From assembly GCF_000008545.1 (NCBI RefSeq), contig NC_000853.1, positions 1,564,465 through 1,628,464 on the forward strand: a stretch of DNA of 64,000 bases. Reading direction: 5' to 3'. Positions 1-64,000 of this stretch are shown in pieces. The DNA is from Thermotoga maritima MSB8 (GTDB taxonomy: Bacteria > Thermotogota > Thermotogae > Thermotogales > Thermotogaceae). The position numbers and the translations under genes are program-made. Position 1 is the first letter of the stretch; each line of letters begins with the position of its first letter. Under the pieces are notes generated by a model, which was not told the DNA's origin, made no database searches, and saw only the letters and a program-made list of their open reading frames with translations.

Positions 1-141
1 TGCTGTTTTTCAAAAATCAAAGGAACGGAAGGGAACATAGAGTACTTTTTCTGGGTCAAAAAGGAAGGAGAGAACGCTGAAATAGACCTGAGAAAAATCG
101 TGGAAGAAGCCTGGAGGTTTTTTGGGGAGAGGGAAAGATGA
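1..141 (+). CDS. C-terminal end of an unidentified protein (partial)
   Basis: Frame 1 is open from the first base to a TGA at 139-141 and gives 46 residues rich in Lys, Glu and aromatic residues. The stop overlaps the ATG of the next gene at 138 (ATGA overlap), so the two are probably translationally coupled and in one operon with secA. The fragment is too short to assign to a family. Confidence 0.6.
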   Translation, partial: CCFSKIKGTEGNIEYFFWVKKEGENAEIDLRKIVEEAWRFFGERER

Positions 142-1364
142 AGAAAACAGTGTTTTTTTTGCTTTTAATGGCTTCTCTGTCTTTTTCAGTACCTGTTCTG
201 CAGAACTACGATTACTTTATTCATCTAAAGAATACCGGAGAGCTCTACTCCGCTTTGAAGAAACTGCCACTTTTTGAATTTTTGTTCTTGGAGGGTGTCG
301 GTTACGAGGAAACGGTTGTGGAATGGGTGGAAAGTCGATTGAACGATCCCGAAGAGTTCTTTCAGGGTATCTCAAGCGAGATAGTGATCTGCGGAAAGGG
401 AGATATTTCGAACCTCTTCACCTTGGATATCAACGAGATTCTCTCCTTATCAGAGAAGATAAATGGATTCATAGCCTTCAAGACACCGGCTCCAGAGAGG
501 TTCATTGAGGATTTTGCAAAGGTGAAGGACCGCACTTTCATCAAAAGAGACGATCTCTATGTTCTGGGAAACACCACACCTCTTTTCTCGAAAATTTCAG
601 GAAACTACGTCTTGATCTCCTCGACAGAGACCGTGTTCGAAAAGATAGGAGAGAGTGAAGACACGACTGATAAACCGTTCTTTGCCCGTATCAAGAAAAT
701 GAGCGTGTTTGGGAGAGAAGGTGAAGTCGAAATCGTGGGACAAGTGAAAGAATCTCACCTCACCGTTGAGATCACGCAGAAGGCCAGTCCATTCAGGGTA
801 TCAGCCAGAGAAGATATCGGTAAACTGCCGTATCTGGGAGATCTTTTTGCATTCACAAGCGATCCTGAGATCCTTAGGTGGTTTTTCATGAATATGTTCA
901 GAGGAAGCGATGTGGAGAAGTTTTTCAACACGATTTCTTCTGAGGGGAGCTCTATGTTTCTGGTTTCTCTGTACGGAACACCACGGTTCGCTTTCCTGAT
1001 GGAGAATAAAACGCTGGATGAGGTGACGTCCGATCTCGTCAGCCGTGGTGCGAAATTTGTGGGAGAAGAACTGCAGCTCGATGTGGGAGGTTTGCTTCTT
1101 CACTTTTTCAATTACAACGGGAAAATCGTTGTTTCATCCATGAAGAAAGTGGGATTTCTGCAGACTTTGAACAGAAAAAGACTCGAAAATCATCCGAGTT
1201 TCGTCTTTCTGGAAAAAGAAGTTCCTAAAAGCGTTTTTCTCGAGGTGTTCGTTGACCTTTACACGCTTTTCGACAAGCTCCTCGGATTTTCTCCAAGATC
1301 GAGCCTTCTCCTGATAGGCTATGAGGAGGATGGTCTCATAAAATACAGATTGGAGGTAATGTGA
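138..1364 (+). CDS. Exported hypothetical protein, 408 aa
   Basis: I do not recognise the family. The first 18 residues form a signal peptide: Lys-Lys, then a hydrophobic run ending in SFSVP. There is no cysteine for a lipobox, so a periplasmic (toga-side) protein is most likely. The rest is a mixed alpha/beta pattern without membrane segments or known catalytic motifs; a DUF3352-like solute-binding fold is only a guess. The ATG sits in the stop of the preceding gene, and secA begins two bases after its own stop. Being in the secA operon suggests an envelope role, but this is inference. Confidence 0.75.
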
Positions 1365-1365
1365 A

Positions 1366-3981
1366 ATGATACTCTTCGATAAGAACAAGCGCATTTTGAA
1401 AAAATACGCGAAGATGGTCTCAAAAATAAACCAAATAGAGTCCGATCTACGCTCGAAGAAAAACAGCGAGCTGATAAGACTTTCCATGGTGCTGAAGGAA
1501 AAAGTGAATTCCTTTGAGGACGCCGATGAACACCTTTTTGAAGCGTTCGCCCTGGTTAGAGAAGCAGCACGAAGAACGCTCGGAATGAGGCCTTTCGATG
1601 TCCAGGTGATGGGTGGTATAGCGCTCCATGAAGGAAAAGTGGCCGAGATGAAGACCGGTGAAGGAAAAACCCTCGCCGCCACCATGCCGATTTATCTGAA
1701 CGCTCTCATCGGAAAGGGTGTTCATCTGGTCACGGTCAACGACTATCTGGCCAGAAGAGATGCGCTCTGGATGGGACCCGTGTATCTCTTTCTCGGTTTG
1801 AGAGTGGGTGTGATAAATTCTCTGGGAAAGTCGTACGAGGTGGTGTGGAAAAACCCTGATCTCGCCAGAAAAGCAATAGAGGAAAACTGGAGTGTCTGGC
1901 CTGATGGGTTCAACGGAGAAGTTTTGAAAGAGGAATCTATGAACAAAGAAGCCGTTGAGGCTTTCCAGGTGGAACTCAAAGAGATAACCAGGAAGGAAGC
2001 CTATCTGTGTGACGTTACCTACGGCACGAACAACGAATTCGGCTTCGATTACCTGAGGGATAACCTCGTTCTCGATTACAACGATAAGGTGCAGAGAGGC
2101 CACTTCTACGCCATTGTGGACGAAGCCGACAGCGTACTCATAGACGAAGCAAGGACCCCACTGATCATCTCCGGTCCCTCCAAAGAGAGTCCTTCTGTGT
2201 ACAGGAGATTCGCTCAGATCGCTAAGAAGTTTGTTAAAGATAAGGACTTCACGGTAGATGAAAAAGCGAGGACCATCATTCTCACCGAAGAGGGTGTGGC
2301 GAAAGCGGAGAAGATCATCGGTGTCGAAAACCTTTACGATCCGGGAAACGTGTCTCTTCTCTACCATCTCATAAATGCCTTGAAAGCGCTGCACCTGTTC
2401 AAGAAGGATGTCGATTACGTCGTCATGAACGGTGAAGTTATTATCGTTGACGAGTTCACGGGAAGACTGCTGCCTGGCAGACGCTACAGTGGAGGGCTCC
2501 ACCAGGCTATCGAAGCCAAAGAAGGAGTACCCATAAAGGAAGAATCCATCACCTACGCGACGATTACCTTTCAGAATTACTTCAGAATGTACGAAAAGCT
2601 CGCCGGTATGACGGGAACAGCCAAAACAGAGGAAAGCGAATTCGTACAGGTTTACGGTATGGAAGTGGTGGTTATTCCCACTCACAAGCCCATGATAAGA
2701 AAGGACCACGATGATCTGGTCTTCAGGACTCAGAAAGAAAAGTACGAAAAGATCGTGGAAGAAATCGAAAAGCGCTATAAAAAAGGTCAGCCAGTTCTTG
2801 TCGGAACAACCTCCATCGAAAAGAGCGAACTTCTCAGTTCCATGCTGAAAAAGAAAGGTATCCCCCATCAAGTTTTGAACGCGAAATACCATGAAAAAGA
2901 AGCTGAGATCGTCGCCAAAGCCGGGCAAAAAGGCATGGTGACGATCGCCACCAACATGGCTGGGAGAGGAACAGATATAAAACTCGGACCAGGAGTGGCG
3001 GAACTTGGAGGACTGTGCATCATAGGAACGGAAAGACACGAGAGCAGAAGAATCGATAATCAGCTGAGAGGACGTGCCGGTAGGCAAGGAGATCCGGGAG
3101 AGTCCATCTTCTTCCTCTCTCTCGAAGACGATCTTCTGAGAATCTTCGGTAGTGAACAGATTGGAAAAGTGATGAACATACTCAAAATAGAGGAAGGACA
3201 GCCTATACAGCATCCGATGCTTTCAAAGCTCATCGAAAACATTCAGAAGAAGGTTGAGGGTATCAACTTCTCGATAAGAAAAACCTTGATGGAAATGGAT
3301 GATGTCCTCGACAAACAAAGAAGAGCAGTGTACTCGCTTCGCGATCAGATCCTTCTCGAAAAAGACTACGACGAATATCTGAAGGATATCTTCGAAGATG
3401 TTGTCAGCACAAGGGTTGAGGAGTTCTGTTCCGGGAAAAATTGGGATATCGAAAGCCTCAAGAATTCTCTTTCTTTCTTCCCGGCTGGTTTGTTCGACCT
3501 GGACGAAAAGCAATTCAGTTCTTCTGAAGAACTTCACGATTACCTGTTCAACAGACTTTGGGAGGAATATCAGAGAAAGAAGCAGGAAATAGGCGAGGAT
3601 TACAGGAAAGTGATCAGATTCCTGATGCTCAGAATAATAGACGATCACTGGAGAAGATACCTGGAAGAGGTAGAGCACGTTAAGGAAGCCGTTCAGCTGA
3701 GGTCTTACGGTCAGAAAGATCCTATCGTTGAATTCAAAAAGGAAACGTACTACATGTTCGATGAAATGATGAGGAGAATAAACGATACGATAGCCAACTA
3801 CGTCCTCAGAGTTGTTAAAGTCTCGGAAAAGGATGAAAAAGAGGCCAAAGAAGAACTTGGTAAAATAAGACTCGTGCATGAAGAATTCAATCTTGTGAAC
3901 AGAGCGATGAGAAGAGCCACAGAAAAGAAAAAGAAAAAAGATGGACTGCACAGCTTTGGTAGAATAAGAGTGAAGAGGTGA
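1366..3981 (+). CDS. secA: Preprotein translocase ATPase SecA
   Basis: SecA drives post-translational export of unfolded proteins through SecYEG by ATP hydrolysis. The 871 residues match the length I remember for T. maritima SecA. Visible motifs are Walker A MKTGEGKT (95-102), DEAD at 252-255 in the [16 protein letters not shown] box, TNMAGRGTD, and the arginine-finger motif [14 protein letters not shown]1 carries an extra segment of about 45-50 residues (about 152-205) before [16 protein letters not shown] compared with E. coli. The C-terminus ends in a basic tail and lacks the usual Cys-rich zinc and SecB-binding motif. Start ATG at 1366 has GGAGGT at 1352-1357. prfB follows directly. Confidence 0.98.
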
Positions 3982-3986
3982 TGGGT

Positions 3987-5090
3987 ATGATCAGTTTCGA
4001 AACCAAAACCAAGATAGAAGAACTTGAAAAGAAATACAAGGATGTTCTTTCGGTGGTCAACGAGGATGAAATCAACAAGGAACTCGAAGAGGTAGAGAAA
4101 AAACTCACAGATCCATCGGTATGGGATGATCAAAAAAAGGCGCGTGAGTACACCCAGAAACTGAAGAGGTTGAAGAACATCTCTGAAGATTTGAAGAGAG
4201 TGAGATCTCTGTTCGAAGATCTGGAAGTTGCCATAGAACTTTCCGACGAGGATCAGGAGATGGCTCAGCACGTGGAAGAAATAGTTCAGGAGCTGGAAGG
4301 TGCCGTCAAAAAACTGGAACTTGAGATCATTCTGAACGGAAAATACGATCCGAACAACGCTTATCTGTCGGTCCATCCAGGTGCGGGTGGTACCGAGTCT
4401 CAAGACTGGGCGCAGATGCTTCTCAGAATGTACATGAGGTGGGCAGAGAGAAAAGGTTTCGATGTTGAGATTGTGGAGTTCCAACCGGGAGAAGAGGCCG
4501 GTATCAAGGATGCCACGATTCTCATAAAAGGTGAATACGCTTACGGTTACTTGAAACACGAATCCGGTGTTCACAGACTGGTCAGGATCTCACCCTTCGA
4601 CGCGGCCAGAAGAAGACACACTTCTTTCGCTTCTGTGAATGTGATTCCGGAGATAGATGACGACGTGGATATAGAGATCAGACCGGAAGATTTGAAGATA
4701 GAAACTTTCAGAGCTTCTGGACACGGCGGACAATACGTCAACAAAACCGAATCTGCCGTGAGAATCACGCATCTACCGACCGGGATCGTGGTCTCCTGTC
4801 AAAACGAAAGATCGCAGCACCAGAACAAACAAACCGCGCTGAAGATACTCAAAGCGAAACTCTACCAACTCGAGATGGAAAAGAAGCGAAGGGAAATACA
4901 AGAGATTCAGGGAGAACTCAAGGACATTTCCTGGGGAAACCAGATAAGATCTTATATTTTCCACCCGTACACGATGGTTAAAGATCACAGAACCGGAGTG
5001 GAAACTGCGAACGTTGACGCCGTTATGGATGGAGACATAGATATGTTCATAGAGGCCGAGCTGGTCTATTTCGCTCGTCGATCAAGTTAA
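3987..5090 (+). CDS. prfB: Peptide chain release factor 2
   Basis: RF2 recognises UGA and UAA and triggers peptide release. The tripeptide anticodon SPF is at 202-204 and the catalytic GGQ at 247-249, close to their E. coli positions, which supports the ATG at 3987. That ATG has GAGGTG (3974-3979) at good spacing; the GTG at 3978 and ATG at 3981 overlap the secA stop and are too close to it. The gene is one uninterrupted frame, with no in-frame TGA near codon 25, so the programmed +1 frameshift that controls RF2 in many bacteria is absent. Its stop overlaps by 9 bases the end of the convergent gene. Confidence 0.97.
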   Translation: MISFETKTKIEELEKKYKDVLSVVNEDEINKELEEVEKKLTDPSVWDDQKKAREYTQKLKRLKNISEDLKRVRSLFEDLEVAIELSDEDQEMAQHVEEIVQELEGAVKKLELEIILNGKYDPNNAYLSVHPGAGGTESQDWAQMLLRMYMRWAERKGFDVEIVEFQPGEEAGIKDATILIKGEYAYGYLKHESGVHRLVRISPFDAARRRHTSFASVNVIPEIDDDVDIEIRPEDLKIETFRASGHGGQYVNKTESAVRITHLPTGIVVSCQNERSQHQNKQTALKILKAKLYQLEMEKKRREIQEIQGELKDISWGNQIRSYIFHPYTMVKDHRTGVETANVDAVMDGDIDMFIEAELVYFARRSS

Positions 5091-6110
5091 ACCGTATTTC
5101 TTCATTTTGTAAGACAGGGTCTTGTAGTTCATATTCAGGACTTCACATACTTTTTTTCGATTGCCCTCGTTTTCCTCGAGGGCTTTCTTTATGACCTTCT
5201 TTTCCACGAATTCAACCAGAGAGTCAACGAATTCTTTCAGGTTCAAGCCTTTTATCTCATCGATTCCACTGGCGATTTTCATCGCCTGATCAACGGGATT
5301 CTCCAGAGTAATTATTTCGTAGACTTTCTCGAGAAATTCCTGCGTGTTTCCCGGCCAGTGGTACTCTATCAGGAGCTTTGTCAGATCGTCATCGATTTTC
5401 ACTGTTTTTCCCTGGAACTGAAGAGACTTTATGACCCCGTCAAGCATGTAGGGTATATCCATCTTTCTTTCTCTCAAAGGCGGTATTTCGACGAAGGGGA
5501 TGTTGTTTTTCGGTGTGCTGTCCATTCCCAGTATTATCTTTCTACCACCAAGGCCAGCAGGCGAGAAATCTGGAGGCACATCGTCGATGAAAACAGTGTG
5601 CGAATTTATGTTCAGCGGAAGATCTTCGTGGTAGATGAGGGAAAGGTAATTTCCACCCGTTACAAAATCCACATACGCGTGTCTGTGAACCCCTTTCTCT
5701 GAAACCAGCGCAAAAATTGAAAAAGAATTGTAAAATTTCAAAACTTGGAACAGAATTTCCTTTATCTTGGCTCCCTGAAGTTCTGGGGTGTAGAGTAAAA
5801 GGTTGAATCTTGCCTTGATGGTTTCAAGATCCTTTCTGGCAGCCGCGTACTTCAAGGCAAGTTCCAGCTCCCTCAAAGACTGGACAAAAAGGGTGTCTTC
5901 CATTTCCAGAATTTTTTCACCGAAAACTACATCCCACTTTTCGGCAAGGATCTTGTCTCTGTAGTCTTCTCCTTCGTACAGGTCCCAGATCACATCGTGG
6001 GATATCTCTGATATCATATCTTTGAAGGTGTTGACAATATCCTTTCTGATGAGGACCCTCAACACGGTATCAGCCCCGTTGTCCGTTGCTTCCGTTTCAA
6101 ATCTTACCAC
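5082..6110 (-). CDS. NtrC-family-like regulator with degenerate AAA+ domain and Fis-type HTH
   Basis: The C-terminal half carries marks of sigma-54 activators: PPLRER followed by MDIP (about residues 210-219 from the GTG start), WPGNTQEF (252-259), and a Fis-like helix-turn-helix at the end (GNRKKVCEVLNMNYKTL). The Walker A motif (GESGTGKE in the family) is replaced by SEKGVHRH and no GAFTGA loop is present, so ATP hydrolysis and sigma-54 contact look lost. The N-terminal 100 residues are unassigned. The start is uncertain: a TTG at 6146 would overlap the divergent gene, and GTG at 6110 fits better, but neither has a good Shine-Dalgarno sequence. The gene is divergent from the phosphodiesterase-like gene, with only about 25 bases between starts. 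Confidence 0.75.
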   Translation of the reverse strand: MVRFETEATDNGADTVLRVLIRKDIVNTFKDMISEISHDVIWDLYEGEDYRDKILAEKWDVVFGEKILEMEDTLFVQSLRELELALKYAAARKDLETIKARFNLLLYTPELQGAKIKEILFQVLKFYNSFSIFALVSEKGVHRHAYVDFVTGGNYLSLIYHEDLPLNINSHTVFIDDVPPDFSPAGLGGRKIILGMDSTPKNNIPFVEIPPLRERKMDIPYMLDGVIKSLQFQGKTVKIDDDLTKLLIEYHWPGNTQEFLEKVYEIITLENPVDQAMKIASGIDEIKGLNLKEFVDSLVEFVEKKVIKKALEENEGNRKKVCEVLNMNYKTLSYKMKKYGLT

Positions 6111-6135
6111 ACGAAAGGGAGGAAAGAGGAACGGA

Positions 6136-7281
6136 ATGGAGCTCAAAAAACTGGATGAAGGTCTTTTCTGGCCGGATTACAAAAACTCTATCGTCAATTT
6201 TTCAAATTCGATTCTCGAGTTGTTCGACGAAAAACCACTACATAGGCCTTTCAGGTTCCCCAAGCGAGTTCTTGAAAACGTGAGAAAAGTGATCGTTATG
6301 GTAATAGACGGCCTCAGTTTTGAGATCTTTTCGGACACGATTCATGATGACGATGTTCAGGTTTTTCCCTGTTCGGCTGTTTTCCCAACCACCACCGCTG
6401 CTGCTCTTCCCAGTCTCTACTCTGCTCTCACACCGCTAGAACACGGTTTTTTAGGTTACATTCTTTATCTCAGAGAAGTGGGAAGCCTTGTGAACATGAT
6501 AGAGATGTCTCCTCCGGGCCTTCCCAGAGACAGCGTGCTCAGGTTTCACGATTTCAAGTTCACCACTATCTTTCAGAGACTTCAGAGCAAAGTGAAGAGC
6601 TTCTTTCTTATTCCAAGGTATCTTCTGGGAACGGGTTTTTCCAGAATAATGTCCCAGGGATCGGAGCAGATCGGTTTTTCGAGTTTTGGGGATATGATCG
6701 AAAGAACTCTTGAAGTGCTTGAAAAACACGACAGAACGCTGGTTTTCATCTACTGGCCAACGTTGGATTCGATAGCGCACAAAAACGGTGTTGGAAGAGA
6801 GTACATCAGAGAGCTAAGATGGATTTACAGGATCTTGAAGTCCGAACTTCTCCGCAGGTTGAAGCAGGATACGCTCTTTTTCCTCGTGAGTGACCACGGA
6901 CAGATTTCGACACCTCAAGACAACGAAATATGGTGGAATTTTTCTTCTGAAGTTATGAGGTTTCTCGACAGACCCCCCGCTGGAGAACAGAGAATGATGT
7001 TTCTTTATACGAAAAAAAAGAGAGCTTTGATAGAATATCTTAAGGAGAAATACGGAGATTTTGCCGTTTTTCTTGACACGAAAGACGTCGTCCAGCTTTT
7101 TGGAACTGGAAGAAAGCATCCAGAATTTTTCAGCAGAGTGGGAGACGCTGTTCTGATAACAAGGGAGACTTTTTCTTTCAATTACAGATACACAGGAAAG
7201 GAAGAGAGCTTGTCTGGAAGGCACGGGAGTCTTTCTTATCAGGAACTGGTGGTGCCGTTGGTAGTCTACAGGAGGTGGTAG
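6136..7281 (+). CDS. Alkaline-phosphatase-superfamily phosphodiesterase/nucleotide pyrophosphatase-like protein
   Basis: A metal-dependent hydrolase of about 381 residues. Family features are VIDGLSFE near the N-terminus (first metal Asp), the nucleophile region FPTTTAAALPSLYSALTP, TLDSIAHKNG, VSDHGQ (metal Asp and His), and SGRHGSLSY with a late metal His. This is the type-I phosphodiesterase/nucleotide pyrophosphatase layout; the substrate cannot be told. There is no signal peptide from the chosen start, so it is probably cytoplasmic. ATG at 6136 follows a GGAGG at about 6118; an upstream in-frame ATG at 6022 would add residues encoded opposite the divergent gene and is unlikely. Confidence 0.85.
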   Translation: MELKKLDEGLFWPDYKNSIVNFSNSILELFDEKPLHRPFRFPKRVLENVRKVIVMVIDGLSFEIFSDTIHDDDVQVFPCSAVFPTTTAAALPSLYSALTPLEHGFLGYILYLREVGSLVNMIEMSPPGLPRDSVLRFHDFKFTTIFQRLQSKVKSFFLIPRYLLGTGFSRIMSQGSEQIGFSSFGDMIERTLEVLEKHDRTLVFIYWPTLDSIAHKNGVGREYIRELRWIYRILKSELLRRLKQDTLFFLVSDHGQISTPQDNEIWWNFSSEVMRFLDRPPAGEQRMMFLYTKKKRALIEYLKEKYGDFAVFLDTKDVVQLFGTGRKHPEFFSRVGDAVLITRETFSFNYRYTGKEESLSGRHGSLSYQELVVPLVVYRRW

Positions 7282-7291
7282 GTTCCGTTAT

Positions 7292-7735
7292 TTGAAGAGT
7301 CCAACCTGGGGAAAAGTGGATTACAGAACGGTTCGAGAGCTCATAAAAAAGTTCACAGAAGGATACAAATACAGCGTGTTCGTCGGGACGGACAGTGATG
7401 TGAAGGACGGGAAAGTGATATACGCCACGGCACTTGTTGTGTATCGTTTTGGGAGCGGTGCCACTTACTTTTACACGGTGTACAGGGACGGAAATGGAAA
7501 AGATCTGTATTCGAGGATCTTCAAAGAAGCGGAGATGAGTCTCGAGATGGCAAGATTCGTAGAGGAGATATTGAAGCTGGGAAAACCTGTTGTGCACCTC
7601 GACATAGGTTACGAAGGTCTCACAAAAGATCTCGTGTCCAGTGTGATAGGTTACGTGAAGGGGGTTGGGTACCCCTATCAGATAAAACCTGATTCGTTCG
7701 CCGCCACGAAAATTGCGCATAAACACACCAAATAG
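7292..7735 (+). CDS. RNase H-like DUF458 (YkuK-type) protein
   Basis: 147 residues with the DUF458 pattern: VFVGTDSDVKDGK near residue 30 (first acidic residues), a central strand-helix region, HLDIGYEG, and a C-terminal DSFAATKIAHKHTK. The family has an RNase H fold by prediction; its biochemical role is unknown to me. The start is TTG at 7292, preceded by GGAGGTGGTAGG at 7271-7282, part of which overlaps the stop of the upstream gene. It is followed after 12 bases by the PurH-like gene and is probably cotranscribed with it and comF. Confidence 0.85.
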   Translation: MKSPTWGKVDYRTVRELIKKFTEGYKYSVFVGTDSDVKDGKVIYATALVVYRFGSGATYFYTVYRDGNGKDLYSRIFKEAEMSLEMARFVEEILKLGKPVVHLDIGYEGLTKDLVSSVIGYVKGVGYPYQIKPDSFAATKIAHKHTK

Positions 7736-7747
7736 GGAGGTATAGTT

Positions 7748-8830
7748 GTGAGAATCCTTCTGAGTGTCTCCAGATTCGAAGACGAACTGATCGAAATTCT
7801 CGATAGACTCGATGAAACATACGAAATCTTCGCTGATAACGATTGCTTCGAGATTCTCAAAGATAGAATCCCCAGGATAAGACCGTTTGAAAGAGACGAC
7901 TTCGATCTTCTTTATCTGAACTGGAGAGATTTGCCTTCCGAGAAACGAGAGGAAAAGATACTTTCGACCATCGATGAGAACAGAACTCTCCTTTTCCTAA
8001 AGGCGATCAAGAATTATCGTGAAAAGCTTGTGGTGACCACTTTGGAAGATTTGAAACTCACCTTCTCTGAGATAGAAAGAGCGGGGGACGTTTCCCTTCA
8101 AACTAGGAGGTACCTTCTTCTCAAAGGGCTTGCACATTTTTTGAAAGTTCATTCCGAAGTTCTTGAGAGCCTGTCTGATCTATTTTTCATAAAGGATTGG
8201 AAAGCAATCGTCCTGGAAAGGTTACAAGAGGGTATCAAAGCGCCTGTCAGTCTCCTGCCAGTGAGCATTCCTCCAGAACTGGTTGAGGATATCGGTCTCG
8301 CTTCGCATCTGATAAGGTTCCTGCCCCAGAAAGCGTGCGTTCTGGTTAAAAACGGGAAGATCGTTTACGCTTCATCGACGGGTGATCTTCCAGAAATCGA
8401 GGGTGGTGTTTTCGCACTCAAAGGTGTGTTCAGAGGAGAGAAGAAGTTTGACTTCATCCTGGCAGAGGATTTCGAAGGTGATGTGGAGGGTTTGAGGATA
8501 AAGGACTTGCTCCATCAAGAAGAGGGCCTCGTTCTTTTGGGAGCGTCTGGATACCTGAGAGAACCCGTTCCAACAAACGACTTCACAGAGGTGCTCTCTA
8601 TGCACCCGGTTTTCGACAGCTGCGCTGTGACGAAAGAAGGAAAACTCGTCCTTCACGTTGTGGAACTGAACAGAAGCGATGTCATAAATGCCCTTGAGAA
8701 AATTGACCTTTCGGGCACGGAGGTGGCGTTCAACTTTCCCATCTCTGATGAAGAGAAAGCCGAGCTGAAACAAAAGGGGGTAAAGAAGGTATCCTGGATA
8801 GATTCGAGAAGAATCTGGAGAAGGTGCTGA
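7748..8830 (+). CDS. Shortened, divergent PurH-like protein (AICARFT/IMPCHase homologue), function unknown
   Basis: Not obvious at first sight. The N-terminus RILLSVSRFEDELIEILDRL, followed by a strand-helix pattern, looks like the MGS-like domain of PurH. Residues about 85-150 (IKNYREKLVVTTLEDL, GDVSLQTRRYLLLKGLAHF) follow the PurH pattern AAKNY...V/DPEDY...GVSLETR...LA.KAF. A later piece (ASHLIRF, KACVLVKNGKIVYASSTG) resembles the K.SNA.V.AKDG..VGIG.GQ part of the transformylase. The central catalytic region (RYGENPH and the KHxNPCG Lys-His pair) is missing and the protein is only 360 residues. It is probably catalytically altered or a regulatory paralogue. GTG start at 7748 with GGAGGT at 7736-7741; it overlaps comF by 7 bases. 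Confidence 0.6.
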   Translation: MRILLSVSRFEDELIEILDRLDETYEIFADNDCFEILKDRIPRIRPFERDDFDLLYLNWRDLPSEKREEKILSTIDENRTLLFLKAIKNYREKLVVTTLEDLKLTFSEIERAGDVSLQTRRYLLLKGLAHFLKVHSEVLESLSDLFFIKDWKAIVLERLQEGIKAPVSLLPVSIPPELVEDIGLASHLIRFLPQKACVLVKNGKIVYASSTGDLPEIEGGVFALKGVFRGEKKFDFILAEDFEGDVEGLRIKDLLHQEEGLVLLGASGYLREPVPTNDFTEVLSMHPVFDSCAVTKEGKLVLHVVELNRSDVINALEKIDLSGTEVAFNFPISDEEKAELKQKGVKKVSWIDSRRIWRRC

Positions 8831-9432
8831 ACTATCTTTTTGAGAATAACTGCCTTCTCTGTGGCAAGGAAGTGTCACCACTCAGATCTTTGTGTGAGAA
8901 CTGCGAAGAGAAGGTCCTCAAAAATGGACCTTCTTTTTATCGTGAAGTTCACAGAAAATACGAGCTTTTTGTGTACTCTGACTACACGGATGAAATTGAA
9001 CGCATCATAAGGCTTTACAAATATCATGGTGAAGTTTCTCTTTCCGGAACATTGGTGAAGCTTTTTCTGAAACTTTACAGTTATTTTCCCAGAGAAGCCA
9101 ACCTCATCACATGGGTTCCTTCTTCGCTTGATTCTCTCGAAGACAGAGGCTTCGATCACATGAGACTTCTAGCGAAGAGGATAAGCAAAGAGTTGGGCAT
9201 ACCGTTTGACGCTGTTCTGGAAAACGTGTCGGAAGGAAGACAGGTGGAAAAGAGCAAAGAAGAGAGGAAAAGAACCGGAAGATTCATCTGTAAGAAAGAT
9301 CCTCCTCAGAACGTGATACTGATAGACGATGTTTTGACGACGGGAACCAGTGTAAGAGACTGCGTGGAAACCCTTTTCAGGAATGGAGTCAGCAAAGTTT
9401 TCGTTTATGTTCTGGCGAAAACTAGACGATGA
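8824..9432 (+). CDS. comF: ComF/GntX-type phosphoribosyltransferase-like protein
   Basis: 202 residues. An N-terminal four-cysteine zinc finger (CLLCGKE...CENC) is followed by a phosphoribosyltransferase fold with the PRPP loop NVILIDDVLTTGTSVRDC near the C-terminus. VEKSKEERKRTGRF is the usual ComFC signature. ComFC is needed for DNA uptake during natural transformation, which has been reported in Thermotoga. GTG start at 8824 overlaps the preceding gene by 7 bases. The 3' end overlaps the convergent glycerate kinase gene by 11 bases. Confidence 0.9.
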   Translation: MLNYLFENNCLLCGKEVSPLRSLCENCEEKVLKNGPSFYREVHRKYELFVYSDYTDEIERIIRLYKYHGEVSLSGTLVKLFLKLYSYFPREANLITWVPSSLDSLEDRGFDHMRLLAKRISKELGIPFDAVLENVSEGRQVEKSKEERKRTGRFICKKDPPQNVILIDDVLTTGTSVRDCVETLFRNGVSKVFVYVLAKTRR

Positions 9433-10675
9433 GGCCTATTATCAAGTCGTTGACGTTCGTTCCCGTAGGTCCTGTTATCAAGAGCGCTCCAGATTTTTTC
9501 AGAGCGTTGTACGAATCGTTGTTCTTCAGATACTGGTAGGGGTCTTCTCCCATTGCTTTCAGCGTTTTTGCCGTGCTTCCATCCACGATTCCTCCAGCTG
9601 CGTCTGTGGGGCCGTCCGTTCCATCTGTTCCTGCTGAACACAGAATCACTCCTTCTATCCCTTCGAGGGCTATCGCTGCTGAGAGGGCAAGTTCTTGGTT
9701 TCTTCCTCCGATGCCGTTTCCTTTCACATGAACGACTGTTTCTCCACCGAAGATCAACGCGGCTGGTTTTTTCAGAGGTCTGTCTTTGAACTTGACCTCC
9801 TTCATGATGCTCGCTATGAATCTTCCCGCTTCTCTGGCTTCACAGTCCAGAGAAGTGGTTATTATCTCCGCGTTGAACCCTTTTTCTTTTGCCAAACTCT
9901 TCGCTTCGTCACACACCTTTTGAACGTTTCCTATCAAATGTATCTCCACGTTCGATAGATGTTTTGGAGTCTCCTGAAGGATCGCTCTTTTCACCGATTC
10001 GCTGGTTTCTATTCCGTACTTTTCCAGAACTTTCAGAGCGTCTTCGGAGGTGGAGCTATCAGGCCAGGCAGGACCGGATGCTATCACGTCCAGTCTGTCA
10101 CCGAGTACATCGGAGAGGACGAGCGCTACGACTTTAGCGGGAAACACCCTCTCCGCGAATCGACCACCTTTCACCTGCGACAGGTGTTTCCTCACGGTGT
10201 TTATCTCTTCTATGCTTGCACCACTTTTCAAGAGAGCGCTGGTTAGTTTTTGAATTTCTTCGAGAGACACTCCTTCTAAAGGCAACTCGAAGAGGGAAGA
10301 ACCTCCTCCAGAAAGAAGAAAAAGGACTGTGTCGTTCTCATTCAGCTGATCAACAAGTTCTAAGACTCTCCTGGTGGTTTTTATGGTGTTTTCATCGGGA
10401 ACCGGATGGCCTGCCTCGTAGATTTCAAAATCATCTATCGGTCCTTCGCTGTGGCCGTACTTTGTTACAACCACACCTTTTCTTATCTTCTTCCCAAGAA
10501 CTTCATAAGCAGCTTTTGCCATTCGCCACGCTGCTTTCCCAACGGCAACGAGAATCACTCGATCGAGGTTCAACTTCGGCAGCGTTTCTTTCACTGCTCT
10601 GTCGGGAAAAACCGCTTCTATGGATTTTTTGACTATTTCTATCGCTAATTTCTTCAAGGATTCAGGATCAAACAA
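9422..10675 (-). CDS. garK: Glycerate 2-kinase (MOFRL family)
   Basis: Phosphorylates D-glycerate to 2-phosphoglycerate, feeding serine or sugar-acid breakdown into glycolysis. At 417 residues it has the MOFRL family marks: LLSGGGSSLFELP, a hinge with NTVRKHLSQVKGGR, the GGET...GIGGRNQELALS region, and CSAGTDGTDGPTDAAGG near the end. I remember the T. maritima homologue (TM1585) as having a structure and demonstrated 2-kinase activity. Start is TTG at 10675 with GGAGG about 7 bases upstream. It overlaps the end of the nitroreductase gene by 22 bases, so the two are coupled. Confidence 0.95.
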   Translation of the reverse strand: MFDPESLKKLAIEIVKKSIEAVFPDRAVKETLPKLNLDRVILVAVGKAAWRMAKAAYEVLGKKIRKGVVVTKYGHSEGPIDDFEIYEAGHPVPDENTIKTTRRVLELVDQLNENDTVLFLLSGGGSSLFELPLEGVSLEEIQKLTSALLKSGASIEEINTVRKHLSQVKGGRFAERVFPAKVVALVLSDVLGDRLDVIASGPAWPDSSTSEDALKVLEKYGIETSESVKRAILQETPKHLSNVEIHLIGNVQKVCDEAKSLAKEKGFNAEIITTSLDCEAREAGRFIASIMKEVKFKDRPLKKPAALIFGGETVVHVKGNGIGGRNQELALSAAIALEGIEGVILCSAGTDGTDGPTDAAGGIVDGSTAKTLKAMGEDPYQYLKNNDSYNALKKSGALLITGPTGTNVNDLIIGLIV

Positions 10676-11274
10676 TACGTATCCTCCCCTCTTTTTTGTA
10701 TCACAGGTTCTCTTTTGAATATCTCCCGGGCTGTGAGGTACGCGTGTGACAGGGCTATTCCCAGGTCTACAGGCCTTTCCGAAGAGATGCAGAGTTCACC
10801 GCCGGTGTATTTGATTTTCCACGGCTGTCTGTTCAGGGCAGACGGTGCCAGGATCGTCATCTCAACGATTTTTACGATCTCGGGTGGAAGTTCTTCCAGG
10901 TCGTTTTCGAGAAAGGAGGTGATGGGTCTTCTCTTTCTGGTGAAATTTCTGGTCCTGGGATATCCGAAGACGATGATGTAAGGAACATCAGGATGGGGTG
11001 ATCGGGCCATCCAGCACGTTCCAAAACCCTGCGCTGTGAGAAAAAGGACTATTTGTTCTCCCTGAAAACCGTATTCGACGAGTTCGTCAAAATGTTTTTC
11101 AGCTTTTGCGTAAATGTAACTTGGAAATGAGGAAAGATTTATTTTCCAGTCCAGTTTCTTTGTGATAAACTTTACTAAAAGATTTTCAATATCATCTTTT
11201 ACTCTCTCCGGCATTTTCCTTTCCAAAAAATCCCGCACTGAGTGCCTGTTTTCAATCGCTTCAAAGATGTTCAC
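10654..11274 (-). CDS. Nitroreductase-family flavoprotein
   Basis: 206 residues. The N-terminal ENRHSVRDF is the classic nitroreductase FMN-binding Arg-Ser-x-Arg segment. APSALNRQPWKI near residue 60 contributes to the flavin site, and a later segment holds FGTCWM. NAD(P)H-dependent reductase activity is expected; the substrate is unknown, and the family was structurally solved from T. maritima (TM1586). The GTG at 11274 has a perfect GGAGGT (rc of 11282-11287) 7 bases upstream; longer frames starting at 11346 are not supported. It is the first gene of a pair with glycerate kinase. Confidence 0.9.
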   Translation of the reverse strand: MNIFEAIENRHSVRDFLERKMPERVKDDIENLLVKFITKKLDWKINLSSFPSYIYAKAEKHFDELVEYGFQGEQIVLFLTAQGFGTCWMARSPHPDVPYIIVFGYPRTRNFTRKRRPITSFLENDLEELPPEIVKIVEMTILAPSALNRQPWKIKYTGGELCISSERPVDLGIALSHAYLTAREIFKREPVIQKRGEDTYCLILNP

Positions 11275-11300
11275 CTCTACCACCTCCGGGGGTGAGCGAC

Positions 11301-11687
11301 GTGAGAAAATCACTGGCTTTTTTGATTGTTTCTGTTCTGCTTTCAATTTCTTTTGGGGATTTCCTGTATCTTGTGCCGCTCTCGGTGGATTTTCCCGAGG
11401 AACTCTACGAGAGCACGGGAACCAGGTCGTTCCTTGTGAAATATTTTACTCTTTTCGAAGACGAATTCCAAAAGGGAATCGTTTTTTCTGGATGGATCTT
11501 TTCACCCAGCGATCAAGCCACAACCACCGTGGAAGTGAAGCTCGAAGGTAAAGGAGAACAGCACAGCTTCTTTGTAGAAGCGATTCGTGAGGGTTTTTAC
11601 CTTGTGATCCCTCCACATCTTCTGGTGTTTCCAAAGGATTTGAAGGTCTTCATTGGAAAATACGAAGTGGGGGGTGAGCCTCGTTGA
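11301..11687 (+). CDS. Small exported hypothetical protein
   Basis: About 128 residues, unknown family. A signal peptide MRKSLAFLIVSVLLSISFG precedes a beta-rich domain that looks like an immunoglobulin-like or carbohydrate-binding sandwich (alternating hydrophobic strands; SGWIFSPSDQATTTVEVKL). GTG at 11301 has GGGGGTG at about 11287-11293; an in-frame GTG at 11292 is too close to it. The stop overlaps the TTG start of the GGDEF gene (TTGA), suggesting that the exported domain and the cyclase are made together, possibly as sensor and output. Confidence 0.7.
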   Translation: MRKSLAFLIVSVLLSISFGDFLYLVPLSVDFPEELYESTGTRSFLVKYFTLFEDEFQKGIVFSGWIFSPSDQATTTVEVKLEGKGEQHSFFVEAIREGFYLVIPPHLLVFPKDLKVFIGKYEVGGEPR

Positions 11688-12415
11688 TAAAGATGATCAC
11701 CCATTTAACGGCTGCTGTGCCTCTTTTCTTCTTCGTCGTTATCGTGAGAAAGTACGCAAGGAGCCTGGGGAGTTATTTTCTGGAACTTGGAGTTTCTATC
11801 ATAACAGGGGGGCTTTTACTTACAGAGATCAACGGAACATTTGGATATAATATCATACTTGTTGGGATAGTGGTTACCTTTTTTGGCGTAACAAAAATCT
11901 TCAAGAGATTAAAAGAAATAGCCATAAAAGACTATCTCACAGGACTTTACACGAGGTACTACTTCTTTGAGGAGTGGCTCCCAAGGGAAATGGAAAGGCA
12001 AAAAAGAAAGAGTGGAAAAGGCATTTCTTTTCTCATCATCGATCTGGACGATTTCAAAACCATCAACGATAAGTATTCTCACAGAATAGGCGACAAACTT
12101 TTGAAGTACGTTGCAAGTGAGATCATCAAAAACATCAGGAAAACCGATTGTGCGGTTAGATTCGGCGGAGACGAAATCCTTGTTGCTTTTCCGGATACCG
12201 ACAAAAAAACTGTTGAAAACATTGTGAAAAGACTCGAGAAAAAATTAATTTTCAACCCAGTGGGACTCCCGGTAGAATTTTCTTATGGAATAGAGACCTG
12301 GAAACCCGGTGAAAACGTGGAAGGTATTGTTCAAAACGCGGATCTTCAGATGTACGCTCTGAAGAACCTGAAAAAGCAAAAGCGCGTTCTGACGGAAGAG
12401 CCAGAGGTTGACTAA
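11684..12415 (+). CDS. Membrane-bound diguanylate cyclase (GGDEF)
   Basis: 243 residues: three hydrophobic helices (about 5-21, 33-48 and 55-70) and a C-terminal GGDEF domain. The signature is GGDEI at 161-165, with DYLTGLYTRYYF and DLDDFKTINDKYSH upstream. RKTD at 152-155, five residues before the signature, is a good inhibitory I-site (RxxD), so c-di-GMP feedback is likely. Membrane anchoring without a recognised sensor domain suggests signal input through the helices or the exported partner encoded just upstream. TTG start at 11684 with GGGGGTGA spaced about 8 bases. The stop overlaps the promoter of the following tRNA operon. Confidence 0.9.
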   Translation: MIKMITHLTAAVPLFFFVVIVRKYARSLGSYFLELGVSIITGGLLLTEINGTFGYNIILVGIVVTFFGVTKIFKRLKEIAIKDYLTGLYTRYYFFEEWLPREMERQKRKSGKGISFLIIDLDDFKTINDKYSHRIGDKLLKYVASEIIKNIRKTDCAVRFGGDEILVAFPDTDKKTVENIVKRLEKKLIFNPVGLPVEFSYGIETWKPGENVEGIVQNADLQMYALKNLKKQKRVLTEEPEVD

Positions 12416-12436
12416 CTCAAAATTTTAAGGTAATAT
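12408..12436 (+). promoter_or_regulatory. Promoter of the tRNA-Val/tRNA-Phe operon
   Basis: TTGACT at 12408-12413, a 17-base spacer, and TAATAT at 12431-12436. This is near-consensus for the main sigma factor. The predicted start lies about 6 bases before the tRNA-Val 5' end. The -35 box lies on the stop region of the GGDEF gene. Confidence 0.85.
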
Positions 12437-12448
12437 ATTCAATGCGGT

Positions 12449-12523
12449 GGGAGCGTAGCTCAGGGGAAGAGCGCCTGCCTTACAAGCAGGAGGTCGTAGG
12501 TTCAAGTCCTGCCGCTCCCACCA
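12449..12523 (+). tRNA. tRNA-Val (anticodon TAC)
   Basis: Full cloverleaf of 75 bases with encoded CCA. Acceptor GGGAGCG pairs with CGCTCCC, D arm GCTC/GAGC, anticodon stem CCTGC/GCAGG with loop CTTACAA (anticodon TAC), T arm GTAGG/CCTGC around TTCAAGT. Confidence 0.97.
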
Positions 12524-12535
12524 GAGATGTCAGGT

Positions 12536-12611
12536 GGCCAGGTAGCTCAGTTGGTAGAGCACTGGACTGAAAATCCAGGTGTCGGCGGTTCGATTCCGCC
12601 CCTGGCCACCA
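12536..12611 (+). tRNA. tRNA-Phe (anticodon GAA)
   Basis: 76 bases with encoded CCA. Acceptor GGCCAGG/CCTGGCC, D arm GCTC/GAGC, anticodon stem CTGGA/TCCAG with loop CTGAAAA (anticodon GAA), T arm GGCGG/CCGCC. It lies 12 bases after tRNA-Val in the same transcript. Confidence 0.97.
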
Positions 12612-12631
12612 GTTCTGTTCAAAAGATATTC

Positions 12632-12659
12632 AGCCCGGTCAAAAAGGCCGGGCTTTTTG
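12632..12659 (+). terminator. Intrinsic terminator of the tRNA-Val/Phe operon
   Basis: Stem AGCCCGGTC (12632-12640) pairs with GGCCGGGCT (12646-12654) across an AAAAA loop, with one G-T pair, and is followed by a T run. It ends the tRNA transcript. It also lies just beyond the stop of the convergent peptidase gene, but the T run serves the plus strand only. Confidence 0.9.
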
Positions 12660-12686
12660 TATTATTCTGGATTTAGATTTTGTTCA

Positions 12687-15626
12687 CTATTCTGGAAGAT
12701 CTCGTAGCAACCTTCTGAGTGATAGGAAAGGAGATTTCAATTCCTTTTTCTTTAGAGAATTGCCTAAGAAAGCAGTTGCCCCTGATTTGTAGGACAAAAC
12801 GTCACCTGTCTGATGCCAAGATTCAAGGAAATTGGACCACAGGAGTTCCTGGGAGAAAAGAAGAGAATTGTAGTCGCTTCCCCAATAAATTAGGGAATCT
12901 GGATCGTCTGGCATGAATATACTTACAGGATTTTCTATTGAGGTACCTGATTTTTCGGCATATTCGTAAATAACCAGCTGTTCGAGGGATTGTGATACTT
13001 CATTAGCATAGGTTTGAACATCAGAGTTGTTTATGTCTTGCATAGAAATCGCACAATTGTTGAGATCCACAAGCAGATTGTAGTCGGGATAGTACTGCAT
13101 CAAACTTGGATAGAAACTGTTTATTGTGATTCTTAGAGAATCATCCATGATGGAAACGAGCCTGCTCGCTAAGCTGTTCAAAGAATCGGTTACACCAGTG
13201 ACTTGATTGGCGTCGTAAACTGCTAGACTCAGACCATAATTCTCCCAAAATGTCTCATCATAGAAATTTCTGTAGGCATCAACTATCTTCATTCCAACAT
13301 CGAGAGCATCGTCAGAAGAAGTTATGTTCGCCAGGAAGCTGTAATCCCACCCGTCGCCAGGTTCTGTGAAACTGGAGGCAACAATGTAGTCAACCAAACC
13401 TCTCAATTCGTAGAGAACTTCTATGGATCCCATTAGACACGCGTCCATTCCCAGGATATCGATGCGCGGAAGTCCGTAGCTGTTGTATTCTTCCAAAGCT
13501 TGGCGGAGTTCTGGGGTGGTGATGTGATTACCTGAAGTCTCATCGAAGCATATGGCTCTTGGTGAATACCTGGCTTTTGCGTCGTAAAGCCATGCGTTTC
13601 CATGATCCCAGAGAATAATGGCGCGGTGTGAAGCTTCCAAATTGCTTGCATATTCCATATAATTGATCAATTCTGATATATTTCCAGAATCGATTTCAGC
13701 ATCTGCCGGTCCCCCTTCCCATTCTCCTTCTTCGTTTAGAACGTATATCCAATCACTATGGAAGAAACCATCGAAAATTACCACAACAGAAACGTTTTCA
13801 TTTGAATTCAACATTTCACTCAAATCGTTCAAGGCAAATGATTCCAGATTGTTGTCAGCACACATCCAGACGAGGAAGAACCAGTTTAAACCCTGAAACG
13901 TTACATCGAATTGAGTTTCAATTGAAGGATTTCCAACAAGACGAGCTTTGAATGTCACAGTACCGCTTTGAACCGGCCAAATCCTTATCTTTGCAATTCC
14001 ATTGCTATCCGTGGTGAAGGAGTTCTCTTCTGTGATAGCGTCAGAAAGTGGATACCAGTTTCCATCAGATTCTTGGTATAATAACTGGACGTTCACCCCA
14101 GGAATGGGTACACCCGATTCATCAACCACCTGAACGTCTATGTAACCGATTCTCCCGACCACGTGAGTCTCATTATCTGCGATTATCTGTGCTGAAGTTG
14201 TTGAAATTTGTTCTTCAGGTTGTATAATGATGTAATCCACCCAGGCTGTGTCGTATCCTTCGGAAACGCTGGAATCTTTCTTGTACGCGAATCTTATCGT
14301 GTGCTCCCCGGGTGGGAGAAGGTACGCCAGCGGTGTCCAGTCCACCTCTCCAGAAAGTTCGTCCCAGAGCACGTTGTCAACATAGAACCTGAAATAGTCG
14401 AAATCTTCCTCACTGCTCACTTTCACCCAGAAGGATAGGATAACTGGTACATTGTAGTTCACTGTGAACTCCACCCAGCTTTTTTCGTAGTTGTCTATGT
14501 CACCGAACTGAAGAGAATGGTTTCCTTCATAGAAAACGGAATCCTGAACAAACGGTAAGGCATCTCCTCCCAGGATCCAATCAACTGGAATTCCATATTC
14601 AAAGTCTACGATGTAAGCAGGGCCAACGTAAGTTATGCCGCTTTCCATACCGTTTGCTACAGCGTTTACACCGACCATCGCTATCTCTTCATCACCTTGC
14701 ACAAGGGGAATGGAAAAGAATTTTTCTGTTGTCTCACCTACATATCTCCAGAAATTTTCAGAAACGTACTTTTTATGCACCATGAACACCGCATTCTCTA
14801 TATTGTAATCCCAGCTGAGGACTATTTCCTCGTTTTCCAAACTCGCTGTCAGATTGCTCACAGGTGGTAGGTATGGAAGCGATGCTGTTATCGTTATTTG
14901 GGGATTTGTTAAAACAAGATCATCCCCTACACTAAAATTTATCTCACTCATCCTTGCGGGATAAATTGTGACGTCGAACTCTTCTTGTAGGTTTGTCACA
15001 GTATTATCGTTAATGTTGGTTAAAGTAGCTGAATAAACGATGTGCCATACTCCCGGTTCGAGATCAGAGATTGTATAAGTATCCTCTGTTGAATTTACAG
15101 TGTGATCAAGGTTCAACTCAGAATTATTTGCGGAATGCACCATTTGGATCTCAGAACTTTCTATTATGTAAGGAGCATCAGGATTCAAGCTCATGTTGAG
15201 ACTAAATTGACCGGAAAGGAACTCGAGAGCTATAAAAACATCATTTGCTCCATCTCTAAGATTCACCTGAGAGGAACCTTCCATTATTTTTGTTTCTTTA
15301 TCATAGAGTTCTGAATTGTCCGTATAAGCTTCTACCTCTATCGTATGCACACCGGGATAGGTTTGAACTGTTATAGAAATTTCTGAGGAGGTGAATTCCC
15401 CTGAATAAATCACCGTTCCTGAACTGTTCAGGACTCTCACTTGGAATTTGCTTATGGGAAGTTCATCTTGGAAGGCTTTTGTAAAAGGAAAGTTCAATGT
15501 AAGATGAATCTCCGCTGTTATCTTTTCGGAGGATGGTACCAAAGAAGGCTGCGCACATCCTGATAGAATGACTAATACCATGAAAGCTGCTAAAATGGAA
15601 ACGAAAAAAGACTTTCTCAACCTCAT
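12687..15626 (-). CDS. Large surface lipoprotein with clostripain-like (C11) cysteine peptidase domain
   Basis: 979 residues. A signal peptide ends in the lipobox LSGC (Cys24). The N-terminal two thirds is a string of beta-sandwich domains, including a fibronectin-III-like stretch (LPPVSNLTASLENEEIVLSW), a jelly-roll-like region and a BIG-type Ig domain before the peptidase. The C-terminal third is a C11 peptidase: VWMCADNNLE, the catalytic His675 in LWDHGNAW and nucleophile Cys730 in GMDACLMGS. Clostripain relatives cleave after Arg or Lys; specificity here is unknown. ATG at 15626 follows GGGGGT. The gene is visibly more AT-rich than its neighbours, stands alone between two tRNA clusters and has its own strong promoter, which hints at acquisition by transfer. 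Confidence 0.9.
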   Translation of the reverse strand: MRLRKSFFVSILAAFMVLVILSGCAQPSLVPSSEKITAEIHLTLNFPFTKAFQDELPISKFQVRVLNSSGTVIYSGEFTSSEISITVQTYPGVHTIEVEAYTDNSELYDKETKIMEGSSQVNLRDGANDVFIALEFLSGQFSLNMSLNPDAPYIIESSEIQMVHSANNSELNLDHTVNSTEDTYTISDLEPGVWHIVYSATLTNINDNTVTNLQEEFDVTIYPARMSEINFSVGDDLVLTNPQITITASLPYLPPVSNLTASLENEEIVLSWDYNIENAVFMVHKKYVSENFWRYVGETTEKFFSIPLVQGDEEIAMVGVNAVANGMESGITYVGPAYIVDFEYGIPVDWILGGDALPFVQDSVFYEGNHSLQFGDIDNYEKSWVEFTVNYNVPVILSFWVKVSSEEDFDYFRFYVDNVLWDELSGEVDWTPLAYLLPPGEHTIRFAYKKDSSVSEGYDTAWVDYIIIQPEEQISTTSAQIIADNETHVVGRIGYIDVQVVDESGVPIPGVNVQLLYQESDGNWYPLSDAITEENSFTTDSNGIAKIRIWPVQSGTVTFKARLVGNPSIETQFDVTFQGLNWFFLVWMCADNNLESFALNDLSEMLNSNENVSVVVIFDGFFHSDWIYVLNEEGEWEGGPADAEIDSGNISELINYMEYASNLEASHRAIILWDHGNAWLYDAKARYSPRAICFDETSGNHITTPELRQALEEYNSYGLPRIDILGMDACLMGSIEVLYELRGLVDYIVASSFTEPGDGWDYSFLANITSSDDALDVGMKIVDAYRNFYDETFWENYGLSLAVYDANQVTGVTDSLNSLASRLVSIMDDSLRITINSFYPSLMQYYPDYNLLVDLNNCAISMQDINNSDVQTYANEVSQSLEQLVIYEYAEKSGTSIENPVSIFMPDDPDSLIYWGSDYNSLLFSQELLWSNFLESWHQTGDVLSYKSGATAFLGNSLKKKELKSPFLSLRRLLRDLPE

Positions 15627-15659
15627 GGTTTATACCCCCAAAAAAGAGTTTGTTACTTT

Positions 15660-15689
15660 ATTATATGAGAACAACTTCAACAAAGTCAA
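15660..15689 (-). promoter_or_regulatory. Promoter of the C11 peptidase lipoprotein gene
   Basis: On the minus strand TTGACT (15689-15684), an 18-base spacer and a perfect TATAAT (15665-15660). Transcription would begin near 15653, leaving a leader of roughly 27 bases before the ATG at 15626. Confidence 0.85.
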
Positions 15690-15782
15690 GAAACAGAAGT
15701 TTCGTAGTTCAAAGTTTTGGAAAATGAAGGCGTGTTGATCTAAGAAAGAAAAATCCGAAAAAATAAAAAGTCCTTCTGGGGA

Positions 15783-15811
15783 TTGACCATATTTCGTACT
15801 CATGCTATAAT
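15783..15811 (+). promoter_or_regulatory. Upstream promoter of the tRNA-Ala/Arg/Lys operon
   Basis: TTGACC (15783-15788), a 17-base spacer and TATAAT (15806-15811). It is divergent from the peptidase promoter and points at the tRNA cluster. Between it and the tRNA lies a second, weaker promoter, so the operon probably has tandem promoters. Confidence 0.85.
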
Positions 15812-15836
15812 CTTCTTCGGCGTGTCTGAACTGGTC

Positions 15837-15865
15837 TTTTCAAAGGAAAGGGATTGTGATATAAT
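15837..15865 (+). promoter_or_regulatory. Proximal promoter of the tRNA-Ala/Arg/Lys operon
   Basis: TATAAT at 15860-15865 with a weak -35 TTTTCA (15837-15842) at 17-base spacing. The predicted start lies a few bases before the tRNA-Ala 5' end at 15879. Confidence 0.65.
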
Positions 15866-15878
15866 ATAAAGACGAGGT

Positions 15879-15954
15879 GGGGCCGTAGCTCAGCTGGGAG
15901 AGCGCTACCATGGCACGGTAGAGGTCGTGGGTTCAAGTCCCATCGGCTCCACCA
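15879..15954 (+). tRNA. tRNA-Ala (anticodon GGC)
   Basis: 76 bases with encoded CCA. Acceptor GGGGCCG/CGGCTCC contains the G3-T70 wobble pair that identifies alanine tRNAs. Anticodon stem CTACC/GGTAG with loop ATGGCAC (anticodon GGC); T arm GTGGG/CCCAT with loop TTCAAGT. Confidence 0.97.
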
Positions 15955-15960
15955 GCGGGG

Positions 15961-16035
15961 GCCCCCGTAGTTCAACGGATAGAACGGCGGATTCCTAATC
16001 CGCAGATGGAGGTTCGATTCCTCCCGGGGGCACCA
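15961..16035 (+). tRNA. tRNA-Arg (anticodon CCT)
   Basis: 75 bases with encoded CCA. Acceptor GCCCCCG/CGGGGGC, D arm GTTC/GAAC, anticodon stem GCGGA/TCCGC with loop TTCCTAA (anticodon CCT, reads AGG), T arm GGAGG/CCTCC. AGG is a common arginine codon in this window. Confidence 0.97.
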
Positions 16036-16056
16036 CTCCCGGAAGGAATATGAGGT

Positions 16057-16132
16057 GGGCCGTTAGCTCAACAGGTAGAGCACCTGATTCTTAATCAGGG
16101 GGTTGCAGGTTCGAGTCCTGCACGGCCCACCA
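16057..16132 (+). tRNA. tRNA-Lys (anticodon CTT)
   Basis: 76 bases with encoded CCA. Acceptor GGGCCGT/ACGGCCC, D arm GCTC/GAGC, anticodon stem CCTGA/TCAGG with loop TTCTTAA (anticodon CTT), T arm GCAGG/CCTGC. A run of seven T follows the CCA but has no dedicated hairpin of its own. Confidence 0.97.
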
Positions 16133-16163
16133 GATTTTTTTAGGAAAAAGCAAGTGGAGGCCA

Positions 16164-16240
16164 GCCCGGCTTCCCACCCTGGGGCAAGAGGCTACCAGGG
16201 TAAATATCCCTGAAAGATTCAGCTTCAAGGGGAAGCGGGC
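16164..16240 (+). promoter_or_regulatory. Structured leader of the infC-rpmI-rplT operon (candidate ribosomal-protein attenuator)
   Basis: A closing helix can form between GCCCGGCTTCCC (16164-16175) and GGGGAAGCGGGC (16229-16240), with one bulge. It encloses two hairpins: ACCCTGG/CCAGGGT (16176-16182 with 16195-16201) and CTGAA/TTCAG (16210-16214 with 16218-16222). The 3' strand of the closing helix is also the 5' strand of the terminator just downstream, so the two structures exclude each other. L20 leaders of this kind regulate infC-rpmI-rplT in Firmicutes by known biology; that this one binds L20 is inference. Confidence 0.65.
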
Positions 16241-16259
16241 TTTTTGCCCGCTATTTTTT
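16234..16259 (+). terminator. Attenuator terminator upstream of infC
   Basis: AGCGGGC (16234-16240), TTTTT loop, GCCCGCT (16246-16252), then ATTTTTTA. A classic intrinsic terminator that sits just before the infC ribosome binding site, so read-through must be controlled for infC to be expressed from upstream promoters. Confidence 0.85.
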
Positions 16260-16281
16260 ATGACTGAAGGAGGCGATAGGT

Positions 16282-16794
16282 ATCGGTGTAAACACGGATC
16301 TTCCGAGAAACGAGCAGATAAAGGCTCCAAAAGTCAGAGTAGTAGACGAAAATGGAAAGATGATAGGTGTCATGCCAACCAGAAAAGCTCTGGAACTTGC
16401 GAGGGAGAAGGGACTCGATCTTGTTCTCGTTGCTCCCAACGAGAATCCGCCTGTTGCCAGAATTATGGACTACGGAAAGTACAAGTACCAGCTCACAAAG
16501 AAACAGAAAGAAAACAAGAAGAAGCCTGTTCAGATGAAACAGATGAAGTTTCGCTTGAAGATTGACGAGCACGACTATCAAACCAAGGTGAAACATATAA
16601 GGAGATTCCTGGAAGATGGTCATAAAGTCAGGGTAGTTGTAATGTTCATAGGAAGAGAGATGATGTTCGCTGAAAAGGGCAAAGAGATCCTGGAAAGGGT
16701 TATCAAAGACACGGAAGATCTGGCTACGGTGGAAAGTCCTCCCAAGATGGAAGGAAGAGACATGTGGATGGTGCTGAAACCCAAAAATTCGTGA
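16282..16794 (+). CDS. infC: Translation initiation factor IF-3 (probable ATC start)
   Basis: IF-3 binds the 30S subunit, prevents 50S joining and proofreads the start codon. The frame encodes the full two-domain protein: NEQI.AP.VRVVDENG at the N-terminus, then VAPNENPPVARIMDYGK, the linker, and the C-terminal domain with KFRLKIDEHDYQTK and GREM. The first ATG in frame (16360) would cut off the conserved N-terminal strand. Upstream, between TGA at 16261 and that ATG, there is no ATG, GTG or TTG. The best start is ATC at 16282, 8 bases after AAGGAGG (16267-16273); ATA at 16276 is too close. About 170 residues. Rare starts (usually ATT) are a known autoregulation device of infC. Confidence 0.93.
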   Translation: MGVNTDLPRNEQIKAPKVRVVDENGKMIGVMPTRKALELAREKGLDLVLVAPNENPPVARIMDYGKYKYQLTKKQKENKKKPVQMKQMKFRLKIDEHDYQTKVKHIRRFLEDGHKVRVVVMFIGREMMFAEKGKEILERVIKDTEDLATVESPPKMEGRDMWMVLKPKNS

Positions 16795-16808
16795 AGGAGG
16801 TCCTGGAT

Positions 16809-17006
16809 ATGCCGAAGGTGAAGACAAACAGAAGTGCCGCGAAAAGATTCAGGATAACAAAGAACGGTAAGATAATGAGAAATCACGCTTACAGAAGTCA
16901 TAAAACGGGAAAGAAAAGAAGAAATGCCCTCAGAGCGCTCAGAAAGAAAGACGTGGTTTCCAGTGCAGATAAAAACAGAGTTCTCAGACTTCTTGGAAAA
17001 AAGTGA
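16809..17006 (+). CDS. rpmI: Ribosomal protein L35
   Basis: 65 very basic residues: MPKVKTNRSAAKRFRITKNG, then a Lys/Arg-rich middle and RVLRLLGKK at the end, typical of bL35 of the large subunit. The ATG at 16809 has AGGAGG (16795-16800) 8 bases upstream. It sits between infC and rplT, the standard order. Confidence 0.97.
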   Translation: MPKVKTNRSAAKRFRITKNGKIMRNHAYRSHKTGKKRRNALRALRKKDVVSSADKNRVLRLLGKK

Positions 17007-17019
17007 GGAGGGATAAGTC

Positions 17020-17376
17020 ATGCGCGTAAAAAGAGCTGTGCACGCGAAAAAGAAGAGAAAGAAATATTTGAAAGCCGCTAAGGGATACAGAGGTGCTCTC
17101 AGCAGAAGGTACAAACTCGCCAAGCAGATGTACGTAAGGTCGAAATGGTACTCCTATGTTGGAAGAAAGCAGAAGAAGAGAGATATGAGAAAGCTCTGGA
17201 TCACAAGAATCAACATCGCTGCAAGGAACGAAGGACTCAAATACAGCGAGCTCATTCACGGTTTGAAACTTGCCGGCGTTTCCATAAACAGAAAGATGCT
17301 CTCTGAACTCGCGGTGAACGATCCTGAAGCTTTCAAAGAATACGTGAAGATAGCGAAAGAAGCTCTTGCGTCTTGA
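17020..17376 (+). CDS. rplT: Ribosomal protein L20
   Basis: 118 residues, bL20. Family marks are HAKKKRKKYLKAAKGYRG, the long basic N-terminal helix that threads into 23S rRNA, RDMRKLWITRINIAARNEG, and a C-terminal globular domain with GVSINRKMLSELA. L20 nucleates 50S assembly and in several bacteria represses this operon through its leader; the structure at 16164-16259 is the likely target here. ATG at 17020 with GAGGAGGG upstream. Confidence 0.97.
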   Translation: MRVKRAVHAKKKRKKYLKAAKGYRGALSRRYKLAKQMYVRSKWYSYVGRKQKKRDMRKLWITRINIAARNEGLKYSELIHGLKLAGVSINRKMLSELAVNDPEAFKEYVKIAKEALAS

Positions 17377-18095
17377 GGTGTTGAGAATGGAAAAAACGAA
17401 GAAGATAGCTGTGATGAGTGGTAAAGGTGGCGTTGGAAAAACTACTGTAGCGGTGAACCTCGCTGTTGCACTGGCGGCTGAGGGTTACCAGGTTGGTCTT
17501 CTCGATCTCGACCTCCACGGACCAAACGTTCAAAGGATGCTCGGTGTTTCTCTGCCACCTTCCGAAGGTGAAAAGATCGTTCCAGCAAAGTATGGAGATT
17601 CTTTGAAAGTGTTTTCACTAGCAATGATTCTCCAGGAAGGTGCTCCCGTCATATGGAGAGGTCCTCTCAAACACAAGGCGATTGAACAGCTCACAAGAGA
17701 TGTAGAATGGGGTGACCTCGACTACCTGATCTGTGACCTTCCACCGGGAACAGGGGACGAAGCGCTTTCCACCTTTCAAATAATAAAACCTGACGCTGTG
17801 ATAGTCGTTTCCACTCCTCAAAAAGTGGCTGGAGACGATGTGAGAAGAGCGATAAACTTTGTCAAAAGATTGAGTGGAAAGATACTCGGACTGGTGGAAA
17901 ACATGTCCTATCTGGTCTGCCCAAACTGTGGTGAGAAGATATACGTTTTTGGAAAGGGAGAGACAGAAAAACTGGCAGAAGAATTTGGTATCCCTCTCAT
18001 TGCCAGGATACCCATGGATCCAGAGGTGGTTTCCCTCTCAGACGAAGGAAGGCCTGCGGTGGTTTATAAGAGAGGAACCGTAATAGAAGAAGAAT

Positions 18096-22665
<4,570 letters not shown>

Positions 22666-23463
22666 TTAGAACACCTCCACTGCAGTGGTGAGAGCTTTTT
22701 CTATTTTACCCTGTGCCATTTTCGTTGTTCTCACCACTTCTTCGTGTGACAGTCTTCCGTGGGTGATACCGGCTGCCATGTTCGTCACACAGGAGAATAC
22801 AACCACTTTGAGTCCACAATGTTTTGCAGCGATCACTTCTGGAACGGTTGACATCCCAACAAGATCAGCTCCGAGCTTTTCAAAGACGCGTATCTCAGCT
22901 GGCGTCTCGTAACTTGGTCCAAGGACACCGATGTAAACCCCTTCCTTCAGGCTGAGTCTTTCCTGGATTTTCCTCGCCCATTCAGGATCAACAACCGAGG
23001 ACATATCGGGAAACCTCGGACCTATCTTTTCGTCGTTTGGACCTCTGAGAGGATTTCTGAACATGAAGTTTATTATGTCTCTCACCAGAATGATTTCTCC
23101 AGGTTTGAACTCCGGGTTTATCGCACCGGCGGCGTTGGTTACAACGACACCTTTCACTCCCACGTATTTTGCCAGATACACGGGAAAAGCCACCGTTGCT
23201 GGATCGTGACCCTCATAAAGGTGAAACCTTCCTGCCATGATCATAACTGGCTTATCGCTTATTCTTCCAAAAACGAGTTTCCCGCTGTGACCTTCCACGG
23301 TAGGTTGTGGGAAGTGAGGAATATCTTTATAATCTATAATAACAGGGTCTTCCACTTTTTCTATGAAAGGCCCAAAACCGGATCCCAGGATGATCAAAAT
23401 GTCCGGTGAAAGGTTCGTTCTTTCACTTATAAACGTCCTTGCTTCTTCGATCTTTTTCATCAT
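22666..23463 (-). CDS. punA: Purine nucleoside phosphorylase (trimeric type)
   Basis: Cleaves purine ribonucleosides and deoxyribonucleosides with phosphate to base and (deoxy)ribose-1-phosphate for salvage. 265 residues with LGSGFGPF at the N-terminus, PTVEGHSGKLVFG, GRFHLYEGHD, the phosphate and purine site VTNAAGAINP, and GMSTVPEVIAA with SCVTNMAAG. This is the PNP-I pattern of low-molecular-mass trimeric enzymes. Two ATGs lie at 23463 and 23460; GGAGGTGATC is upstream. First gene of a minus-strand set with the DHH protein; divergent from the racemase. Confidence 0.95.
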   Translation of the reverse strand: MMKKIEEARTFISERTNLSPDILIILGSGFGPFIEKVEDPVIIDYKDIPHFPQPTVEGHSGKLVFGRISDKPVMIMAGRFHLYEGHDPATVAFPVYLAKYVGVKGVVVTNAAGAINPEFKPGEIILVRDIINFMFRNPLRGPNDEKIGPRFPDMSSVVDPEWARKIQERLSLKEGVYIGVLGPSYETPAEIRVFEKLGADLVGMSTVPEVIAAKHCGLKVVVFSCVTNMAAGITHGRLSHEEVVRTTKMAQGKIEKALTTAVEVF

Positions 23464-23515
23464 AACTTGTGATCACCTCCACGTAACTATTCTACTATAA
23501 AGTGAGGTGTTGATG

Positions 23516-24577
23516 GTGTATCCCAGGCTTCTGATAAATCTAAAAGAGATAGAAGAAAACGCAAGAAAAGTGGTCGAAATGGCTTCCAGAAGAGGTATAG
23601 AAATAGTTGGTGTTACCAAGGTGACTCTTGGTGATCCCCGTTTTGCGGAAACGCTCAGAAAAGCGGGTATCGGGATACTGGGTGAGTCCAGGATAAGGAA
23701 CGTTCTCAGAATGAAAAAAGCGGGAATCGAAGGACCGTTCATGCTCCTGAGACTTCCCATGATGAGTGAACTTGTTGAAGATGTGAAGCACTTCGATTAC
23801 ATAATGGTCTCCGATCCTGATGTAGCAAAGAAAGTGGATGAGCTCTCCAGAGAGATGAAGAGAAACGTGAAGATCATATACATGATAGACGTGGGAGATC
23901 TCAGAGAAGGTGTTTGGTTTGAGAAGGCCGTTGAAGAAATAGCTCAATGCAGGGGAGCCAACATCGTGGGAATAGGCACCAATTTTGGATGCTACGGTGG
24001 TATCATACCAACGAGAGAAAAGTTCGAAATCCTGCTCGATATAAAGGAAAAGCTGGAAAAAAATCACGGATTCAACATAGAGATAGTCTCCGGTGGAAAC
24101 ACTCCGGCGCTCTACGCACTGGAGAATGGAGAGATTCCTGAGGGAATAAACCAGCTCAGGATAGGAGAGGCCATTGTTCTGGGAAGGGACATAACGAACA
24201 ATCGAGTCATAGACTGGCTTTCTCAGAACACCTTTCTGATCGAGGCTGAAGTGATAGAAGTGAAGGAGAAACCCTCCGTCCCCCTGGGAAAGAGAGGACT
24301 CGATGTCTTTGGAAGGAAGGTTGACTTCGTGGACAGGGGTATAAGGAAAAGAGCGATCTGCGCTCTTGGAGAGCAAGATATAGACAGCAGAGGGCTCATT
24401 CCCGTGGACAAAGGAGTTGAGGTACTGCACGCTTCGAGCGATCATATCGTCCTCGATGTTACGGATTTTGGAGATGTGAAAGTCGGTGACGTGTTCAGAT
24501 TCAGAATGACTTACTCCTGTCTTTTGAAGGCTATGACTTCTCCATTCGTGGAGAAGGTGTATGAACCCTCAATCTGA
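23516..24577 (+). CDS. PLP-dependent amino-acid racemase, fold type III (ornithine/lysine racemase-like)
   Basis: About 353 residues. An alanine-racemase-type TIM barrel is marked by the PLP lysine in IVGVTKVTLGDP near the N-terminus, GESRIRNV, then MIDVGDLREGV, GIGTNFGCYGG, and the phosphate-binding SGGNTPAL. A C-terminal beta domain follows. This resembles the Orr/YhfX group rather than Alr. As I remember, the T. maritima homologue (TM1597) acts as a lysine racemase supplying D-Lys to peptidoglycan; treat this as likely, not proven here. GAGGTG at 23504-23509 best fits GTG 23516; ATG 23513 is the alternative. Confidence 0.85.
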   Translation: MYPRLLINLKEIEENARKVVEMASRRGIEIVGVTKVTLGDPRFAETLRKAGIGILGESRIRNVLRMKKAGIEGPFMLLRLPMMSELVEDVKHFDYIMVSDPDVAKKVDELSREMKRNVKIIYMIDVGDLREGVWFEKAVEEIAQCRGANIVGIGTNFGCYGGIIPTREKFEILLDIKEKLEKNHGFNIEIVSGGNTPALYALENGEIPEGINQLRIGEAIVLGRDITNNRVIDWLSQNTFLIEAEVIEVKEKPSVPLGKRGLDVFGRKVDFVDRGIRKRAICALGEQDIDSRGLIPVDKGVEVLHASSDHIVLDVTDFGDVKVGDVFRFRMTYSCLLKAMTSPFVEKVYEPSI

Positions 24578-24609
24578 GGGGAAAGTCTTAATACGAGGAG
24601 GAAACGGTT

Positions 24610-25179
24610 TTGAACGAAAAAAAACTCGTCGAAGCCCTCAAAAGGAAAGAAGACTGGGCATACGAGGTTCTATACAGAGAATTCGCTCCAAAAATAGGGA
24701 GTATAGCAAAGAGCTTTTTGAACACCGACGATGTGGATGATGTCGTTCAGGATGTGTTTTTGAGGATTTTCAAAGGGATAAAGAAATTCAGAGGTGATTC
24801 GAAGCTCTCTACGTGGATCTACAGGATAGCCGTGAATGTCTGTAAGGACTACCTTCAGAAGTACAAGAAGAGAAACGAGTTTTTGACAGATTTTCAGGAG
24901 AAAGACAACGAGGAAGAAATCTATATCCAGCCAGAAGCGAAAGAGAACGTACTCGATGAAGTGCTTCGCTCAATCACCGCTGAGAGGGTTCAAAAGGCTC
25001 TGGAAAAGCTCTCACCGGAGGACAGGCTGCTCATAAAACTGAGGGATATAGACGGGTTGAGCTATGAAGAAATAGCGTCCGTTTTGCAAAAACCTGTTGG
25101 AACTGTAAAAAGCCGTCTTCACTACGCAAGAAAGAGGCTGGGAAACTTGTTGAAAGAGGGTGAAACTGTTGAAAGATGA
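24610..25179 (+). CDS. rpoE: ECF RNA polymerase sigma factor (sigma-E type)
   Basis: 189 residues. Region 2 (YREFAPKIGSIAKSFL, DDVVQDVFLRIFKGI, FRGDSKLSTWIYRIAVN) and region 4 (ALEKLSPEDRLLIKLRDIDG, LSYEEIASVLQ, VGTVKSRLHYARKRL) are complete; the region between is short, as in ECF factors. TTG at 24610 follows GAGGAGG (24596-24602) by 7 bases. The downstream gene overlaps its end and has one membrane helix, the usual arrangement of sigma and membrane anti-sigma, so activity is probably set by release from that partner. Confidence 0.95.
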   Translation: MNEKKLVEALKRKEDWAYEVLYREFAPKIGSIAKSFLNTDDVDDVVQDVFLRIFKGIKKFRGDSKLSTWIYRIAVNVCKDYLQKYKKRNEFLTDFQEKDNEEEIYIQPEAKENVLDEVLRSITAERVQKALEKLSPEDRLLIKLRDIDGLSYEEIASVLQKPVGTVKSRLHYARKRLGNLLKEGETVER

Positions 25180-25522
25180 CAGATTGAACAGGATTCTTGA
25201 CGGTGAAGAGCCCATAGAGGGGCTTCCTGAGGAACTCCTCAGAGATTACCGAGTTTACAGGGAGGCTATCACTCTCTACAGAATACGATGCGAGTACGTT
25301 CCAAGTGAACGTCTGATGAGGAAGATCCTGAAAAAAAGGCGAAAGAAACTCGTCCTTTCAACAGTTTTCGCTGGGATCGCAGTTTCCCTGCTGCTTCTTT
25401 CTGTAGTCCTCGACATTTTCCCTGTCTCTCCGTCTCGAAAAGTTGTTCAAAAACAAAATCCTGTTGTTAAAGAGTTAATAGATTACATAAAAACAGTGGA
25501 AGTAGTGAGCGATGGATGGTGA
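25169..25522 (+). CDS. Probable membrane anti-sigma factor
   Basis: About 117 residues. A charged cytoplasmic N-terminus of about 65 residues is followed by one hydrophobic helix (VLSTVFAGIAVSLLLLSVVL) and a short outer tail. No zinc-binding HxxxCxxC is present, so it is not a ZAS-type anti-sigma. The assignment rests on position: it overlaps the sigma-E gene by 11 bases, with TTG start at 25169 after GAGGGTG (25156-25162), and precedes an exported protein with a possible LolA/RseB-like fold. The earlier GTG at 25160 lies inside the ribosome binding site. Confidence 0.65.
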   Translation: MKDDRLNRILDGEEPIEGLPEELLRDYRVYREAITLYRIRCEYVPSERLMRKILKKRRKKLVLSTVFAGIAVSLLLLSVVLDIFPVSPSRKVVQKQNPVVKELIDYIKTVEVVSDGW

Positions 25523-25526
25523 TAGT

Positions 25527-26294
25527 GTGAAAAAGTACGTTCTGGTAGTTTTGTTTTTCCTCGCAGCTACGATTTTTGCACTACCTGAAATCGTGGAAAA
25601 GTGGATGTACGCGAACTATTACGCGAAGAGGATAATGGTTGAAATTGGTTTGAAAAGCCGTTTCAGATACGAAGAGGTGTACAAGTGGGGAGCGGACAAG
25701 ATGGTTCTGGTACACGAACCCGTCAGTGTGAACTGGGTGAGACTGGGTCAGAGCTGTTACATGGGATCCGGTACCACCTTGAAGAGATCTCCCATGCTCA
25801 TTCTCGATCTTGAGGATCTTGCCTTCAAGGAGATTCTGCAGGGAAGAGATCTGAAAATTGAAGAAACAAACGAAGGGTACGAGATATACATTCATGACAC
25901 GGGAGAATACCGCGTGCTTCTCTCATCCGATGGATTCCCAAAAGAGATCGAAAGAAACTACATGGACACGAAGAGCAAGCTGATCTACGAAGAAGTGAAA
26001 CCGCTTTCTGCCGATAAGAATGAAATTTTGAAAGACTACACTCTTGTGGACTCTGGAGTGGAATTTCCAAAAGAACTGGTTGACATCCTGAGTAACTTTC
26101 GTTTCCTCATAATCAGAGAAGGAACATCGGGGCTCGAGATAGAAGGTATCTACAAAAACGGTCAGAAGGTAGAGATATTCATAGGAAACGACCTTCCAAA
26201 GGGTGGTTTACAAGTCAACATCAACGGACTCAAGATAGCCATCGTTGCCGATGAAAAAACTCTTGAGGAGATAAAGGTGATTCTTGGACAATGA
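25527..26294 (+). CDS. Exported protein, possibly LolA/RseB-like regulator of sigma-E
   Basis: About 255 residues from a GTG at 25527: signal peptide MKKYVLVVLFFLAATIFALP, then a beta-rich domain (RYEEVYKWGADKMVLVHEP, YEIYIHDTGEYRVLLSSDG) with the half-barrel pattern of LolA/RseB/MucB proteins. RseB-type proteins sit in the periplasm and guard the anti-sigma factor, which fits the location directly after sigma and anti-sigma. The fold call is by eye only. ATG at 25512 is an alternative start with poorer ribosome binding. The stop overlaps the ATG of the next gene (ATGA). Confidence 0.65.
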   Translation: MKKYVLVVLFFLAATIFALPEIVEKWMYANYYAKRIMVEIGLKSRFRYEEVYKWGADKMVLVHEPVSVNWVRLGQSCYMGSGTTLKRSPMLILDLEDLAFKEILQGRDLKIEETNEGYEIYIHDTGEYRVLLSSDGFPKEIERNYMDTKSKLIYEEVKPLSADKNEILKDYTLVDSGVEFPKELVDILSNFRFLIIREGTSGLEIEGIYKNGQKVEIFIGNDLPKGGLQVNINGLKIAIVADEKTLEEIKVILGQ

Positions 26295-27946
26295 GAGCGC
26301 TCATAGTGGACGGTTACATAGACGAGCCCGCCGCCTTTGGTGTCCCACCTTATGTGAGTCCGTACGTCAGGTACCTCGCAGGTGCACTTGTGGTTCATGA
26401 TGTAGAAGTCGATTATGTCACCATAGACAAAATGAGAAAGGAATCACTCTGGGAAATTGCGAACGAATACGATTTTCTTTTTGTTTTTGGTGGAATCACC
26501 GTGCCAGGTCGATACAAGGGCGGAACACCTCTCACCCTTTCAGAGCTTCAGAGGATTCTCAGCATCGCAAGAAGACCCATAAAAATAGTGGGTGGTCCAA
26601 TAGTTGGGGGATATTCACTCAGAGGGGGATCTGTGGCAAGACGATTTGACATACAGGCGGATTATCTGGTGAGTGGAGATATGGAGGCTTTTGTAGTCTC
26701 CTATTTTCAGGGTGTACCCGATCCAGAGGCAAAAAGCGATTATGAGCTGATCGATGCGGTGGCACCTTATGGGGCCGTTGTCCTTGAGAAACATCCGAAC
26801 TTTCCGCATGTCATATGCGAAATAGAAGTCTCGAGAGGTTGTGAAAGAAGAACGTTCTGTTCTTTTTGCACAGAACCGCTTCTCCATGGAAGGTTGAAAT
26901 CTCGAGATGTACAGGCCATACTGAAAGAGATAGAGTCCCTCTACAGAGCTGGATGCAGAGCATTTCGCTTCGGAAGGGCTGCAAATATCTTGGCGTTTGG
27001 ATCTGACAGAAACGGAGGGAAGCCTTCCCCAGAGATCTTGGAAGAGCTGTACTCGGGTACCAGAGAAGTAGCTCCTCATCTGGAAGTTCTCCACACGGAT
27101 AACGCCAACCCATCCTACCTTGTTACATACGAAAAGGAATGTAGAAAGATAGTTGAAACCATTGTCAGATACAACACACCAGGCGATGTGTTCTCCTTTG
27201 GAGTGGAGTCCTTCGACGAAAATGTCCTGAAGAAGAACAACGTTCAGGGTTCGCCGGAAGAGTTTTTGAAAGCCATCGCTGTTGTGAACGAGATAGGTGG
27301 AGTGCGGGTGGATGGAATACCAAAACTCCTTCCCGGTGTGAATCTGATCTTTGGTCTTCCGGGGGAAACGGAAGAAACCCTCAAAAAGAATTATTCATAT
27401 CTGAAGCGCATTCTCGATGAAGGTTATCTTCTGAGAAGGATAAACATCAGAAAACTTCTCGCTTATCCGGGAACTCCGGTATACGAGTATTTAAAGAATA
27501 AAAAGCACAGAATCAAAAGTTATCTTCATGATCAGTGGAAAAGAAGGATAAGGGAAGAGATAGATCGTGAAATGCTGAAGAGAGTCTTCCCTGCCGGCAC
27601 TGTTCTAAAAAAGGTGATAGTTGAGTACAGAGAAGGAAAAACCTCTTTTGGAAGACAGCTAGGGAGTTATCCGATACTCGTCGGCATTCCGGGAAATCAC
27701 AGCGGTGTGCTGGACGTGGTTGTAGTTTCCCATGGCGAACGATCGGTGACTGCCCTGCCTTACCCTTCCTTCATAAACTCCATGTCACTGGAAGAACTCA
27801 CAGCGATCCCAGGGATTGGAAGTGCCCTCGCCAGAAAGATCATTCTGAACCGTCCCTTCAGAAGCTGGGAAGATCTCAAGAAAGTAGTTCCCGCCGAGAC
27901 AGCGAACTTTCTCAGAAATCTTGGCATTTCTTTACAGCAGGTGTAA
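26291..27946 (+). CDS. B12-binding-like/radical SAM protein with C-terminal helix-hairpin-helix
   Basis: 551 residues. The N-terminal 140 follow the cobalamin-binding-like Rossmann layout without the His ligand motif (FGGITVPGRYKGG, KIVGGPIVGG). The radical SAM core has its cluster motif at Cys184, Cys190 and Cys193, that is CX5CX2C rather than CX3CX2C. Then come GLPGETEET and RKLLAYPGTPVYEY, a TRAM-like stretch (about 435-480), and a helix-hairpin-helix near the end (LTAIPGIGSALARKI). This combination matches the mostly archaeal COG1031 group, whose substrate I do not know; TRAM plus HhH suggests a nucleic acid. ATG at 26291 overlaps the upstream stop. Confidence 0.85.
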   Translation: MRALIVDGYIDEPAAFGVPPYVSPYVRYLAGALVVHDVEVDYVTIDKMRKESLWEIANEYDFLFVFGGITVPGRYKGGTPLTLSELQRILSIARRPIKIVGGPIVGGYSLRGGSVARRFDIQADYLVSGDMEAFVVSYFQGVPDPEAKSDYELIDAVAPYGAVVLEKHPNFPHVICEIEVSRGCERRTFCSFCTEPLLHGRLKSRDVQAILKEIESLYRAGCRAFRFGRAANILAFGSDRNGGKPSPEILEELYSGTREVAPHLEVLHTDNANPSYLVTYEKECRKIVETIVRYNTPGDVFSFGVESFDENVLKKNNVQGSPEEFLKAIAVVNEIGGVRVDGIPKLLPGVNLIFGLPGETEETLKKNYSYLKRILDEGYLLRRINIRKLLAYPGTPVYEYLKNKKHRIKSYLHDQWKRRIREEIDREMLKRVFPAGTVLKKVIVEYREGKTSFGRQLGSYPILVGIPGNHSGVLDVVVVSHGERSVTALPYPSFINSMSLEELTAIPGIGSALARKIILNRPFRSWEDLKKVVPAETANFLRNLGISLQQV

Positions 27947-27949
27947 AAT
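27921..27949 (+). promoter_or_regulatory. Promoter of niaR-niaP
   Basis: TTGGCA (27921-27926), a 17-base spacer and TAAAAT (27944-27949). The predicted start is near 27956, leaving only 4-10 bases before the niaR ATGs. The promoter lies inside the 3' end of the radical SAM gene. Confidence 0.75.
27931..27947 (+). promoter_or_regulatory. Candidate NiaR operator overlapping the niaR -10 box
   Basis: TTTACA-N5-TGTAAA is a perfect inverted repeat (27931-27936 and 27942-27947), with weaker outer symmetry GCAT/ATGC at 27924 and 27950. It covers the spacer and -10 box, so a bound repressor would block transcription. NiaR is known to be an autoregulated niacin-responsive repressor; binding here is inferred. 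Confidence 0.65.
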
Positions 27950-27960
27950 ATGCTCGGGTG

Positions 27961-28488
27961 ATGCACATGAAAACCGTTAGACAGGAAAGATTGAAGTCCA
28001 TCGTAAGGATTCTCGAGAGATCAAAAGAACCTGTCAGTGGAGCTCAGCTGGCAGAAGAACTCAGTGTGAGCAGGCAGGTGATCGTTCAGGATATCGCCTA
28101 CTTGAGAAGTCTTGGTTACAACATCGTGGCCACGCCAAGGGGATACGTGCTTGCGGGTGGAAAGTCTGGAGTCTCGAGGCTTGTAGCTGTGAAGCACGCG
28201 CCAGAAGAGATAAAAGAAGAATTACTCTGTGTGGTGAGAAACGGTGGAAGAATAGTCGATGTGATTGTGGAACATCCGGTTTACGGTGAAATAAGAGGTA
28301 TCATCGATGTTTCCTCCGAGGAAGAGGTCTTGAAATTTGTAAACTTGATGGAGATGGCAAAGACAGAACCTCTCTTAACTCTCTCTGGAGGAGTTCATCT
28401 TCACACCATAGAGGCACCGGATGAAGAAACAATGGAAAGAATCATGAGAGAGCTGAAGAAAAAAGGTTTCCTGATAGAGGAGGGATAA
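27961..28488 (+). CDS. niaR: Niacin-responsive repressor NiaR
   Basis: 175 residues: an N-terminal winged HTH (GAQLAEELSVSRQVIVQDIAYL) and a C-terminal 3H domain with three conserved histidines (VKHAP, VEHPVYGE, GGVHLHT), the metal and nicotinate-binding part. It represses NAD biosynthesis and niacin uptake when nicotinic acid is plentiful. The T. maritima protein (TM1602) has a known structure. Start ATG 27961, with ATG 27967 possible; the promoter predicts an almost leaderless mRNA. It is followed by the niaP-like transporter after 3 bases. Confidence 0.95.
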   Translation: MHMKTVRQERLKSIVRILERSKEPVSGAQLAEELSVSRQVIVQDIAYLRSLGYNIVATPRGYVLAGGKSGVSRLVAVKHAPEEIKEELLCVVRNGGRIVDVIVEHPVYGEIRGIIDVSSEEEVLKFVNLMEMAKTEPLLTLSGGVHLHTIEAPDEETMERIMRELKKKGFLIEEG

Positions 28489-28491
28489 AAG

Positions 28492-29760
28492 ATGAGAATA
28501 GACGAAATAGTTGAAAAATACGTGGACAGAAAAACTCAGAGAAGGTTTCTCATCCTCACTTCTATCGCCTGGATGTTCGATGCTGCCGGTGTTATGCTTC
28601 TTTCTTTTGTGCTTCCTTACGTGATAAAGGAATGGAATCTCACCTCTACTCAGGGAGCTACCATAGCAAGTGCTACCTTCCTTGGAATGCTTTTTGGAGC
28701 GCTTTCTGTGGGGTTCGTGGCTGACCTTCTTGGAAGGAAAGTTTCCAATCTGTTCTTTTTCATCGTAACGATCACCTTCACTTTTCTGTCCGGCTTTTCC
28801 TCATCGTTCGAAACTCTTTTAGTTCTGAGAGGCCTTTCGGGTTTTGGGTATGGAGGCTTGATGCCTTCGTTCAACGCGTATCTTGCAGAATTCACGAGTA
28901 TCAGACTCAGGGGAAGGTATCTTGTGCTTCTGGAGTCGAGCTGGGCGGTTGGGAGTATACTGATAGGACTCTTCGCAGTGAATGTTCTCCCGAACTGGAG
29001 ATGGGTCTTCTGGATCTTCTCCATCGGGTACCTTTTTGTTCCGGTGTTTCTTAGGATGCCCGAAACCCCAAAGTACGCGTTTTTGAAGGGTGGAAAAGAA
29101 GCGCTGGAGAGGTCTCTGGGTAAAAGAGTGGAGGAAGAGGTGGAGCTTCCAAAAAAAGAGAAAGTTCCCATCCTGGCTCTTTTGAAGAGGGAACATTTGA
29201 AAGACACAGTTGTGATCTGGATAGCGTGGTTCGTTGTGAGCTTCGTGTATTACGCTCTGTTCACCTGGGCTCCCAGGATCTTCTCCTCGCTGGGTGTGAG
29301 TGTTGTCAAATCTTCCTGGTTCACATTCTACATGATGGTGGCACAGCTTCCCGGGTACCTTTCGGCAGCCTACTTCATAGAAAAATGGGGAAGAAAGGCT
29401 TCTCTTGGTGTTTACTTCATAGGAACAGGACTTGCCGCTCTGCTGTGGGCCAACGTGAGAGGAGATGCTTCGCTTCTTGCAGCTGCTTTGGTCCTTTCTT
29501 TCTTCTGTCTTGGAGTGTGGGGACTGGTCTACGCTTACACACCGGAGCTGTATCCCACGTCGCTCAGGGGGACTGGAAACGGAGCAGCGGGAGTATGGGC
29601 AAGGATAGCGGGTATAATAGCTCCTTACTACACAGGCTTCATGATGGAGAAAGGAAAAAGCATCGCGGAAACCCTCGCATGGATCTCCGCGATGGCAATG
29701 TTTGCCGGTGTGATCGTTCTGATATTTGGAAGAGAAACAAAGGGGAAATACGTGGATTAA
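28492..29760 (+). CDS. niaP: MFS transporter, probable niacin transporter NiaP
   Basis: 422 residues with twelve predicted membrane helices. Major-facilitator marks are GFVADLLGRKVSN between helices 2 and 3, RGLSGFGYGGLMPSFNAYLAEF in the first half (helix 4-5) and FIEKWGRKAS in the second half, with PETPKY at the central loop: the sugar-porter/NiaP subfamily. Direct linkage behind niaR makes nicotinate or nicotinamide the likely substrate. ATG at 28492 with GGAGGG upstream. The stop overlaps the end of pyrH by three bases. Confidence 0.85.
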   Translation: MRIDEIVEKYVDRKTQRRFLILTSIAWMFDAAGVMLLSFVLPYVIKEWNLTSTQGATIASATFLGMLFGALSVGFVADLLGRKVSNLFFFIVTITFTFLSGFSSSFETLLVLRGLSGFGYGGLMPSFNAYLAEFTSIRLRGRYLVLLESSWAVGSILIGLFAVNVLPNWRWVFWIFSIGYLFVPVFLRMPETPKYAFLKGGKEALERSLGKRVEEEVELPKKEKVPILALLKREHLKDTVVIWIAWFVVSFVYYALFTWAPRIFSSLGVSVVKSSWFTFYMMVAQLPGYLSAAYFIEKWGRKASLGVYFIGTGLAALLWANVRGDASLLAAALVLSFFCLGVWGLVYAYTPELYPTSLRGTGNGAAGVWARIAGIIAPYYTGFMMEKGKSIAETLAWISAMAMFAGVIVLIFGRETKGKYVD

Positions 29761-30452
29761 TCTGGAACAACGGTGCTTCCCACGTCTTCTCCCTTCAGCG
29801 CTTTCAGAAGAGTTCCTGGTTCGAAGAAATTGATCACCTTCACTGTAATTCCAAGCTTCTTACACAGAGCGAAGGCTTCGGCATCCATGACCTTGAGCCC
29901 CATTTTCATCGCTTCTGAGAACGTGAGATGAGGGATCTTCTTCGCATCGGGAAATTTCTTTGGGTCTTTATCGTACACACCATCCACTTTTGTGGCTTTC
30001 ACCACCAATTTTGCTCTCATTTCCTGGGCTCTCAGAACGGCTGCTGTGTCTGTAGTGAAAAATGGATTGCTCGTGCCTCCAGCGAAGATCAGAATGCTGT
30101 TTTCTCTTAGGGCAGATTCTATAGAATCGTAGTTCACCCTTTCCACATCCGGAAGATTCACTATCTGTGAATAAATTCGAGCTTTCAATCCGGATCTTTC
30201 GAAGATGTCTTTCAAATATACGGAATTCATCACGGTTCCGAGAAGACCGATCTGATCGGCCCTTGTCATGGTGAGATTCTTCAGCTCGACACCCCTGAAG
30301 AGATTCCCTGCTCCCACAACGATACCTATTTTGAAACCTTCTTCAATGGCGCTTTTAATCTCGTTGACTATGTAGTTCACTCTTTCTGGATCGAACCCTC
30401 TGCCTCCTTCTCCCGAGAGTGCTTCCCCACTCAGCTTCACCAGTACTCTCAT
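29757..30452 (-). CDS. pyrH: Uridylate kinase
   Basis: UMP kinase of the amino-acid-kinase fold, making UDP for RNA and cell-wall precursors. 231 residues: VLVKLSGEAL at the N-terminus, GIVVGAGNLFRG, ADQIGLLGTVMN, FAGGTSNPFFTTDTAA, KATKVDGVYDKDP. ATG at 30452 has GGAGGT close upstream; a longer frame from 30491 would run through the terminator hairpin. It lies downstream of tsf but is separated from it by that terminator, so its expression is probably attenuated relative to tsf. Confidence 0.96.
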   Translation of the reverse strand: MRVLVKLSGEALSGEGGRGFDPERVNYIVNEIKSAIEEGFKIGIVVGAGNLFRGVELKNLTMTRADQIGLLGTVMNSVYLKDIFERSGLKARIYSQIVNLPDVERVNYDSIESALRENSILIFAGGTSNPFFTTDTAAVLRAQEMRAKLVVKATKVDGVYDKDPKKFPDAKKIPHLTFSEAMKMGLKVMDAEAFALCKKLGITVKVINFFEPGTLLKALKGEDVGSTVVPD

Positions 30453-30465
30453 GATCCATACCTCC

Positions 30466-30494
30466 AAAAAAAGGGTGAGCTTTTCGCTCACCCT
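30466..30494 (-). terminator. Intrinsic terminator between tsf and pyrH
   Basis: On the minus strand AGGGTGAGC, GAAAA loop, GCTCACCCT (30494-30486 with 30480-30472), followed by seven T. The pyrH ribosome binding site lies immediately beyond. Partial read-through would let the tsf transcript feed pyrH at a lower level. Confidence 0.9.
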
Positions 30495-30513
30495 CGCTTA
30501 TGTGTGTCGTTGA

Positions 30514-31113
30514 TCAATCTTCGTAACCCTCTCCTATCTCGTATCTTGTGAACCTTGAAACTCTTATGTTTTCACCTGTTTTCGCTATCAGTTCGTTTAT
30601 GAGATCTTTCACCTTTTTTGTATCGTCGAATATGTAAGTCTGTTCGTAGAGACACGCCTGTTCGAAGAATTTCTCGAGCTTTCCTTCCACGATCTTTTCC
30701 ACGATGTTTTCAGGTTTATCCTTGATCTGAGCTCTGTAGATTTCTTTCTCTTTTTCTATGACTTCTGCCGGAACGTCCTCTCTTCTGACGTACAGAGGTT
30801 TCATTGCAGCAACCTGTTTTGCGAGGTTGTAAGCGAGTTCTTTGAACTCATCGGTTCTGGCCACGAAGTCCGTTTCACAGTTCATCTCGAGCAGAACACC
30901 TATTCTTCCGTTGAAGTGAACGTATGCAACGATGATTCCTTCTTTGGTAGTTCTTCCAGCTTTCTTTTCAGCTGTTGCAGCACCCTTTTTTCTGAGAATC
31001 TCCACCGCTTTTTCCATATCACCGTTGGCTTCTTCGAGGGCTTTTTTACAATCCAGAATACCTGCACCTGTCATTTCTCTGAGCTTTTTGATTAGGTCCA
31101 TGGATATTTCCAT
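30514..31113 (-). CDS. tsf: Elongation factor Ts
   Basis: Nucleotide exchange factor for EF-Tu. 199 residues: [20 protein letters not shown] at the N-terminus, [22 protein letters not shown] in the core, and EQTYIFDD near the end. It is the short form, like Thermus EF-Ts, and lacks much of the second core subdomain of the 283-residue E. coli protein. rpsB, the usual upstream partner, is not here; instead the ribonuclease gene ends one base before the tsf ATG and supplies its GGAGG. Confidence 0.96.
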
Positions 31114-31114
31114 G

Positions 31115-32530
31115 TCACTTTCCTCCTTTCTTGGTCTTCGCCTTGATCTCGTAAGAATTTGGATCGTGCCAGCCGTAATCCAGGTTCAGTTTTACTTTGA
31201 ATTCCTTCTGGAGCTTTTTTATATCTTCCCTTTTGAAGTATCCAGACATGTTCGGATGAACTTTCAATGTTACTTCCTCAAAATCTTTCAATTTTTTCAA
31301 ATCTTCTCTGATTCTCTTAAGCAGAATCTTTTGAGAAAGTACTTTTCCCGTTCCCGAACACACGGGGCACCGGGTGAAAAGAAGTGTATCCAGAGGTCTT
31401 GTCGTTCTTTTTCTTGTTATTTCCAGAAGCCCAAGATTTGTGAATCCAAAGATTTCGATTCTTGTTCCGTCTCTTTTTGCAACCTCTTTGAATCGTGAAA
31501 GAAGCTTTTCATAACTCTTCGGATCTTTCTGCTTTATGAAATCTATTACCACGATTCCTCCAATGTTTCTGAGTATCAACTGACGAACGATTTCTTCGAT
31601 GGCCTCCATGTTCGTTTTCAAAGCGAGTTCCTCCTGGTTTTCAGCGTCTGTGTAGCTTTCCGAGTTTACATCTATAACGGTGAGCGCTTCTGTTCGATCT
31701 ATGACGATGTTTCCTCCGCTTTTCAATGGAACAGTGCGGGAGAGAAGTTTTTTCAAACGTTCGTAAACGGAAAACTTTTCAAACAGGTCACCTTCTACGT
31801 ACTCGATCTCCGGTTTTTTCGGAAGATTTTGAAGATATTTCTGTAAGGTCTCAAGGAGTGATCTGTCGTTGTAAATCAATTTGTCTATCTTCGAATTCAC
31901 CTTTTCTTTGATGATCTGTTCTACAGGATCTTCTTCGTATAGCAACTTCGGTTTTCTCGATCTTCTGAACTTTTGAAGTACCTGGTTCCATTTTTCTAAT
32001 GCCCTTTCGAAATTCTTTATGATCTCCTCTTCGTCCACACCTTCCGCTGCTGTCCTCATTATTACACCGACACCGTATTTTTTTCTCAGAGAAAAGGCTA
32101 TGGTTCTCAATCTGCGTCTTTCTGAAGCATCTTCTATCTTTCTTGAAACACCTATCACTTTTTTGAAAGGAAATATGACAACGAATCTGTCGGCTATCCC
32201 TATCTGGGGTGTTACCTGAGGTCCTTTTTTTCCCGAAGCATCCTTTTTCACCTGTACGAGTATCTTCTGGCCTTCTTTTACTTCTTGTCCTTTCAGAACA
32301 GTTTTCCTGTAGGCTTCATTAATCTCGCTGAGTTTCAAAAAGGCGTTCCTGCCCTTTCCAATTTTCACGAAGGCTGCTTCGAGTCCTGGTACAATTTTTT
32401 CGATCCTTCCAAGGTAAATTTTCCCTGCGATCGTTTCTATTTCATCGAAAAAGACCTCTTCGAGTTCACCATCGTCCATTACAGCGTAAGACAAGCTGTC
32501 CGATTGAACATTAAGGAGAAATTCTCTTAT
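31115..32530 (-). CDS. rng: Ribonuclease E/G family endonuclease (probable ATA start)
   Basis: Cleaves single-stranded RNA for rRNA maturation and mRNA decay. S1-like domain ([23 protein letters not shown]), catalytic metal aspartates in VIDVNSE and GGIVVIDFI, and the zinc-link RCPVCSGTG. The first canonical start (TTG 32494) has no ribosome binding site and drops the first conserved strand. The same frame is open upstream to the hpf stop and encodes [20 protein letters not shown], which aligns with the start of E. coli RNase G (TAELLVNV). No ATG, GTG or TTG is there; ATA at 32530 lies 9 bases after GGAGGT (rc of 32540-32545), giving about 471 residues. Confidence 0.92.
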
Positions 32531-32548
32531 ATCCTTGACACCTCCGGT

Positions 32549-33085
32549 TTACTCTGCCATCTCGATGAGATGAATGTCTCCGTTTTCGTCCCTGTAGAGG
32601 AGATTTATTTCGCCAGTATTGACGTTTCTGAAAACGAGGAATCGATGGTTCAACTCATCCATCTGCATAACTGCTTCATCGAGATCGAGGTTGAGAAGAG
32701 AAACTCTTTTTACAGAAGAGACCTTGTCAGATGGGGAAAATTCACCTGGCTCTTCAAGAGGAGTTTCAACGAGTGCAGAACTTCTATGAGGGTGGTTCTT
32801 CAGCCTCTCTTTCAATCTTTTCACCTGTTTTTCTAGAGCATCCGAGGCAAAATCTATCGCGGTGTAAATATCCGGGTGTCTTTCTTCTACATTGATGATG
32901 TTCCCTTTCAGATTCATATTGAACTTAACCACATATTGATTCTTACCATCTTTTTCTATTCTAACGTTGAAGGAAACGAGGTCATCATCGTAAATCACCC
33001 TGTCAATTTTATCGAGCCTTTTTTCCAGATAATTTTTGATGGCTTCGGAAATTTCTACACCCTTTCCCGTTATCCTGTACTCCAT
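32549..33085 (-). CDS. hpf: Ribosome hibernation promoting factor, long form
   Basis: 178 residues. The N-terminal HPF/RaiA domain (ITGKGVEISEAIKNYLEKRL, HPDIYTAIDFASDALEKQVKRLKERL) binds the decoding centre. A linker leads to the C-terminal dimerisation domain (KRVSLLNLDLDEAVMQMDELNHRFLVF) that pairs 70S ribosomes into 100S. ATG at 33085 has GGAGGTG 8 bases upstream; the longer frame from 33151 is not supported. It sits between degV and rng in the same run. Confidence 0.94.
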   Translation of the reverse strand: MEYRITGKGVEISEAIKNYLEKRLDKIDRVIYDDDLVSFNVRIEKDGKNQYVVKFNMNLKGNIINVEERHPDIYTAIDFASDALEKQVKRLKERLKNHPHRSSALVETPLEEPGEFSPSDKVSSVKRVSLLNLDLDEAVMQMDELNHRFLVFRNVNTGEINLLYRDENGDIHLIEMAE

Positions 33086-33098
33086 AAAAGCACCTCCC

Positions 33099-33935
33099 TT
33101 ACAGTATGAATACACCTGCTCCGAACATCTTGGGACCAGAATGAACAGCAAGGGTGGGAGGCAATCTCACGATGTCCACCCTTTCGATGTGTTCGTCTTT
33201 CAGTTTTTCTTCTATTTCAAGAACGATCTCCTTCATTTCTTCCCCGGCATAAACAAGTCCCAGCATTTTTCTTCCGTCTATTTTCAGGTCCTGAACAATT
33301 TTCTCTACAACATTCTTTAAACCACGTTTTTTCGCTACCACTCTGAGTTCTCCATCTTCAATGCTCAGAATGGGATGTATCTTTATGAGATTCCCGAGCA
33401 TTCCTGTTATCGCTTTTACCCTTCCACTCTTCATGAGATAATCGAATTCCAGCACTGAGAAGCGGATCTTTATTCTTTCGTTTGCTTCCTGAACAACTCT
33501 TTCAAGATCCTCTCTGCCGTCTTTCACCGATTCCATCAACTTTAGAAGAACATATCCTGCACCTATTGAAACTTGTCTGGTGTCAATAACCCTGAATGTC
33601 ACCGATGGGAACTTTTCTTTTAGACGTTCGGTTACGCTCTTCATCACGTTATAGAAAGCACTCAGCTTTGAAGAAAGGTGAACGCAGTATATACGGGTAC
33701 AACCTTCAGAAATTATATCACGAAGCACCCTCTCCATTTCAAGCGGAGAGGGGACGGCTGTTCTGAAGTTTTTTGCCTTTCCAAAAAGACTGTAAAAAGT
33801 TTCTTTATCGATGTCTACGTCGTCTGTGTACTCTTTATCGTCGATGTAGACCTTTATACCGATCGTTCTTACAGGAAACGGAAGTTCCCAATTGCCAACT
33901 GTGACAGCGCTGTCTATAACGAAGACTGGAAGAAT
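33099..33935 (-). CDS. DegV-family fatty-acid-binding protein (probable ATT start)
   Basis: The ATG at 33737 gives only a C-terminal fragment of 212 residues. The same frame is open well upstream and supplies a full DegV N-terminal half: [11 protein letters not shown] (the V.DS strand), a [17 protein letters not shown] segment, ETFYSLF and AVPSPLEME. No ATG, GTG or TTG occurs in it. The best start is ATT at 33935, 4 bases after AAAGGGTGA, giving about 278 residues, the usual DegV length. DegV proteins present fatty acids to acyl-kinases (FakB-like). The start overlaps the end of atpC by 22 bases. Confidence 0.85.
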
Positions 33936-34240
33936 CGTCTCACCCTTTCCACTCTTTCCCTTGCTTCCATGAATCTATCAGGGGAGATGTCTTCTTCTCT
34001 TCCGGCTTCTTCCGTGATTATGATCACATCTTTTCCATCGCAGAGCAAAAAACCACCCGCAACTTTCAGATGGTATTCATCATCACCCGATTTTATTTTT
34101 ACATCGCACACGGAGAGCTGGGTTACTATGGGAGCCCTCCTGGGGAGGATTCCCATGGATCCTTCCACCGTTCTGAAAGAAATGAAGTCGCTTTCTCTGT
34201 CGTACACGATCCCATAGGGTGTAACGATTTTTACCTTCAC
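33914..34240 (-). CDS. atpC: F-type ATP synthase epsilon subunit
   Basis: 108 residues, central-stalk subunit that regulates rotation. It has the beta-sandwich of epsilon ([53 protein letters not shown]) but only a short C-terminal helix ([13 protein letters not shown]) instead of the two-helix hairpin of E. coli, so helix-mediated inhibition may be weak. GTG start at 34240 lies 4 bases after the atpD stop; GAGGAG is within atpD. Confidence 0.95.
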
Positions 34241-34244
34241 ATTT

Positions 34245-35657
<1,413 letters not shown>

Positions 35658-35662
35658 TCACC

Positions 35663-36499
35663 TCATTTTTCTATTTCCTTCAGAGCTTCTGCTCCCGTAA
35701 CGATCTCTATGAGTTCCTGGGTGATCGAAGCCTGACGCGCTTTGTTGTACGCCAGTGTCAGCTCCCTGATCACTTCCTGGGCGTTGTCTGTGGCGTTCTT
35801 CATGGCGTTCTGTCTTGCGTAGTATTCTCCTATCTTCGTCTGAAACATGAGTTCCATGAGTGTGGCCGAGAGATAGTAATGAAAGATCAGCGGAGCAATT
35901 TGCTCTAGGCGTGGTTCGTATTCGAAGTCTTCTCTCTTTTTTTCTTCCTTTTTGATGGGAAGAAGTTCGTGCACTTCTGGCCTCTGTATAAGAACGTTTT
36001 TGAATCGGCTGAAAATCACTCTGACTCTCGCGGGTTTCCCATCGAGAAAATTGAGAATATCTTCCACGATCGTAGAGCCGTTTCTAAAGTCGGGTATTTC
36101 GTAGAATCTGTCGTACATTTTCAACACTTTTCCGTCCTTGAAATGGTTTATGGCTTTGAGACCTACGAGTATGAGGTGTGGATCCCTGGATTCGGAGATC
36201 ACTCTTTCTGCCTCTCTCAAGATTTCACTGTTGAAGGAACCACACAGTCCCATATCGCTTGTTATCACCACGATCAGGTCTCTGTTCCCTTCTTCAAAAA
36301 AGATCGGATCGAGAGATTCCGCTGGAACCAGCGCCCACAATCTTTTCACTTCGTCGTAGAAGGGCTTGAATTTTTGATACTCCGACTCTATTTTTCTCAC
36401 CTTTGCGCGCGCTACCATCTCCATAGCGCGCGTGATCTTCATCAGTGATTGTGTTGCGTTTATCTTTCTCTTTATCTGTAGCATTCGACCTCTACTCAT
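35663..36499 (-). CDS. atpG: F-type ATP synthase gamma subunit
   Basis: 278 residues; the rotating central shaft. N-terminal helix KRKINATQSLMKITRAMEMV and C-terminal helix AMKNATDNAQEVIRELTLAY form the coiled coil inside the alpha/beta hexamer, with SDMGLCGSFN in the middle domain. It starts 6 bases before (on the strand, after) atpA and lies 11 bases from atpD. Confidence 0.97.
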   Translation of the reverse strand: MSRGRMLQIKRKINATQSLMKITRAMEMVARAKVRKIESEYQKFKPFYDEVKRLWALVPAESLDPIFFEEGNRDLIVVITSDMGLCGSFNSEILREAERVISESRDPHLILVGLKAINHFKDGKVLKMYDRFYEIPDFRNGSTIVEDILNFLDGKPARVRVIFSRFKNVLIQRPEVHELLPIKKEEKKREDFEYEPRLEQIAPLIFHYYLSATLMELMFQTKIGEYYARQNAMKNATDNAQEVIRELTLAYNKARQASITQELIEIVTGAEALKEIEK

Positions 36500-36505
36500 T
36501 GCACA

Positions 36506-38017
36506 TCACACCCTGAAAGTGGTTTTGAATTCTTCAATGGCTTTCTTGAGTTTTTCCTCCGTTTCCGAAGTCAGTTCTTTCTTCGTCTTTATGTCGTCGA
36601 GGATATCCTGGTGCTTTTCGTGCATAAATCTGAGAAATTCCTTCTCGAATCTTCTGACTTCTTCCACCGGGAGATCATCGAGGTATCCCCTGACACCTGC
36701 GAAGAGAACGACGACCTGCTCTTCAACGGGCATAGGACTGTACTGTTCCTGTTTCAGAAGTTCCATGAGCCTCTGTCCTCTTATGATCTGGGCTCTGGTA
36801 GCTGGATCCAGTTCTGTGGCAAACTGAGCGAACGTTTCGAGTTCTCTGTACTGTGCAAGATCAATTCTCAACATACCGGCGACCTGCTTCATTGCTTTTA
36901 TCTGCGCAGATCCTCCAACCCTGGAAACGGACAGACCAACGTTGATAGCAGGTCTCTGACCGGCGTAGAACAATCCGGGCTCGAGGTATATCTGACCGTC
37001 AGTGATGGATATCACGTTCGTTGGAATGTAGGCGGATATATCGTTCGCCTGAGTTTCAACGATGGGTAGAGCCGTGAGGGATCCTCCACCGAGTTTGTCG
37101 TTCAGTCTGACGGCCCTCTCAAGGAGTCTGGAGTGTAGATAGAAGATGTCCCCAGGATAAGCCTCTCTTCCCGGGGGCCTTCTCATGAGAAGTGAGAGCT
37201 GTCTGTAGGCGACGGCGTGCTTCGAAAGATCGTCATAGACCACGAGGGCATCCCTTCCGGAATATGCGAAGTACTCTCCCATGGCACAGCCCGCGTACGG
37301 TGCTATGTACTGGAGAGATGCCGGGTCGGAAGCGGAGGCCACAACCACCGTTGTGTACTCCATGGCTCCGTACTGTCTGAGTTTATCGATGATCCTTGCA
37401 ATAGCGGACTTTTTCTGACCTATCGCCACGTAAATGCAGTACACACCCTGTCCTTTCTGGTTGATGATGGTGTCTATAGCGATGGCCGTTTTTCCCGTCT
37501 GCCTATCTCCTATGATCAGCTCTCTTTGGCCTCTCCCGATGGGAATCATGGAGTCGATCGCCTTTATTCCTGTCTGGAGAGGTGTATCGACGGGTTTCCT
37601 GTAGATGACACCGGGGGCTTTTATTTCTATCGGTCTGAAGTTCTTTGCGTTTATTGGGCCCTTTCCATCGAGCGGTTCTCCGAGCGGATTGACCACCCTA
37701 CCGAGGAGCTCTTCTCCAACCGGTACTTCTATGATCCTTTTCAATCTTCTGACGGTGTGACCCTCTTTTATATCTTTGTATTCACCGAGTATGATGATAC
37801 CAACGTTGTCCTCTTCCAGATTGAAGGCGACTCCTTTGACTCCAGTTTCGACGAATTCCACGAGCTCACTCACCATCACTTTATTCAACCCGTACGCACG
37901 GGCTATACCGTCTCCAACCTGGATGACCTTACCAGTGTCTTCGAGATCGATCTTCTCCTCGAAACTTTTTATCTTCTCTTCGAGAACCTTCGTGATTTCT
38001 CCAGGATTTATCCTCAA
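36506..38017 (-). CDS. atpA: F-type ATP synthase alpha subunit
   Basis: 503 residues, the non-catalytic nucleotide-binding subunit. Walker A GDRQTGKT, the conserved [16 protein letters not shown] and arginine-finger region [17 protein letters not shown] are visible. TTG start at 38017 lies in the stop of atpH, with GGGGTGAG about 6 bases upstream, an example of tight coupling in this operon. Confidence 0.98.
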
Positions 38018-38565
38018 CTCATCTCACCCCTTTTGAGGGCTTCTCGGGCGATTCTTTTCAGTCTGCCCTGAACCGTCGTGTCCAGTCTGAATCCTTCGAA
38101 TTCAACGAGAGCACCCGCTATGAGAGATTCGTCGATGGAAATATCGAAAACAGGATCCTTGAGAGCGTACTTTCTGACGAACTTTCTGAGGAGAGAAAGT
38201 TCTTCATCTTCTGGGCTGTGGGCTATCGATAGATTTGCCGGAACTTTCTGCTCCGACAGGATCTTCTCGTACTCGAACAGATCCCTGATGTTTCTCAGAA
38301 GTTTCTGTCTTTTTCTCTCAAACACGAGCGTTAAAAATCGTTCCTGAAACTCATCCATTTCCTGGCCGAAACTTTTCATTATCTCTTTTATGAGAGAAAT
38401 CTTCTTTTCTGGTTTCAAGATGGGATTGTCAAACAGTTCCCTGCTTGATTCGTAAATCTGGCACACAAGATCCAGGAATCTCAGGTATTCCTCTTCTTTT
38501 TCTTTTTCTATTGCAACGTTTAAAAGTGCTCTGGCGTACCTTCCCGCCACCGCAGAGAACCTCAT
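38014..38565 (-). CDS. atpH: F-type ATP synthase delta subunit
   Basis: 183 residues, peripheral-stalk cap on F1. [14 protein letters not shown] at the N-terminus and the C-terminal pattern [29 protein letters not shown] are typical of delta/OSCP. The start overlaps the atpF stop (ATGA) and its stop overlaps the atpA TTG. Confidence 0.96.
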
Positions 38566-39056
38566 GACTTTTCTATCTCCTCTTTGAGGATTTTGACGAG
38601 ATACTCTCTTCTTGCTCTTTCATCCTGAAACACCTTTTGGAGAAGCTTGGTAGCGAGTATCACGGAGAGTTCCGCTGCTCTTTCCTGAACCTGTTCCAGA
38701 GCCTTTTTGTATTCAACTTCTATCTGTGTTTTTGCGGACTCTACGATGTTCTGCGCTTCTTTCTTTGCCTTTTCACGAGCTTCTTCAACAATCGCTTCGG
38801 CTTCTTTTCTGGCACTTTCTACGATTTCGTCTGCTCTCTGCCTTGCTTCGGAGAGAAATCTCTCGGCTTCAGATCTCATCTTTTCGGCTTCTTCCTTCAG
38901 TTGCTCAGCGCTTTTCAGGTCCTCTTCCACCTTTTTTCTTCTCTTCTCCGCCATCTCAATGAACGGTGTGTAGAGGAATTTGTTTAGAAAATACACCATG
39001 AGAACGAAGAGCATCAGCATTGCCGCTGAGGTCCAGTTTATCTCCAGAAAGCCCAA
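38562..39056 (-). CDS. atpF: F-type ATP synthase b subunit
   Basis: 164 residues: one N-terminal membrane helix (about 12-28) and a long, highly charged Ala/Glu/Lys-rich helix that dimerises as the peripheral stalk (repeated [20 protein letters not shown] type sequence). Only one b gene is present, so a homodimer is expected. Confidence 0.96.
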
Positions 39057-39069
39057 AGTTCTCCCCTCC

Positions 39070-40179
<1,110 letters not shown>

Positions 40180-40192
<13 letters not shown>

Positions 40193-40530
40193 CTCCAGGC
40201 TATGAAAGAGACTATCTTCAAATTCATCAAACCAAAGAAAACTCCCAGAAGAGTTTCAAAAGACACAAGACCACCCAGAAGAAGAAGCGCCGCGCTGAAG
40301 GTGTATCTTCCCAAGTATCCAAAGACCCATCCCTTTGTGGTTCCCCTGGAAGCCATCTTTTCTATGTCGTTTTTCAAAGAAAAGAGATTCAGTACAGCTC
40401 CTGCACTTCCAAGGAGTGGGCTCCAGCTCTTTTCGAAGCCACTTATCAAGCCAAAAACGAGTGCTTCAACCATTCCCATTATCATTATCGTCACTGCCAT
40501 CTTTTTCGTTAACCTTTTCACTTTTATCAT
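40180..40530 (-). CDS. atpI: AtpI-like ATP synthase assembly membrane protein
   Basis: 116 residues, about four hydrophobic segments (VTIMIMGMVEALVFGLISG, FSAALLLLGGLVSF, LLGVFFGLMNLKI), UncI type. AtpI helps c-ring assembly and Mg/Ca handling in other bacteria. It overlaps the atpZ 3' end by 65 bases if it starts at 40530; start codon placement is uncertain, with GTG 9 bases later and ATG 33 bases later as alternatives. Confidence 0.8.
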
Positions 40531-40753
40531 ACCTCTCAGTTTCTTTCAAAAGAATTTTGAAACCGTTATAGAAACCTGAAACAATTCCTAAAATTATGAA
40601 AATAAACAGTAAAATCCCATTTTTGAAGGTCCATTTGTCCAGATAATACCCGATCAAAGCACCGACAACGATGTTCGAAGCCAGAGTCGTTATGAACATA
40701 ACGACTATGTTGTATTTTCCAAAGTCCCTGAAAAGATTTCTGGAAATAGGCAT
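40466..40753 (-). CDS. atpZ: AtpZ-like ATP synthase gene-1 protein
   Basis: 95 residues with two membrane helices (IVVMFITTLASNIVVGALIG and ILLFIFIILGIVSGFYN), matching the AtpZ/AtpI PF09527 type, and a very acidic Asp/Asn tail. AtpZ and AtpI together form a channel or assembly factor in other species. ATG at 40753 overlaps the cheX stop; GTG at 40756 is the alternative. Confidence 0.8.
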   Translation of the reverse strand: MPISRNLFRDFGKYNIVVMFITTLASNIVVGALIGYYLDKWTFKNGILLFIFIILGIVSGFYNGFKILLKETERYDKSEKVNEKDGSDDNDNGNG

Positions 40754-41220
40754 CACCCTCCGCTCTTCACTGAAAGATGAAGATCGAAATCCTCTTCCGA
40801 AAAGACAGAGATCGGAAGTTTCAAAATAACACCAAAACTCTTTATTTTGAGATCTCTTCCACTCACCACAGTTGGCGGGGTGATATCCACATGTTTTCCC
40901 AAGTGTTCGAGTTTCATCGCCAGCTTCCCGGCTGTCATGTTTCCAAGTTCTCCTATCGCGCTCAGAGCGAGTTCATCGAGTTGATTGTATTCCATTCCAC
41001 CCATCATAGCGGAAACAACTTTCAGTGCCGTCTCCGACGAAAAAGAATAGATCAGACTGCCTTCTATTCCACCTGTTATTCCAATGACGGTTACCAGCGA
41101 GTGGGGAATCTCTATGTGTGATACGGTGCTGGGTTTTCCTGTTTTCGGCTCTATCCCCAGAACATCTCTGATGGTTTCATAAACCGATCCAATGAGGGCG
41201 TTCACGATTCTTGCATCCAC
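40753..41220 (-). CDS. cheX: CheY-P phosphatase CheX
   Basis: 155 residues. The active-site helix has the ExxN pattern of CheX/CheC/FliY phosphatases: SAIGELGNMTAG with Glu91 and Asn94. Dephosphorylates CheY to reset the flagellar motor; the T. maritima protein was a founding structure of the family. GTG at 41220 follows GGAGGTG at good distance; an earlier GTG at 41229 lies within the ribosome binding site. The gene sits between polA and the ATP synthase genes, away from other chemotaxis genes. Confidence 0.94.
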   Translation of the reverse strand: MDARIVNALIGSVYETIRDVLGIEPKTGKPSTVSHIEIPHSLVTVIGITGGIEGSLIYSFSSETALKVVSAMMGGMEYNQLDELALSAIGELGNMTAGKLAMKLEHLGKHVDITPPTVVSGRDLKIKSFGVILKLPISVFSEEDFDLHLSVKSGG

Positions 41221-41233
41221 AGATAACACCTCC

Positions 41234-43915
41234 TCACGACCATGTTTTGCCGATGGTTACATCCACTTCGAGCGGCACTGAAAGCTTTACCACATTCGTC
41301 ATTCTGTCTTTCACCAGCTCGACGAGCGCGTCCTTTTCCTCATTGGGCACTTCAAAAACCAGTTCGTCGTGGACCTGTATGATCATCTTCGATCTCATTT
41401 TTCTTTCTTTCAGTTCCCTGTCTATTTCTATCATAGCCAGCTTTATTATATCCGCTGCTGTACCCTGTATGGGAGTGTTTATGGCAATTCGTTCTCCTTC
41501 AGCCTGTGTGTTCCTGTCCCGGGCCATGAGCTGTGGTATGTCTCTTTTTCTTCCAAACAGCGTTCTAACATAGCCTTTTTCTTTCGCTTCCGATACGACC
41601 CTCTGAATGTAATCGCGCACCTTTGGGTAGAGGACGAAGTAGTTGACGATCATCTTTTCTGCTTCTTTCACAGGTACTCCAAGCCTCACAGACAGACCGT
41701 AAGGTGTTACACCGTATATGATGGAAAAATTAACCATTTTACCAGCGCGGCGCATTTCTTCGGTTACTTCTTCGGGTTTCACGTTGAATATTCTGGAAGC
41801 TGTTAGAGTGTGGACGTCGATGCCCTCTTCGAATGCCCTCAAAAGATTCTCATCACCACTGAGATGGGCGAGGATCCTCAGTTCTATTTGGGAGTAGTCG
41901 GCACTGACGATCCACCAGTTTGGATCCTGAGGAACTATCGCTTTCCTGATTTCTTTTCCCTCTTCACTTTTCGTCGGGAGGTTCTGAAGATTGGGATCGC
42001 TGCTGCTAAGTCTTCCAGTGGCAGTCCCCGTTTGATTGAAAGAAGCATGAATCCTTCCGGTCTTTGGGTTGACCATCTTGGGAAGAGCGTCTATGTAGGT
42101 TGATTTCAATTTCTGTATCTTTCTGTATTCAAGAATCAGAGGAATGATTTCGTGTTCACCGGCAAGTTCCTCGAGGACTTCTATGCGTGTTGAATAGTCT
42201 CCCGTTTTCGTCGTTTTACCACGTGGTTTTATGCCGAGTTTTTCAAAAAGGATCCTTGAAACCTGCTTCGGTGAGTTTATGTTGAACGGCTCTCCAGCTA
42301 TCCTGTATATTTCCTCTGCCAGTTCTTCGAGTTTTTTTCCGTACTCTTCTGAGAGTTTCTTCAGGAACTCTGTGTCCACATACACACCGTTCAGTTCCAT
42401 CCGTGCAAGCACGTTCACAAGGGGCATTTCTATCTTGTAGAACACGTTTTCCAGATCTGCCTCGTGGAGTTTTAAGCTCAGGGTCTTGTAAAGTCTGTAG
42501 GTGATGTCTGCATCTTCACAGGAGTAGTTCGCTGCTTTTTCTACAGGAACATCGGCAAAACTGAAACCAAACAGCGGAAAAGAGAAGGACATGAGCTCTT
42601 GGTAAGATGTCATTTTGTATCCAAGAAATTTCAATGCGAGATCGTCCAGATTGAACTTCTTTTCGTTCGGCTCAAGAAGGTAAGCCGCTATCATCGTGTC
42701 GAAGTAAGGAGGAACAGGTTCAACACCCTTCACCATCAACACCTTGTAATCGAATTTCAAATTCTGACCAACGATCTTTGCTCCGGGGTCCTCCAGAATT
42801 TCTTTGAGCTTTTTCAGAACCTCTTTTTCGTCCAGGTTCTGGGCGTTTCTATGATGGAGTGGTATGTAGTACGCTTCCTTTGGTTTGAAAGACACAGAGA
42901 TACCGACAATGTCGCAGTCGAAAGGATCGAGGGAAGACGTCTCAAGATCTATGGCGAACGAAGGGGATTCTCTCAGTTTCTCTATGAGTTTTTCAAATTC
43001 CACTAGGTCTTTCACTATTCTGTATCCAACGGGTTCGGACTCTTCGTACAGTTGAAGTTCCTTCATGATGGATGCGAATTCCAGTTCTTTCAAAAGTGGT
43101 AAGAGTTTCTCTCTGTCGTAGCCCTGGTAGCGAAGTTCTTCCCAGTTTATTTCAATGGGAACGTTTGTTTCCAGAATCGCCAGCTTTTTGCTGAGAATGG
43201 CGTTTTCTCTGTCTCGAAGCAGGGCTTTTCTCACCTTTTGAGGAAGTTCGCGAACATGATTCAGTATGTCTTCGAGGTCTTTGTACTTCTCTAGAAGCTG
43301 AACAGCAGTCTTTTCACCTATCCCAGTTACACCGGGGATGTTGTCTATTTCATCTCCGGTTAGAGCCAGAAGATCCGGGATCTGCTGGGGTTCAACACCG
43401 TATTTTTCCTTCACCTTCTGCGCATCGTAAAGTTCCAGATCGGATATCCCTTTTACGATTCGCCACACCTTGATCTTTTCGTTCACAAGCTGAAGCATGT
43501 CTTTATCTCCGGTCACTATGAATATTTCATCAAAAAGCGGAAGCCCCTTCACAGCCAGAGTGGCAATTATATCGTCCGCTTCGTATCCTTCTACCTCCAG
43601 CACTTTCATTCCAAGGGCTTCGACCAGCTTCTTTATGTACGGAAGCTGCTGAATCAGGAGATCCGGAGTCTTTGGTCTTTGAGCCTTGTAAGTCTCGAGG
43701 AGCTTGTGTCTGAAGGTGGCAGCTTTTTTGTCGAAAGCCACAGCAACGTAGTCTTTTCCGACAATGATATGGTCTTTGATGAATCTCACCAGCATCCTCG
43801 CCACACCGTATGTGGCGTTTGTGGGAATGCCGGTGGAAGTAGAAAGCGATCTATCGAGCGCATAGTACGCTCTGTAGGCCAGAGCAGTTCCATCAAAGAG
43901 AAATAGTCTCGCCAT
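41234..43915 (-). CDS. polA: DNA polymerase I
   Basis: 893 residues, the length known for T. maritima Pol I. Three domains: 5'-3' exonuclease (LFLFDGTALAYRAYYALDRS, TGDKDMLQLV, GVTGIGEKTA), an intact 3'-5' proofreading domain with Asp323 and Glu325 in FAIDLETSS, and the polymerase with DYSQIELRILAH, MRRAGKMVNFSIIYG and HDELVFEV. Unlike Taq, proofreading residues are present. Removes primers and fills gaps. The 5' end overlaps the AhpD-like gene by 23 bases. Confidence 0.98.
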   Translation of the reverse strand: MARLFLFDGTALAYRAYYALDRSLSTSTGIPTNATYGVARMLVRFIKDHIIVGKDYVAVAFDKKAATFRHKLLETYKAQRPKTPDLLIQQLPYIKKLVEALGMKVLEVEGYEADDIIATLAVKGLPLFDEIFIVTGDKDMLQLVNEKIKVWRIVKGISDLELYDAQKVKEKYGVEPQQIPDLLALTGDEIDNIPGVTGIGEKTAVQLLEKYKDLEDILNHVRELPQKVRKALLRDRENAILSKKLAILETNVPIEINWEELRYQGYDREKLLPLLKELEFASIMKELQLYEESEPVGYRIVKDLVEFEKLIEKLRESPSFAIDLETSSLDPFDCDIVGISVSFKPKEAYYIPLHHRNAQNLDEKEVLKKLKEILEDPGAKIVGQNLKFDYKVLMVKGVEPVPPYFDTMIAAYLLEPNEKKFNLDDLALKFLGYKMTSYQELMSFSFPLFGFSFADVPVEKAANYSCEDADITYRLYKTLSLKLHEADLENVFYKIEMPLVNVLARMELNGVYVDTEFLKKLSEEYGKKLEELAEEIYRIAGEPFNINSPKQVSRILFEKLGIKPRGKTTKTGDYSTRIEVLEELAGEHEIIPLILEYRKIQKLKSTYIDALPKMVNPKTGRIHASFNQTGTATGRLSSSDPNLQNLPTKSEEGKEIRKAIVPQDPNWWIVSADYSQIELRILAHLSGDENLLRAFEEGIDVHTLTASRIFNVKPEEVTEEMRRAGKMVNFSIIYGVTPYGLSVRLGVPVKEAEKMIVNYFVLYPKVRDYIQRVVSEAKEKGYVRTLFGRKRDIPQLMARDRNTQAEGERIAINTPIQGTAADIIKLAMIEIDRELKERKMRSKMIIQVHDELVFEVPNEEKDALVELVKDRMTNVVKLSVPLEVDVTIGKTWS

Positions 43916-44258
43916 TTTTCTCCATCTCCCTCAGCTCTTCAAGGAATCCCACAGCTCTTCTCAAGTGCGGTATCACGATAGAGCCACCAACCACGAGGGC
44001 GATGTCAAGGGCTTCGAAGATCTCTTCGTCGCTCGCTCCTTCCTGAACACACCTTACAAGGTGGTACCTTATACAATCATCGCACCTGAGAACCGTGGAT
44101 GCTACGAGCCCCATCAGTTCTTTGGTCTTTACATCGAGTTTCCCGGGCCTGTAAACGGCGGAGTCGAGATTGAAGAATCTCTTCGTGTTCAGAGTTCCAC
44201 GGGATAACACCTTCTCGTTCAGCTCTCTTCTTGCTTCCACAAACTTTTTGTACTCCAC
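43893..44258 (-). CDS. AhpD-like/carboxymuconolactone decarboxylase family protein
   Basis: 121 residues. The pattern LMGLVASTVLRCDDCIRYHLVRC contains the CxxC redox pair and downstream His of AhpD-like peroxidase reductants; a second helix EIFEALDIALVVGGSI completes the fold. Thiol-disulfide or peroxide-related activity is probable; the partner is unknown. GTG at 44258 with GAGGTG 7 bases upstream. It overlaps polA. Confidence 0.85.
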   Translation of the reverse strand: MEYKKFVEARRELNEKVLSRGTLNTKRFFNLDSAVYRPGKLDVKTKELMGLVASTVLRCDDCIRYHLVRCVQEGASDEEIFEALDIALVVGGSIVIPHLRRAVGFLEELREMEKNGETISL

Positions 44259-44264
44259 GGCTTT

Positions 44265-44933
44265 TCACCTCAACTTCACGAAGAGTTCCACTTCGTCCGT
44301 GATAACCCCGTCTATTTCTCTGCGTATCTTTCTATAAATTTCCGGATCGTTCAGCGTCCAGACAAAGATCACGATTCCTTTTTTTCTGAAACTTCTCAAA
44401 ACCTCTACTGCGTATTCTAATTCGAACGCCTGGTACGGTACGTGGAGCGAATAAGGACGTTCTTTTTCTACTCTCTCGACAAAGTTTTCTATACTTCCGT
44501 AGTTCTCTTCATCTATCAGATAGCCGTATTTTGTCCCCTTGAATTTCTCATCGAGCAGGTCCAGATCGAAAGAAGAGAATATCAGATTCTTTCTTTTTTT
44601 CGAAATTTCTAGAACAGCATCTGCCGCTTCTCTTTCTTTTATCTCGATGTTAATGATTTTATCATCAGAAACGTTTTCGAACACTTCTTTCAAAGTGGTT
44701 ATCTTTCCATCTGTTAATTCTTTCAGCTCAGACACAGTGGCATCTCTTATCTTCACGTCCAGTCCAAACAGTCTTTTCAAATCTTCGTCGTGTGAGACAA
44801 CAACTTTCCCGTCCTTCGACAGTCTCACGTCCAGTTCCACACCGTTTGCCCCCGCTTCTATCGCCTTCATAAACGCTTCGAGGGTGTTTTCAAGGTATTT
44901 CGCAGAGTACCCCCTGTGCCCCAGAACGATCAC
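44265..44933 (-). CDS. gdpD: Glycerophosphodiester phosphodiesterase
   Basis: 222 residues, TIM-barrel enzyme that splits glycerophosphodiesters to glycerol-3-phosphate and alcohol. Motifs: GHRGYSAKYLENTLEAF (catalytic His, Glu), GVELDVRLSKDGKVVVSHD (metal Glu/Asp and second His), a NIEIKE strand, and FVWTLNDP. No signal peptide. T. maritima TM1621 has a solved structure, as I remember. The start GTG at 44933 overlaps the upstream lipoprotein stop. Confidence 0.95.
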   Translation of the reverse strand: MIVLGHRGYSAKYLENTLEAFMKAIEAGANGVELDVRLSKDGKVVVSHDEDLKRLFGLDVKIRDATVSELKELTDGKITTLKEVFENVSDDKIINIEIKEREAADAVLEISKKRKNLIFSSFDLDLLDEKFKGTKYGYLIDEENYGSIENFVERVEKERPYSLHVPYQAFELEYAVEVLRSFRKKGIVIFVWTLNDPEIYRKIRREIDGVITDEVELFVKLR

Positions 44934-45394
44934 TGTTTCATCTCCTCATAGACTCTATAAACGTGCTTCACAAATTCTTCTACACCGTTTTTCCCTTCGA
45001 CGATGAAAAGCCAGTTTTTTCTCCACCAGGCGACGATCTTCTTTCCGTTCGATACTGTGGAGAATTTTCCCATGTTGGGCAGGTCCAGAACACTTCTTAT
45101 GGACACAAACCCGGCTCTGCCGTTCAATTTCTTCCAGATCTTCTTCGCTTCTTCGCCTTTGTAGACGTAGAGGAAAACAGGGCCATACTCCGTTTCAAAA
45201 ACCGCAACTTTGCCCTTCATTTCCACGTCTCCATAACTGTCTATCTCCTTCACATCCGACAATCTGTAATCTCTGGTCTCCAGAACGAAGATGGCTGTAT
45301 CCAGAGAATAGGCCTCCGGTGGTACCACTATTTTTATCAACGTGCATGAAGAAAGCATCAGGAGTACAACAACGAGAAACAAAGAACGCCTCAC
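44930..45394 (-). CDS. Small lipoprotein, unknown function
   Basis: 154 residues. A signal peptide ends in the lipobox LSSC (Cys17), followed by a soluble alpha/beta domain ([55 protein letters not shown]). I do not recognise the family. GTG start with GGAGGATG upstream. The 5' end overlaps lepA and its stop overlaps gdpD. Confidence 0.75.
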
Positions 45395-47208
45395 TTTTCA
45401 TCCTCCCCTCCTATTTTGAGAAGAGCCAGGAACGCCTCCTGTGGAATGGTCACGCGCCCGATTTCCCTGAGTTTCTTTTTACCCTCCTTTTGTTTTTCGA
45501 GAAGTTTCATTTTCCTCGTCACATCTCCACCGTAACACTTTGCCAGAACGTCTTTTCTGAGGGCTTTTATGTCTGCTCTTGCTATTATCCTGCCTCCGGC
45601 TTTCGCTTGAATGGGAATCTGGAACTGGTGACGCGGGATCAGATCTTTCAGCTTTTCTACTATCTTTCGTGCCATCTGGTACGCTTTCGACCTGTGTACG
45701 ATGAACGACAATGCGTCGACGGGTTCTTTGTTTACGAGTATGGTAACCTTCACCAGATCGCTTCTTCTGTACTCTTTGAACTCGTAATCCATGGAGGCAT
45801 AACCTCTGCTCACCGCTTTCATTCTGTCAAAGAAGTCATAGATTATTTCGGCAAGTGGAGCGTCGAATCTGAGAATGACGCGATTTTTTCCTGCGTTCTC
45901 GGTTATTCTGAGTTCTCCTCTCTTTTCATTCTGAACGAGATTTATTATCGCTCCGATGTATTCGCTCGGTGTTATGATCGAAAGATCAACGTACGGTTCG
46001 TACGCTTCCAGTATCTCGCCTTCATCGGGAAATTTGGAAGGATCCGTGATCTCTATTTCCTCACCGTTTCTGAGCTTCACCCTGTATCTGACGTTCGGTG
46101 CGGTGAGAATGACAGCGAGATCGAACTCTCTCTCTATTCTTTCCCTCACCACTTCCATGTGGAGAGGTCCCAGAAAACCACATCGAAAGCCAAAACCCAT
46201 AGCTGGGGACATCGTGGGCTCAAAGTACAGCGCAGAATCATTGAGTTTCAGCTTTTCGAGGGCTTTTCTGAGTTCTTCGTAGTATTCGGGAAGCCCTGGA
46301 AACATCCCGGCGAAGACCATCGGTTTTATCTCTCTGTATCCCGGAAGAGCTTCATCTACCGGATCGTTCGCCGATGTGATCGTGTCTCCCACCCGCGCGT
46401 CCGACACCTCTTTTATCCCTGCGATGATGTATCCCACTTCGCCCGCACTGAGTGAATCCACCGGTTCCATCTCCGGCAGAAACACTCCTACTTCCTGGAC
46501 TTCGTAGACTTTTTTGTTGGAGAAAGTCATTATTTTATCACCTGGTTTCACCTGACCATCGAAGAGACGAACGTGTACGATCACACCTTTGTAATTGTCG
46601 TATTTCGCGTCGAATATAAGTGCCTTGAGTTTGCCGTTGATGTCTCCCTTCGGAGGAGGAACCCTTTTGACGATGGCTTCGAGGAGTTCTTTCACACCGG
46701 TTCCTTCCTTGGCGCTGACGAGCAAGATTTCGTTTTCGCTTACACCAAGAAGGTCCTTTATTTCAAGGGCAGTTTCCTCTATGTTTGCATTCGGAAGATC
46801 GATCTTGTTGATCACCGGAATTATCTCCAGATCATGTTCTATGGCAAGGTAGGTGTGGGCAACCGTCTGGGCTTCCACTCCCTGCGTTGCATCAACGAGC
46901 AGTATGGCACCTTCACAGGCCGCCATACTCCTTCCCACTTCGTAAGAGAAATCCACGTGTCCCGGCGTGTCTATTATGTTTATTTCATAGGTGTTTCCAT
47001 CTTCTGCCGTGTACATGACCTTCACCGGCTGGGCCTTTATGGTGATTCCTCTTTCTCTCTCTATATCCATCATGTCCAGGTACTGCTCTCTCATTTTTCT
47101 TCTGTCCACCGTATTTGTGATTTCAAGAATCCTGTCCACCAGGGTTGTCTTTCCATGATCGATATGCGCTATTATGCATATATTCCTGATCAGGTCGGGT
47201 CTGTACAC
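45391..47208 (-). CDS. lepA: Elongation factor 4 (LepA), ribosome-back-translocating GTPase
   Basis: 605 residues from a GTG at 47208. G motifs [24 protein letters not shown]-terminal LepA-specific domain [22 protein letters not shown] and the tail [39 protein letters not shown] lies 8 bases before this GTG; the upstream ATG at 47256 would add an unusual N-terminal tail not seen in LepA. First gene of the long minus-strand operon. A TAAAAT-like -10 is upstream but no clear -35. Confidence 0.96.
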
Positions 47209-47305
47209 TCCTCGATCACCTCCGGAAAAATTAACCTCTCTTTTGAATTTTACCATTTCGTTTTTTCATAGAGAGTGTGATATACATTCATGAGGAGGTG
47301 ATAAC

Positions 47306-49663
47306 GTGAAAAGAATCGACCTGAATGGTTTCTGGAGCGTTAGGGATAACGAAGGGAGATTTTCGTTTGAAGGGACTGTGCCAGGGGTTGTCCAGGCAGA
47401 TCTGGTCAGAAAAGGTCTTCTTCCACACCCGTACGTTGGGATGAACGAAGATCTCTTCAAGGAAATAGAAGACAGAGAGTGGATCTACGAGAGGGAGTTC
47501 GAGTTCAAAGAAGATGTGAAAGAGGGGGAACGTGTCGATCTCGTTTTTGAGGGCGTCGACACGCTGTCGGATGTTTATCTGAACGGTGTTTACCTTGGAA
47601 GCACCGAAGACATGTTCATCGAGTATCGCTTCGATGTCACGAACGTGTTGAAAGAAAAGAATCACCTGAAGGTGTACATAAAATCTCCCATCAGAGTTCC
47701 GAAAACTCTCGAGCAGAACTACGGGGTCCTCGGCGGTCCTGAAGATCCCATCAGAGGATACATAAGAAAAGCCCAGTATTCGTACGGATGGGACTGGGGT
47801 GCCAGAATCGTTACAAGCGGTATTTGGAAACCCGTCTACCTCGAGGTGTACAGGGCACGTCTTCAGGATTCAACGGCTTATCTGTTGGAACTTGAGGGGA
47901 AAGATGCCCTTGTGAGGGTGAACGGTTTCGTACACGGGGAAGGAAATCTCATTGTGGAAGTTTATGTAAACGGTGAAAAGATAGGGGAGTTTCCTGTTCT
48001 TGAAAAGAACGGAGAAAAGCTCTTCGATGGAGTGTTCCACCTGAAAGATGTGAAACTATGGTATCCGTGGAACGTGGGGAAACCGTACCTGTACGATTTC
48101 GTTTTCGTGTTGAAAGACTTAAACGGAGAGATCTACAGAGAAGAAAAGAAAATCGGTTTGAGAAGAGTCAGAATCGTTCAGGAGCCCGATGAAGAAGGAA
48201 AAACTTTCATATTCGAAATCAACGGTGAGAAAGTCTTCGCTAAGGGTGCTAACTGGATTCCCTCAGAAAACATCCTCACGTGGTTGAAGGAGGAAGATTA
48301 CGAAAAGCTCGTCAAAATGGCAAGGAGTGCCAATATGAACATGCTCAGGGTCTGGGGAGGAGGAATCTACGAGAGAGAGATCTTCTACAGACTCTGTGAT
48401 GAACTCGGTATCATGGTGTGGCAGGATTTCATGTACGCGTGTCTTGAATATCCGGATCATCTTCCGTGGTTCAGAAAACTCGCGAACGAAGAGGCAAGAA
48501 AGATTGTGAGAAAACTCAGATACCATCCCTCCATTGTTCTCTGGTGCGGAAACAACGAAAACAACTGGGGATTCGATGAATGGGGAAATATGGCCAGAAA
48601 AGTGGATGGTATCAACCTCGGAAACAGGCTCTACCTCTTCGATTTTCCTGAGATTTGTGCCGAAGAAGACCCGTCCACTCCCTATTGGCCATCCAGTCCA
48701 TACGGCGGTGAAAAAGCGAACAGCGAAAAGGAAGGAGACAGGCACGTCTGGTACGTGTGGAGTGGCTGGATGAACTACGAAAACTACGAAAAAGACACCG
48801 GAAGGTTCATCAGCGAGTTTGGATTTCAGGGTGCTCCCCATCCAGAGACGATAGAGTTCTTTTCAAAACCCGAGGAAAGAGAGATATTCCATCCCGTCAT
48901 GCTGAAGCACAACAAACAGGTGGAAGGACAGGAAAGATTGATCAGGTTCATATTCGGAAATTTTGGAAAGTGTAAAGATTTCGACAGTTTTGTGTATCTG
49001 TCCCAGCTCAACCAGGCGGAGGCGATCAAGTTCGGTGTTGAACACTGGCGAAGCAGGAAGTACAAAACGGCCGGCGCTCTCTTCTGGCAGTTCAACGACA
49101 GCTGGCCGGTCTTCAGCTGGTCCGCAGTCGATTACTTCAAAAGGCCCAAAGCTCTCTACTACTATGCGAGAAGATTCTTCGCTGAAGTTCTACCCGTTTT
49201 GAAGAAGAGAGACAACAAAATAGAACTGCTGGTGGTGAGCGATCTGAGGGAGACAAAAGAAGTCTCTCTCAGGCTTGCAGCCTACGAGAAGAAGGGAGAA
49301 AAGGTATTCGAAAAGACTTACAGAACGGTACTCCCAGCAGACGGTGTGAGTTTGGTTGATAGAGTAGAGCTACCCGATGATCTTTTCTTCTTCGTCGAGG
49401 CAGAAGTGGATGGGGTTAAATACAGGAACTACAGGGTTTTCAGAAAGTGGCGCGATCTGGAACTTCCAGATCCAGAGATTTCGCTCGAGGATATGGGAGA
49501 GCTCATAGAGCTGACAGCGCAGAGGCCAGCTTTTGGTGTAAAGATTCTCTCTGATGAAGTACCCGAGGATGATTTTCTGTTCCTTGAACCAGGAAGGAGC
49601 ATCACGCTAAAGAAACCAGATGGAGTGAGAGGAGTGAAATCTCTGTTCGATTACCTGAGATGA
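47306..49663 (+). CDS. Beta-mannosidase, glycoside hydrolase family 2
   Basis: 785 residues, hydrolyses terminal beta-mannosyl residues from mannan oligosaccharides. GH2 layout: jelly-roll (about 1-180), Ig-like domains and a TIM barrel with acid/base Glu418 in CGNNENNWG and nucleophile Glu504 in ISEFGFQGAP; C-terminal Ig-like domain. No signal peptide, so cytoplasmic. GTG at 47306 follows AGGAGGTGATAA. A possible extended -10 (TG-A-TATACA, 47278-47286) lies just before, without a good -35. Ends at a shared bidirectional terminator. Confidence 0.95.
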   Translation: MKRIDLNGFWSVRDNEGRFSFEGTVPGVVQADLVRKGLLPHPYVGMNEDLFKEIEDREWIYEREFEFKEDVKEGERVDLVFEGVDTLSDVYLNGVYLGSTEDMFIEYRFDVTNVLKEKNHLKVYIKSPIRVPKTLEQNYGVLGGPEDPIRGYIRKAQYSYGWDWGARIVTSGIWKPVYLEVYRARLQDSTAYLLELEGKDALVRVNGFVHGEGNLIVEVYVNGEKIGEFPVLEKNGEKLFDGVFHLKDVKLWYPWNVGKPYLYDFVFVLKDLNGEIYREEKKIGLRRVRIVQEPDEEGKTFIFEINGEKVFAKGANWIPSENILTWLKEEDYEKLVKMARSANMNMLRVWGGGIYEREIFYRLCDELGIMVWQDFMYACLEYPDHLPWFRKLANEEARKIVRKLRYHPSIVLWCGNNENNWGFDEWGNMARKVDGINLGNRLYLFDFPEICAEEDPSTPYWPSSPYGGEKANSEKEGDRHVWYVWSGWMNYENYEKDTGRFISEFGFQGAPHPETIEFFSKPEEREIFHPVMLKHNKQVEGQERLIRFIFGNFGKCKDFDSFVYLSQLNQAEAIKFGVEHWRSRKYKTAGALFWQFNDSWPVFSWSAVDYFKRPKALYYYARRFFAEVLPVLKKRDNKIELLVVSDLRETKEVSLRLAAYEKKGEKVFEKTYRTVLPADGVSLVDRVELPDDLFFFVEAEVDGVKYRNYRVFRKWRDLELPDPEISLEDMGELIELTAQRPAFGVKILSDEVPEDDFLFLEPGRSITLKKPDGVRGVKSLFDYLR

Positions 49664-49690
49664 TGAAAAGCCCCTTCGGGGGCTTTTCAT
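49663..49690 (+). terminator. Bidirectional terminator shared by the beta-mannosidase and UVR-domain genes
   Basis: A perfect 12-bp stem ATGAAAAGCCCC (49663-49674) and GGGGCTTTTCAT (49679-49690) around a TTCG tetraloop. A T-rich tract ends the plus transcript, and the matching A's give a T-rich tail on the minus strand. It overlaps both stop codons. Confidence 0.9.
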
Positions 49691-50088
49691 TTTACTGTTT
49701 TGTTTTTGATTTGAAGTATGAGTTGTTTTAAACGATTGGCCTTTCTGTAATCTTCGTTTTTTATTGCCTCTTTTAGCTTTCTTTCGAGGAAAGTGATTTT
49801 TCTTTCATTCTCAAAGTTTTCCTTCTCCTGATCTGACCAGAGCTTCCCGAACATTTCCTCCAGAATTCTCAAAGGTGTCTCCACAAAAATCACCATTTCT
49901 CCATCGAAGGAAAGATGCCTTTTTTTTTCCATCGAGTCCTCTGAGGGAGATGGAGTGTTTTTGAGTGGGACACTCTCTTTTAAAACATCCATCAAGCACT
50001 TTTGACAGTATGCGATCTCTTTTTCCACACCGTCGAAATCCACTTTATATGACTTTGAAGTTTCATGGCCACATCTCAAGCATTTCAT
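49687..50088 (-). CDS. Zinc-ribbon/UVR-motif protein (McsA-like)
   Basis: 133 residues. The N-terminus has two CxxC pairs (CLRCGH...CQKC), the middle is variable, and the C-terminal helix pair [24 protein letters not shown] is a UvrB/UvrC (UVR) motif. McsA in Firmicutes has this zinc plus UVR design and works with ClpC-McsB; no McsB or ClpC is visible nearby, so the role is open. Its start overlaps the pth stop. Confidence 0.8.
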
Positions 50089-50645
50089 GCTCTCACCTCT
50101 AAGGAATTGTAGATAGACATTGCTTTTTCTATTCCTTCGACGAGAATCACCTCAAGGGCTTCTTTCATTACTTCAAACACTTTGTTAAGTATAATCCACT
50201 CCTCGTCTGAGAATTCTCCCAGCACGAAATTTACAAGATCCATTCCTTCTGGTTTATCGCCTATTCCTACCCTTATACGTTTTATCTCCTGTGTTCCAAG
50301 CGCCTGTATAATGGATTTCATGCCGTTGTGCCCACCGTCGGAACCTTTCTTCCTGATGCGGATCTTCCCGAGTTTCAAACTCACGTCATCGTACACCACT
50401 ATTATATCATCCAGACTGGCGCTGAAGAATTTCAAAACGTGGGGCATCGCCAAACCGCTGAGGTTCATATAGGTCAATGGTTTCACCAGAGCCACTTCAT
50501 TTCCAGCCAGGTTAATTTTGTTCCACGCGAAATATTTTTCAGTTTTCCAGTCTTTGTTTTTCAAAAAGTCCAGAAACAGAAAACCCACGTTATGCCGGGT
50601 GAAGGCATAACGTGGGCCTGGATTCCCCAGACCAACAACAACCAT
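50085..50645 (-). CDS. pth: Peptidyl-tRNA hydrolase
   Basis: Recycles peptidyl-tRNAs released from stalled ribosomes. 186 residues: [20 protein letters not shown] with the catalytic His in [37 protein letters not shown] 13-bp perfect inverted repeat at 50584-50616 in codons 11-21 can form a strong hairpin soon after the start. Start ATG at 50645, after rplY by 3 bases. Confidence 0.96.
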
Positions 50646-50648
50646 GCG

Positions 50649-51296
50649 TTATTCCTCTTCCTCTTCCTTTCTCTTTATAACTTCAGGTTCTGCAGCTTCT
50701 TCCTCTTCTTCCGTGGCCTCTTCGATCGCCACTTCTTTCGGAACGAGTACGGAAACAACTGCCTCTTCTTCTTCGAGAAGGCACTTGACACCTTCTGGGA
50801 GTTTCAGATCTCTTGCATGAATCACGTCGCCGAGATCGAGAGAAGAAACGTCCACTTCTATTTCCTGTGGGACTTTGTCGGGATCGGTTTCAACAGGTAT
50901 CTCTTCATGGAACACTTCGAGGAATCCGCCCTTTTCAACACCGACGGGTTTTCCAACAACTTTGAGAGGCACATTGATCCTCATTCTGTGGCCCTTTGTC
51001 GGTTCATAGAAGTCGAGGTGAACGACCGTTTCGGAGACTTTGTCCCTCTGAACCATCTTGAGAAACACGGTTTTTTCCGCCACCGTGTTTCCCTGATCGT
51101 CTTTGATTATCAATTGAATGGGAGTTGCTTCGGATATGGTGTGGAATATCTTCTCGAGGACCGATCTTTTGATTTTCACGGGTATAGGTTCAGTTGCTGG
51201 TCCGTACACTACCGCTGGTACTTCTCCTCTTCTTCTGAGACGCCTCGCTTCTCTTTTTCCCTTCACTTCTCTCACTCTTGCTTCCAGACTTACCAT
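50649..51296 (-). CDS. rplY: Ribosomal protein L25, long CTC/TL5 form
   Basis: 215 residues, binds 5S rRNA. N-terminal L25 domain (REVKGKREARRLRRRGEVPAVVYGP) and a C-terminal beta domain (GKPVGVEKGGFLEVF, LDLGDVIHARDLKLPEGVK), with a strongly acidic Glu tail. The position next to pth is conserved in many bacteria. ATG at 51296 follows GGGAGGG. Confidence 0.96.
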   Translation of the reverse strand: MVSLEARVREVKGKREARRLRRRGEVPAVVYGPATEPIPVKIKRSVLEKIFHTISEATPIQLIIKDDQGNTVAEKTVFLKMVQRDKVSETVVHLDFYEPTKGHRMRINVPLKVVGKPVGVEKGGFLEVFHEEIPVETDPDKVPQEIEVDVSSLDLGDVIHARDLKLPEGVKCLLEEEEAVVSVLVPKEVAIEEATEEEEEAAEPEVIKRKEEEEE

Positions 51297-51326
51297 CTTT
51301 TCTCCCTCCCGTAGGTCTTCGCATTG

Positions 51327-52274
51327 TCATCTGAAGAGCGTGCTCACAGACAGATGTTTTCTTATTCGCATGATGGCTTCTCCTATGAGATTCGCTACCG
51401 AGATCACCTTAACCTTTTCTGGAAGATTCTCGTGATATATCGTGTCGGTTATGTATACGGTGTCTATCGAGGAATTTTCTATTCTTTCCAGAGCTCTATC
51501 GGAAAAGACACCGTGCGTTGCACAGGCTATGATCCTCTTTGCACCCGCGTTTTTCAGTGCTTCTGCACCCTTCACTATAGAGTGAGCAGTATCTATTATA
51601 TCATCGAACATAATAACCACTTTATCTTCGACTTCTCCTATTATGTTGACCACTTCCGCGACGTTGTCACTTGGTCTTCTTTTATCGAGAATTGCAAGCG
51701 ATGTCCCGAGTCTTTCGGCCATTCTCCTTGCCCTTCTCACACCACCAACATCTGGTGACACAACCACTGTTTCCTCAGGGACGATGTTTTCTCTTTTGAG
51801 GAGTTCCTCTGCGAAGACGGGGTAGCTCCAGAGATTGTCAACGGGAATGTCGAAGAACCCCTGTATCTGTTCCGCGTGGAGATCCACCGTCAGAACGCGG
51901 GTTGCTCCAGCCACGGTGATGAGGTTTGCAACCAGCTTGGCACTGATAGGATCCCTTCCCTTTGCCTTCCTATCCTGTCTCGCGTATCCGTAGTAGGGAA
52001 TCACGACGGCGATGGTGTTGGCTGATGCCCGCTTGAACGCGTCGATCATTATGAGAAGTTCCATGAGGTTCTCGTTCACCGGAGGCGAGGTGGGCTGAAT
52101 GAGAAAGATATCGTGTCCCCTCACTGTTTCGTTTATGCGGACGTTTATCTCTCCGTCGGCGAATCTTCCGACCTCACAGTCACCGAGTTGAAGGTTGAGG
52201 TAATTCGCTATCTTCTCAGCCAGAGGTCTGTTGGCGTTCCCAGAAAAAACTTTCATTTCGTTTGAGAAAGACAT
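51327..52274 (-). CDS. prs: Ribose-phosphate pyrophosphokinase
   Basis: Makes PRPP from ribose-5-phosphate and ATP for nucleotide, His, Trp and NAD synthesis. 315 residues; MKVFSGNANRPLAEKIANYL, the flexible-loop YYGYARQDRKAKGRDPISAKL, TVDLHAEQIQGFF, and the PRPP loop VIMFDDIIDTAHSI. ATG at 52274 with AGGAGG in the end of glmU, which stops 2 bases upstream. Confidence 0.96.
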   Translation of the reverse strand: MSFSNEMKVFSGNANRPLAEKIANYLNLQLGDCEVGRFADGEINVRINETVRGHDIFLIQPTSPPVNENLMELLIMIDAFKRASANTIAVVIPYYGYARQDRKAKGRDPISAKLVANLITVAGATRVLTVDLHAEQIQGFFDIPVDNLWSYPVFAEELLKRENIVPEETVVVSPDVGGVRRARRMAERLGTSLAILDKRRPSDNVAEVVNIIGEVEDKVVIMFDDIIDTAHSIVKGAEALKNAGAKRIIACATHGVFSDRALERIENSSIDTVYITDTIYHENLPEKVKVISVANLIGEAIMRIRKHLSVSTLFR

Positions 52275-52275
52275 A

Positions 52276-53613
52276 TCATTCCTCCTTTCTCTTTTTCAAT
52301 ACCCACCCTTCTTTCACAACCTGCCTCGCTCTACCCAGACCGAGGGAATACGGTGGAACGTCCTCTGTTATCACCGATCCCGCTCCTATCAGAGCTCCTT
52401 TCCCAATGCGAACGGGTGCCACCAGAGATGAGTTGCTTCCTATGAATGCTCCATCTTCAATGAAGGTGGGATTCTTTTTCTTACCATCGTAATTACAGGT
52501 GATTGTCCCTGCGCCTACGTTCACATTTTTTCCGACGAACGCGTCTCCTATGTAACTGAGGTGTTGAGCCTTGGTTCCCTCTCCAATTGTACTTTTTTTG
52601 ATTTCAACGAAGTTTCCAATTTTTGAAGATTTCTTCAAAATCGTTCCTTCTCTCAGCCTCGCAAATGGACCAACGGAGACATCGTCTTCTATCACACTCT
52701 TGAAACATTCAGATCTTGTGATCTTCACGTTGTTTCCTATCTCACAGTCGACTATTCTCGTCATGGGTCCTATCTCGCAGTTTTCTCCCACACGGCTCTT
52801 GCCTTCTATGAAAGTCATGGGGTAAATAACCGTGTCCATGCCGATTTCGACGGAGTAGTGAATGTAGGTGGTGGCTGGATCTAAGATGGTAACACCGTTT
52901 TCCAAAAGCTCTTCTATTTTTCTCATTCTGAGCTGTTCCTCGAGCCAGACAAGAGTCTTTCTGGTGTTCACTCCCGTTATTTCGAGTAGATCGTCCGTTC
53001 TTACAACCCTCACTTTTTCGGCGAAATTGACCGCATCCGTGAGATAGTACTCTCCTTTCGCGTTCTCGTTCTTTATCTCCGGGAGTGCTCTTAAAAGAAA
53101 ATCACCGGAGAACACGTAAAATCCGGTGTTGATTGTTGTTACACTCTTCAATTCTTCTGGCAGGTCTGTGTCCTCTATTATTCTGTATTTGTCTCCGTCT
53201 TGTATGACTCTACCGTACCCGGATGGGTCTTCGAGGTCAGCCACCAAGATGGTCACATCTGCACCTTTTCTGTGTTCTTCGATCATTCTTTTCAAGGTGT
53301 TTTCGCTTATGAGAGGAACGTCCCCGTAGAGGATCAAAACGTCATCTCCCGGTTCGATGAAGTCTTTTGCACACATCACAGCGTGTGCGGTGCCCAGCTG
53401 TTCTCCCTGAACGAAGACATCTACCCATTCCGGAAGAGCTTTTCTGACCAATTCCGCTTCAAAACCGAGGACAACACCAACTTTCTGCGCTACTTTCCCA
53501 GCTGTTTCGATCACCCACTCTATCATGGGCCTTCCAGAGAGTGGGTGTAACACTTTTGGAATCTTTGATTTCATCCTCGTACCCTTTCCCGCTGCGAGAA
53601 CGAGGGCTCTCAT
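52276..53613 (-). CDS. glmU: Bifunctional UDP-GlcNAc pyrophosphorylase / GlcN-1-P acetyltransferase GlmU
   Basis: 445 residues. The uridyltransferase domain opens with LVLAAGKGTRMKSKIPKVLH and continues with the GEQLGTAHAV and YGDVPLI elements; the C-terminal half is a left-handed beta helix (NVGAGTITCNYDGKKKN, IGSNSSLVAPV). Both activities feed UDP-GlcNAc synthesis for cell wall. Coupled with prs just downstream. Confidence 0.96.
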   Translation of the reverse strand: MRALVLAAGKGTRMKSKIPKVLHPLSGRPMIEWVIETAGKVAQKVGVVLGFEAELVRKALPEWVDVFVQGEQLGTAHAVMCAKDFIEPGDDVLILYGDVPLISENTLKRMIEEHRKGADVTILVADLEDPSGYGRVIQDGDKYRIIEDTDLPEELKSVTTINTGFYVFSGDFLLRALPEIKNENAKGEYYLTDAVNFAEKVRVVRTDDLLEITGVNTRKTLVWLEEQLRMRKIEELLENGVTILDPATTYIHYSVEIGMDTVIYPMTFIEGKSRVGENCEIGPMTRIVDCEIGNNVKITRSECFKSVIEDDVSVGPFARLREGTILKKSSKIGNFVEIKKSTIGEGTKAQHLSYIGDAFVGKNVNVGAGTITCNYDGKKKNPTFIEDGAFIGSNSSLVAPVRIGKGALIGAGSVITEDVPPYSLGLGRARQVVKEGWVLKKRKEE

Positions 53614-53624
53614 ACTTTCACCTC

Positions 53625-53927
53625 TTAAAACCAGTTTTTCTCTTCGAGATCGAGCTCGTTCATTTCCCCTTTCAGGAAGAGTTCCATTTCCTCTCTGGTC
53701 AGATCTTCCTCCACGAAAATCCTTTTTTCTCTCGGATAATCTTCAAAAACACGGTGGATTATGGGTTTCTGAGAAATCTCCATGGCAAACAGTATCATCC
53801 GGAGCGCTTCGTTTATTTCTGCGTCTGAATACTTCTTTCTGAGCTGGTGTATGTGTTTTCCGACAAGATCAAAGAGATCTTCTTGGGTTTCTTCGAGAAC
53901 ACTGAGAATCTCATCCAGAACGCTCAC
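53625..53927 (-). CDS. Small hypothetical protein, all-helical
   Basis: 100 residues, unknown. Predicted alpha-helical, acidic (LDEILSVLEETQEDLFDLVGKH, KKYSDAEINEALRMILFAMEIS, EEDLTREEMELFLKGE). No motif. It lies between the DUF72 and glmU genes, with its start overlapping the DUF72 stop, so it is probably in the same operon. Confidence 0.65.
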   Translation of the reverse strand: MSVLDEILSVLEETQEDLFDLVGKHIHQLRKKYSDAEINEALRMILFAMEISQKPIIHRVFEDYPREKRIFVEEDLTREEMELFLKGEMNELDLEEKNWF

Positions 53928-54709
53928 ACTCTCTCCTCCAGCATCTTCTTGAACTGCAAGGCGTTTATTGCCGCCTGACCTTTGTAACAGTTGTTGAAGA
54001 AGACATAAGTTTCCTTCACTCTTCGTGAAAGTTCTACAACATCTTCAAAAAGAGTTTTCAGTTCTTCCTCGCTGTAGAGGTAATCGTACCTTTCTTCCCC
54101 TTCGGCCTCGAACCATCTTTCGTTCCTTCCATGAAATCTGAAGTAGGCGTAATCAGTTGTTGTTATGGGTCGATAAGGGAACAATCCGGGAAGCTTCGGT
54201 TCGTCCACCACTACAAAGGTTATACCATGATTTCTCAAGAATTCATATGTTTCTTCTCTGTCCCAGGAGTAGTGTCTGAACTCCACAGCGAGTTCGTACG
54301 GGTAGCTTTCTCTCAGTTTTTCAAGATACTCCACGTTTTTTCTGGAGAATTTGAAAGAAAATGGAAACTGTGCTAAAGTCATCTTTAGTCTTTGTTCTTC
54401 TATTAGAGGCTCTATTTGACGTGTGAAATTTTCCATGTCCTCTTTCGGATCTTTTCCCTCTTTCCAGAGAACGTGTGTGACGCTTCCTGGGGTCTTTACG
54501 GTAAAATAGAAATCGGGAGGGGTCTTTCTCAACATCTGAACAAAGGAGCGCCACGATGGTTGTGTGTAATAAGTGAAATTCAATTCCACGATTCTGAATC
54601 CAAGCACCGCCCAGTAGTACTTCAGAAACTGGGAAGGTTTCAAATGTTCGGGGTACACCACTCCCTTCCAATCTTCAAAGGAAAAACCGCTCGTTCCCAC
54701 GTAAACCAT
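53924..54709 (-). CDS. DUF72 family TIM-barrel protein
   Basis: 261 residues: VYVGTSGFSFEDWKGVVYPE, VELNFTYYTQP, FYFTVKTPGSVTH, a barrel and YVFFNNCYKGQAAINA, all DUF72 marks. Function unknown; the T. maritima structure TM1631 is a TIM barrel. ATG at 54709 follows GGAAGGAG. The longer frame to 54826 is over the promoter region of tsaE and is rejected. Confidence 0.9.
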   Translation of the reverse strand: MVYVGTSGFSFEDWKGVVYPEHLKPSQFLKYYWAVLGFRIVELNFTYYTQPSWRSFVQMLRKTPPDFYFTVKTPGSVTHVLWKEGKDPKEDMENFTRQIEPLIEEQRLKMTLAQFPFSFKFSRKNVEYLEKLRESYPYELAVEFRHYSWDREETYEFLRNHGITFVVVDEPKLPGLFPYRPITTTDYAYFRFHGRNERWFEAEGEERYDYLYSEEELKTLFEDVVELSRRVKETYVFFNNCYKGQAAINALQFKKMLEERV

Positions 54710-54771
54710 TCGTTGTGTCTCCTTCCGGAGGGATTCAATATGTATTGTACAACACTGTGGAGGAACAGAAA

Positions 54772-55257
54772 ATGAGACATTTACGGTTTGAAAATTTGAC
54801 CGAAGAACAGTTGAAAAGACTCGCAAAAATTCTCACTGAGAATCTCAAGGGCGGAGAGGTGGTGATCCTCTCCGGAAATCTCGGAGCTGGAAAAACAACG
54901 TTTGTGAAGGGCATGATCAGAGCGATAGGTCTCGATGAAAAAATGGTGAAAAGTCCTACTTTCACCCTCATGAATGTTTATCCAGGTTTGAAAACAATAT
55001 ACCACCTCGATCTTTACAGACTTCAAGACACGGACTTTCTCAGTCTCGATGTTGAAGACATACTGGAGGACGAAGACGGAATCATGGTGGTAGAATGGGG
55101 AGATCTGTTCGATGGATTCTGGCCTGAGGACTCGATAAAGGTGAAGATAGAAATAGCGGACGAGAGTCACAGAAACGTGGAGATCCTTATACCCGAGGAG
55201 GTGAACTTTCTTGTCGAAAAAATCGAAAGATACCGAAAAGAGCTTCAAAATACTTGA
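54772..55257 (+). CDS. tsaE: tRNA threonylcarbamoyladenosine biosynthesis ATPase TsaE
   Basis: 161 residues. Walker [12 protein letters not shown], the switch PTFTLMNVY and a YHLDLYRL core, then VVEWGD. With TsaB and TsaD it makes t6A37 in ANN-decoding tRNAs. ATG at 54772 with GGAGG upstream; the first frame ATG at 54715 is not supported. It overlaps lon by 47 bases, an unusually long overlap. Confidence 0.94.
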
Positions 55258-57574
55258 GAAATACGCCAGTCAGCAGGAAAAAGAGCTGGAGATACCTGAC
55301 AGCTTGCCGTGTATTCCTTTGAGAAACGGAATGGGAGTCTTTCCAAACACCGTTGTTCCTTTTTACGTGGGAAGGACCGGCTCTCTCATAGCGCTCGAAG
55401 AAGCCATGGAAAAGTACAACAGACTTCTTCTGGTGGTCAATCAGAAAGATCCATCCGTTGAGATACCAGAACCGGAAGATCTCTACAAAGTAGGAACGGT
55501 CGTGAAGGTGCTTCAGATAATGAAGCTTCCAGATGACACGTTCAAGGTGCTCGTGGAAGGGCTGGAGAGAGCTCAAATAGAGGAATTCGTCTCGACTGAT
55601 CCTTTCTTCCTCACGAAGATAAAAATACTGAAGGTGAAATACAGAAAAACGAAGAAACTCGAAGCACTTATGAGAAGCGTCAAAGACAAGGCAGTCAGAT
55701 ATTTCAATCTGACCCACAGGTTCCCTCAGGAGACGCTCGTTACCCTTAAAGAAATGCAGGATCCGGACAAACTGGCAGACTTCGTTGCTTCGATTCTTCC
55801 TGTTCCTCTGGAGACGAAGCAGGAACTCCTCGAGACGGTTCATCCGCTTGAACGTCTCGAGAAGATACTCTCAATACTGGTGAAGGAAATCGAGATTCTC
55901 GAGATAGAAGAGGAAATTGAGAAAAAAGTGAAAGACAGAATAGAGAAGACCCAGAGAGAATACGTGCTCCGCGAAAAGCTCAGAGCTATAAAAGAAGAAC
56001 TCGGAGTGGAAGAGGAGCTGGAGATCAAGGAACTCTACGAGAAGGTAGAAAAAGGTGATTACCCGGACTACGTGAAGGAAAAGGCCTACAAAGAGATTCA
56101 GAGGCTCGAGAAGATGTCGCCCTACAGCGCCGAGGCGACGGTTGTCAGGACCTATCTCGACTGGCTTCTGAACCTTCCCTGGAACGTTGCTACCGAGGAT
56201 AGACTCGACATAAAAGAGGCGAGGAAGATCCTGGATAAGAACCATTACGGGCTCGGAGAAGTCAAGGAGAGAATACTGGAGTATCTCGTGGCCAGGAAGT
56301 TTTCAAAGAATCTCAAGGCTCCCATTCTCTGTCTTGTGGGGCCTCCAGGAGTGGGGAAGACGTCGCTAGGCAGAACCATAGCGGAAGCGATGGGAAGGAA
56401 GTTTGGAAGAATGTCCCTTGGAGGTCTCAGAGACGAGGCGGAAATAAAGGGACACAGACGCACTTATGTGGGTGCGCTTCCGGGAAGAATCATACAGATC
56501 ATAAGAAGGCTGGGAACGAAGAATCCTGTTATTCTGCTCGACGAAGTGGACAAGATGGGGATCAGTTTTCAGGGTGATCCGGCGTCTGCTTTGCTCGAAG
56601 TTCTCGATCCCGAACAGAACAAGGATTTCGTCGATCACTATCTCGAAGTACCCTTCGATCTCTCTCAGGTGCTGTTCATTACAACTGCGAACGTGCTCCA
56701 CACCATTCCTCCCGCACTGAGAGACAGAATGGAGATCATAGAGATACCCGGGTACTCGGATCCAGAGAAGTACCACATAGCCAGGGACTACATAATACCG
56801 AAGATTGCACGGTCTTATGGTCTGTCAAAGGTGATGTTTACTCCTGGAGCGATCAAAAAGATCATCAGGGAGTACACAAAAGAAGCGGGTGTGAGAAATC
56901 TCGAGAGAGTCATAGAAAAGGTGATAAGAAAAAGTCTTGTGAAGGGCGAGAAGAAGTCTTTCAAAATAACCACTAAAGATGTCGAAGAACTGCTCGGGCC
57001 TCCTGTTTTCAGGGAGGAGGAGATTTTGGAAGAAGACACAGTGGGAGCGGTCACAGGTCTTGCCTGGACTCCAGTTGGTGGAAGTGTTCTCATCGTAGAG
57101 AGTCTGCTGCTTCCAGGAAGAGGCAACCTCATTTTAACAGGAAACATGGGTGACGTGATGAAAGAATCTGCCAGAATAGCCCTCAGTGTGGTCAGGAAGA
57201 TGTGTGGAGAAGAATGCAGAGAGGTCTTCGAGAAGAACGACATCCACATCCACGTTCCAGAAGGAGCCGTTCCAAAGGATGGCCCCTCCGCCGGCATAAC
57301 GATCACAGTGGCCCTGTACTCTGCCGTCACCGGTAAAAAAGTCAGAAGGGATGTAGCCATGACGGGTGAGATCACGTTGAGGGGTAAAATACTCCCGGTG
57401 GGAGGGATAAAAGAGAAATTGCTCGCGGCAAAGAGAGCCGGCATAAAAAAAGTAATCCTTCCTTCGAGAAACAGACCAGACGTGGAAAAGATACCGAAGG
57501 AATATCTGAACGGGATGGAGATCGTTTACTGTAGTGAAATACAGGAAGTTCTCAAGGAGGCCATTGTGAGGTGA
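55211..57574 (+). CDS. lon: ATP-dependent Lon protease
   Basis: 787 residues. N-terminal substrate domain, AAA+ module with Walker A GPPGVGKT (377-384) and ILLDEVDK, and the serine-lysine protease domain with Ser693 in DGPSAG and Lys736. Degrades damaged and regulatory proteins. TTG at 55211 has GAGGAGGTGA 7 bases upstream, inside tsaE, so initiation overlaps tsaE coding sequence. Confidence 0.97.
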
Positions 57575-57957
57575 AGAGAGACATATTCTACGTGATCATT
57601 CTGACAGTCTTCGCGGTTCTTTTTATGCTCACATATTTTTCCTACAGAAATCTTGCCGTGAAGCTCACCCGTATGGAAAAAACGTTGAAAGCATACGAGC
57701 TTTACATTTTCTCCGATTATGAGAATTTTGAAAACTACGTGAAGAAAGAGGGATTGAAAATAGAAGGAATGGAACTTCTGAAAGAAAAGAAGGCCAGGTC
57801 TCTCATCGCTGAAGGAAAGGATCTGTTCGAGACTGCCAACTATGGAGAAGCCCTTGTTTTCTTTGAGAAAGCTTTGAATCTCTCTGACAACGAGGAGATA
57901 AAGAAAATAGCCAGTTTTTATCTGGAAGAATGCAGGAAAAAGCTGGCGGGTGATTAA
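57571..57957 (+). CDS. Membrane-anchored TPR protein
   Basis: 128 residues. One N-terminal membrane helix ([19 protein letters not shown]), a helical spacer and one and a half TPR-like repeats ([24 protein letters not shown]). T. maritima TM1634 is a structural-genomics target of this kind. The role is unknown; a scaffolding or assembly function is inferred. GTG start at 57571 overlaps the lon stop. Confidence 0.8.
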
Positions 57958-59107
57958 TTTGAAGGAGCTCAAAATACTCCACACATCCGACTGGCACCTC
58001 GGTGTCACCTCGTGGACCAGTTCGCGTCCAGTAGATAGACGTGAAGAACTGAAGAAAGCGCTCGATAAAGTAGTCGAAGAAGCCGAAAAGAGAGAGGTCG
58101 ATCTGATTCTTTTAACGGGTGATCTTCTTCACTCGAGGAACAATCCCTCAGTCGTCGCTCTGCACGATCTTCTGGATTATCTGAAGAGGATGATGAGAAC
58201 AGCTCCTGTGGTTGTACTTCCAGGAAACCACGATTGGAAGGGGTTGAAACTCTTCGGAAACTTCGTAACATCGATCTCAAGCGACATAACCTTTGTCATG
58301 TCTTTCGAACCTGTGGATGTAGAAGCCAAACGGGGCCAGAAGGTGAGAATTCTTCCCTTTCCATATCCTGACGAGTCGGAAGCTTTGAGAAAAAACGAGG
58401 GAGACTTCCGGTTCTTCCTCGAATCCAGACTCAATAAACTTTACGAAGAAGCGCTGAAGAAGGAAGATTTCGCTATCTTCATGGGTCACTTCACTGTTGA
58501 AGGGCTCGCGGGTTACGCTGGAATCGAGCAAGGAAGAGAGATCATCATAAACAGAGCGTTGATTCCGTCGGTGGTTGATTACGCTGCGCTCGGGCACATT
58601 CATAGTTTTCGAGAGATTCAGAAGCAACCTCTCACCATATACCCTGGCTCTCTCATAAGGATAGATTTCGGAGAAGAAGCGGACGAAAAGGGAGCGGTCT
58701 TTGTTGAGCTGAAAAGAGGAGAACCGCCCAGGTATGAAAGAATAGACGCCTCCCCTCTTCCGTTGAAAACTCTCTACTACAAAAAGATAGACACCTCTGC
58801 CTTGAAAAGCATAAGGGATTTCTGCAGGAATTTTCCTGGTTACGTGAGGGTGGTTTATGAAGAAGACTCCGGTATTCTTCCCGACCTGATGGGAGAGATA
58901 GATAATCTGGTGAAGATAGAGAGAAAGTCAAGAAGAGAGATAGAGGAGGTGCTTCGAGAAAGCCCGGAAGAGTTCAAAGAAGAACTGGACAAGCTTGATT
59001 ATTTCGAACTCTTCAAGGAGTATTTGAAGAAGAGAGAAGAAAACCACGAAAAGCTGTTGAAAATCCTGGATGAGCTTCTCGATGAGGTGAAAAAGAGTGA
59101 GGCCTGA
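57950..59107 (+). CDS. sbcD: Mre11/SbcD-family nuclease subunit
   Basis: 385 residues, nuclease of the Mre11-Rad50 complex that processes double-strand breaks and blocked ends. Phosphodiesterase motifs: HTSDWHLG, LLTGDLLHSRN, VVLPGNHDW with His94, GHFTVEG and ALGHIHSFR. A capping domain and C-terminal helical Rad50-binding region follow (EFKEELDKLDYFELFKEYLKK). GTG at 57950 overlaps the previous stop; TTG at 57959 (with GGTGATT) is an alternative. Confidence 0.94.
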   Translation: MINLKELKILHTSDWHLGVTSWTSSRPVDRREELKKALDKVVEEAEKREVDLILLTGDLLHSRNNPSVVALHDLLDYLKRMMRTAPVVVLPGNHDWKGLKLFGNFVTSISSDITFVMSFEPVDVEAKRGQKVRILPFPYPDESEALRKNEGDFRFFLESRLNKLYEEALKKEDFAIFMGHFTVEGLAGYAGIEQGREIIINRALIPSVVDYAALGHIHSFREIQKQPLTIYPGSLIRIDFGEEADEKGAVFVELKRGEPPRYERIDASPLPLKTLYYKKIDTSALKSIRDFCRNFPGYVRVVYEEDSGILPDLMGEIDNLVKIERKSRREIEEVLRESPEEFKEELDKLDYFELFKEYLKKREENHEKLLKILDELLDEVKKSEA

Positions 59108-61655
59108 AAGACTCACCGTTAGAAACTTTCTCGGACTGAAAAACGTCGATATAGAGTTCCAGAGCGGAATAACGGTTGTAGAGGGTCCTAACGGTGCAGG
59201 GAAGTCGTCCCTCTTCGAAGCCATTTCTTTCGCACTTTTCGGGAACGGGATAAGGTATCCCAACTCGTACGATTACGTGAACAGGAACGCCGTCGATGGA
59301 ACTGCCCGTCTCGTGTTTCAATTCGAACGTGGAGGGAAAAGATACGAAATCATAAGAGAGATAAATGCCCTGCAGAGAAAACACAACGCGAAGCTCTCCG
59401 AGATACTGGAAAACGGAAAGAAAGCGGCCATAGCTGCAAAACCTACCAGTGTTAAGCAGGAAGTGGAAAAAATTCTGGGAATAGAACACAGAACCTTCAT
59501 AAGAACGGTTTTCCTCCCACAGGGGGAAATAGACAAGCTTTTGATTTCTCCTCCATCGGAGATCACCGAGATCATCTCCGATGTTTTCCAAAGCAAAGAA
59601 ACACTCGAAAAGCTGGAAAAACTCCTCAAAGAGAAAATGAAAAAGCTGGAGAACGAGATATCCTCATTGCAAGCTCTCTACACCGCTATCTGGAAATATC
59701 TGGAAGAGAACGATCTGGAAGTTCTGAAGAGCGAGCTGAAAACCGTCTCGGAGAAAAAGAAAGAACTTCTCAAAAAAAGAGAAGAACTCCAGAAAGAAGA
59801 AGAGCAGCTCAAGAGGCTTCTTGAAAAATATCGGGAACTCGTGAAAAAGAAAGAGAGGCTCAGGGTGCTTTCTCTGAGAAGGAACGAATTGCAAAAAGAA
59901 GTGATCTACGAACAGAAGGTGAAAAAAGCGAAAGAACTGGAGCCGCTCTTTCGAGAAATCTATCTCAGGCAGAGGGAATTTGAGAGGTTCTCACAGGAGC
60001 TGAACAGCAGGGAAAAGAGATACAAAGAACTCGAAAGTGAGAAGGAAGCGATCTCAAAAGAAATCCCTGTTCACAGGGAAAGACTTTCCAAGCTGGAGGA
60101 GATAGGAGAGAAGATCAAAGAAGAGCTGGATCTTCTTGAAAAGGTCTTGAAGGCCTCTCGGCCGCTTCTTGAGCAAAGAATAAGATTGAAAGAAAATCTC
60201 ACGAGGCTCGAGGAAGAGTTCAGAAGACTCGTTGGAGAAAAAGAAAAGAGGGAAAAAGAACTGCTTTCTATTGAAAAGACAGAGAATGAAACGAAGAATG
60301 AGCTGGAAAAACTACTCGATGAACTTTCGATTTTGAAGAAAGACCACATGAAATGGCTGGCCTATCAGATAGCTTCCAGTCTGAACGAAGGTGATACTTG
60401 TCCTGTATGCGGTGGAGTGTTCCATGGAAAAGTGGAAGCCGTCGAATTCAACATCGATGAATTCGAGAAGCTCGATCAAAAAAGAAGCGAACTGGAAAAC
60501 ACCTTGAACGTTCTGAAAGAGAGAAAGAAAAGCCTTTCCAGCCTCATAGAGGATCTTCTGATGAAAATCGAAGAGGGGAAGAAAAATCTGAAGAGCATTC
60601 GAAATCAGATCGAAAAAATCGAAGAAGAACTGCACAGATTGGGTTATTCGGAAGATCTGGAGGAAAAACTGGATGAAAAAAGAAAAAAGCTCAGAAAAAT
60701 AGAAGAAGAGAGGCATTCTATTTCCCAAAAGATCACAGCGGCCGACGTTCAGATTTCACAGATCGAAAACCAGCTGAAAGAAATAAAAGGAGAGATCGAA
60801 GCCAAAAGGGAAACTCTGAAAGAACAGCGCGAAGAGATGGACCAGTTGAAAAGTGATTTCTTCGATCGTTTAAGGAAGATAGGGATCGGCTTCGAAGAGT
60901 TCAGGATCCTCGTCAAAGAGGAAGTAAAGGACGCGGAAAAAGAATTGGGAGTTGTAGAGACGGAGATCAGGCTTCTTGAGGAAAGCCTGAAGGAGCTCGA
61001 ATCAGAGAATGTTCGAGATGTGAGTGAAGATTACGAAAAGGTTCGAAATCAACTGGAAGCTCTCTCACAGGAAATATCGGATCTTGAGAGAAAAGAAGGA
61101 CGGCTCAATCATCTCATCGAAGAAACACTCAGAAGAGAGCGAGAGTTGAAGAGTCTGGAGAAGAAACTAAAAGAGATGAGCGATGAATACAACAATCTGG
61201 ATCTTCTGAGGAAATATCTGTTCGATAAAAGCAACTTCTCGAGATACTTCACAGGGAGAGTTCTCGAAGCGGTCCTGAAAAGAACGAAGGCATATCTCGA
61301 CATTCTGACGAACGGAAGGTTCGACATAGATTTTGACGACGAAAAAGGTGGTTTTATCATAAAAGATTGGGGTATCGAAAGACCAGCGAGGGGACTTTCC
61401 GGTGGGGAAAGAGCTCTCATTTCCATATCTCTTGCCATGTCCCTTGCGGAGGTGGCCTCCGGCAGACTGGACGCGTTCTTCATCGATGAAGGGTTTTCCA
61501 GTCTCGACACGGAGAACAAAGAGAAGATCGCTTCCGTTTTGAAGGAACTCGAAAGATTGAACAAGGTGATCGTTTTCATCACGCACGACAGGGAGTTCTC
61601 GGAGGCTTTCGACAGGAAGCTGAGAATAACGGGAGGAGTTGTGGTGAATGAGTGA
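59097..61655 (+). CDS. sbcC: Rad50/SbcC-family SMC-like ATPase
   Basis: 852 residues. The N-terminal Walker A is GPNGAGKS (30-37) and the C-terminal half carries the LSGGERALISISLA signature and IDEGFSSLD Walker B. A long coiled coil with a zinc hook in the middle (CPVC, Cys435 and Cys438) dimerises arms. It works with the Mre11 product encoded just upstream; the start overlaps that gene by 11 bases. Confidence 0.96.
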   Translation: MRPERLTVRNFLGLKNVDIEFQSGITVVEGPNGAGKSSLFEAISFALFGNGIRYPNSYDYVNRNAVDGTARLVFQFERGGKRYEIIREINALQRKHNAKLSEILENGKKAAIAAKPTSVKQEVEKILGIEHRTFIRTVFLPQGEIDKLLISPPSEITEIISDVFQSKETLEKLEKLLKEKMKKLENEISSLQALYTAIWKYLEENDLEVLKSELKTVSEKKKELLKKREELQKEEEQLKRLLEKYRELVKKKERLRVLSLRRNELQKEVIYEQKVKKAKELEPLFREIYLRQREFERFSQELNSREKRYKELESEKEAISKEIPVHRERLSKLEEIGEKIKEELDLLEKVLKASRPLLEQRIRLKENLTRLEEEFRRLVGEKEKREKELLSIEKTENETKNELEKLLDELSILKKDHMKWLAYQIASSLNEGDTCPVCGGVFHGKVEAVEFNIDEFEKLDQKRSELENTLNVLKERKKSLSSLIEDLLMKIEEGKKNLKSIRNQIEKIEEELHRLGYSEDLEEKLDEKRKKLRKIEEERHSISQKITAADVQISQIENQLKEIKGEIEAKRETLKEQREEMDQLKSDFFDRLRKIGIGFEEFRILVKEEVKDAEKELGVVETEIRLLEESLKELESENVRDVSEDYEKVRNQLEALSQEISDLERKEGRLNHLIEETLRRERELKSLEKKLKEMSDEYNNLDLLRKYLFDKSNFSRYFTGRVLEAVLKRTKAYLDILTNGRFDIDFDDEKGGFIIKDWGIERPARGLSGGERALISISLAMSLAEVASGRLDAFFIDEGFSSLDTENKEKIASVLKELERLNKVIVFITHDREFSEAFDRKLRITGGVVVNE

Positions 61656-62268
61656 CGAAAAGAGAAAGAAAGAGGAACTGATAGAGAGAATCGTGAGTGA
61701 AAAGGGAGAGGAAGCGTTTCCGAAACTGCTGGAGCTTCTGGAGGACGAAGACCCGGAAGTGAAAGAAATCGTTTCTGAAGTTTTCTACAGACTCGGTGAT
61801 CGGGCAAGGGAGTTTCTCTTCAACGAAATTCAAAAGAGAAGGGAAAGAGGTTTCGAGAAGAACGACATCACGAATCTCTACATAATCGATATACTCGGAG
61901 ATCTCGGTGAGAAAAGAATGAAGAACGTTCTTTACGAACTCATGGAAAAGTACGACTCGGAAGAAGCACTTCTCATCATATACGAAGCACTCGCTAAAAT
62001 AGGAGAGGGGGAAGTCTTCCTGCCGGAACTGGAATACCTGATGTTCGAAGATGCCTACAGAAAGGAACTTTGCGAACAGGTGGCGATGGTGCTTGCCAAT
62101 ATTCCAACGGAGAGATCCCTGAGAATCCTCCTGAAGGCTCTGAAGAGCAAAGAGTTTTCGGAAGATCAGAAGGAGTTTTTCAGAAGGGCAGTGGAGATGA
62201 TTCTGTACAGAAAACCGGAGCTTTCTAAGTATGTGACCGATGAGGAAAGAAAGGAGCTGGGATTATAG
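61648..62268 (+). CDS. HEAT-repeat-like protein, unknown function
   Basis: 206 residues, all alpha-helical, with HEAT-like helix pairs (LPELEYLMFEDAYRKELCEQVA, LLELLEDEDPEVKEIVSEVF). Acidic and Lys-rich. It overlaps the rad50 stop by 8 bases, so it may assist DNA repair or simply be cotranscribed. Function is unknown. Confidence 0.75.
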   Translation: MSDEKRKKEELIERIVSEKGEEAFPKLLELLEDEDPEVKEIVSEVFYRLGDRAREFLFNEIQKRRERGFEKNDITNLYIIDILGDLGEKRMKNVLYELMEKYDSEEALLIIYEALAKIGEGEVFLPELEYLMFEDAYRKELCEQVAMVLANIPTERSLRILLKALKSKEFSEDQKEFFRRAVEMILYRKPELSKYVTDEERKELGL

Positions 62269-62909
62269 TTGTAGTCGCGGAAAACTTGAAGAAATCCTAC
62301 GGGAAGAAGAAGAAGGTTCTGGATGGAGTTTCGTTTTCTCTCGAGAAAGGAAAATCCCTCGGCATTGTTGGACAGAATTCCGCGGGGAAGACCACTCTTT
62401 TGAAGATACTCGCCACCATCCTGAAACCGGACGAAGGAAGACTCTTTCTCTTCGAAAAAAACGCGCTGAAGGACCTGTCGTACATTCGAAAGAGAATAGC
62501 CTTCGTTCCCGAGTTCCCTGCTCTGCTTGAAGAACTCACAGTTCGTGAGAACCTTCTTTTCTTTTCCAGACTCAGAGGGGTGAAGATGGAAAACTTCATT
62601 GTCTCTGAGCTCATGCTGGAGCCTTTCATGGGAACCCTTGTTCGAAACGCTTCAAAAGGTGTGAAACAGAGAACGGCTCTCGCAGTAGCTCTATTTGGAA
62701 ACCCTGAACTTCTGATCCTCGACGAGCCGACCAGCGGTCTCGATGTTGAATCAGCCAGCATCGTCAGGAGTAAACTGAAACGACTTAAAGAAGAAGGAAT
62801 CACGGTGATAATATCTTCTCACATAAGGGAGGACATCGAAGAACTCTGCGACGAAATTCTGGTGATCAACGGTGAGAATGGGGGGGACGGCTTTGAACGA
62901 GATCGTTAA
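62265..62909 (+). CDS. ABC transporter ATP-binding protein (probable ATA start)
   Basis: About 214 residues with Walker A VGQNSAGKTT, signature NASKGVKQRTALA (degenerate LSGGQ), Walker B ELLILDEPTSGLD and the SHIRED switch. The first canonical start in frame, TTG 62286, lies inside the first strand and has no ribosome binding site. Upstream in frame the sequence VVVAENLKKSYG matches the N-terminal strand of ABC ATPases. No ATG, GTG or TTG lies between the stop at 62241 and TTG 62286. ATA 62265 (or ATT 62262) follows AAAGGAG (62250-62256) at suitable spacing. No permease gene is adjacent, so the substrate is unknown. Confidence 0.85.
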   Translation: MVVVAENLKKSYGKKKKVLDGVSFSLEKGKSLGIVGQNSAGKTTLLKILATILKPDEGRLFLFEKNALKDLSYIRKRIAFVPEFPALLEELTVRENLLFFSRLRGVKMENFIVSELMLEPFMGTLVRNASKGVKQRTALAVALFGNPELLILDEPTSGLDVESASIVRSKLKRLKEEGITVIISSHIREDIEELCDEILVINGENGGDGFERDR

Positions 62910-63726
62910 GAAGGTGAAAATCGCAGAAGACGTGTTCGATTTCTGGATCCATTCACCCTCTGTTTCAAAAGAAGCAAGACCGGGCCAGTTCGTTGTGATA
63001 AGGCTCCACGAAAAGGGAGAGCGAATTCCTCTAACGGTGGCAGACACAAAGCCTGAAGAAGGGTTGTTCAGGATGGTCGTGAAAGTTGTTGGAAAAACCA
63101 CTCATGAGCTTTCTCTGAAGAAAGAGGGGGACACCATTCTCGATGTGGTGGGGCCCCTCGGGAACCCGAGTGAGATCGAAAACTACGGAAACGTCCTGCT
63201 CGTGGGTGGGGGAGTGGGAATAGCAACGCTCTATCCCATAGCGAAAGCGCTGAAAGAAGCAGGGAACAACATCACAACCGTTCTCGGTGCAAGAACGAAA
63301 GACTACCTGATCATGGTGGATGAATTCAAAGAGATATCTGATGTTCTGCTTGTGACGGATGACGGAAGCGCCGGAATGAAAGGTGTCGTAACGGACGCGA
63401 TGGATAAACTCTTCAGGGAAAGAAAGTTCGATATCTGCTGGGCTGTTGGGCCCACCATTATGATGAAATTCTGCACGCTGAAAGCAAGAGAATTTGGCGT
63501 TCCGATATGGGTCTCTCTGAACCCGATAATGGTGGACGGAACGGGAATGTGCGGTGCCTGCAGGGTCACGGTTTCTGGCCAGATAAAGTTCGCCTGTGTG
63601 GACGGCCCCGAGTTCAGAGGGGAAGAAGTGGACTGGGACGAACTTCTGAAAAGACTCGCACAGTACAGAGAGCAGGAAAAGATCTCGTACGAAAGATTTT
63701 TGAAAACGGCAGGTGAATCAGAATGA
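62893..63726 (+). CDS. nfnA: NfnA subunit of NADH-dependent ferredoxin:NADP+ oxidoreductase (electron-bifurcating)
   Basis: 277 residues, PyrK-like. FAD- and NADH-binding halves are followed by a C-terminal [2Fe-2S] site. Where PyrK has four cysteines, this has Asp215 in MVDGTGMCGAC plus Cys220, Cys223 and Cys235; an Asp ligand is a reported feature of Nfn. With NfnB it couples NADPH oxidation to reduction of ferredoxin and NAD+ by flavin-based bifurcation. TTG 62893 follows GGGGGGG by 6 bases; GTG 62872 and ATG 62878 are inside or before that tract. Confidence 0.92.
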   Translation: MNEIVKKVKIAEDVFDFWIHSPSVSKEARPGQFVVIRLHEKGERIPLTVADTKPEEGLFRMVVKVVGKTTHELSLKKEGDTILDVVGPLGNPSEIENYGNVLLVGGGVGIATLYPIAKALKEAGNNITTVLGARTKDYLIMVDEFKEISDVLLVTDDGSAGMKGVVTDAMDKLFRERKFDICWAVGPTIMMKFCTLKAREFGVPIWVSLNPIMVDGTGMCGACRVTVSGQIKFACVDGPEFRGEEVDWDELLKRLAQYREQEKISYERFLKTAGESE

Positions 63727-64000
63727 AAAACAGAAAAACTCCGATGAAGGAACAATCGCCGGAATCGAGGAGAAGGAACTTCGAGGAAGTGGCGCTCGGC
63801 TACACGCTCGAAGAGGCTTTGGAGGAGGCTCAGAGGTGTCTTCAGTGTCCCACACATCCGTGCGTCTCCGGCTGTCCTGTGGAAATCGACATTCCCGGCT
63901 TCATAAGGAAACTCAGAGATGGAAAACTCGAGGAATCTTACAGAATTCTCAAAAGCTACAACAACCTTCCCGCAGTCTGTGGAAGAGTCTGTCCCCAGGA
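63723..64000 (+). CDS. nfnB: NfnB subunit (GltD-like), truncated at the window edge
   Basis: The first 92 codons are visible. CLQCPTHPCVSGCPVEIDIPGF and AVCGRVCP are the two [4Fe-4S] cysteine sets of GltD/NfnB-type proteins; the flavin and NADPH domains lie beyond the window. ATG 63723 overlaps the nfnA stop (ATGA), so NfnA and NfnB are translationally coupled. Confidence 0.93.
   Translation, partial: MKNRKTPMKEQSPESRRRNFEEVALGYTLEEALEEAQRCLQCPTHPCVSGCPVEIDIPGFIRKLRDGKLEESYRILKSYNNLPAVCGRVCPQ

Follow-up and report, generated by a model that had tools for sequence, protein, structure and literature searches.

A probable non-catalytic PurH paralogue encoded before comF in Thermotoga maritima and retained across the Thermotogota

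PurH combines two activities, AICAR transformylase and IMP cyclohydrolase, and the catalytic residues of the cyclohydrolase are K66, Y104, D125 and K137 in human numbering (PMC3261824). Division of the enzyme into separate proteins has been reported as frequent only in Archaea (PMC3261824). The protein can also serve outside biosynthesis; in Methanosarcina, PurH and aEF2 together dimerise 50S subunits as the factor MRDF (PMC12605026). ComFC of Helicobacter binds PRPP, nucleoside monophosphates and single-stranded DNA, and its physiological ligand was stated to be undetermined (PMC9005727). In Thermotoga maritima, comF is TM1584 and is listed among the competence genes (PMC5637354). Here we analysed a window of 64,000 nucleotides of the T. 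maritima MSB8 genome, in which comF is preceded by a gene for a second, shortened PurH-like protein that we call paraPurH (Table 1).

Table 1. Positions of paraPurH, its parts and its neighbours, numbered from the first nucleotide of the window
Feature	Position	Strand	Description
Type I phosphodiesterase/nucleotide pyrophosphatase-like gene	6142..7281	+	PF01663; first gene of the presumed operon
RNase H-like gene	7292..7735	+	PF04308, E 2.1e-41; upstream of paraPurH
paraPurH	7748..8830	+	360 aa; GTG start; GGGAGG ribosome-binding site just upstream; PurH paralogue, predicted to be catalytically dead
paraPurH N-terminal half, residues 1-149	7748..8194	+	Degenerate IMP cyclohydrolase domain (predicted)
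paraPurH C-terminal half, residues 150-360	8195..8827	+	Shrunken AICAR transformylase domain (predicted); two deaminase-like lobes; RYGENPH absent
K200-N201 of paraPurH	8345..8350	+	Aligns to the Lys-His catalytic pair in KHxNPCG
comF	8824..9432	+	Phosphoribosyltransferase-fold competence protein

paraPurH is the third of four tightly packed genes, following the phosphodiesterase-like and RNase H-like genes and preceding comF. The gaps in this run are about 10 nt, then 12 nt between the RNase H-like gene and paraPurH, and finally an overlap of 7 nt between paraPurH and comF, in agreement with the gene order given in the first-pass annotation. The PF04308 gene adjoins paraPurH only within the genus and in one further genome (G090). 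Counting from the adjoining TM1584, the gene should be TM1583, a number for which we found no Thermotoga paper in the open literature. The true purH lies elsewhere in the genome (G000; 1,860,725 bp) and is followed by purD. Near the locus, a Fis-type HTH protein is encoded at positions 5082-6146 of the minus strand. It carries HTH_8 and an AAA lid (PF25601), but Pfam gives no match to an ATPase domain of the sigma-54 activator type, and the protein seems to be another eroded enzyme-like product of this neighbourhood.

Pfam, NCBIfam and PDB searches with the single paraPurH sequence gave nothing above threshold. In Pfam, PF01808 scored 14.3 bits, below its cut-off of 25, over residues 86-143 only, and no MGS match was returned; the best phmmer match in the PDB had an E value of 0.07, and a scan of the genome contigs with the paraPurH protein alone yielded no match. 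With single-sequence matches below threshold, the resemblance to PurH noted at first could have arisen by chance. Profile comparison, an AlphaFold2 model and Foldseek nevertheless concurred in relating the protein to PurH. By hhalign, a profile of seven orthologues matched 11 canonical PurHs (E 4.5e-10) and 13 paraPurHs (E 1.6e-26), both domains being covered in each case, and human PurH was retrieved from the PDB by hmmsearch (E 1.1e-4) with an orthologue profile that contained no canonical PurH row. The AlphaFold2 model of the whole protein (pLDDT 87.8, pTM 0.72) had only PurH/ATIC or ForH among its top 24 Foldseek matches in the PDB, with 4ehi (E 2.3e-15) and T. maritima PurH (1zcz, E 5e-14) ahead of ForH. 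Because one of the 32 rows of the underlying alignment was a canonical PurH, the C-terminal half was modelled again from an alignment restricted to paralogues of the Thermotogaceae, the family of the window genome (f1). This model (pLDDT 81, pTM 0.81) had PurH for all of its 21 best PDB matches, that of T. maritima being first (E 4.3e-7). TM-scores against PurH were modest, 0.52 for the whole protein and 0.61 for the C-terminal half, values to be expected of a protein that has shrunk and whose domains have shifted.

When the profile of the C-terminal half was compared directly with canonical PurH, no match was obtained (probability 1.5); it matched less eroded paraPurHs at E 5.1e-9, and these matched canonical PurH at E 3e-84. 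The tie of this half to canonical PurH thus goes via other paraPurHs and via the predicted structure. On the profile and structural evidence paraPurH is almost certainly a genuine PurH paralogue, and the two checks proposed with the first-pass annotation, HMM-HMM comparison and structure prediction, both led to PurH. The MGS-like N-terminus described there is present, in a degenerate and gapped version only.

Profile searches, counting matches other than the canonical gene, revealed a second PurH-like protein in 88 of 103 Thermotogota genomes. No second PurH was found in 39 genomes of other phyla, so that paraPurH looks specific to the Thermotogota. In a tree of 72 rows, a branch with an SH-aLRT of 98 separated the paraPurHs, including that of T. 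maritima, from canonical PurHs drawn from Thermotogota and many other phyla. The clade persisted with a bootstrap of 96 when the N-domains of slow-evolving members were analysed and the long-branch Thermotogaceae rows were left out, which argues against long-branch attraction. Within the genomes searched, paraPurH therefore looks like an old paralogue of this phylum. One genus (g32 of family f10; G039-G045) has lost paraPurH throughout and has mostly kept canonical PurH. We found no prior description in the open literature, and as far as our searches show paraPurH constitutes an undescribed family of PurH-derived pseudoenzymes.

The protein of the window is indeed shortened, as first noted, with 360 residues compared to 477 in the genome's own PurH ORF and about 510 in canonical PurH. 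RYGENPH has no counterpart in it. The KHxNPCG segment, which had been listed as missing together with RYGENPH, is retained as the strand VLVKNGKIVYASS, in which Lys-Asn replaces the Lys-His pair; the reported loss of the transformylase catalytic pair is upheld by this substitution of the histidine rather than by absence of the region. Close orthologues align with Lys or Arg followed by Asn, Asp or Glu, the position of the catalytic His being Asn in paraPurH and Asp or Glu in orthologues. In the N-domain, the equivalents of D125 and K137 are retained as D76 and K88, K66 is gapped, Y104 is replaced by Arg and the SGGT phosphate loop is lost. Given that neither transformylase motif is intact and that only two of the four cyclohydrolase residues are found, the alignments indicate that paraPurH of Thermotoga very probably catalyses neither PurH reaction. 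As K66, Y104 and the phosphate loop have gone too, the altered enzyme suggested earlier is unlikely for either reaction. The genuine Thermotoga PurH (L001:1117-2547) also has unusual features, namely a shortened cyclohydrolase domain that is evolving very fast (end branch 2.93) and an R64 to Leu replacement.

Loss of both catalytic sites and fast evolution are also what a decaying pseudogene would show, but the reading frame is open in 13 of 13 Thermotogaceae genomes, residues are invariant in both halves and the paralogue is retained phylum-wide. Within Thermotoga its dN/dS is 0.10-0.19, indicating purifying selection, and on these grounds we rejected decay, to which we assign a negligible probability.

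Other lineages display different stages of erosion. The Lys-His pair of the transformylase is intact in none of the aligned paraPurHs, and the transformylase half is wholly lost in the neighbouring family f2, in f11 and in part of f3, where these clade members are stand-alone N-domains. Among aligned members, K66, Y104, D125 and K137 are all intact wherever the transformylase of the genome is stand-alone only, that is, in f3 genera g10-g12 and in the second copy of G089. Elsewhere Y104 is usually replaced, by Arg in aligned f2 and f11 members, by Ser in four of four g13 genomes and by Pro in most of f10; the exceptions, with an intact set alongside a full PurH, are G086, G038, G046, G053 and G054 (the G061 row was ignored because the wrong ORF had been chosen). 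Even with Y104 replaced, members in f2, f3, f10 and f11 retain the phosphate loop, K66, D125 and K137. The intact set beside a stand-alone transformylase suggests that some lineages probably use paraPurH as a working cyclohydrolase, which Thermotoga could not do. This side role, in which an intact N-domain would supply the missing cyclohydrolase, has good support in those parts of the phylum. Intact N-domain, single-residue loss of Y104, loss of a whole domain and a double-dead fusion are thus all visible, a natural experiment in which a central metabolic enzyme has been turned into something else.

The stand-alone bacterial AICAR transformylases, of about 300 aa (L099:3150-4046, L100:2173-3081 and L101:3256-4272), occur in genomes with a separate cyclohydrolase and hence represent split PurH. 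Three genes of G089 derive from PurH (L035, L037, L100); one is a dead paraPurH linked to comF, and the others encode an intact cyclohydrolase and a transformylase, each stand-alone. In G082-G085, the stand-alone cyclohydrolase-type paraPurH (L046, L031, L182, L183) has K66, D125 and K137 intact and Y104 replaced by Ser. These four genomes lack PurC, full-length PurD, AICARFT and full-length comF, leaving paraPurH an orphan with no obvious substrate.

Altogether, 26 genomes from six families keep paraPurH without PurC, full-length PurD or a catalytic AICARFT (G001, G006, G008-G011, G013, G016, G019-G021, G024, G025, G028-G032, G082-G085, G088 and G097-G099); some of these are incomplete assemblies, and the same pattern recurs in near-complete ones. 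Purine synthesis and paraPurH are both absent only in G033, G034, G042 and G087, the last of which has just a fragment of comF at a contig edge. PurP was considered as a replacement in genomes without PurH and rejected, as none was found in Thermotogota. In a Thermotoga relative, PurC is spread over two reading frames (G091:C1:1291846-1292509), through a frameshift or sequencing error. Retention of paraPurH without purine synthesis points to a function outside the de novo pathway, and we consider it likely that its role is independent of that pathway. For annotation, a PurH-like match in Thermotogota does not mean purine synthesis, since PurH-derived pseudoenzymes are kept across the phylum even where the pathway is gone.

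These genomes also bear on the possibility that paraPurH is a regulatory subunit that tunes the genuine PurH in mixed oligomers. The two proteins coexist in most genomes and PurH works as a dimer (PMC12605026), but the 26 genomes keep paraPurH in the absence of catalytic PurH or any other tested de novo gene. Moreover, paraPurH lies outside the purine gene cluster of the window genome, and the paraPurHs of f2 and part of f3 have no transformylase half at all, which together make a regulatory subunit improbable.

The neighbouring comF gene is the most conserved feature of the paraPurH locus. paraPurH lies directly before comF on the same strand in all genomes of f1 (13 of 13) and f2 (10 of 10) that have both genes, 23 of 23 in total, usually overlapping it or nearly so, whereas the genes further upstream vary. 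We saw no such linkage in other families. Full-length comF was not found in f3 genera g12 and g13 although paraPurH is kept, and partnership with ComF can therefore not be the ancestral role; it would be a derived one in f1 and f2. The adjacency could result from shared transcription alone, and we regard ComF as a plausible partner of paraPurH at somewhat less than even chances. paraPurH is a concrete candidate partner for ComF. In f9/f10, paraPurH (L085, L086, L088, L089, L090, L092, L094) adjoins a glutamine synthetase-like gene instead of comF, and f2 paraPurH adjoins a nucleobase permease-like gene, both neighbours having been recognised by eye from sequence.

The main rival to a non-enzymatic scaffold or binding partner is a purine-nucleotide sensor, in which the PurH fold would still bind IMP, XMP, AMP or PRPP-like ligands and inform ComF or other partners of the purine state. 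PurH crystal structures contain XMP and AICAR, according to the titles of 1pkx and 4a1o. The conservation of phosphate loop, K66, D125 and K137 after loss of Y104 in f2, f3, f10 and f11 is as expected if binding outlives catalysis, and the permease-like gene beside f2 members and the glutamine synthetase-like gene beside several f9/f10 members would fit such a role. In f1, however, deletion or replacement has removed K66 and the phosphate loop and, with them, most of the ancestral pocket. The Thermotoga version shows erosion of both ligand sites inherited from PurH, and the family also persists in genomes where no purine intermediates are made. We consider a sensor rather unlikely. Among the functions first proposed, regulator, sensor or altered enzyme, the evidence favours a non-catalytic role, the altered enzyme being disfavoured and the sensor sites eroded in the Thermotoga version.

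A ribosome-binding translation factor, modelled on Methanosarcina PurH with aEF2 (PMC12605026), was also considered. Foldseek and hmmsearch with paraPurH both retrieve the PurH chain of that complex (9ou7), and prfB is found near paraPurH in f1 and part of f3, but the Methanosarcina partner is an archaeal factor and the similarity extends to the shared PurH fold only. As 98 of 103 genomes have the standard hibernation factor, HPF, no gap is left for paraPurH to fill, and we judge a ribosomal function very improbable. As a replacement for near-universal HPF, paraPurH is likewise unsupported.

A non-catalytic role is the best reading of paraPurH. A PurH paralogue has shrunk and lost both catalytic sets, and we propose that its product acts as a scaffold or binding partner, probably as an oligomer like PurH, with a core role that does not depend on purine synthesis de novo. 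In Thermotogaceae and f2 it would most probably act with ComF, for example as a co-translated partner. As a whole, this explanation of a non-enzymatic PurH-fold pseudoenzyme with a purine-independent core role, most likely exercised with ComF in f1 and f2, seems to us as probable as its negation. A more specific version, in which an ancient Thermotogota-specific family independent of purine synthesis supplies a dedicated partner coupling ComF, or other machinery in other lineages, to purine status or DNA/RNA handling, is more speculative, with perhaps one chance in a few.

In comparison with described systems, paraPurH has the domain order and predicted fold of bifunctional PurH (TM1249, structure 1zcz; 4ehi), but is 150 aa shorter than the canonical protein, belongs to a separate clade and lacks the transformylase motifs, K66, Y104 and the phosphate loop. 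It shares the N-domain fold with stand-alone IMP cyclohydrolases (ForH, 6nko; archaeal PurH2 sensu Brown et al. 2011), from which it differs in retaining a shrunken transformylase half and lacking the cyclohydrolase active site. PurR and PyrR of Bacillus, regulators with the phosphoribosyltransferase fold (PMC9005727), provide an analogy, as the fold of a nucleotide-pathway enzyme has been co-opted non-catalytically, although that fold is unrelated to paraPurH. Methanosarcina PurH in MRDF places the PurH fold itself in a non-enzymatic job, as proposed here; that protein was described as an enzyme of biosynthesis that takes on a second function, whereas paraPurH would be a dedicated dead paralogue.
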